Source: Opitutales bacterium
GTDB taxonomy: Bacteria; Verrucomicrobiota; Verrucomicrobiia; Opitutales; JABSRG01
Direction: 5' to 3'
DNA: 36,460 nt
Assembly (NCBI GenBank): GCA_028280845.1
Contig: JANQKZ010000058.1
Span: 1-36,460 of the forward strand
Position 1 is the first letter of the stretch, and every line of letters starts with the position of its first letter. The notes below the pieces were generated by a model. It was not told the DNA's origin, made no database searches, and worked only from the letters and a program-made list of their open reading frames with translations. Shown piece by piece: positions 1 through 36,460 of the stretch. Both the position numbers and the translations under genes were made by a program.

Positions 1-383
1 CCAACTACAATGCCTGCTTAAGCTCTATCTCGTGAATAGGCCTCACCTCCAAAACGCCAATCAATGGAACAGGACTCTCAATGTTCATCTTAAATTACAC
101 CAGAAAAACTAAGAGATATTGATAAGCAAATTAGAATGATTATGAATAATGAGCTGTTCTCTCCTGAAGAAGTGAAGGAAGAAATCGCTACAATCTTACA
201 TGAACTTGAAAGGCAAAAACAAGACCTAATTGAAGACTTTAATGAGCTACCTATTTACATTGGGTCATCTCATAAATTGAAATAGAAGGAATGTCTAGAA
301 AATTAAATATCTAATTTAGAAATTATCATCGAGAGGGTTAGAACGAGGCTTAATTCTTTGCATTGATTTTACTAATAATTATT
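1..383. other. AT-rich edge region without an intact gene
   Basis: This stretch is visibly richer in A and T than the rest of the window and holds no complete gene. It contains one short coding-like frame (136-285, listed separately) and very AT-rich sequence from about 290 to 390, just past the end of the leftward FG-GAP gene. A 27-codon leftward frame at 5-88 is too short to support. I see no clear terminator, transposon end or RNA gene. The composition change suggests a remnant of acquired DNA or a locus boundary, but this is inference. Confidence 0.5.
136..285 (+). pseudogene. Short coiled-coil-like frame, probable relic of a larger gene
   Basis: A 49-codon frame starts at ATG 136 and stops at TAG 283-285. 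It stays open upstream to position 94, so it may be the 3' end of a longer gene that lost its reading frame. The translation is helical and charged, with the pattern SPEEVKEEIATILHELERQK, typical of a coiled coil. Such tails occur in several families, including the C-terminal coiled coil of large serine recombinases, but nothing here identifies the family. Base composition is clearly more AT-rich than the neighbouring genes, which fits foreign origin. It could also be a real small protein. Confidence 0.3.
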
Positions 384-1607
384 TTACCTTGGGGGATTAA
401 GGTGGGGGTTTTCGTACCAGAACACACCGAGGCCGGGGCCGCCTTCTCGTTCTTCACAGGTGAGGACGTCGAGATCTCCGTCGTGGTCGAGGTCGATTAA
501 TTCGATGCGGTCGAACTTGATGCCCTCAGGGCCGCTGAGGTCGTGGGTTTGCCAGGAATCCGCACGCTGTTCGAGCCAGATCACTCCTCGCTTGGAGGTA
601 TAGGCTCTTTCTGCGCTCCAAACCAGGTCGGTGTGACCGTCGAGATTGAGGTCACCCATCGCGATGGCTTTGCCGAATCCCGTATCCAGGGAGGCACCCT
701 TCCGGATGATGGTCTCCTCCCAGGTTTGGGGTTGAGTTAAGGTTTGTTCAAACCAGCGGATGCCCTGATTCTTTATGGGGACGACGAGATGCAGAGTCTG
801 TTGGTTTTCTTCAATGTCGAGGAACATGTACTCTCCCGGGTCGCGGGAAATTTTCAGTTTCAGCCAAGCCTGGTCAGCAGTGAGATTGTCCTTTGGATGA
901 ATCAGGCCGTAGACTCCGGCCTCCGGGCCCCTGCGATCGACATAAACCAGATCTGGCTGGTCATCTTCGTTCAGGTCCAGGTAGCGCAGGGACATGATCC
1001 ACATTGCAGGGGTGAGCGGATGTAAGGTCCATGCATCGAGGTCTCTGGGATTTGAGGGGGATCTTAGCCAGCTGACCTGGCCGTGGGGGTTTTTGGATCC
1101 CAGAAAGAGGTCCATGCCATTTTTTCCATCAATGTCAGCGGGTAGGGCGAACATCCATTTAGAGGCGCCCTGGGTGACGGGGATGGGTTCGGTTTCCCAC
1201 TTCGACGCATCCATGAAGTGCTGGGGATCGGAGGGAGCCCAGTGGACGAAGATCGATTGAGTTTGGCCTTCGGCACTGCTGATGATGTCGGTGGTTCCAT
1301 CACCATCCAAGTCGGAGAAGACGGCGTCTTCAACGTAGGGGACCCGTCCGACGGTGACGGCCGGCCAGGGATCTTTGGCATTTTCGGGGCCGGGGTTGAG
1401 GTAGAGGCGAACGACGCCTTCTTCTTCCCAACCTGTGGCGATGTCCGGGAAGCCGTCACGATTGGCATCGCCGAGTCGGACGCCATCGGCGCCAGCGTAA
1501 CCGGCGTCGATGGCGTGCCGGGTCCAGGCGGATTCCAGGTCGGGACCCATGGCAAGGACCACCCCCAGGAGGGCGGGAAAATGGAAAGGCCGGAATCGGA
1601 TGAACAT
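384..1607 (-). CDS. Secreted FG-GAP/VCBS repeat protein
   Basis: A 407-residue protein with a short N-terminal hydrophobic segment (FPALLGVVLAMG, residues 10-21) that probably acts as a signal peptide. At least six calcium-loop motifs of the FG-GAP/VCBS type are visible, for example GDANRDGFPDIATG, DLDGDGTTDIISS, DLNEDDQPDLVYV, DLNLDGHTDLVWS and DLDHDGDLDVLTC, spread over nearly the whole length. This predicts a calcium-binding beta-propeller exported from the cytoplasm. Such proteins are frequent beside carbohydrate enzymes in Verrucomicrobia and Planctomycetes and are thought to bind glycans or proteins; no catalytic residues are evident. The start lies 3 bases after the stop of the upstream BNR_4 gene, so the two are almost certainly co-transcribed and perhaps translationally coupled. 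No Shine-Dalgarno is visible. Confidence 0.85.
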   Translation of the reverse strand: MFIRFRPFHFPALLGVVLAMGPDLESAWTRHAIDAGYAGADGVRLGDANRDGFPDIATGWEEEGVVRLYLNPGPENAKDPWPAVTVGRVPYVEDAVFSDLDGDGTTDIISSAEGQTQSIFVHWAPSDPQHFMDASKWETEPIPVTQGASKWMFALPADIDGKNGMDLFLGSKNPHGQVSWLRSPSNPRDLDAWTLHPLTPAMWIMSLRYLDLNEDDQPDLVYVDRRGPEAGVYGLIHPKDNLTADQAWLKLKISRDPGEYMFLDIEENQQTLHLVVPIKNQGIRWFEQTLTQPQTWEETIIRKGASLDTGFGKAIAMGDLNLDGHTDLVWSAERAYTSKRGVIWLEQRADSWQTHDLSGPEGIKFDRIELIDLDHDGDLDVLTCEEREGGPGLGVFWYENPHLNPPR

Positions 1608-1610
1608 GGG

Positions 1611-2996
1611 CTAATCCGTGAACATGAGGAACCCGCGGGCGTCCGGGGTTGTGCTATCGGGCCAGCCGTAGCAGATGGCCAAGCCAGGGGCTTCAGAGCC
1701 GTCCATCCGGATGACGGGGCGAATGTTGTTGAAGCGCCAACCCGGGTACTTTTTGGGATCCGGGGTCCGGTCTCGCTCGAATTCCCAGGTGGCTCCACCG
1801 TCGGAGGATATCCATTCCTCAATACGTCCCCCGCCGTGGCGGTCCATGATCCCATCTCCAAGCTGGCCGGGCTCGGTCACGATAAGGAAGGCGGTCCAGA
1901 TTCCTTCTGGGGATTGCACGATACGTCCCACATTCCAGGAGTGGCCGGCGGAGCGGATTTTGGAATGCACCCACGTTCCATCCTCCCATCGAAGGAAGTA
2001 GTAATCGAGGAGATCGGGGGTGTCACCGGACAACACATGAAGGATGGTGGGGTTGCCCTCCCGATCAAAATTGATATCGGGAGGAATCCCGGTAAAGCGC
2101 AGCTCGGTATCCCAAATCAGGCACTCTTCCATGGCCTGATCGATGTGGATGGGGGTCTGGAGTAGATCGCCCCGGGAGTTGGTAACTGCGCCCGTATTTA
2201 AATCCACCTGGATGTGGAACAGGTTATATTTCTGAGCCCCGTTATCGAAGGGGAGTTGGTATCGCGGGTTGAAAAAGCGATCGGGATCTTTGGCTTTGTT
2301 GTCATCGTAATCGACGAAGACCACGTGAAGGGTTTGTCCATCGGGAGACACCTTGGCGGTGTGGTAGCCTGACCAATCCAGGCGGCCTTGGGAATCCAGG
2401 TCGGTGAGATCGTGTTCGGGACCATCCCAGAGGATGCCATTGGAATCAGTGATGCGGTAGGTCCAGGAACTGGTGTGCCCGTAGGTTCGATAGAAGAGGA
2501 GTGTCCGGTTCTCTGGGAGGATAAAGAAATGGGGATAAGAAATATAAAAGGGGAAGCCGTCTCCATGCGTCCAATCTTCAAGGCTGGTTCCCAGGTCCTC
2601 CGGTTTGAGGGTGACCAGATGGGATCCGGTGCTGCGATGACAGCCAGACAGGATCTGGAGGCGGCCTTTATCGTCTGGCCAGATGAAGGGCCCGTCATGA
2701 TGATCGGTGCTGTAGGGGCCGAGCGCGAAGGGAGCCGAGAATGACCGGGAATCGGGATCCCAGGTAGTCACCATCGACCTGGCCCACACTCTCCGGGGGT
2801 TGGCCGGCATGGCGGCTCCCTGGTAGGCAATGAAGACGCGGCCATCGGATCCCTCGATGGCGACCGGTCCGGCCCGGCGATCATAGATCATTTTATAGGC
2901 CCCGGTTTCGGCGAAGACCGCGTAGTCGGGTGTGGCGCTCGAGAGGTTGGTGAGGGAGAAAAGGAAAAGCAATATTGGGGAAACGGTGCGCTGCAT
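1611..2996 (-). CDS. BNR_4-type beta-propeller protein, candidate polysaccharide lyase
   Basis: A 461-residue secreted protein: signal peptide at residues 1-21 (hydrophobic PILLFLFSLTNLSSA), then a propeller-like body ending in ISSDGGATWEF, a BNR Asp-box. The region around residues 98-120 (DHHDGP, then SGCH) resembles the BNR_4 family, which includes the ulvan lyases PL24 and PL25 and related rhamnose-glucuronate enzymes. H100 and H120 are 20 residues apart, the spacing I recall for the paired catalytic histidines of PL25 (21 in PL24); R181 and a cluster of tyrosines (Y169, Y172, Y180, Y230) could complete the site. The likely role is cleavage of a uronic-acid-containing sulfated glycan outside the cytoplasm, in line with the sulfatases upstream. 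It could instead be a hydrolase or a binding propeller. It sits in the leftward sulfatase gene group, downstream of a 169-base gap with hairpin repeats. Confidence 0.75.
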   Translation of the reverse strand: MQRTVSPILLFLFSLTNLSSATPDYAVFAETGAYKMIYDRRAGPVAIEGSDGRVFIAYQGAAMPANPRRVWARSMVTTWDPDSRSFSAPFALGPYSTDHHDGPFIWPDDKGRLQILSGCHRSTGSHLVTLKPEDLGTSLEDWTHGDGFPFYISYPHFFILPENRTLLFYRTYGHTSSWTYRITDSNGILWDGPEHDLTDLDSQGRLDWSGYHTAKVSPDGQTLHVVFVDYDDNKAKDPDRFFNPRYQLPFDNGAQKYNLFHIQVDLNTGAVTNSRGDLLQTPIHIDQAMEECLIWDTELRFTGIPPDINFDREGNPTILHVLSGDTPDLLDYYFLRWEDGTWVHSKIRSAGHSWNVGRIVQSPEGIWTAFLIVTEPGQLGDGIMDRHGGGRIEEWISSDGGATWEFERDRTPDPKKYPGWRFNNIRPVIRMDGSEAPGLAICYGWPDSTTPDARGFLMFTD

Positions 2997-3026
2997 AGAG
3001 TTTGGGCTGCTTCGTAATCTGGATTC

Positions 3027-3047
3027 GGCTGGACGAGTCGTCCAGCC
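3027..3047. repeat. Near-perfect palindrome, REP-like
   Basis: Two 10-base arms, GGCTGGACGA and TCGTCCAGCC, flank a single central G. The element lies in the gap between the sulfatase and BNR_4 genes and is followed by CCTACC. It has the size and form of interspersed REP-type palindromes; the transcript would form a strong hairpin, which could protect or separate mRNA segments of the leftward operon. No T-tract follows on either strand, so it is not a standard terminator. Confidence 0.7.
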
Positions 3048-3084
3048 CTACCTTTGGCTGCATGAAGAGGGAGAAAGGCTACAC

Positions 3085-3103
3085 GGTTGATGAAAGATCA
3101 ACC
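3085..3103. repeat. Hairpin repeat, 7-base stem
   Basis: Arms GGTTGAT and ATCAACC flank the loop GAAAG. It lies 37 bases from the palindrome at 3027-3047 and 11 bases from the next hairpin, so three dyads are packed in about 100 bases. No T-tract follows. Confidence 0.5.
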
Positions 3104-3114
3104 TAGTTATTGTC

Positions 3115-3129
3115 GAGGGGTGAACCCTC
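3115..3129. repeat. Hairpin repeat, 5-base stem
   Basis: Arms GAGGG and CCCTC flank GTGAA, and the sequence continues to TCCTAC. It is the third dyad of the cluster just downstream of the sulfatase stop at 3166 on the leftward transcript. The stem is short; alone it would be unconvincing, but the clustering supports a repeat-type intergenic element. Confidence 0.4.
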
Positions 3130-3165
3130 TCCTACAAATATTGAAAAATTCAACCGTTAAATGTT

Positions 3166-4797
3166 TCAGTTGAGGTTGTGGCCGCGGACTGCGTTCAGAG
3201 TCTTTTGCATGGCCTTTACTTTTTCAGGGTGATGGAAAAAGCGGTTGTCCGTTTCGGCGGGATCTACGCGTAAGTTGTAGAGTTGTCCGGTCGGTTCACC
3301 AAACCGGACATCGAAGGTGACGGGGGTGGAGAATCCGCCGGAACCGGGTTTCTCGATATATTTCCAGTCCCCTTGGCGCCAGGCGAAGTGCGCGGCGGAG
3401 GAGGAGTGCATCATGATCCCGGGTTGGTCCGGGACTTCCCTGGCCTGGCCGAGTAAAACCGGCAGGATGCTGTAGCTGTCCTCTCCATATTGGTTGGGTT
3501 GGTCGAGTCCGAGGATATCGGCGATGGTGGCGATTAAATGCGTAAGGGACGTCAGGGCGGGAGCATTGCTATGGGACGGAATGGTTCCGGGCCAGGAAGC
3601 GATGAAGGGGACCCGGTGGCCGCCTTCCCATATATCCCCTTTCATGCCCCGAAAGTGGGCAGCTCCCCGGTGGTTGTATTTGGCTGTCAAGGCGGGGACC
3701 CAATAGGGGCCATTATCGCTGGTAAAGATAACGAGGGTGTTTCTGGTGATTCCGGTTTCCTCGATAGTCTTTAAGACGGTCCCGATTTCATGGTCCATCA
3801 TCTCGACGAAGTCCCCATACGTCCCGGCAGAGGAGGTGCCTGCAAAATCCGGGGACGGCACCCAAGGGGTGTGCGGAGCAGCCAGGGGGAGATACAGGAA
3901 GAAGGGTTGATCGGAGTTGGCATGCTCCCGGATGTAGTCGACTGCCCGGCGGGTGAAGTTGGGAAGCACATCGGTGAAGTCAAAGCCCGGCGCCATGGGC
4001 CCCGCTCGCCAGAAGGCTTCCATGAATCCCTTGTCGAGATCGTTGCCGTCGGTCCAGTCTGTCGGGGGTTCGATGAGCGTATGGTTTTCCAGGTAGCAAT
4101 AGGGCGGGATGTCGAGGGAGGCCGGGAGGATGAATGAGTAACCGAACCCATAATTCCCGGGGCCGCCCGTGACCGGCTTGGAAAAGTCGATATGCTTTAA
4201 ATCCATGTTGCGCACAACGGATCCGCGCCAGCTTACGTCGGCCTGGTCCAGCTGGTGTTCGGGACCGGGCTTGAGAGCCCAATCGAGTCCAAGGTGCCAT
4301 TTGCCGATGACAGCCGTATGATAGCCGTGTTGGCGAAGGAGCTTGGCAACGGTGTTTTGGTTTGGATCGAGAAAATTTCGGCCATAGCTCCAGGTGACGC
4401 CCTGCTTGAGGTCGGTTCGCCAGCAGTATTGCCCGGTCAAGATACCATAGCGGGTGGGGGTGCAGACGGAGGAGGGGGTATGAGCATCGGTGAAGCGCAT
4501 GCCCTGGCGGGCCAAGGTGTCGAGATGCGGGGTCTCGATTTTGGAGTTGGGATTGAAGGCGGAGATATCCCCATAGCCCAGGTCATCGGCGAGGATGTAG
4601 ATGATGTTGGGGCGGGGGGTGGTTGCGGCGGAGGTGAGGGAAAAAAGGAGGGAGATGAGGAGGAGGGTTAGGGTAAATAGGATGCGTGATGCGGGATATG
4701 GGATACGTGATGCGGGATACGGGATGCGGGCGTGTGGATGCAAAAGGTTTGATGCGGGGTACGGGATGCGGGTATTAGGATGGAAAGTGGGAGGCAT
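3166..4797 (-). CDS. S1 family sulfatase with repeat-extended signal sequence
   Basis: A secreted type I sulfatase, 543 residues from the ATG at 4797. That start lies 19 bases past the upstream sulfatase stop; a longer frame to 4908 would overlap the upstream gene by 92 bases and is less likely. C112 in CTPTR is the residue expected to become formylglycine. ADD (70-72) supplies calcium ligands, and GKWHLG and TSDNGP are standard active-site motifs. The sequence RYGILTGQYCWRT resembles galactosamine- or galactose-sulfate-type S1 enzymes, but the subfamily cannot be assigned by eye. The odd part is the N-terminus: residues 5-39 are encoded by a heptanucleotide repeat giving RIPYPAS copies before the hydrophobic core ILFTLTLLLISLLFSL (39-54). 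The gene follows another sulfatase in the same operon. No good Shine-Dalgarno is seen. Confidence 0.92.
   Translation of the reverse strand: MPPTFHPNTRIPYPASNLLHPHARIPYPASRIPYPASRILFTLTLLLISLLFSLTSAATTPRPNIIYILADDLGYGDISAFNPNSKIETPHLDTLARQGMRFTDAHTPSSVCTPTRYGILTGQYCWRTDLKQGVTWSYGRNFLDPNQNTVAKLLRQHGYHTAVIGKWHLGLDWALKPGPEHQLDQADVSWRGSVVRNMDLKHIDFSKPVTGGPGNYGFGYSFILPASLDIPPYCYLENHTLIEPPTDWTDGNDLDKGFMEAFWRAGPMAPGFDFTDVLPNFTRRAVDYIREHANSDQPFFLYLPLAAPHTPWVPSPDFAGTSSAGTYGDFVEMMDHEIGTVLKTIEETGITRNTLVIFTSDNGPYWVPALTAKYNHRGAAHFRGMKGDIWEGGHRVPFIASWPGTIPSHSNAPALTSLTHLIATIADILGLDQPNQYGEDSYSILPVLLGQAREVPDQPGIMMHSSSAAHFAWRQGDWKYIEKPGSGGFSTPVTFDVRFGEPTGQLYNLRVDPAETDNRFFHHPEKVKAMQKTLNAVRGHNLN
4681..4785. repeat. 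Heptanucleotide tandem repeat, 15 units, inside the sulfatase signal sequence
   Basis: Fifteen consecutive 7-base units keep perfect register from 4681 to 4785 on the + strand, with consensus GATGCGG. Five units are exact (4688, 4709, 4723, 4751, 4765); others are one- or two-base variants such as GATACGG, GATACGT and GATATGG, and a few are strongly diverged. The repeat lies between the ATG at 4797 and the hydrophobic core of the signal peptide. The array is 105 bases (35 codons), so it is in frame now, but gain or loss of one or two units would shift the frame. It resembles the short tandemly repeated heptamers (STRR) described in cyanobacteria. Confidence 0.9.
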
Positions 4798-4816
4798 CGG
4801 AGTGGTGGTTCCAGGG

Positions 4817-6397
4817 CTATTTTTGGCTTCCGCCCGCTGCTTTCTGACTTTGAAATTCCGGGTTGTATTCGCTTCGGGTGCTGAAACCTGGGAAGAGGCG
4901 CATGACACTGTGGCGGGGGTAGGATTCGAAGATATCTCCGTTTCCGTGGACGCGGGGGTCCCCCTGTTCCTGAAGGAGCTCCAGCAGTTGCTGGTGTAAG
5001 GTTTGCTTGATTTGGGAGTAGCCTGGATTGCGTGAGAGGTCGTTTAAACACCATGGATCGTTGACGATGTTATACAATTGGAACTCTGGCCGTTTGCCGG
5101 TGGCGAGTTGAACGAGGTCGGGGTAAGCATCAGGATTGGTCAGGAGGTAGGTCTTGGTGGCGGAGCTGTCGATATCTTCGTAGCCCAAGTCAAAGCCCTT
5201 GTAATCCGGAGAAAAGGAACCATCCAGTTGTTCGGGAGTGAGCCCTTCGGGGATGGGATTCCCCGCGGGCCAGCGATCGGGTTTCATATTCCAGATCAGG
5301 AGGAATTCGTCAGTGCGGATGGAGCGGGCGGGATAGCCCAGATTATCGGGACGGGCATGGGTGTGGCGTTCGCGACCAGAGAGGGCAAAGTCCCGGTGGG
5401 GCTGGCCCTGGGTAAGGAAAGGAACCAGGCTCTTGCCGGTGGCCTCGGGCAAGGGCGAGGCACCGGCCATCTCCAGGAAGGTGGGAGCGAGGTCGGTGTG
5501 GCTGACCAGTTCACGGGTAACCCGCCCGCCAGGGAAGAACCTGGGACCGGCGATGACGAGAGGGACATGGATACCAAATTCCTGCAGATTCGCTTTGGCG
5601 TAAGGAAAGGGCATGCCATTGTCTGAGGTCACCACCACAATGGTATTTTCCAGTTCTCCGATGGATTCCAGGTGGTCCAGCATGCGACCCAGATGTTGAT
5701 CAAACCACTCAATTTCAAAGGCGTAGTCGAGGTAGTCGGTCTGGGTCACTTTTGACCGCGGAATGAATGGCGGGGGGACGGCTTCGTCGAGTGATTTTCC
5801 GTTGCTCAAGCCGGAGCCATATTCGTAATCCAGATGCGGCTCACTGGCGCCATACCAGAAAAAGAAGGGTTGATCCTTTTTTCGATTTTCCAGAAAGGCT
5901 TCGAAGTTCGAGGCATAATCGTTGCGTTTAATACCCGTTGTCGGGGGCTCCAGGGTGGCATCGGCATATCGGGTTCCCACCGGGTTTCGATCCCAGCCGG
6001 CATCTTCCCAATTGCCCGGGGACCACGGTTTGCCGGTAAACCCTACATGGTAGCCATGGTTCTCCAGAGCCCGGGTAAATACCTGAAACTTAGCAGGGAA
6101 ATAACTGCCGTGAGTTCCGGCTTCTTCGAGCTGCCATATGTTGCGGCCTGTCAGGATGGCAGCGCGGTTGGGGCTGCATTGAGGTGCTGCGACAAAGGCG
6201 CTGTGAAAGAGGAGGCCTTCGGCGGCCATGCGATCAAAGGCGGGCGTTTTGATGCCAAAGTCGCCGTAGGCCGAGGCATGAGGGTAGGACTGATCGTCGG
6301 AAATAGCGAAGAGGAAATTGGGTCTTTTCGATTCCTCCGATTGCAGATTGGTGGAAAGGAACAAAATTAAAGCGGCAAGGGGAATGAACGGTTTCAT
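4817..6397 (-). CDS. S1 family sulfatase (CSPNR type)
   Basis: A 526-residue secreted sulfatase with signal peptide at residues 1-20 (PLAALILFLSTNLQS). The formylglycine site is C74 in CSPNR, which keeps the Cys-X-Pro-X-Arg core but has Asn at the fourth position where Ser, Thr or Ala is usual. SDD (33-35) provides metal ligands; TSDNGMPFPYAK is the second metal site. The usual GKWHxG is replaced by TGKPWSPG, so the histidine at that position is absent. This pattern is close to the heparan-N-sulfatase-like part of the S1 family as I recall it, but the substrate is unknown. It is the first gene of the leftward group (promoter region 6398-6722) and its stop is 19 bases before the next sulfatase start. 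Confidence 0.92.
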   Translation of the reverse strand: MKPFIPLAALILFLSTNLQSEESKRPNFLFAISDDQSYPHASAYGDFGIKTPAFDRMAAEGLLFHSAFVAAPQCSPNRAAILTGRNIWQLEEAGTHGSYFPAKFQVFTRALENHGYHVGFTGKPWSPGNWEDAGWDRNPVGTRYADATLEPPTTGIKRNDYASNFEAFLENRKKDQPFFFWYGASEPHLDYEYGSGLSNGKSLDEAVPPPFIPRSKVTQTDYLDYAFEIEWFDQHLGRMLDHLESIGELENTIVVVTSDNGMPFPYAKANLQEFGIHVPLVIAGPRFFPGGRVTRELVSHTDLAPTFLEMAGASPLPEATGKSLVPFLTQGQPHRDFALSGRERHTHARPDNLGYPARSIRTDEFLLIWNMKPDRWPAGNPIPEGLTPEQLDGSFSPDYKGFDLGYEDIDSSATKTYLLTNPDAYPDLVQLATGKRPEFQLYNIVNDPWCLNDLSRNPGYSQIKQTLHQQLLELLQEQGDPRVHGNGDIFESYPRHSVMRLFPGFSTRSEYNPEFQSQKAAGGSQK

Positions 6398-6722
6398 GAT
6401 GTTTACGTCAGGCTACGCTGTATTGGTCCCCGACCCACGGGGTGCGGCGCTGCTATGGGGTTAAAAATGAATGGATTCGTGAAATAAAGTAAAAATCCAC
6501 GGCCTATCCAACACGAATTGGTTTTTTGGGAACCGTTCCTCAGGGGGAGGCCCGACCCACTGGCGCGACATGGAACAGCTAAACTTCACGCAGAGAAAAG
6601 GAGGCAATCATCATAAGCAAAATTAAAATGAAACGATGTAATGGTTTCCCGTGGGAGAGGTATTCCAAGGCCTAGCAGTGATTTCGATAAGTAGAAAATA
6701 TGACTTTTGATGGTTGACCCAA
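6398..6722 (-). promoter_or_regulatory. Gene-free region upstream of the leftward sulfatase group
   Basis: This 325-base gap must carry the promoter for the leftward group starting at 6397. Visible structure: a hairpin CCCC-GACCCAC-GGGG at 6428-6442, and an 11-base dyad GGAAC-C-GTTCC at 6529-6539 preceded by a T-tract, which has the shape of a small operator. I could not place a confident -35/-10 pair. The 5' part of the gap (6600-6722) also follows the end of the leftward gene at 6723 and shows no convincing terminator. No small gene is supported. Confidence 0.4.
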
Positions 6723-7898
6723 TTAGAGGAGTAAATCCTGAAGGGACAGCTGAATCTCCTGATCGGTGGGTAGCCCGCCCTGGATGGCTGGGAAGAACTT
6801 AGCGGTTTTCAAGAAGTCAATCACTTCATCCTTTAACGGAGCCGGGGAATCAATGATGCTAATCTCATCGACATAACCCATTGGATTCACCCGGATATTT
6901 AACTTTATGGAATCCAGTGCAGTATTTGGTAGCAGGTGATCCGCGGTCGATTTGGGAAGGGGCTTGAATTGGTGAGGGGGCTGGTCTATCAGATCCTCCC
7001 GGGACACAAAATCGGCGTAGAGAAAGTCGAATGCTTCATCGGAGGAGACGGTAATAAGCTGGTCGGAAAAATTGGTGGGAACTTCCCTGGATTCGGAGAA
7101 CAAGTGGTATTGGGTCTCAATGATATCGGGTCCTGGAGGGAATCCACTGAGAGCAAACGTGATCGTTTTTTCTCTGCCAGCGATTAGATTTCCAATGGGG
7201 AACACCTGGTATAGGCCACGTTCTTCTTCTGCATCGAGTTCGGGGCTAAATTTGGGGTTCGAATGAAATTTAATCCGAGCGATGATGAAACAGTCATTAA
7301 GATCTGAGCGGGCTTCGAGTTTAACTCTGGTGCGAAGGATGTCGAATTGTTCATCGGGCTCGTAGATTCCCTCTTCTGCGGCCTCGAATGCACTTTGGAA
7401 AGCATCAATATTATCCTGAGTATTCGAGATCATTTCATCCACTCCGGGGTCGGCGAGGACGGAGGGCTCATTGGTAGTATCAAAATCCTGTCCCACCAGC
7501 TGGTCCTCAGATCCGCCGGCTTGAATAACGATTAGCTGATCGAGGCGATCCTGTTGGCTTACCATTTCCTGACGTGCAATGTTCATGGCCCGGACCTTGT
7601 TCATTTCCTCACTCGAAATAGGCAAGACCTCGATGTCATAGAGTTTCGCGAAGCGTTCACTATGCCGAAGGATTTTTCGCATATGAACGATTGTGTTGGG
7701 AGGTAAGCTCTGAAGCCCCTTGGAGGAGTCGATAAGCCAGGCTCCTTCATCGTAACCAGCAATGGGAATAAAGTCCTCACCCAGTTGGGCCTGGAGGTGG
7801 ACCCCCATGAAAATGGCGTCCAAAGGCTCACGCGTTTCCTCTGAATAGAGAGAGAGGGAAACAAACCATATACTTAGGAGGAGGGCTCGGAGGAACAT
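6723..7898 (-). CDS. Exported protein with TonB C-terminal-like domain
   Basis: I do not recognise the full protein (391 residues). It has a probable signal peptide or anchor (residues 1-19, hydrophobic ALLLSIWFVSLSLYS). The middle is rich in acidic residues (about 100-160) and then forms a beta-rich region. The last 65 residues match the TonB C-terminal (energy transducer) pattern: a strand IKLNIRVNPMGYVDEISIIDS, then a helix with EVIDFLKTAKFFPAIQGGLP, the equivalent of the WxFxPAxxxGxPV segment in TonB. This domain normally contacts the plug of TonB-dependent receptors in the periplasm. There is no proline-rich spanning segment, so it is not an ordinary TonB. A receptor gene lies 3 kb away. 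A role in assisting that receptor is possible but unproven. Confidence 0.65.
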   Translation of the reverse strand: MFLRALLLSIWFVSLSLYSEETREPLDAIFMGVHLQAQLGEDFIPIAGYDEGAWLIDSSKGLQSLPPNTIVHMRKILRHSERFAKLYDIEVLPISSEEMNKVRAMNIARQEMVSQQDRLDQLIVIQAGGSEDQLVGQDFDTTNEPSVLADPGVDEMISNTQDNIDAFQSAFEAAEEGIYEPDEQFDILRTRVKLEARSDLNDCFIIARIKFHSNPKFSPELDAEEERGLYQVFPIGNLIAGREKTITFALSGFPPGPDIIETQYHLFSESREVPTNFSDQLITVSSDEAFDFLYADFVSREDLIDQPPHQFKPLPKSTADHLLPNTALDSIKLNIRVNPMGYVDEISIIDSPAPLKDEVIDFLKTAKFFPAIQGGLPTDQEIQLSLQDLLL

Positions 7899-7971
7899 GA
7901 AAATTCAAATCTATTGGAAAGCTAGCTAAAGGCCAAGTTCCCGCGAGCATCTGTTTCAATGTGCTGGACTT

Positions 7972-8002
7972 GGTTTGTGGGGTCTTGAACCCCCCGTAAA
8001 CC
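7972..8002. repeat. Imperfect dyad in the divergent promoter region
   Basis: Outer arms GGTTT and AAACC and inner arms GGGGT and ACCCC form an imperfect stem around CTTGA. It lies in the 120-base gap between the divergent genes at 7898 (-) and 8019 (+), 17 bases before the latter's start, so it could be an operator or an RNA hairpin in the leader. A REP-like origin is also possible. Confidence 0.4.
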
Positions 8003-8018
8003 GTATTAGAATGAGCTC

Positions 8019-9317
8019 ATGAATTCATTCCTTAGGCCTTTTGCAGAAATGGCCGCGCTCACTTTAGCCCTCGTTTTCGTGGGCTGTACTCCGGCACCTG
8101 AATCGAAAAAACCATCGGCGCTTTTAGAAAGGCAGGAGGAAATTGATGCCCGTTCCTTTTTTCAGGCAAAGGCCATTGGGTCTGATTACGAGGGGGATCC
8201 ATGGATTGCCCATGTGAAAGCGGTGGATCTGGACCGGGATGGACAGGAGGACCTCCTCGTCTGTGATGCCAGAGATGATGAAGTTCTCTGGTTGCGAAAA
8301 ACGGATGCCGGTGAGTTTGAGGAAATCGTATTGGCTACCGAAATGCGTGCCCCGGTGCATGCAGAGGAAGCGGACATGGATGGTGACGGAGACTTGGACA
8401 TCCTCGTTTCCAGCATGAGTATTGTCTTCCCAAGTAATGAGAAGATTGGAGCGGTCATCCTTTTGGACAACGACGGAAATCACCAATTTACCAAACATGT
8501 GTTACTCGACAATGTGGATCGGGTAGTCGATGTGAGGCCGGCGGATTTTAATGGGGATGGCCAGTTAGACCTCGCGGTAGGGCAATTTGGTTATGATGAA
8601 GGGATGGTTCGCTGGATGGAACGAGTCGGGCCCATGGAATTCAAGAGCCACATCTTGTTGAACCTATCTGGAACGGTAAATGTTTGTGTTGCAGATTTCG
8701 ATGGAAATGGCGCGCTCGATTTTGCCGCCTTCGTTACCCAACAATGGGAAGAGATCCATATGTTTTTTAACGACGGGCGAGGGAACTTCACCGCCCGCAC
8801 TGTGTTTGGCTCCACGAACCAGGACTTCGCCGGTTCCGGGATGAGCCTATGCGACCTAAATCAAGACGGTCTTCCAGACCTCGTGTTCAGCAATGGAGAT
8901 GGCTTTGGGCCGACGACCAACCCGGGGCCCCGCCCCTGGCATGGCGTACAATGGTTAAGAAACAAAGGAAAGGGGCAATTTCAGTTCGCTCGTATCGGTG
9001 ACCTTCCCGGTGCATACGCCCCTTTAGAGACGGACCTCGACGGGGACGGTGAAATGGATGTCGTGGCCCTGAGTTCCTTTAATGACTTTGATAAACCAGA
9101 CGCGGTATCCATGGTGTGGTTTCGTAACATGGGGGGAGAAACCTTTAAGCCGCATGTCCTGGCATACAAACCCACCCACTTGCTCACCATTGCCGTTATA
9201 CAGGAGGAGGGCAGGGGGACTCCATCCCTGGTAACCGGGGCATTTCATGGATGGCCCCCGTTTGGTGAGAACTCGCGCCTGACCCTTTGGCGTCCGACGG
9301 GAAGGATCTCGTGGTGA
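8019..9317 (+). CDS. FG-GAP/VCBS repeat lipoprotein
   Basis: A 432-residue protein. The N-terminus has a hydrophobic stretch ALTLALVFVGC ending in a cysteine (C23) that fits a lipobox reasonably, although Phe rather than Leu stands at -3. Six or more calcium-loop repeats follow: DLDRDGQEDLLV, DMDGDGDLDILV, DFNGDGQLDLAV, DFDGNGALDFAA, DLNQDGLPDLVF and DLDGDGEMDVVA, giving a propeller fold. Between them are strands with VLWLR, VRWM and VQWLRNKG typical of this group. It is likely membrane-anchored in the cell envelope. Its stop codon overlaps the GTG start of the TPR gene, so the two products are probably made in fixed ratio and may act together. The function is not known. Confidence 0.85.
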   Translation: MNSFLRPFAEMAALTLALVFVGCTPAPESKKPSALLERQEEIDARSFFQAKAIGSDYEGDPWIAHVKAVDLDRDGQEDLLVCDARDDEVLWLRKTDAGEFEEIVLATEMRAPVHAEEADMDGDGDLDILVSSMSIVFPSNEKIGAVILLDNDGNHQFTKHVLLDNVDRVVDVRPADFNGDGQLDLAVGQFGYDEGMVRWMERVGPMEFKSHILLNLSGTVNVCVADFDGNGALDFAAFVTQQWEEIHMFFNDGRGNFTARTVFGSTNQDFAGSGMSLCDLNQDGLPDLVFSNGDGFGPTTNPGPRPWHGVQWLRNKGKGQFQFARIGDLPGAYAPLETDLDGDGEMDVVALSSFNDFDKPDAVSMVWFRNMGGETFKPHVLAYKPTHLLTIAVIQEEGRGTPSLVTGAFHGWPPFGENSRLTLWRPTGRISW

Positions 9318-10747
9318 GCAGTAAATGGTTAGCAGGGCTTACAGGAGTATGCGCCGGTCTGCTCATCGGGGGAACAGGTGTCCAAATTCTGGTAGATTCA
9401 AAATCCCCAGGAATAATCGTAGAGGCAGAAGAAGCTCTTCCTGACCGGCCTGACCTGGAAGACTGGCCAGATGCGTTTTTGCATTCGGTGGAGGAAGCCG
9501 AGACTTATATTCGTGATGGCCAGGGAGTGGCATTCAATATGGGACAGCTTGCCGGATTGTACCATATCAATGGATACTACACCGAAGCGGTCCAACTCTA
9601 CCAAAGCCTGATCGAGATCGATCCGGGAAATGGCCTCTGGAGGCATCGCCTGGCCGATCTTTTGGCAGGCTTTGGTGACTTAGCGTCCGCTATATCCCTC
9701 TGGGAACAGACGATCTCGCTTCCGCCGGTGTATGGTCCGGCCTGGATCCGTTACGGCGAGGCTCTCATTAAAGCAAATCGATGGGAAGAGGCCGAGGTGG
9801 TTTTCAAAGATCTGTTAGAGCGAGAGCCTGAGAATGCTTTTGCCTGGCAGGGCCTGGCTCGAGTTGCGATAGAGAATGGGGCAGATTCGCTGGCTGAGGT
9901 TCGCCTGAAAAATGCTCTGGAGTTTTCCGGTAACCGGCTTGGGCACAACCTTCTAGCCTCCCTTCACGAAAGAAATGGCAGGATCAACGAGGCCGCCCAA
10001 CTTCGTGATGAGATAAGGGTTATCAGTGATGCACAATTCCTGGATGACCCCTGGATTCGGGACCTCTACCGGCTTTGCTTTGATCCTTTCCAGATCGCTG
10101 TGGGTGCAGGCATGGCTAGCTACATCGGTGAAGAGGAAGAGGCGATTCAATTACTCGAACGGTCGCTCCAGATTGATCCCGGGCATGTCGATAATCGCTA
10201 CCAACTGAGCCTGCTTTATATGTCGACCAATCGTATCCTGGATGCCCGGCTCCAATTGGAGGGGTGTATCGAGTTAAAGTCCGATTACGGGGACGGATGG
10301 GCACTGCTATCCAACCTCTACCGGGCGGTAGGTGACGATAGGGGAGCGGACCAGATATTGGCAGAAGGTATCCGTAACAGCCCTGCTTCCCCCGGGTTAC
10401 ACCTTGGGCAAGCGCGTCGCTACCGGGTGACGGGGAATTTTCTGGAAGCGATTGAGTCTTACCGGCGAGCTATTGCTTTGCATACCGAGGAACCGGACCC
10501 TTTTATTGAGCTCGCCTTATGCTATCTAGAGTTGTTCCAGGAAGAGAAGGCTATCCAGTCTGCAAATCAGGCTCTCGAAACCGATCCCGGAAATCCCGAT
10601 GCCATTTCATTGCTGACCCGGATATATATCAATCTGAATGATCGGGAGAATGCGGCTAGGTGGCTGAAAGCCATGGAAACCGGGGCGCGGGTGCCTCCCG
10701 AATACACCAGGGAGATGACGCGGATTTATAGGGAGGTTTTTAATTAG
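9314..10747 (+). CDS. Tetratricopeptide repeat protein
   Basis: A 477-residue protein from the GTG at 9314, chosen because GTGA overlaps the stop of the preceding gene (9315-9317) and a GGGAAGG stretch (9299-9305) is suitably spaced as a ribosome binding site; an upstream ATG at 9287 would overlap the lipoprotein gene by 31 bases. The N-terminus has one hydrophobic segment (WLAGLTGVCAGLLIGGTGVQI), a membrane anchor or signal peptide. The rest is a series of TPR units, recognised by patterns such as YTEAVQLYQSLIEIDPGNGLWRH, WEEAEVVFKDLLEREPENAFAW and FLEAIESYRRAIALH (split here for brevity). It should be a helical scaffold for protein binding, probably paired with the FG-GAP lipoprotein. It ends facing the receptor gene. 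Confidence 0.88.
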   Translation: MSSKWLAGLTGVCAGLLIGGTGVQILVDSKSPGIIVEAEEALPDRPDLEDWPDAFLHSVEEAETYIRDGQGVAFNMGQLAGLYHINGYYTEAVQLYQSLIEIDPGNGLWRHRLADLLAGFGDLASAISLWEQTISLPPVYGPAWIRYGEALIKANRWEEAEVVFKDLLEREPENAFAWQGLARVAIENGADSLAEVRLKNALEFSGNRLGHNLLASLHERNGRINEAAQLRDEIRVISDAQFLDDPWIRDLYRLCFDPFQIAVGAGMASYIGEEEEAIQLLERSLQIDPGHVDNRYQLSLLYMSTNRILDARLQLEGCIELKSDYGDGWALLSNLYRAVGDDRGADQILAEGIRNSPASPGLHLGQARRYRVTGNFLEAIESYRRAIALHTEEPDPFIELALCYLELFQEEKAIQSANQALETDPGNPDAISLLTRIYINLNDRENAARWLKAMETGARVPPEYTREMTRIYREVFN

Positions 10748-10842
10748 TCTGTTGTACTTCTTAGATCATATATTGTTTCCAGGGTCCGGGGGGTGCTGAA
10801 TATTGTCGGTTGCCAGACAAGCTCCTCCTGGAGAGATGAGGA

Positions 10843-10861
10843 GGCAGGATACTCTCCTGCC
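10843..10861. repeat. Hairpin, 7-base perfect stem
   Basis: Arms GGCAGGA and TCCTGCC flank TACTC, in the 187-base gap between the converging TPR and receptor genes. It is not followed by a T-tract on the + strand, so it is a weak candidate terminator for the TPR transcript; a REP-type repeat is equally likely. Confidence 0.45.
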
Positions 10862-10876
10862 CTCCCGGTAACGACC

Positions 10877-10905
10877 AAAAAATCCCGGCGGTTGCCCGCC
10901 GGGAT
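10877..10905 (-). terminator. Intrinsic terminator of the TonB-dependent receptor gene
   Basis: On the minus strand a perfect 10-base stem (ATCCCGGCGG paired with CCGCCGGGAT, 10882-10905) with a 4-base loop is followed by six T residues (A-tract 10877-10882 on the + strand). It lies 30 bases past the receptor stop codon. This is the clearest terminator in the window. Confidence 0.9.
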
Positions 10906-10934
10906 GTCCTATAAACTAACCGAACAAATATGGT

Positions 10935-13900
10935 TTACCAATCGACCCCGACGGTGAACCAGAATTCCTGGGTAGGCGCATTCCGATAACGGGAGAAGGA
11001 GCCATCCGGATTGGCATTGAAGGGGATTGGATCGAAGTCTGCGAAGGCATTTCGCACATTCAGCTGGAAGCGGTAGCGCTTGTCGCTGTCTCCGAAGGTG
11101 GTGCGGTAGCTGGCCCACAGGTCCGTGCTGGTGGATTCAGGTCCCCAGTATGGATTCTCCAAATCGGGCACGAAGATGCCGCTCCCGTTTTCATCGATAA
11201 GGGGATACCCGATGGCGACTTTATCCTGATAGCGGACTGCGCCCCCAAGACCCAGACCGTCCAGCCAGTTGTCGGTGCGGAAGGTATAGTTGGTCGTGAT
11301 ATTCCACCGCCACTTTCGCTGCTCATTCACTACCTGACCATCATTGGCGAGTGCTGCCTGGTGGCCATTATTGACTCGGCTATTAAGACGATTGATGTGT
11401 TGATTGGTTTCCTGAAGATTTGGCGCATCATACAGGAAGGTCAGGCCAGATGCCGCCAGGTTCGCGTTGAATTGGTTGATGCGTTCCGTGATGACCGGAG
11501 CTGAGTTAGCCCGAACCGTTTCCTGCTGACCGACGTTGAAGGAAAGCCGCCAGTTGCGGGTGATGTTACCGACGAGGTCAATCTCGAAACCGGTAGCTTC
11601 CCGGTCGGTGGTAGATTGAAGTCCAACGATACCCGTCGTTCGCATTTCTCCGTTTTCATCAATCCGGATATCACGGATGCTTTTCAAGGGCTCGGGTTGA
11701 AGATTGATTAAGGCATTGATAATTTCATTATAATTGGTGTAGCCGGGATCCGTGGCTCCGGCGTCTATGGCGTTCTGGTTTTCCAGGCCTTCCAAGGCGA
11801 AGCCGTAAGATTCCTGGAAGCTCAAACCGGAGTTCCGTGCTTCGTTCCAGCGAGTTATCCAGAATGAGGCCTGGGACTGGAATTGGCCGACCCAGTTGCC
11901 ACCGAGGGTCGCTCCGGTAGAGGCAGTCTCAAACCAGTTGAAACGTGCGGACATTTTATTGTCCAGCAAACGCAGGGTAAAACCGTATTCTTTGGTCGTG
12001 CCGGCAGTGGGGGCAATCGCCTCATTGTCGATGTTGCGCCGTGCCTGGGTGGGCGAGAAGTTTTCGGATTCTCCAAAGTGGACGGAAGGCCGAACCCACC
12101 GGCGGATAGGATTCCACTCATCAGGCAGGTGACCAACGATACTCCAGGTAAAGGAGTTCCCTTTAGCCGAGAGGCTAGGTGTATCACCGAGGATAATCGT
12201 ATCGGGGTTCTGGGTGCCATCCGGGTTTTGATGATCAAACTCAGCAGTGTTGGGAGGACGCGTGTAGGTGTCGCTCTTGTCATCGCGGTAACCGACTAAG
12301 CCGACAAGGTTTCCACCGAAGAGGTAGCTCTGCAAGCTGACCACGCTGGAGGTGATTACCTGTTTAGAAATACCGGCACCAGTCAGGTTTTGAGAGGCAA
12401 CGAAATTGGCGGTCTTGTGTTCCCCATCGGCAGGATCCCAATAACCGACCTTGAAACTGTCTCCATGGGCGATCGGAGGAGCGTTGATCTGCTGATTTAA
12501 TACGACATCATCCTGAGTCTGGTATTGGGCGTCCAGCAGGGAGGGACCGATGTACATGACGTTGTTGACGTTACGCCGCCAGGAGTTCAGCTTGCCCCCG
12601 AGGACGGCCTCCATATCCACATCGGGAATATCACCCCAGGTGAATTTGTAATTGAGGTTGCTCCGGTTGGTCTTTTGCTCCGTAAAGTAGGCCGTGGCAA
12701 CATGGCGACCTAGCAGGTAGCCGAAGAGGCCGTCGACACGTTCTTCCAGGTCAAAGTCGATGAAAAAGGTGCCACGATGGGCTTCGTTGCTATTATCATC
12801 TGTTCGGGTATCTCGGATCATGTCGGTTTCAATAAAGGGGCGGCCCACATTGGGGTTGGGGGAACCGTCGGCCCAATACTGGTTGATGTCGACGCGAATG
12901 ACATTGGCCGTGTTGGCCGAGTAAGCCAGACTCCGGTCAATGTCGTAGGTCTGGTAGTCGTAGGTGAATTCAAACCCGGAATCGAAACCGAAAATGCGAA
13001 GTCCTTGCTCAATCGTGAAGTTCATGGCCTGGAATTCCTGAGTGACCCGGTTGGAATCGCCGGAGATCAGCATGTCATTGTTATCCCAGATGTGGTAAGG
13101 AGTGGTTGGGGCGTTGAATCCCGTTCCATCACTAAACCAGGCAGACCCGAAGAAATCCCGACGACGGATCCGGTCTCCATTATCGTCGAAGAACTGACCG
13201 CGGTAATACCGCCGTCCTTGCATGCCGAGGATGGAAGCATCCGGAGTGGCTCCCCCATAAATTCCTGAGGGAGCGTCGACGGAGATGAGGGCGGCCTGAA
13301 TAAAAAATGGCACGACTTGGTCGCCTGGAATCTGGCCGCTGGTTTCACCGAGCCGGTTATCGACGGTGCTCTTGGGAACAAAGGATCCATCATAGACCCA
13401 ATCCGGAAAGTTCTTGCCGTAAACGCCGTCATTTTCGGTGCTGGGGAGGACAAACCAGTTTTCCATGTGGCTGATGGGTGGCACCACGTTGGGGCGATTG
13501 CTTTTGATTTCCCCCCTCTCGTAGTTTGCCCGGAAATTAGTCCGGCCCCAGACGCCGCCCGTGTCTTCACCGATTACCCAGTCAATGGCAGTATAGAGAC
13601 GATAATCATCTTCAAACGCTGGTTCCTGTTGATATTTGGTATTTTTAGCCAAACCGGCGATACGCACACCAAAGCGATCGTTGATAATCGATTCGTTCAC
13701 ATTGAAATGAAAACGAGTCGACCCCCGTTCGCCGACTTTGGCGGAAAAGCTGCGAGTGTCCCGATCGGCATGAGCCCGGGCCAGCCCGTTATCTATCACC
13801 CCACCGGGAGTGCCAATTCCGAAGAGCAGGGAGTTGGGGCCGCGATTGATGGTGATCCGATTCGAGTTGTAAGACTCAAAAGGAATTTGGGTGAGGAAGT

Positions 13901-14315
13901 AGTTCCGGGTCAGACTGGCGGCACCAATCCCGCGGACCCGTTGGGTGCTTTGGGGTTGGACGCGTTGACCACTCTGGTTGGCGCCACCGGTATAATTCCC
14001 CTGGGAGCCACCGACTTCGGTATTGAGGGTGTAAGTCAGCAGTTCCGTGGAGTCGGTTGCCCCGACGTCTTCCATGAATTCTCTGGTTACCACAGAAATG
14101 GCCGAACCGAGGTCGCCCATATTCGTCCGGAGGCGGGTACCAGCTAAGGTAGTGGTGGCCATGTATCCGACCGTATCCGTTTCTTCGACAACGAAGGGAG
14201 ACAGTTCTTCCACCTCTTCTTCGTCCACCTCTTCCTGAGCGGAAGAGGGAATGGCCCAACAGAAGGCCATGAGCAGTAGAATAAACCAATATCTTTTTAA
14301 GGGGTATGGTTTCAT
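10935..14315 (-). CDS. TonB-dependent outer-membrane receptor
   Basis: A 1126-residue receptor. Signal peptide at residues 1-26 (YWFILLLMAFCWAIPSSAQ), then an acidic leader (EEVDEEEVEE) and LSPFVVEE, a form common in Opitutae receptors and the probable TonB-interaction region. The plug domain follows (about 50-190: AGTRLRTNMGDLGSAISVVTREF, then NRGPNSLLFGIGTPGGVI), and the rest is a large beta-barrel ending in an aromatic strand, EFWFTVGVDW. It would import oligosaccharides across the outer membrane using TonB energy. No SusD-like partner is encoded here, in contrast to Bacteroidetes loci. It has a terminator at 10877-10905 and a 440-base upstream region, so it is probably its own transcription unit, presumably controlled by the nearby HTCS. 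Confidence 0.93.
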   Translation of the reverse strand: MKPYPLKRYWFILLLMAFCWAIPSSAQEEVDEEEVEELSPFVVEETDTVGYMATTTLAGTRLRTNMGDLGSAISVVTREFMEDVGATDSTELLTYTLNTEVGGSQGNYTGGANQSGQRVQPQSTQRVRGIGAASLTRNYFLTQIPFESYNSNRITINRGPNSLLFGIGTPGGVIDNGLARAHADRDTRSFSAKVGERGSTRFHFNVNESIINDRFGVRIAGLAKNTKYQQEPAFEDDYRLYTAIDWVIGEDTGGVWGRTNFRANYERGEIKSNRPNVVPPISHMENWFVLPSTENDGVYGKNFPDWVYDGSFVPKSTVDNRLGETSGQIPGDQVVPFFIQAALISVDAPSGIYGGATPDASILGMQGRRYYRGQFFDDNGDRIRRRDFFGSAWFSDGTGFNAPTTPYHIWDNNDMLISGDSNRVTQEFQAMNFTIEQGLRIFGFDSGFEFTYDYQTYDIDRSLAYSANTANVIRVDINQYWADGSPNPNVGRPFIETDMIRDTRTDDNSNEAHRGTFFIDFDLEERVDGLFGYLLGRHVATAYFTEQKTNRSNLNYKFTWGDIPDVDMEAVLGGKLNSWRRNVNNVMYIGPSLLDAQYQTQDDVVLNQQINAPPIAHGDSFKVGYWDPADGEHKTANFVASQNLTGAGISKQVITSSVVSLQSYLFGGNLVGLVGYRDDKSDTYTRPPNTAEFDHQNPDGTQNPDTIILGDTPSLSAKGNSFTWSIVGHLPDEWNPIRRWVRPSVHFGESENFSPTQARRNIDNEAIAPTAGTTKEYGFTLRLLDNKMSARFNWFETASTGATLGGNWVGQFQSQASFWITRWNEARNSGLSFQESYGFALEGLENQNAIDAGATDPGYTNYNEIINALINLQPEPLKSIRDIRIDENGEMRTTGIVGLQSTTDREATGFEIDLVGNITRNWRLSFNVGQQETVRANSAPVITERINQFNANLAASGLTFLYDAPNLQETNQHINRLNSRVNNGHQAALANDGQVVNEQRKWRWNITTNYTFRTDNWLDGLGLGGAVRYQDKVAIGYPLIDENGSGIFVPDLENPYWGPESTSTDLWASYRTTFGDSDKRYRFQLNVRNAFADFDPIPFNANPDGSFSRYRNAPTQEFWFTVGVDW

Positions 14316-14755
14316 AGTTGGGGGGGTGTCCTTACTAGTTTGTTAAGTTAGGGAATTTTCTAGGGGGTATAACTAGGGTAGTTTTGCAGGATTATATGAG
14401 ATCCTGCGTTTTAAATCTTATGATTTTGACTCAAAGAGTTGTAATAACATCCAAAACCACTCCGGAGGCCTGAACATTGAGTAAAAAAGCTATTTCTCAG
14501 GTGAGCAGAGAAGAAATGGGTGTATGCCAATCACTGAATCTCACGGTAGATAGTTTGGATTTTAGCTTCTTGTGCTGTATTTAAACTTATGATTAATAGA
14601 TGTTTATGCTAATAGGGGCTTATCCATCCATTAGAACCAAGAGGCCCATAGAAAGTCCTGATCCGGAATTAGGAATGTTGTGGAATGGTCTCTGCCGGAG
14701 AGAAAAAATCTCAAATTAGGAAACCTGGATATACTTATAAAGCGGAAGAAATGAC
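14316..14755 (-). promoter_or_regulatory. Long leader/promoter region of the receptor gene
   Basis: This 440-base gap is AT-rich and holds no supported gene. A TATAAT hexamer on the minus strand (14391-14396) lies about 75 bases before the receptor start, within a dyad GCAGGAT-N8-ATCCTGC (14386-14407). No good -35 is found 17 bases upstream, as expected for an activator-dependent promoter. The dyad overlapping the -10 could be an operator. The remaining bases (14408-14755) follow the stop of the leftward sulfatase and show no T-tailed hairpin. A long 5' untranslated region is possible. Confidence 0.4.
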
Positions 14756-16177
14756 CTATTTTTCCCTATTTTTAAGGAATTTCGTCCTCTGTCCGGGGTT
14801 GATGTAGTTCGGCTCCCGATTATCCATCAGGGCACGGTGGATTTCGTAAGTCACGGCACTCCAATCATGCCCTTCGAACCACCAGGGAACGGTAAGTTGT
14901 TTCTCCCACGCGATGAGCTGCTTTTCCATCTGAGCAGCGATATCGGGTAGCTTATCCCAGAGGTTCCGGGATTCCCCCAAATCCTTTTTCAAATCATACA
15001 GGCGGTAGCCAAAGCCATCGAGACGGATGAGTTTATACTGATTGAACCGTACAGCCGCCATCTGGTCTTTTCTCCAAAATAAGTTGGTATGGGGGTTGCC
15101 TACATTTTCTCCGGTAACATAGGGGATGAGGTTCACCCCATCGAGGGGTTTGCCCGGCGTTTGATCCAATCCGGAAACGGCTAAGGCAGTCGCTGCTATA
15201 TCGAGGGCACTGGTGAGTCCGCCGAAACGAATACCGGAAGGAGCGGTGCCGGGCCATGACAGAATGAAGGGAACCCGGTGGCCGCCTTCATATTTATTGC
15301 CTTTCCAGCCTTTCAGGGGGTCATTCCGGGACTGGTTATTATTGAATCCTGCGCCTCCATTATCACTGAGGAAGAATACCAAGGTCTCTTCGGTTTGGCC
15401 GGTCATTTGAAGGGCATCCATGAGCTTACCGACATTTTCATCGAGACACCAGGTCATCGCAGCCAGCTGTTGCCTGGAATGCCCGGCAAACCGGTCCAGG
15501 TCCTCCTGCTTGGCTTCCATAGGAGTGTGGACCGCGTTGTAGGACAGGAAAACAAACCAGGGTTGGCTGTCTGACCGCTGAATTACCTCTATCGCTTTAT
15601 CGGTGAGGACGTCAGTAAGATACCCTTCAAAATCGACCTGCTCGCGATTGTGCAAGATGGCTTTAAAATGCTCTGGATGGTCTGTTTCCGGGTCGGGAAA
15701 GTAACTGCGGGCACCTTCCAGAAAGCCGTAAAACTCATCGAAGCCACGGGTATTCGGGTGGTAAGAGGCCCGGTTGCCTACATGCCATTTTCCAAAGACG
15801 TAGGTTTTATATCCAGCGGACTGTAAGATATCCCCGATGGTCCACTCTTGCGGATCCATGCCTGTATCTTCCGGGGGAACATTACACTCATGACCAAAGC
15901 GTTGTTGATATCGCCCTGTCAGAAGGCCTGCCCTGGAAGGAGAGCATACAGTGGCGGTCACATGTGCATCGGTAAAAACGACACCTGAGGCCGCGAGTTG
16001 ATCTAAATTTGGAGTCGGGATGTCCTCGCACCCCATAAAGCCAAAATCATGGTATCCTGCATCATCCACGAGTATAATCAGGATATTGGGCTTTGCCCCG
16101 AGGGCGGACAGCAGACCGATCGTCAGGCTGAAAAGGAGGGATACGGGAATAGTTCGAAAGTGAAGGGTAGGAAACAT
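14756..16177 (-). CDS. S1 family sulfatase
   Basis: A 473-residue secreted sulfatase with a signal peptide at residues 1-27. C78 in CSPSRAGLLTGRY is the formylglycine precursor. VDDAGYHD (37-44) contributes metal ligands, GKWHVG is standard, and LSDNGG forms the second part of the metal site. It shares DIPTPN and RAGLLTGRYQxRFG with the sulfatase at 25253-26620, so the two are probably the same subfamily. The start ATG at 16177 is preceded by AGGAG with only 3 bases between, one of the few purine-rich sites in this window. It is divergent from the HTCS gene across 179 bases and may be under its control. Confidence 0.92.
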   Translation of the reverse strand: MFPTLHFRTIPVSLLFSLTIGLLSALGAKPNILIILVDDAGYHDFGFMGCEDIPTPNLDQLAASGVVFTDAHVTATVCSPSRAGLLTGRYQQRFGHECNVPPEDTGMDPQEWTIGDILQSAGYKTYVFGKWHVGNRASYHPNTRGFDEFYGFLEGARSYFPDPETDHPEHFKAILHNREQVDFEGYLTDVLTDKAIEVIQRSDSQPWFVFLSYNAVHTPMEAKQEDLDRFAGHSRQQLAAMTWCLDENVGKLMDALQMTGQTEETLVFFLSDNGGAGFNNNQSRNDPLKGWKGNKYEGGHRVPFILSWPGTAPSGIRFGGLTSALDIAATALAVSGLDQTPGKPLDGVNLIPYVTGENVGNPHTNLFWRKDQMAAVRFNQYKLIRLDGFGYRLYDLKKDLGESRNLWDKLPDIAAQMEKQLIAWEKQLTVPWWFEGHDWSAVTYEIHRALMDNREPNYINPGQRTKFLKNREK

Positions 16178-16278
16178 CAGCTCCTACTATATTCGTTTTC
16201 CGCACGCTCCCGCTTTTTATTTTATCCGGAAAATTAGTAATAGCATCCAGAAGGGGGTTAATCCGGTGCAGAAGAGCC

Positions 16279-16306
16279 GGTTTTGGTATGGGCTTGCCCC
16301 TAAAAC
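16279..16306. promoter_or_regulatory. Dyad in the sulfatase/HTCS divergent region
   Basis: A dyad with inner arms GGGC-TT-GCCC (16290-16299) extends into roughly matching outer arms (GGTTTTGGTAT against CTAAAAC). It lies between divergent genes, about 50 bases before the HTCS start. The shape fits an operator for a dimeric regulator, perhaps the AraC-type output domain of the HTCS itself. This is inference from symmetry only. Confidence 0.35.
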
Positions 16307-16356
16307 TAAAAATCGGCTAAACCTCTCTACCCTATCCCCTTCCTGTTGTTGACCTG

Positions 16357-19300
16357 ATGTTCCCCAAGCACATCCCAGTTTGGTTTTATTTTGGACTACT
16401 CGTGGCTGGTGGCCTGGTATCAGGGCAGGAGCCATTCCAACCCGACCAGGCCGACCCGGTGGCTGAAACATGGCGCTGGCAAAGCCTGAACGGCCTGGGA
16501 ACGGACAACAGGGATATCTATATCGGCGAAGCAGAGGACATCTGGATTGTAAAAGGAAACGATCGTATTCTCCGATTCAATGGAACGAGCATGATCCCGG
16601 TCCCTGTTCTGGACGAAGCTCGATTAGCGATACGCGGTGTCGGCATTGGCGGACCCGATGAACTGGTGCTGTTGAGTGTAGATGGAACCTACCATTTTAA
16701 TGAGAACCAGCTCACCCAGTTGATACCGTTTCCTGAATTAAACCGCTACGGGTATATTGTGGTAGAGGACAGTACAAAGTTCTGGGTATTGGGTGAGCCG
16801 GGATTTATCGAGTATGATCAGGGTGAGTTCCGGGAGCTGCCGTTTCCTGAAGTTGGAATCCAGGACGCCATGAGTGTTTGTATCGGGAAAGATGAGGCCC
16901 TGTATTTTGTCAGTTCCCCCGCTGGAGATGTCTACCGGTGCGGGTTGAAAAATGGGAAACTAACGCCCCCGGATACCTGGGAGCGAATATTGTCTTCTGA
17001 AGGTCGACTCTTTCCTGAGGCTACCCTTTTCTGTTCATCTGACGGCCGTATCTGGTATGTAAATATTCATGAGCATGACGGGGTTCAGGTCTATGACCCG
17101 GCCAATGGAACATGGGTGGCTTACGATCTGCGCAAAGTGGGGGGAGAGAATTTTAATACCTCTGTGCTGGAAAGCAGGGATGGAAAGATGTGGGTAGTCG
17201 GGCGAGGTTCTCTCCAAATCTTTGATGGAGACAACTGGCGAGTCTATAAATCCCCACAGTATCCGATTCCTGATTCTCGCCCTCAACTGGAACTGGATGC
17301 CAGCGGGTCGGTTTTCCTGCTGGAGCGGGGCGCTGGGGTGCACTTGATCGATTATGAACAACGCCATTATCGATCCTACAATCGGCTGCATTTCATGGCA
17401 GAATCTCGTGATGGTAGCCTGTGGTTCCTACATGTTGACGGTGCAGTGGTTCGACATCGACCGCTGGAAGGTGTTTGGGAGCAGTTTTCACCTGAGGTTA
17501 CCGGGGTTGAGGAACCGATAACTCTGGTGGTCAAACAAAATGGGGATGTGGTGTGTGCCGGATCTACCAAGGAGGCAGCGGCGTTCAGTGTTTTTGACGG
17601 GGATCAATGGTCTGCCCGGCGGTTTCCGGGATTTGCAGCTAGTTTCAGCTACATGGGGGTCAAAGAGATCTCCAATGGCGATGTTCTCCTGGGTTGTGGC
17701 CAGAATTTACGTGAATATCCGAACATAACAGGCGGGCTCATCCGTCTATTTGAAGAAAATGGACAATATGATATTGAGTATATCGGTCCGGAAATCGCTT
17801 CCTTTCGATCGTGGTGCGTAGCGGAGGATCCGGCTCGTGGGACGATTTACTTTTCCGGGAGGGGCTTGGATCAATCTGACCTGAAATCCAGGCTCCTTCG
17901 CCTGGATGAGGCTTTTGATTGGGAGTGGGTGGACAATATTGCCGTGACGCCCGAGGGGCGTGTCTGGGTGGCCATATGGGGACAGGGGATCTACCAATAT
18001 TTTGAGGGGGAATGGGAGGACTATACCGATCTGGATATCTTTCCCCGGCGGAATGTGTCCTTCGTTTTTGCGGAGGACGATGAATACCCTATATTGGCCA
18101 CGGACAAGCGGATTTATCGCTTTGATGGGAATTCCTGGAGCCCCTTCATGAATCCTGCCTTATCGATTTATCGGGGGTCTGGGACGATAAAGCAGTCTGG
18201 GTCAGGTAACCTTTGGGTGAATTCCACACATACCGATTGGTACTACCGCGGACTCCGTTCAGAGGCCTATCCGGAGCTGAAAAAGAGCCGTTTTAAGACT
18301 GTGCAATACATCCCTGATCGGTCGCCTCCGGATACCCGGATTGATCCGAGAACAGCATCTCTGTTTACGGATGAGGGCGTTTTTATCCGCTGGCACGGGA
18401 GGGATCACCACTCGAAAACTCCATATCGGGATTTGACCTACTCCTACAGCCTGAATGGGGGGCCTTGGAGTCCTTTCAGTGCGGAAAACCATCTCAGTTT
18501 GTATGGCTTGCCCGGCGGTTCCCATGAAGTCCAAGTAAGGACGCGGGATACCGATTTTAACATCGATCCCACCCCTCTTGTATTTTCCTTTCAGGTCATT
18601 TTACCAATATGGGACCAGTCCTGGTTTTGGTGGAGTCTCGCCTTGGTTATCCTGACAGTGCTGGGATTAACCATTTATATTTTTACGCAACGCATTCGGC
18701 ATATCCTTGAGCTGGAACGAGTGAAGTTACATTTCTTCACCAATCTATCCCATGAGTTACGCACTCCGTTGACCCTGGTAAAAGGGCCTGTGGAAAAGCT
18801 CCTGGATGATTCGAAGTTAAACACAGAGCAACGGTCCCTGATGCGTTCCGCCCAAACGAATACCTCGCGTTTGCTGAACCTGATTGACCAGCTCCTGGAG
18901 TTCCGTCGGGTGGAAGGCGGTCATTTGGTGTCCTCTCCCAGCCAGATGGATGTGGTGAGTGTAGTGAGGAATGTGATGGAATCCTTTGAGTTTGTGGTCC
19001 GCGAAAAACGGCAACGGATGTTCCTGCGTTCACCGTTTCACTCCTGCAGTTACTCCCTGGATGAGGACCTTTATTTTAAAATCCTGAACAATCTGATTTA
19101 CAATGCGACCAAGTATTCGGGAGAGCAGGGGACGATAGAGATTTCTCTGGATTTGGAGGAAATCATGGATACCCGCGGGAATCCGGGGTCAAACCTGGTC
19201 ATTAAAGTATCCGATGATGGCCGGGGAATTGAGCCAAGGCTGTTACCGCATGTTTTTGAGCCGTTTTATCGTGGTTCTGAAAAGTCAGGATTTATGAAAC

Positions 19301-20376
19301 AGGGAATCGGCATCGGGTTAGCCCTGGTCAAAGAACACGTCTTATTCCTGAAGGGAACGATCGACGTGGAGAGCCCCCGTCCAAACCATACTAATGGCAC
19401 CGCCTTTACCGTGGTCCTGCCGATTGGATCCCCGGATGTGGTTAAGGCCAACCAACCGTTGATGCAGGAGTTGATGTCCCCCATGGAAGGAGAGGTGATC
19501 ACTCTGCCCCTGGAAGAGGAGAAAGATGAAAATTTGGAGACCGATTCCCGTCCCCATATTCATCTCGTAGAGGATAACCTGGATGTTCAGCAATTCCTCC
19601 AGTGGGAGCTATCCCATGAATTCCGGGTTACGGTGTCGATGGATGGGGTCTCAGCGGAATCCACAATCCGTGAACAGGTGCCCGACTTGGTGATCACCGA
19701 CGTTATGCTTCCCGAAATGTCCGGATTTGACCTATGCCTGTCGCTAAAGGAGGACCCGGTAAGCAGCCATATCCCGGTCATCATTTTGACCGCCTTTAAA
19801 ACGCAGTTTCATGAACAACGTGGTCTGGAAATGGGGGCTGATGATTTCATTTCCAAGCCGGTATCGATTAAGGTGCTCAAGTTGAAAATCGGGAATTTGC
19901 TACAGGCCCGGGAACGTTTGCGGGAAGGATTCCGAAAGGAATTCGGGCTGATTCAGCCGACCAGCAAGGTAGCGGAGCCGGAGCGGGACTTCCTGGAGCG
20001 GGTTGACTATATCGCCACGGAGCACATTTCGGATGAGTACTTCGGGGTTGACCAGTTTGCCGATGAAATGGGGATGAGTCGGAGCAGCTTTTATAAAAAG
20101 TTCAAGGATCTTACCGGAATGTCTCCCGCAGCATTCATGAAGGTAAAACGGATGAACGAAGCTGCGCGTTTGATCCTGGAAGGGTATGGCAATATCACGG
20201 AGATTGCTTTCGAGGTCGGCTTTTCGGAGGTCAGTTATTTCAGCCGTTGTTTTAAAGAACACTTTGATTGTTCCCCCTCTCGCTACAAAAAAGAAGTGGG
20301 CAAGCACGCAGAGGAGAGCCCCACACTGGCAGGCTTTTTCAAAGGTCTCAAAAATGGGGATCGAAAGTTGAATTAG
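16357..20376 (+). CDS. Hybrid two-component system regulator (sensor kinase, receiver and AraC output in one chain)
   Basis: A 1339-residue one-protein signalling system. Order: signal peptide (1-23); a periplasmic double propeller of Reg_prop-type repeats (about 30-670, motifs such as DGRIWYVN, DGKMWVVG, DGSLWFLH, GRVWVAIWGQGIYQY); a Y_Y_Y-type Ig-like domain (about 680-750); one membrane helix (about 755-778); HisKA with H799 in SHELRTP; HATPase with NNLIYNATKYS and DDGRGI; a receiver with acidic pair E1072/D1073, phospho-acceptor D1115 (TDVMLPE) and K1167; and a C-terminal AraC DNA-binding domain (about 1229-1325, GVDQFADEMGMSRSSFYKKF). These proteins sense glycan fragments in the periplasm and activate degradation loci. 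All key residues are present. It probably controls the flanking sulfatases, GH2 and receptor. Confidence 0.95.
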   Translation: MFPKHIPVWFYFGLLVAGGLVSGQEPFQPDQADPVAETWRWQSLNGLGTDNRDIYIGEAEDIWIVKGNDRILRFNGTSMIPVPVLDEARLAIRGVGIGGPDELVLLSVDGTYHFNENQLTQLIPFPELNRYGYIVVEDSTKFWVLGEPGFIEYDQGEFRELPFPEVGIQDAMSVCIGKDEALYFVSSPAGDVYRCGLKNGKLTPPDTWERILSSEGRLFPEATLFCSSDGRIWYVNIHEHDGVQVYDPANGTWVAYDLRKVGGENFNTSVLESRDGKMWVVGRGSLQIFDGDNWRVYKSPQYPIPDSRPQLELDASGSVFLLERGAGVHLIDYEQRHYRSYNRLHFMAESRDGSLWFLHVDGAVVRHRPLEGVWEQFSPEVTGVEEPITLVVKQNGDVVCAGSTKEAAAFSVFDGDQWSARRFPGFAASFSYMGVKEISNGDVLLGCGQNLREYPNITGGLIRLFEENGQYDIEYIGPEIASFRSWCVAEDPARGTIYFSGRGLDQSDLKSRLLRLDEAFDWEWVDNIAVTPEGRVWVAIWGQGIYQYFEGEWEDYTDLDIFPRRNVSFVFAEDDEYPILATDKRIYRFDGNSWSPFMNPALSIYRGSGTIKQSGSGNLWVNSTHTDWYYRGLRSEAYPELKKSRFKTVQYIPDRSPPDTRIDPRTASLFTDEGVFIRWHGRDHHSKTPYRDLTYSYSLNGGPWSPFSAENHLSLYGLPGGSHEVQVRTRDTDFNIDPTPLVFSFQVILPIWDQSWFWWSLALVILTVLGLTIYIFTQRIRHILELERVKLHFFTNLSHELRTPLTLVKGPVEKLLDDSKLNTEQRSLMRSAQTNTSRLLNLIDQLLEFRRVEGGHLVSSPSQMDVVSVVRNVMESFEFVVREKRQRMFLRSPFHSCSYSLDEDLYFKILNNLIYNATKYSGEQGTIEISLDLEEIMDTRGNPGSNLVIKVSDDGRGIEPRLLPHVFEPFYRGSEKSGFMKQGIGIGLALVKEHVLFLKGTIDVESPRPNHTNGTAFTVVLPIGSPDVVKANQPLMQELMSPMEGEVITLPLEEEKDENLETDSRPHIHLVEDNLDVQQFLQWELSHEFRVTVSMDGVSAESTIREQVPDLVITDVMLPEMSGFDLCLSLKEDPVSSHIPVIILTAFKTQFHEQRGLEMGADDFISKPVSIKVLKLKIGNLLQARERLREGFRKEFGLIQPTSKVAEPERDFLERVDYIATEHISDEYFGVDQFADEMGMSRSSFYKKFKDLTGMSPAAFMKVKRMNEAARLILEGYGNITEIAFEVGFSEVSYFSRCFKEHFDCSPSRYKKEVGKHAEESPTLAGFFKGLKNGDRKLN

Positions 20377-20442
20377 CGGGTTGGGTATCCTGCAAATCAG
20401 CATTTTTGGATAAAAGTAAAAAAAGTTGGGACAAAATCGTTA

Positions 20443-20456
20443 GGGCTCATAAGCCC
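20443..20456. other. Small hairpin before the GH2 gene
   Basis: GGGCT and AGCCC flank CATA, in the 99-base gap between the HTCS and GH2 genes. No T-tract follows, so the gap does not clearly separate transcription; read-through from the HTCS gene into the GH2 gene cannot be excluded. Confidence 0.3.
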
Positions 20457-20463
20457 CTTCTGA

Positions 20464-23631
<3,168 letters not shown>

Positions 23632-23659
23632 CCGCAATCACCCCATTCCTTTGCTAATC

Positions 23660-25225
23660 ATGAAAACACGACTATTGGCCTGTCTGTCTGTTGTTTTTGC
23701 CACAACCCTTGGTTTACCGGTTACCGCCGCGGACCTACCCAACATCATTATTATATATGCGGATGATGTCGGATATGGTGACCTCGGATGCTATGGAGCC
23801 ACTGCCATAGATACACCAAATCTGGATCGTATGGCAAAGGAGGGGGTGCGGTTTACTTCGGCTTACGCCACTGCCTCTACCTGCACCCCCTCGAGATACT
23901 CCCTGTTGACCGGGGAATATGCCTTCCGGAACCAGAACGCCAAAATCCTTCCCGGAAATGCCCCGCTCATTATTGATACGGAAAAACCCACCTTGGCCTC
24001 GATGCTGAAGTCCGTTGGGTATTCCACCGCCCTGGTTGGAAAATGGCATCTCGGTCTCGGTTTTGCCGACAGGCCTTTAGATTGGAATGATGATATCACA
24101 CCCGGGCCCAGGGAGCTGGGGTTTGAGTATTCATTTCACATGGCCGCCACGGGGGATCGCGTGCCGACCGTCTATATTGAAGACGGCAAAATTGTGAACC
24201 TGGACCCAAATGATCCGGTTTCGGTCAGCTATGAGCATCCCATTGGAAGTGACCCCACCGGCCTGTCACATCCCCATCTCTTAAGAAACCAGGCAGACGA
24301 GCAGCATGCCAAGACCATCGTGGATCGGACCAGTCGAATTGGATACATGTCAGGTGGAGTATCCGCCCGTTGGACCGATGAGGAGATGCCTGACACCTTT
24401 CTCGGAAAGGCCATCGATTTTATCCATGACAACACAGCGGGGCCCTTCTTTCTGTTCTACGCGGTTCATGAAAACCATGTTCCCCGGGTTCCCCATCCCC
24501 GGTTTCTTGGTTCCTCCGGCCTGGGGGTTCGCGGGGATGCGGTCGTGCAGATGGACTGGGGGATTGGTAGGATCCTCGAGGAGCTGGAGGAGTTGGGGAT
24601 CGCTGAAAACACCCTGATTGTCTTTTCCAGCGACAATGGGCCCGTGCTCTACGATGGTTACTATGATGGGGCCATTGAACAGAACGGGGACCACAAGCCA
24701 GCCGGTCCCTGGCGCGGCGGGAAATATAGCGCCTGGGAAGGTGGCACCCGCATGCCCTTTATCACCTGGTGGCCCGCTAAGATCCAACCCAGCCGGTCCG
24801 ATGCCCTGGTCAGCCAGGTGGACCTGATGGCCAGCCTTGCAGAATTGACCGGAGCGAAAATCCCTGCAGGTCACGCACAGGATAGTGAGGCCCTCATGGA
24901 TGTGTTATTGGGGAAATCAGACCAGGGGCGCCCTTCCCTGGTTCAACAGGGGGTTGATATTAAGGCGATCCGGGCCGGGGATTGGAAATTTGTCCCTCCG
25001 GGCCGTGTTCGAAATCGCGGTGGGGTCGGGATCATCACAAACGATATTATTCCGAAGCCCGGCGCTCTTTACTTTTTGCCCGAAGATCCTTCTGAGCAGA
25101 ACAACCTGGCCCGGGCATATCCGGAGAAAGTGAAAGAGCTATCAGCCCTCCTGTCGAAGACACTCGATGATGTGGAGGCATTTAAAACTCAACCAGACGG
25201 CCTTGGCGGTGCAGTAGAAAATTAG
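23660..25225 (+). CDS. S1 family sulfatase
   Basis: A 521-residue secreted sulfatase from ATG 23660; a TTG at 23651 would add only three residues. Signal peptide at residues 1-24. C75 in CTPSRY is the formylglycine precursor, with ADDVGYGD (34-41), GKWHLG and SSDNGP as active-site motifs. The segment CTPSRYSLLTGEY and the overall layout resemble the sulfatase at 3166-4797 (CTPTRYGILTGQY), so they may be the same broad clade acting on related positions of the polymer. A loop of about 70 residues between GLGFADRP and the HxxHVPRV region is long and may shape the substrate pocket. It lies between the GH2 gene and another sulfatase with gaps of 28 and 27 bases. Confidence 0.93.
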   Translation: MKTRLLACLSVVFATTLGLPVTAADLPNIIIIYADDVGYGDLGCYGATAIDTPNLDRMAKEGVRFTSAYATASTCTPSRYSLLTGEYAFRNQNAKILPGNAPLIIDTEKPTLASMLKSVGYSTALVGKWHLGLGFADRPLDWNDDITPGPRELGFEYSFHMAATGDRVPTVYIEDGKIVNLDPNDPVSVSYEHPIGSDPTGLSHPHLLRNQADEQHAKTIVDRTSRIGYMSGGVSARWTDEEMPDTFLGKAIDFIHDNTAGPFFLFYAVHENHVPRVPHPRFLGSSGLGVRGDAVVQMDWGIGRILEELEELGIAENTLIVFSSDNGPVLYDGYYDGAIEQNGDHKPAGPWRGGKYSAWEGGTRMPFITWWPAKIQPSRSDALVSQVDLMASLAELTGAKIPAGHAQDSEALMDVLLGKSDQGRPSLVQQGVDIKAIRAGDWKFVPPGRVRNRGGVGIITNDIIPKPGALYFLPEDPSEQNNLARAYPEKVKELSALLSKTLDDVEAFKTQPDGLGGAVEN

Positions 25226-25252
25226 AACAACATTATTTATATCCTGAACTCC

Positions 25253-26620
25253 ATGAAGTCCATCATCCTGACGTCCGTCCTATTTTTTGCTCAAAATCTG
25301 GTTTGGGGAAGCGATCAGCCCAATATTATCGTGATCCTGACCGACGATCAGGGCTACCATGATGTCGGGTTCAATGGATGCAAAGACATACCCACCCCTA
25401 ACATCGACCGGCTTGCGAAGAATGGAGTGGTTTTTCCAAATGGCTACGTCAGTTATTCGGTTTGTGGCCCAAGCCGGGCCGGGTTGCTGACAGGTCGTTA
25501 CCAGGGACGTTTTGGCTTTAGCTCCAATCCAACGTTGGATCCCGGTGCTGAAGATGCTGGCCTTCCCCTGGATGAAGATATGATTTCTGAAGTTCTGGGC
25601 CGTGCCGGCTACCACAGCATGATCGTAGGAAAGTGGCATATGGGATCGCACCCGTTTTATCATCCTTTGCGGCGAGGCTTTAACGAATTCTTCGGTTTCC
25701 TCGTTGGAGGGCATCGCTACTTTCCTGAGGAGTGGGTGCTCTGGGATTTAAGCGAGGTGAAGCAAAGAGGAGACTGGTATAGGACCAAATTGATGCGTAA
25801 CTTTGAGCGGGTTGAAGAAGCGGAGTATTTAACCGATGCTCTGAGCAGGGAGGCTGTGGATTATATTTACCGGCGGGCGAAAGAGAGGGCGCCCTTCTTT
25901 CTCTATCTGGCGTATAATGCGCCACACGGCCCCTTGCAGGCCTCTGAAAAATATCTCGACCGGTTCAATCACATGGAAGCAGGCAAGCGGAAGACCTATG
26001 CCGCGATGGTTAGCTCCATTGATGATGGGGTAGGGGGCGTCCTGGATGCTCTCGAGCAAAACGGGATATCTGACAATACCCTGGTGTTCTATCTTTCGGA
26101 TAACGGTGGCGCGAGGGGCAATGCCTCCAACAATGAGCCTTTGCGTGGTTTTAAGGGAAGCATGCTCGAAGGCGGTCTCCGAGTTCCTTTTGCCATGCAA
26201 TATCCCGGTAAGATTAAAGGTGGCCAGGTCTTTGAGCATCCGGTGATTTCACTCGATATCCTTGGGACGATGGCAGGGCTAACAGGGGCGGTGATCGATC
26301 CTCTGAAACCCTTAGATGGGGTTAATCTCGTCCCATATTTAATGGGTATGAGGCAAGGCGCCCCCCACGAATACTTGTTCTGGTATCATGGAGACGGCGA
26401 TGCCTACGCCGTCCGGTCCGGCGATCTGAAGCTGACCATGGAAGGTAAAGGTGGTGAACCCGCCCTCTACAATCTCGCATCAGACATGCACGAGGACCTG
26501 GATTTATCCCGAAGTAAAGCAGAGGAAAAAGCCGTCCTACAACAAGCCTGGGATGAATGGATGCAGGATATGAAGTTTTCGACCTATCGGACATTGTCCA
26601 ACGACGTCTGGTGGGAGTGA
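25253..26620 (+). CDS. S1 family sulfatase
   Basis: A 455-residue secreted sulfatase with signal peptide at residues 1-19 (SIILTSVLFFAQNLVWG). C71 in CGPSRAGLLTGRY is the formylglycine precursor; TDDQGYHDVGF (30-40), GKWHMG and LSDNGG complete the usual site. It is compact and clearly similar to the sulfatase at 14756-16177 (shared GYHD, DIPTPN, RAGLLTGRYQ, RFG). It is the third gene of the GH2 group. The exact ester it removes is not predictable here. Confidence 0.93.
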   Translation: MKSIILTSVLFFAQNLVWGSDQPNIIVILTDDQGYHDVGFNGCKDIPTPNIDRLAKNGVVFPNGYVSYSVCGPSRAGLLTGRYQGRFGFSSNPTLDPGAEDAGLPLDEDMISEVLGRAGYHSMIVGKWHMGSHPFYHPLRRGFNEFFGFLVGGHRYFPEEWVLWDLSEVKQRGDWYRTKLMRNFERVEEAEYLTDALSREAVDYIYRRAKERAPFFLYLAYNAPHGPLQASEKYLDRFNHMEAGKRKTYAAMVSSIDDGVGGVLDALEQNGISDNTLVFYLSDNGGARGNASNNEPLRGFKGSMLEGGLRVPFAMQYPGKIKGGQVFEHPVISLDILGTMAGLTGAVIDPLKPLDGVNLVPYLMGMRQGAPHEYLFWYHGDGDAYAVRSGDLKLTMEGKGGEPALYNLASDMHEDLDLSRSKAEEKAVLQQAWDEWMQDMKFSTYRTLSNDVWWE

Positions 26621-26648
26621 TATTTTCCTAAATCCACGATATTTGTTT

Positions 26649-28517
26649 ATGTGCAGGCCCATGCGAAACTATCGCCTCATGCTTTTAGTATTCTTTCCTT
26701 TCGCTCTTTGGGCGGGAGAAGGGAACAGACCCAATATCGTTTGGATCACGACTGAAGATAATTCCGTTCATTATCTTGATTTGTATTCGGAGGGGGGAGC
26801 TCCCATGCCGAATGTGGAGCGACTGGCGAAGGAAGGAATCGTTTTTCAGCATGCCTTCTCCAACGCGCCTGTTTGTTCTACGGCACGCAGCACGATAATC
26901 TCCGGTTGTTATGGTCCACGAAATTTTGCCCAGTTTCACCGTAGTTCGATAAAAGTTCCAATGCCGGAAGGCCTCTTTATGTTTCCCTACTACCTGAGGC
27001 AGGCCGGTTACTACACGACCAACAACAGCAAGGAAGACTATAACTACATCAGTCAGGAAGGAGTATGGGATGAATCCTCGGGGAGAGCGACCTATCGTAA
27101 CCGTAAAGATGGGCAGCCCTTTTTCCATGTTCAGAACTTCGGAACCACCCATGAGGGAAGGCTCCACTTCAGCCGGGAACAGATGGAGCGGGAAGCGACT
27201 GAAACGGATGTGGAAACTGTACCTGTTTTTCCAATACACCCCGATACTGAATTATTTCGATACACCAACGCGCGTTACCGGGACCTCCACCGGAAGGCAG
27301 ATCAGGAAATCGGTAAATTCCTCAGTCAGTTGGAGACGGACGGATTAATGGAAGATACAATCATCTTTTTTTACGGAGACCATGGCGGAGTGCTTCCAGG
27401 GAGTAAGGGGTATATCTACGAGCGTGGCCTGCATGTTCCCATGGTGGTGTATATTCCTAACAAATGGCGACATCTGGCACCGGCCGCACCGGGCTCGGAA
27501 GTGGAAGGGTTTGTCCAGTTTATTGATCTCGGGCCGACGGTGCTCAACCTTGCCGGATTGCGGGTGCCCAGCCAGATGGATGGCAAGCCATTCCTGGGGT
27601 CTGGGGTAAAACTCAGGGAATTGAACCAGCGGGATTTCACCTTCAGTTATGCGGATCGATTCGACGAGAAGTTCGATTTCGTCCGGGCTGTCCGCAAGGG
27701 TAAATTCAAATACATGCGTAACTTTCAGCCATTTAATGTGGATGGCCTGCAGAACAATTACCGCTACAGGATGCTGGCCTATAAAGAATGGCGGGACCAG
27801 TATCTCCGGGGGGAATTATCCCTGGAGCAGGCTCAGTTTTTTAGTGTCCGGCCCGTCGAGGCTCTCTTTGACCTGGAGGCGGATCCATTCGAATTGAATA
27901 ACTTGGCCGATGATCCTGCCTACTTGAAGACCCTGTTTTCGATGAGGGAGTTGCTTCGAAACCAGATCGTATCCATGCCCGACCTGAGTTTCATACCCGA
28001 ACCTATCCTATATCAATCCGCGGCTGAAAATCCCACCGCTTTCGGATGGGAGCAGCAAAACGCGATTGCCGACTACCTGGCTATTGCAGACCTCAGTTTA
28101 CTATCATTTGAGGATGCAGAAAGGCGGATAAAGTACTTTCTTGCCGCCAAGGACCCACTGAAGCGGTATTGGGCGATAATCGCAGCGACCTGCTTTGGCT
28201 CGGAAGCCTCCAGTTTAGCTGAAGCGATTGGGATGATGGCGGAAACGGATGACCATAACCTGGTCCGGATGCGCGCCGCAGAGTTTCTGGGCCTGACGGG
28301 TTTACAGGATCCCAGGCCGGCCCTGATTCGGTGCCTAAAAGGAGCAGAGACCCTGGAGGAGGCTGCCCTTATTCTGAACACCATTGTCCTGGTGCACGAC
28401 TCGGGAAATGGGTATCGCTTTGAGCTAACCCGGGACTGGGTTCCATCCGAATGGTTGGTTGACACAAAATCGAATGTCGCCCGTCGCTTCGAATACATCG
28501 AAGGGCTTCATCCGTAG
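26649..28517 (+). CDS. Divergent S1-type sulfatase with HEAT-like C-terminus
   Basis: About 622 residues from ATG 26649; a second ATG at 26661 is equally possible and also gives a signal peptide (NYRLMLLVFFPFALWA). The modified-cysteine motif is CSTAR (C76), with Thr where Pro or Ala is normal, followed by STIISG. The first metal ligands read TTEDNS rather than DD, the GKWHxG motif is replaced by NNSKEDYNY, and the second metal motif is YGDHGG, as in other GDHG-type members of the superfamily. Residues about 475-610 form paired helices with FLAAKDPLKRYWAIIAA and VRMRAAEFLGLTG, typical of HEAT repeats. It ends the rightward group. It may be a sulfatase with unusual maturation or a related phosphoester enzyme. 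Confidence 0.88.
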   Translation: MCRPMRNYRLMLLVFFPFALWAGEGNRPNIVWITTEDNSVHYLDLYSEGGAPMPNVERLAKEGIVFQHAFSNAPVCSTARSTIISGCYGPRNFAQFHRSSIKVPMPEGLFMFPYYLRQAGYYTTNNSKEDYNYISQEGVWDESSGRATYRNRKDGQPFFHVQNFGTTHEGRLHFSREQMEREATETDVETVPVFPIHPDTELFRYTNARYRDLHRKADQEIGKFLSQLETDGLMEDTIIFFYGDHGGVLPGSKGYIYERGLHVPMVVYIPNKWRHLAPAAPGSEVEGFVQFIDLGPTVLNLAGLRVPSQMDGKPFLGSGVKLRELNQRDFTFSYADRFDEKFDFVRAVRKGKFKYMRNFQPFNVDGLQNNYRYRMLAYKEWRDQYLRGELSLEQAQFFSVRPVEALFDLEADPFELNNLADDPAYLKTLFSMRELLRNQIVSMPDLSFIPEPILYQSAAENPTAFGWEQQNAIADYLAIADLSLLSFEDAERRIKYFLAAKDPLKRYWAIIAATCFGSEASSLAEAIGMMAETDDHNLVRMRAAEFLGLTGLQDPRPALIRCLKGAETLEEAALILNTIVLVHDSGNGYRFELTRDWVPSEWLVDTKSNVARRFEYIEGLHP

Positions 28518-28655
28518 GCTCAAGCGGTAAACCAGGAAATCCACTTGTCCATCACTGCCCAAATCACCGATGCGAAGATCTCCACCAAATTTTAAACCGT
28601 CAGAGGATTGAGCCAGATAGGGATCGGGAATATTGATGGTGTAATAAAAAACGGA
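28518..28655 (-). pseudogene. Relic of an FG-GAP-containing gene
   Basis: On the minus strand, between the converging sulfatase and oxidoreductase genes, an open frame reads INIPDPYLAQSSDGLKFGG then DLRIGDLGSDGQVDFLVYR. The second part is a good FG-GAP calcium loop (GDLGSDGQVDF), of the kind seen in FG-GAP propellers and in rhamnogalacturonan-lyase-type proteins (GDLDGDGxxE). A stop (TGA, 28656-28658) precedes it in the same frame, while an alternative upstream frame (HPLLDPFF) seems to continue it, which suggests a frameshift. The fragment is too short to be functional. It is likely the remains of a carbohydrate-active or envelope gene. Confidence 0.5.
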
Positions 28656-28688
28656 TCAAGCAATGGGTGCGCATAAAAACTATCTCGC

Positions 28689-29948
28689 TTATCCTGCGTA
28701 AATATCCTGTCGCATCGGGTCGTAGATCATCCGTCGGCCTGTCTCAAAGGAAGTGGCCGCCATAATGGAGCATACCGAGTGCTGGAAGGCGGCCTCAATG
28801 GGCGCGTTAGGGGTTTTTCCCGAGCGGACGCACTCCAGGAAATTCTCCCAGTGGTCGGGCCGCTCCACTTTTTCCACCTGATTGATTCCACGGATGGATC
28901 CATCCCGGTCTTTTCCGCCCTCGGCCGAATAGGTGGGGTTTACCCAATCCTGGAACCGCATCAGCCCCTTATTGGTGTAAATATTCCGGAAATTGTCGGC
29001 GTTGTTGCTGAACTGGTTGCTCGTGGTCAGCATGGGGCCATCTTCATACATGTAAGTGGCGAATACATTATCGGGTGCGGTGAACTGGTATTCGTCTTTC
29101 CACGTGGAAACACCTCCCTGGCAGGTGCAGCTGTCCGGGATGCCCAGGCCGGTGGCATAAAAGGCATAGTCCATGTAATGCACGCCCCATTGGGGAACCG
29201 GTCCCTGGCTGAATTCGTAATACCCATACCAGGCAGAGTAGACAACGGGGTCGAAAGCCCGGTCAGAGCGTCCCCCCAGGAATTCATCCCAATCGACATC
29301 CTCCTTTTTGATTTCCGGGTTAATATACTGGTACCAGTAAGGCTGCCGCCCATTACGGGCTTCTTCGATCCGGATAATATCTCCCATCACTCCCGATTTG
29401 AACAGGCGTCTGGCCCCTTCTGCGGCGGGAAAACTCCTCAATTGGGTACCGGCCTGGCAAACGATGCCAGACGCTTTTACGGCGTCGCAGGCGGTCTTTA
29501 ATCCGGCCATATCAATCCCTACGGGTTTCTCGATATAACAGTGTTTGCCTGCTTCCGCAGATAACTGCAGGTGCCCGGTATGGTGATGGTCAGGGGTGGC
29601 GACGAAGACGGCATCGACTTCTCTCGATTGAAGAAGGTCTCCAGCACGACGAAACGCCTTGGGTTTGCGTCCGAAATACTCCTGGCAGATGGTCATGGCC
29701 TTTTCACGGGCCACACTCCAGGTATCACAAACAGCGGATACCTCGACATTGTAGGATTCCTTTAAGCGGTTGAGGTTTTCTATGTGAGTACCGATTCCGC
29801 GGTGACCGCAACCGATGATACCGATGGCTAATCTATCATTAGAACCGGCCACACCCTTGTGGCGGGCGGCCGAGAGAAACTTGGGGAGGGTAAGGAGGGT
29901 AGATGCGCCTGCACTGGCGGCGAGAAACTTTCTTCGATTTATGTTCAT
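28689..29948 (-). CDS. Gfo/Idh/MocA family oxidoreductase with Tat signal
   Basis: A 419-residue NAD(P)-dependent oxidoreductase from ATG 29948, chosen because NRRKFLAASAGAS directly after it is a twin-arginine signal; an upstream in-frame start at 30002 adds 18 residues with no signal value. The Rossmann motif GIIGCGHRGIG (43-53) binds the cofactor, ATPDHHHTGHL follows, and EKPVG (140-144) is the conserved EKP element. Export by Tat fits a protein folded with bound cofactor. Family members oxidise sugar hydroxyls, often at C3. It is divergent from the DUF1080 gene, and this pair is known in 3-keto-glycoside breakdown. It probably acts on released oligosaccharides. Confidence 0.93.
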   Translation of the reverse strand: MNINRRKFLAASAGASTLLTLPKFLSAARHKGVAGSNDRLAIGIIGCGHRGIGTHIENLNRLKESYNVEVSAVCDTWSVAREKAMTICQEYFGRKPKAFRRAGDLLQSREVDAVFVATPDHHHTGHLQLSAEAGKHCYIEKPVGIDMAGLKTACDAVKASGIVCQAGTQLRSFPAAEGARRLFKSGVMGDIIRIEEARNGRQPYWYQYINPEIKKEDVDWDEFLGGRSDRAFDPVVYSAWYGYYEFSQGPVPQWGVHYMDYAFYATGLGIPDSCTCQGGVSTWKDEYQFTAPDNVFATYMYEDGPMLTTSNQFSNNADNFRNIYTNKGLMRFQDWVNPTYSAEGGKDRDGSIRGINQVEKVERPDHWENFLECVRSGKTPNAPIEAAFQHSVCSIMAATSFETGRRMIYDPMRQDIYAG

Positions 29949-30068
29949 CCTGATTGGGGTATTTCTATAAAAGACTAAGAAGTTCAGGAAAAAGGGAAAC
30001 AAGATTCAGCAGCTAATCCTTGAGTTCATGTGGGAGAATTAAGATGATCCTCTCCCCCTGTCCTGGCT
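29949..30068. promoter_or_regulatory. Divergent promoter region of oxidoreductase and DUF1080 genes
   Basis: A 120-base gap between two divergent starts, so both promoters must lie here or overlap the coding ends. I see no strong dyad and no confident -35/-10 pair. The arrangement suggests shared regulation. Confidence 0.4.
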
Positions 30069-31430
30069 ATGAAAATCCTCCTGAAAATGTTCCTGATCCC
30101 CCTTATTGTCCACGCTTCCCTGATTGCCGGGGAGATTGGTTTCGTTAACATGTTCAATGGCGATGACCTGGGAGGCTGGGTTCCCTGTAATATCGCGGCG
30201 GACACATTTTATGCGGAGGACGGGATGATAAAAACCATGGGCCATCCCGTCGGGATGCTCCGGACTGAGCGCATGTATGAAAATTTCATCATGGAATTTG
30301 AATGGAGGCACATGGAGCCTGGCGGAAATTCGGGTCTCTTTATTTGGGCAGACGGGTTCCCTTCCATTGGTTCACCTTACTCACGGGGAATAGAAATCCA
30401 GATCCTGGATGAAGGCTTCAATCGGCCCGGAAAAAACGAGTGGTATACCACTCAAGGGGATGTTTTTCCCGTTAACGGAGCACAACTCACCCTGGCTGGA
30501 CGGATATCTCCCAATGGAAGGCGAAGCTTCCCCATGGAAGAGCGCACTCAGGCTTCCCCTGAATGGAACCACTACCGGGTTGAGGCCAACAACGGCGACA
30601 TCAGCCTGAGTATAAACGGGAAGGAAGTCACCATTGCGAAAGCGGCGAATCCGAGGATGGGCTACTTGATGCTGGAATCGGAAGGTGCAGAAATTCATTT
30701 CCGAAATTTAAAAATTATGGAGCTCCCTAGCACGCATCCTCAACCCTATGAGATCGCGGAGAACGCGGATGGATTTGTTCCCTTGTTTGATGGCTTGAGC
30801 TTCGATGGTTGGAAGGTGCCGGAGGGGGATAACGGACACTGGAAAATTGTAAACCAAGTGATGGACTACGACGCGATGAGTGAAGCCGGAGGGGAAAAGT
30901 CTTTGTGGTCGGAACAGTCTTTCCGCGACTTTGATTTGGTGGTGGATTGGAGAATCAAGGAAACCCCCTACACGAATCCCCGGATGTATCATGTGCTTCC
31001 GGATGGGTTAGAAGAAATGGATGCCGCTGGTAACCCCATTCCATACCCTGCTCCTGATTCAGATTCAGGGATCTACCTCCGCGGCCAGGGAAAGTATCAA
31101 GTCAATATCTGGTGTTGGCCTGTTGGATCCGGTGAGATGTATGGCGTGCGAAAGGATATGAAACTTCCCGCGGAGGTGCGGGCAGGAGTGACCCCCATTC
31201 GTAAAGCGGACCGTCCGGTAGGAGAGTGGAACCAATTCTTTATTTCCGTTCGCGGCAACCATGTCCGGGTGCTGTTGAACGGGCAGGTCGTTATCCCAGG
31301 AGTCGAAATTCCTGGAATGCCGGAGGAAGGCCCCCTCGCGCTGCAACACCATGGTCACATGGTGGACGGGAAATGGAAGAGCTCGCCGTCCCTTGTGCAG
31401 TTCCGAAATATTTTTGTTCGGGAGTATTAG
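30069..31430 (+). CDS. Secreted protein with two DUF1080 (3-keto-disaccharide hydrolase) domains
   Basis: A 453-residue protein with a signal peptide (1-20, ILLKMFLIPLIVHASLIA). It contains two tandem DUF1080 domains. The first is about residues 22-220 (FVNMFNGDDLGGW, GGNSGLFIW, GIEIQILDEG, WNHYRVEANNG). The second is about 235-452 (FVPLFDGLSFDGW, SDSGIYLRGQGKYQVNIW, WNQFFISVRGN, LQHHGH). Each has the concanavalin-like beta-sandwich signature of the family. Characterised members cleave 3-keto-glycosides by elimination or hydrolysis after an oxidoreductase makes the keto group. Both domains keep their SGxxxR/W and EIQ/VNIW core strands, so both may be active or one may bind sugar. It pairs with the divergent oxidoreductase. 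Confidence 0.92.
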   Translation: MKILLKMFLIPLIVHASLIAGEIGFVNMFNGDDLGGWVPCNIAADTFYAEDGMIKTMGHPVGMLRTERMYENFIMEFEWRHMEPGGNSGLFIWADGFPSIGSPYSRGIEIQILDEGFNRPGKNEWYTTQGDVFPVNGAQLTLAGRISPNGRRSFPMEERTQASPEWNHYRVEANNGDISLSINGKEVTIAKAANPRMGYLMLESEGAEIHFRNLKIMELPSTHPQPYEIAENADGFVPLFDGLSFDGWKVPEGDNGHWKIVNQVMDYDAMSEAGGEKSLWSEQSFRDFDLVVDWRIKETPYTNPRMYHVLPDGLEEMDAAGNPIPYPAPDSDSGIYLRGQGKYQVNIWCWPVGSGEMYGVRKDMKLPAEVRAGVTPIRKADRPVGEWNQFFISVRGNHVRVLLNGQVVIPGVEIPGMPEEGPLALQHHGHMVDGKWKSSPSLVQFRNIFVREY

Positions 31431-31698
31431 GTCCGGTTGATTGATTGTGGGGGAGGAATAATTAAGATTTTAGCAGCCAAGGACTAATTGGCGTTTGCAA
31501 GACAAGTTCTTACAAAAGGATCTGTGGGGGGAGGGCAGGGCTTCCGCACCGCCAAATTTTTGTTTTGATATGCTACCGGGATTTTGGTCACCGAGGACGC
31601 CGACCCTCCTTCGCGGCTGTTTAATGGTGTGTTCGGGGATGCCGCCCCACCTTGGCGCAAATGGGCAGGGCCTTTGACCACGCGCCTGCCGACTATGC
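31431..31698. repeat. Repeat-like intergenic region with several dyads
   Basis: No gene is supported in these 268 bases. The part from about 31500 to 31698 has several imperfect inverted repeats: GGTCACCG...CGCCGACC (about 31588-31607) and GGGCAGG...CCTGCC (about 31664-31691). Stop-poor frames on both strands and the repeated GGCGG/CCGCC blocks give a look unlike the neighbouring genes and like interspersed intergenic elements. The last residues of the beta-helix protein (EGPVYRSP) are encoded at its edge, so the element may have altered that gene's 3' end. A genome-wide copy search would settle it. Confidence 0.35.
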
Positions 31699-33369
31699 TC
31701 AAGGACTTCGATAAACGGGGCCCTCCTGCAATTCGATGGCTCCCATATCGGGGGCACCGACGATTGGATTACCGAAGAAGTCAGTTTCAACCTCCAGTCC
31801 GATTGTCAGGCCTATTGGGTCGTCGGGGAGCTTGGCCGGAACAATGCCTTTATCCCTGATCAGATCTTTATTGGTCGGGATGTAATCCTCTGCCTTGAAA
31901 CCACCTGGATTGCTAAATTTTGGGTCCCCTACCTTTGGGTTGGTGTCTTGAATCAAAAGGCTTTCGGGAAGCGTGTTGGCTTTTGCGTATAAGTTGTTTT
32001 CGAAAACGACCCGCTGGGGGGTTGTGGGTTCATTTGTGTTAGGATCCTTCACATGTCTCGAGGCATCCCCGACCGGGGGAAGGATGTAGAAGATATTGTT
32101 AGCAACAAAAATCCCATCGGTATTTGAGATGATGGAGAAGTTGGTTGTCTGGTTACTTCGGACATAGACCGTATTGTTGTAAACATATGAATTGATGGGG
32201 CCGATTTGTGGTTTGTCCCTCCCGGTGAACCCACTCGTCCAGAGGGTGTTGCCTGCCGATCGGGCACCGAGGGTTCCCTTAATGCGCCAGCCATCGTTAA
32301 TGCTGATGTTATAGCGGTAGGCACAGTTCCGGTTGTTGCCCAGGATTTCAACAAAGCCCCCATGGTTGTTAATACTCAGGTTATATTGGACCACCACGTT
32401 GTTGCAGTTGAAATCGATGTGTGCACCGTGGGAGTCGTGCTTGCCAAAGGCGTGCATGAACGTGTTGTGCTCAATGAGTACGTCATTACAGGTCCATGGC
32501 CAGATTCCGCTGCCTCGATTGTGCATCCGGGGGTCGACATCGGATCCGGTATCATCGGTGACATTGCCCTGGACGAGGACATTTTGACAAACCCCTGGAA
32601 CCATGCCCGGGCCACCGATTTCCTTGAGGTAGTTGTTTTTGATCGTCAGGTTTTTGAGGTAAACAAATTCCTTCCCTCGACTTCCGAATACACGGATGCC
32701 GGTGTGACCGGTTCTCAGGATGTTGCAACCTTCGATCTTGATGTCGGAGATGACCGCTTTGGGGTCGTCCATGGAGATGTAGATGCCGTATCCCATGTTG
32801 GAGGTGGGATTTTGCCCATCTCTGTCGATACTTTCGGTCGCGAAAACGTGATGTATATTCAGATTACGGAGTTGGATGTTGGGGTAATTGCCGGGTTTGT
32901 CGGCTTTGATATAGACTCCATAGCGGACCGTCCGAGCTGATTCCTCGACCGGTTGTCCTCCATCCGCAGTCAACTCCAGATCCTTAATGATGAAGTGACG
33001 ACCGTTTTGAACTTCAATGGCGGCTCGGTAACCCCTGGCGTCAATAGCGGGCATTGAATCGGCCCCAATCCTGGAATTATAGGCGGAGACAACGACCGGG
33101 TTTTGCTTGGAACCATTTGCTTTCAATCGAAGTGATCCAGTGAAGGTCCGGCCCCTGCTGAGCAGCAGCTGATCGCCTGCTCTGTATGCAAGTTGACTGG
33201 CTCGACCGAGGGATTGCCATGCGGTTTCGGGCGAAAGTCCATCCGCCTCATCACATCCGGACCAGCTGTCAACATAGTAGGTAGTGGCTCCGTGAATAGG
33301 AGCGACCAGTAAGACAAATCCAAGCAGGAGGAAGTTGCCCAAGGCCTTCAGATGGGGTAGCGGTTTCAT
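31699..33369 (-). CDS. Secreted right-handed parallel beta-helix protein, possible polysaccharide lyase
   Basis: A 556-residue protein from ATG 33369, which gives a signal peptide (residues 1-28, ALGNFLLLGFVLLVAPIHGA); a start at 33408 adds 13 residues with no clear use. It begins with TTYYVDSWSGCDEADGLSP, the usual entry of pectate-lyase-like helices, and then has many short beta-coil repeats (IKIEGCNILRTGHTGIRVFG, LTIKNNYLKEIGGPG, VLIEHNTFMHAFGKHDSHG, YVYNNTVYVRSN). A pectin-lyase fold is clear. Catalytic residues of a specific lyase family (such as PL6 or PL9) are not certain. It may cut the backbone of the target polymer. The tail ends DMGAIELQ followed by 8 residues at a repeat-like boundary. 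Confidence 0.85.
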   Translation of the reverse strand: MKPLPHLKALGNFLLLGFVLLVAPIHGATTYYVDSWSGCDEADGLSPETAWQSLGRASQLAYRAGDQLLLSRGRTFTGSLRLKANGSKQNPVVVSAYNSRIGADSMPAIDARGYRAAIEVQNGRHFIIKDLELTADGGQPVEESARTVRYGVYIKADKPGNYPNIQLRNLNIHHVFATESIDRDGQNPTSNMGYGIYISMDDPKAVISDIKIEGCNILRTGHTGIRVFGSRGKEFVYLKNLTIKNNYLKEIGGPGMVPGVCQNVLVQGNVTDDTGSDVDPRMHNRGSGIWPWTCNDVLIEHNTFMHAFGKHDSHGAHIDFNCNNVVVQYNLSINNHGGFVEILGNNRNCAYRYNISINDGWRIKGTLGARSAGNTLWTSGFTGRDKPQIGPINSYVYNNTVYVRSNQTTNFSIISNTDGIFVANNIFYILPPVGDASRHVKDPNTNEPTTPQRVVFENNLYAKANTLPESLLIQDTNPKVGDPKFSNPGGFKAEDYIPTNKDLIRDKGIVPAKLPDDPIGLTIGLEVETDFFGNPIVGAPDMGAIELQEGPVYRSP

Positions 33370-33489
33370 AACAATATGGGGGAAGAATATCTGATTAAAC
33401 CGGGGCAAAGACTGGAGGATTCACAGCCCGGCCTGGATCTGGGGACTGGTATTCCTGTTTAGACTGCATGGATGCGCAGCCCATCTGTC

Positions 33490-35670
33490 CTATCTGCTAG
33501 CCAAGGTCCTTTCTGCCGTGAGGGTGACTGTCGTCGGGGTGTAAGCTATACGGAAAAGTGTTCCATCATCGGCCATCACCTGATTGTCGGGATTAGTAAA
33601 ATGGCCACGGATAGAATGAGCGGAGAGGGCCACGAAGGTCGTTCCCGGAAGGAAAACCTGTTCGGGTTGTATGGTGATTTGCAGGTCCCCGCCCAGGTCG
33701 CAGTTGCCCGAAATCTGAATCGCCGCTCGATCGGAGTGAGTGAGCGTCAGGTTGATGGTGCCTTTATTGTTAAGCGGGGCATGGATCTCTCCTTGGCCTT
33801 TCAGGGTGGCACCCTTCCGGATGGAGACGGGTCTCAGGGAAGTGAGATTGGCGTCTTTCAGGGAGAGGACTGCTCCAGGCAGGAGCCGCAATTCATTTCT
33901 CGCTGTCAGGCTGGTTCCGGGATGCAGGATAAGTTCCTGTCCATTTCCAATTTCCAAGGCCAGGAATTCCAGGTCTTTCCTGGCATGGGCACGCTGCTGT
34001 TGTGTGGTGGTATTGTGCATGGTCGCGATCCAGGAGAGCCGTGGGGCTCCGTCGTCGGTCATGTAGGTAATGCCCTCATTCCTGTAAATGTAGTCTGTCC
34101 AATTGGAGGCTGCATTGGCGGAGGTATTGTTGTCTCCTCTCCAGTGGTGATACGTTACGGCAAATCCCTTGGGTTCATCCACGCGTTCGCCCAAGAGGAG
34201 GGTGTGGAGGCGATCCACGAGCTTGGGATACTGGTCCGCTATATTGGTGGATTCGGAGTGATCCTGAACCAGATTGTAAAGCTCGAGGCCCGATTTGGTC
34301 CGAACCAGTTTCCAATCACCCTCAATGATGGATTGCCCGTCCTTAGCCTCATGAATGAGAAACTGGCGGGGGGAAGAAGTCGTGGCGCCGCTGAGAAAAG
34401 GGGCCAAAGAAACTCCGTCCAGTCCCAGCGGGATTTCCGCCCCCGCCAGCTCACTGAAAGTGGGCAGCAGGTCGGAGGCATCGATGACGACGTTGTTGCT
34501 GGTTCCGGGTTTCAACTGGGCGCTTTCATGAATCTGAGCGGGCCAACGCATGATGGTGGGGACACGGATCCCTCCTTCATAGATACTGGTTTTCCACTTT
34601 CGCAGGTCATGATTGGCATTAAACTCATCGTTGCTTGTCTGCTGGGGACCTCCGTTATCCGACATAAAGATCACGAGGGTGTTATCAGCAACGGAATCGG
34701 AGGTGTCCCCGTCGTTGTTGGGATCCTCCAGGGCGTGGAGCATGTGGCCAAAGTGAGCATCAATTCGGGTGACCATGGCCGCCCATTGCTGCGATTGAGA
34801 GTCGAGAGAGGCGAAGTGGGGATCATCTCGGTAGGCTTCATCCCATTCGGGCAGTGTCTGGATTTCGCCAAAAGGGGCATGGGGAATTTGAACGGCTACG
34901 AGGGCAAAGAAGGGGGTGCCATCCCTGTTGTAGGCTTGAGCATTTTGACGTACAAAGTCGAGTGCATGAAAGGCATAAAGGTCATCGCAGTACCCAATTT
35001 CTGGGTACCCGGGGTGATTTTGTCTGGCCGGGTAGTCGGGGTAATCCGGATTGTTTTTATATGCAGCCAGGGAATTGGGGATTAACTCCAGGTCGCCTTT
35101 GGACGAAGCCTTTGCAGGGGCGTGCCAGAGGGTGGGTTGGAAAAAGGTGTGGGCGCGAATGTGGTGGAGCTCCGCCAGGACATGCTCATAACCATGCGAG
35201 GTTGGAAGGGTCTGGATATTGACAATCTCTGGATTGGGGATGCTTTGGGATCCGCCAAAACCCCACTTGCCCCAATAACCCGTAGTGTAGCCCGCAGCTG
35301 AAAGGACATCTCCCATGGTAACATCTTCTGCCCGCATTGCTTTCTTCGCATTATCGGGGTCGTTCCGGTCGGCAAAAGTATGCCCCTGGTGCATGCCGGT
35401 TTGTTGGGACGACCGGGCAGGGGAGCAAACGGTGCAGCCATAGGCTCGAGTGAAGTTGACCCCCTCCGCGGCGAGTTTGTCCAGATTGGGTGTTTTGACA
35501 GCGGGAAGACTGGCGGCCCGGCGCTCGTCCTGGCCGTTGGCTCCAATTGCACCCCAGCCCATGTCATCCGCATACAGATACAGAATATTCGGACGAGGGG
35601 GATCGCCGGCCACGGCTTGCTGCAAAAGCAAGCAGAGGGTGGGGATAAGAAGCAGGATGAGTCGGTTCAT
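33490..35670 (-). CDS. S1 family sulfatase with C-terminal beta-rich extension
   Basis: A 726-residue secreted protein from ATG 35670, which gives a good signal peptide (1-21, LILLLIPTLCLLLQQAVA); a longer frame to 35862 runs through a decayed gene and is rejected. C82 in CSPARSS is the formylglycine precursor; YADDMGWG (33-40) and MSDNGG are metal motifs. The usual GKWHxG reads GKWGFGG, so the histidine is absent. The catalytic part ends near residue 490. The rest (about 505-726) starts RGDNNTSANAASNW and contains repeated beta-strand segments (LRLLPGAVLSLKDANL, ISGNCDLGGDLQITI, PGTTFVALSA) like autotransporter-associated strand regions of Verrucomicrobia. It may anchor the enzyme or bind glycan. 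No Shine-Dalgarno is seen upstream. Confidence 0.92.
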   Translation of the reverse strand: MNRLILLLIPTLCLLLQQAVAGDPPRPNILYLYADDMGWGAIGANGQDERRAASLPAVKTPNLDKLAAEGVNFTRAYGCTVCSPARSSQQTGMHQGHTFADRNDPDNAKKAMRAEDVTMGDVLSAAGYTTGYWGKWGFGGSQSIPNPEIVNIQTLPTSHGYEHVLAELHHIRAHTFFQPTLWHAPAKASSKGDLELIPNSLAAYKNNPDYPDYPARQNHPGYPEIGYCDDLYAFHALDFVRQNAQAYNRDGTPFFALVAVQIPHAPFGEIQTLPEWDEAYRDDPHFASLDSQSQQWAAMVTRIDAHFGHMLHALEDPNNDGDTSDSVADNTLVIFMSDNGGPQQTSNDEFNANHDLRKWKTSIYEGGIRVPTIMRWPAQIHESAQLKPGTSNNVVIDASDLLPTFSELAGAEIPLGLDGVSLAPFLSGATTSSPRQFLIHEAKDGQSIIEGDWKLVRTKSGLELYNLVQDHSESTNIADQYPKLVDRLHTLLLGERVDEPKGFAVTYHHWRGDNNTSANAASNWTDYIYRNEGITYMTDDGAPRLSWIATMHNTTTQQQRAHARKDLEFLALEIGNGQELILHPGTSLTARNELRLLPGAVLSLKDANLTSLRPVSIRKGATLKGQGEIHAPLNNKGTINLTLTHSDRAAIQISGNCDLGGDLQITIQPEQVFLPGTTFVALSAHSIRGHFTNPDNQVMADDGTLFRIAYTPTTVTLTAERTLASR

Positions 35671-35774
35671 GGTTAACTGGTTTCGGTTTCGGTTGGGGTG
35701 GGGGTTGGCTGAAAAGCGAATGAACCACTTTACACTTTCAGTGAAGAATTTGCGAAAAGAATATGCCGGGGAGG

Positions 35775-35989
35775 ACGTATTACGTGATCTCCGGTAGAAG
35801 CAAATCGGTCCAGAGGTTTGCCAAAAGCCAAGACATGACCCCATTGCTGCACTCCTCGGCATCAGGATGGGGCCAACTCCAGGTTTGTTGCCTGGGTTTG
35901 AAACTGCTTTGAGTATTCGAAAACCGCCTGGTTGAGGTCACTCCTCCTACCGTTCCCTTGTATATCAGGTCTGCAAAATCCACCGACAT
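35775..35989 (-). pseudogene. hipA: hipA-like toxin/kinase gene, N-terminal relic
   Basis: The frame starts at ATG 35989 with FADLIYKGTVGG, matching the opening of HipA-type kinases (ADVxxxGxxVG). The match then moves to another frame as DLNQAVFEYSKQF and LELAPS, the usual FEYxxxFLxxxxxLAPL of HipA, and ends at TGA. Further down, LLAN and PLDRFA in different frames recall the GLLADSLPDxFG motif. After about 35775 the similarity stops, so the kinase core is missing. The ATG overlaps the TGA that would end an undamaged hipB (TGATG), which is the normal linkage of this module. It cannot make a working toxin. The identification rests on motif reading only. Confidence 0.6.
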
Positions 35990-36009
35990 CAGCGCACCCT
36001 TTGTCTTTG

Positions 36010-36258
36010 TTACCCCATCAATTTCCTTGCCTCATCAGGACTCATTACGGGCTCTGGCAAGAGATTCGCCAGTGCGTTACTTTGCCCCAGGGCTTTCAAG
36101 GCTTGAGCAAGCGTCTCTGGGGTGACGTTTCGGCCATTCTCAAGCGAAGATAGGGCATCCTTACTCACCGCCGCGTTGGCAGCGAGGTCCATCATCTTTA
36201 GACCTTCCTGAATCCGGTGCCTACGGATGCGTTGCCCCAAGGTCCTGAATTCATTCAT
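36010..36258 (-). CDS. hipB: HipB-like helix-turn-helix (XRE) regulator, probably shortened by a stop
   Basis: An 82-residue protein from ATG 36258, which opens with the HTH domain directly; a start at 36300 would add 14 residues. LGQRIRRHRIQEGLKMMDLAANAAVSKDALSSLENG (read in two pieces) is an XRE-type HTH, followed by TPETLAQALKALG, and LLPEPVMSPDEARKLMG is typical of HipB-type antitoxins. It stops at TAA 36010-36012, but the same frame continues QRQRVR and ends at TGA 35989-35991 overlapping the hipA relic start. The normal tail of such proteins is KGKxRQRxR, so one base change (AAA to TAA) probably made the stop. The HTH is intact, so a DNA-binding protein may still be made. Confidence 0.75.
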   Translation of the reverse strand: MNEFRTLGQRIRRHRIQEGLKMMDLAANAAVSKDALSSLENGRNVTPETLAQALKALGQSNALANLLPEPVMSPDEARKLMG

Positions 36259-36460
36259 AAAATTGGTTATGAGCAGTTTTATAGTTAAAACATAAGACAA
36301 TCAGTGCGAATGTCAGCATGGAGGATGGAGGTGGACCCCCGGACCTCAGCCGTGGAACGTTCTAGAGCAATCTGCATTTAAATTGAGGCGCTGGCCTTGC
36401 GATTTTGGTCGTTCAACGAGGCGCCTCCTTAGCGGAAATCCCTGTAAGGGCTTTTGCTAA
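36259..36460. other. Edge region upstream of the HipB-like gene
   Basis: Holds the promoter of the leftward regulator; the bases just before its start are AT-rich (36259-36300). A 10-base palindrome GAGGCGCCTC lies at 36418-36427, and GAGGCGC recurs at 36385, which may belong to an intergenic repeat. No gene is supported up to the end of the window. Confidence 0.35.

What the first reader, a model, noticed from the sequence alone, without database searches (positions are those of the whole stretch)
1611..2996. BNR_4 propeller with paired histidines spaced as in ulvan lyases
H100 (in DHHDGP) and H120 (in SGCH) are 20 residues apart, as I recall for the catalytic pair of PL25 and close to PL24, and an arginine (R181) lies at a matching distance (+61 from the second histidine). 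The gene is in an operon with two sulfatases. It could be a divergent member of PL24, PL25 or a neighbouring family, or a new one.
Basis: partly seen in the sequence, partly recalled or inferred. Interest (0 to 1): 0.6.

Follow-up and report, generated by a model that had tools for sequence, protein, structure and literature searches.

The report
Uncharacterised propeller sugar lyase beside sulfatases
This gene most likely encodes a secreted enzyme that cuts sulfated, uronic-acid-containing polysaccharides by elimination; it belongs to an uncharacterised branch related to, but separate from, the PL25 ulvan lyases, and it recurs beside sulfatases in bacteria of several phyla.

Summary
The gene (minus strand, 1611-2996) encodes a probably secreted BNR_4 seven-bladed propeller. 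H100 and H120 are conserved and align with the PL25 pair H123/H143. The proposed arginine R181 is wrong: it is conserved in only 53% of relatives. The charge neutraliser is R170, 16 residues after Y154, the spacing seen in PL25 and PL42. With D98 this rebuilds the His-His-Asp/Tyr/Arg lyase centre shared by PL24, PL25 and PL42. That centre occurs in 39 of 42 other BNR_4 proteins sampled, so it marks the superfamily, not ulvan lyases.

The predicted fold (pLDDT 90) matches PL25 best (Z 35.9), closely followed by GH145 and PL42. In a tree the protein falls in a 100/100-supported clade of its own, found in at least six phyla. PL25's N122/K125 and three of its four zinc ligands are missing, so I do not file it as PL25. 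The clade lies beside orthologous sulfatases and includes sulfatase and chondroitinase-B fusions. The closest orthologue (70%) sits among GH106 and GH78 rhamnosidases, sulfatases and rhamnonate dehydratase. Best reading: a new-clade uronate lyase for a sulfated, probably rhamnose-containing, glycan. Activity is untested.

The parts
1611..2996 (-). BNR_4 seven-bladed propeller, candidate uronate lyase, 461 aa with a likely signal peptide (residues 1-21, by eye)
2703..2705 (-). D98 codon, pivot aspartate of the His-His-Asp triad (PL42 Asp83)
   Evidence: 100% in 68 relatives; triad described in PMC10951650
2697..2699 (-). H100 codon, proposed base/acid (PL25 H123, PL42 H85)
   Evidence: 100% in 68 relatives; aligned
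2637..2639 (-). H120 codon, second histidine (PL25 H143, PL42 H105)
   Evidence: 97%
2535..2537 (-). Y154 codon (PL25 Y188, PL42 Y150)
   Evidence: 100%
2487..2489 (-).
   Evidence: 97%
2475..2477 (-). H174 codon, position of the PL25 zinc ligand H208; the other three zinc ligands are absent
   Evidence: 96%
2364..2366 (-). Y211 codon, one column from PL25 Y246
   Evidence: 100%
384..1607 (-). FG-GAP repeat protein, starts 3 bases after the lyase stop; 65% orthologue also near the lyase in L121
3166..4908 (-). Sulfatase, Cys type (CTPTR); annotated start uncertain because of the repeat at 4680-4730
4817..6397 (-). Sulfatase, Cys type (CSPNR), SGSH_C domain

Best explanation
It is a secreted polysaccharide lyase of the BNR_4 seven-bladed propeller superfamily, in a clade of its own beside PL25. 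Inferred mechanism: R170, helped by H120 and Y154, binds and neutralises a uronate carboxylate at subsite +1. H100, tuned through D98 and H120, takes the C5 proton and then protonates the leaving oxygen at C4 (syn beta-elimination), leaving a 4,5-unsaturated uronic acid. Neighbouring sulfatases and, in the closest relative, rhamnosidases act on the same glycan. The likely substrate of this sequence is a sulfated uronate glycan containing rhamnose (ulvan-like). Shown by computation: predicted fold, aligned and conserved catalytic residues, clade, gene context. Inferred: activity, exact chemistry, substrate.
For: AlphaFold model pLDDT 89.8, best match PL25 Z 35.9 over 389 residues. D98, H100, Y154, Y211 invariant, H120 and R170 97% in 68 relatives, in register with the PL25 catalytic residues. 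Tree clade 100/100. Two orthologous sulfatase groups beside the lyase in several phyla; near genes are sulfatases twice as often as farther ones in the closer half of the clade, p 0.008. Fusions to a sulfatase, a chondroitinase-B domain and an esterase. Closest orthologue locus: GH106, GH78, three or more sulfatases, L-rhamnonate dehydratase; the sulfatase-GH106 pair is kept in this genome at 79% and 73% identity.
Against: No activity has been measured for any clade member that I found. The catalytic set is common to BNR_4, including GH145, of which one member also acts as a hydrolase from the other face. I could not measure distances in the model. In this genome the rhamnosidase pair is on another contig, and the GH78 and dehydratase homologues are only 50% and 37% alike. 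Sulfatases are abundant here (about 100), and the distant half of the clade shows no significant sulfatase excess.
Confidence: 0.68

Rival explanations
1. A divergent true member of PL25 that degrades ulvan exactly as the known PL25 ulvan lyases do.
For: PL25 is the nearest solved family by profile (E 1e-29), profile-profile (E 1.5e-36) and fold (Z 35.9). The closest orthologue lies with rhamnosidases and sulfatases, and a recurring sulfatase is closest to the ulvan sulfatase 6HHM.
Against: Lacks N122, K125 and three of four zinc ligands; separate 100/100 clade on a long branch; PL25 HMM E 8e-6 for this protein; lacks 11 residues between the second His and the Tyr. Characterised PL25 members share about 45-51% identity with the most divergent one (PMC13193363); this has 18% to 5UAM.
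Confidence: 0.15
2. A lyase for glycosaminoglycan-like or other sulfated uronate glycans without rhamnose (for instance of sponges or animals).
For: One member is fused to a chondroitinase-B domain; a recurring sulfatase also resembles iduronate-2-sulfatase; SGSH_C sulfatases are frequent neighbours. Rhamnosidases were seen beside only one lineage.
Against: GH106, GH78 and rhamnonate dehydratase beside the closest orthologue.
Confidence: 0.25
3. A glycoside hydrolase working from the posterior face, as GH145 BT3686 does with His48.
For: GH145 folds match nearly as well as PL25 (Z 33-35).
Against: This protein has no histidine before residue 99, so the BT3686 nucleophile is absent; GH145 lies across a 100/100 branch; the anterior lyase set is intact, and GH145 members themselves show lyase activity through it (PMC8406133).
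Confidence: 0.04
4. A non-catalytic sugar-binding propeller (lectin or dead enzyme).
For: Photorhabdus lectins also match the fold (Z about 25).
Against: Enzymes match much better (Z 33-36), and the full catalytic set is 97-100% conserved across phyla. Paralogues that have lost it (H120 to R, R170 to K) form a different clade.
Confidence: 0.06

Closest known systems
PL25 ulvan lyase PLSV_3936 (PDB 5UAM, 5UAS)
   Same: Fold (Z 35.9), His-His-Asp triad, Tyr, Arg; position of one zinc ligand (H174); RxxGHxxxW-like stretch
   Different: 18% identity; no N122/K125 equivalents; zinc ligands H264, C266, H278 absent; 11 residues fewer between second His and Tyr; separate clade
PL42 L-rhamnose-alpha-1,4-D-glucuronate lyase FoRham1 (7ESK, 7ESL)
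   Same: Fold (Z 33.6), catalytic set with the 20- and 16-residue steps
   Different: 12% identity; Ser170 in place of H174; other side of a 100/100 branch
GH145 (BT3686, BACCELL_00856)
   Same: Fold (Z 33-35) and anterior His/His/Tyr/Arg
   Different: 13-15% identity; posterior His48 absent; different clade
PL24 ulvan lyase LOR_107, Uly1
   Same: Propeller with paired His and an Arg neutraliser
   Different: Clearly weaker fold match (Z 23-24), 11% identity; His146/His167 are 21 apart

Membership tests
Pfam BNR_4 (PF15892) | Score over the gathering cut-off of 27.3 bits | tested here: met
   54.3 bits
PL25 | Seven-bladed propeller fold of 5UAM | tested here: met
   Z 35.9, 389 residues aligned
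PL25 | Catalytic His123, Tyr188, Arg204 (with His143 and Asp121) | tested here: met
   H100, Y154, R170, H120, D98 aligned and conserved
PL25 | Substrate residues Asn122 and Lys125 | tested here: not met
   H99 and G102; H/Q and A/G/S in the clade rows
PL25 | Zinc site His208, His264, Cys266, His278 | tested here: not met
   Only His208 kept (H174); others Y230, D232, N252 in the tree alignment
PL25 | Match to a PL25 HMM at E below 1e-15 (dbCAN-style, recalled threshold; small home-made HMM of 4 rows) | tested here: not met
   P0001 8.4e-6; but 33 of 62 clade members pass
PL25 | Groups with PL25 in a tree | tested here: not met
   Two separate supported clades, 100/100 and 97/91; whether they are sisters is unresolved
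PL25 | Ulvan lyase activity | not testable with these tools
   Needs an assay
PL42 | Groups with FoRham1 | tested here: not met
   Across a 100/100 branch, though the FoRham1 row is partial and long
PL42 | His85, His105, Tyr150, Arg166, Asp83 | tested here: met
   Same residues and spacing in the published numbering
GH145 | Posterior catalytic His48 of BT3686 | tested here: not met
   No histidine before residue 99
PL24 | Sequence match to PL24 | tested here: inconclusive
   No profile hit at E 10, but the fold matches at Z 23-24

The most novel reading that the evidence does not exclude
The clade is an unrecognised polysaccharide-lyase family: a sulfatase-coupled relative of PL25 without its zinc site, in at least six phyla (Verrucomicrobiota, Planctomycetota, Acidobacteriota, Bacteroidota, Latescibacterota, Armatimonadota), acting on a sulfated uronate glycan not yet linked to any propeller lyase.
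Probability: 0.5. Interest if true: 0.62.

Novelty: new variant of a known kind. Interest (0 to 1): 0.5.

Why it matters
The BNR_4 superfamily holds several polysaccharide-lyase families and many more unassigned proteins. This clade combines a complete, conserved lyase centre with cross-phylum linkage to particular sulfatases, including a fusion, so its substrate is likely a sulfated uronate glycan. A positive assay would define a new lyase family and help to annotate the sulfatase-rich loci of Verrucomicrobiota and Planctomycetota, whose substrates are mostly unknown.

Tried and rejected
R181 as neutraliser: rejected, not conserved. Single-sequence phmmer against the PDB found only chance antibody light chains; the family profile was needed. 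NCBIfam: no match for the protein. A search of plasmids with P0001 found only distant BNR_4 proteins. Literature searches for this clade and for PL43 gave nothing relevant. The idea that the GH106/sulfatase block adjoins the window at a contig break was dropped: in this genome it lies inside contig C22 (223 kb), not at its end. The absence of PL24, PL42 and GH145 from the sequence-profile hits is not used as proof of unrelatedness, since their folds match. Sulfatase linkage of the whole clade: rejected, the excess is significant only in the closer half.

Full report
WHAT IS THERE. The finding's coordinates hold one open frame of 461 codons, on the minus strand. It matches Pfam BNR_4 (54 bits, E 1.7e-14) and nothing in NCBIfam. 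The first 21 residues look like a signal peptide (by eye). Two sulfatase genes lie directly upstream on the same strand (4817-6397 and 3166-4908), and an FG-GAP repeat protein starts 3 bases after its stop (384-1607). The window is a complete 36,460-base contig of a 4.8 Mb genome, so what lies beyond base 1 is unknown.

THE HISTIDINES ARE REAL, THE ARGININE IS NOT. By itself the spacing is weak: shuffles of the protein give an H-x19-H pair in 36% of cases and H-x19-H-x60-R in 2.7%. I collected 64 related loci from the species collection and further ones from whole genomes, and aligned 68 sequences. D98, H100, Y154 and Y211 are invariant, H120 and R170 are 97%, H174 is 96%; R181 is 53%. A profile of 62 relatives searched against the PDB finds the PL25 ulvan lyase at E 1e-29 in register with its catalytic residues (numbering checked): H123 with H100, H143 with H120, Y188 with Y154, R204 with R170. 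The 5UAS chain reads N at the H123 position in the same alignment. The Tyr-to-Arg step is 16 residues in PL25, in PL42 (Y150/R166, PMC8377490) and here. Between the second His and the Tyr the query has 11 residues fewer than PL25, which is why counting +61 landed on the wrong arginine. The invariant D98 is in the place of the pivot aspartate of the His-His-Asp triad described by neutron crystallography for PL42 and said to be shared by PL24, PL25 and PL42 (PMC10951650).

FOLD. AlphaFold2 with the 62-row alignment gives a model of pLDDT 89.8. Foldseek and VIA-align rank PL25 first (Z 35.9), then GH145 (33-35) and PL42 (32-34), then lectins (25) and PL24 (23-24). Differences under 1 are ties, so PL25 and the best GH145 chain are nearly level. 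I could not read coordinates. From the strand list, H100 precedes strand 104-107 and H120 follows strand 113-117; Y154 lies early in strand 152-160 and R170 ends strand 164-170, so each pair sits at the same end of a hairpin, while R181 lies late in strand 177-183.

WHERE IT BELONGS. I placed 21 members of the clade in a tree with PL25 sequences (5UAM and plasmid-borne homologues), GH145 and PL42 chains and about 35 other BNR_4 proteins. The clade is one group with 100/100 support on a long branch (0.94); PL25 is another (97/91); GH145 and PL42 lie together beyond a 100/100 branch. The order of the deep groups is not resolved and some branches are long. Profile comparisons agree: clade against PL25 E 1.5e-36, clade against a GH145-like set 2e-15, PL25 against the same set 3e-14. 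The His/His/Tyr/Arg set is found in 39 of 42 other BNR_4 rows that cover the region, so it marks the superfamily and cannot by itself identify an ulvan lyase. PL25's own marks, N122, K125 and zinc ligands H264, C266 and H278 (PMC13193363), are absent; H208 is kept as H174. P0001 matches a small PL25 HMM at 8.4e-6; other clade members reach 4e-29. I therefore treat it as a clade beside PL25, not a member. The clade's own motif is DHHx[AG]P[VIF][IVL]W, then GCH, SYP and RxxGHxxxW.

CONTEXT ACROSS PHYLA. Clade members come from Verrucomicrobiota, Planctomycetota, Acidobacteriota, Bacteroidota, Latescibacterota, Armatimonadota and Sumerlaeota (record titles). In the closer half, 19 of 30 loci have a sulfatase within two genes, and near genes are sulfatases twice as often as farther ones (27% against 14%, p 0.008); the distant half shows no significant excess. 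These genomes are rich in sulfatases (about 100 in this one), so the stronger evidence is identity: two sulfatase groups recur near the lyase at 53-74% and 48-68% identity in different phyla, and one of them is fused to the propeller in a Planctomycetaceae genome. The two sulfatases in the window itself belong to neither group by close similarity. Another member is fused to a chondroitinase-B domain, another to an esterase. Neighbours also include glucuronoyl and other esterases. The fusions come from metagenome assemblies and were not checked against reads.

THE CLOSEST ORTHOLOGUE POINTS TO RHAMNOSE. In the 70% orthologue (Opitutaceae MAG, L010/L121) the order is GH106 alpha-L-rhamnosidase, sulfatase, lyase, DUF1961, FG-GAP protein (65% to the window's), sulfatase, GH78 alpha-L-rhamnosidase, sulfatase, then L-rhamnonate dehydratase (585 bits against a cut-off of 393) about 11 kb on. 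In the window's genome the sulfatase-GH106 pair is kept at 79% and 73% identity, adjacent to each other, on another contig; the nearest GH78 and dehydratase homologues are only 50% and 37% alike. One GH88/105 candidate, the kind of enzyme that removes unsaturated uronic acids, is present elsewhere in the genome. The second recurring sulfatase is closest among solved structures to 6HHM, the S1_7 ulvan sulfatase P18 of Formosa (PMC9096561), and next to iduronate-2-sulfatase. Marine Verrucomicrobiota are reported to specialise in sulfated fucose- and rhamnose-rich glycans (PMC8857213).

MECHANISM. By homology with PL42 and PL25: R170, with H120 and Y154, holds the uronate carboxylate; H100 abstracts the C5 proton and then protonates the leaving oxygen; D98 links the two histidines. 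Whether Tyr or His is the base is disputed between the PL25 and PL42 studies; I follow the neutron study. The missing zinc ligands and the shorter stretch after H120 predict a differently shaped pocket from PL25 (inference).

VERDICT. A real, conserved lyase centre in an uncharacterised clade: a new variant of a known kind. I put lyase function at about 0.75 and a rhamnose-uronate substrate for this sequence at about 0.45.

Noticed in passing
L063:4885-7650 (+) and L047:7607-11350 (+): Clade members fused in one frame to a sulfatase (Planctomycetaceae MAG) and to a chondroitinase-B domain (Armatimonadota MAG).
   Followed up: partly
L077:997-3603 (-), own genome contig C17: Another BNR_4 domain of the same genome follows a heparinase II/III-like region in one open frame: a second lyase-plus-propeller design.
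   Followed up: partly
L078:1-1376, Alteromonas sp. 76-1 plasmid pAlt76: A GH145/PL42-like propeller lies one sulfatase away from a PL25 ulvan lyase, an uncharacterised companion in an ulvan locus.
   Followed up: partly
L007, L008, L075 (BNR_4 clade beginning YRGIWF): In this clade the second histidine reads R and the neutraliser reads K: swapped or lost lyase centre.
   Followed up: no
window 4680-4730: Tandem repeat GGATGCGGGATACG at the 5' end of the second sulfatase gene, read as odd RIPYPAS repeats; the true start is probably downstream.
   Followed up: no
window 20882-20951: tRNA-Leu predicted on the minus strand inside the GH2 gene; probably a false positive.
   Followed up: no
window 14756-35862: Five more sulfatases, a GH2 enzyme, a hybrid two-component regulator and a beta-helix protein: the contig looks like a second sulfated-glycan locus.
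   Followed up: no
L010:11400-12125 (+): A DUF1961 protein follows the lyase in the closest orthologue but is missing from the window.
   Followed up: no
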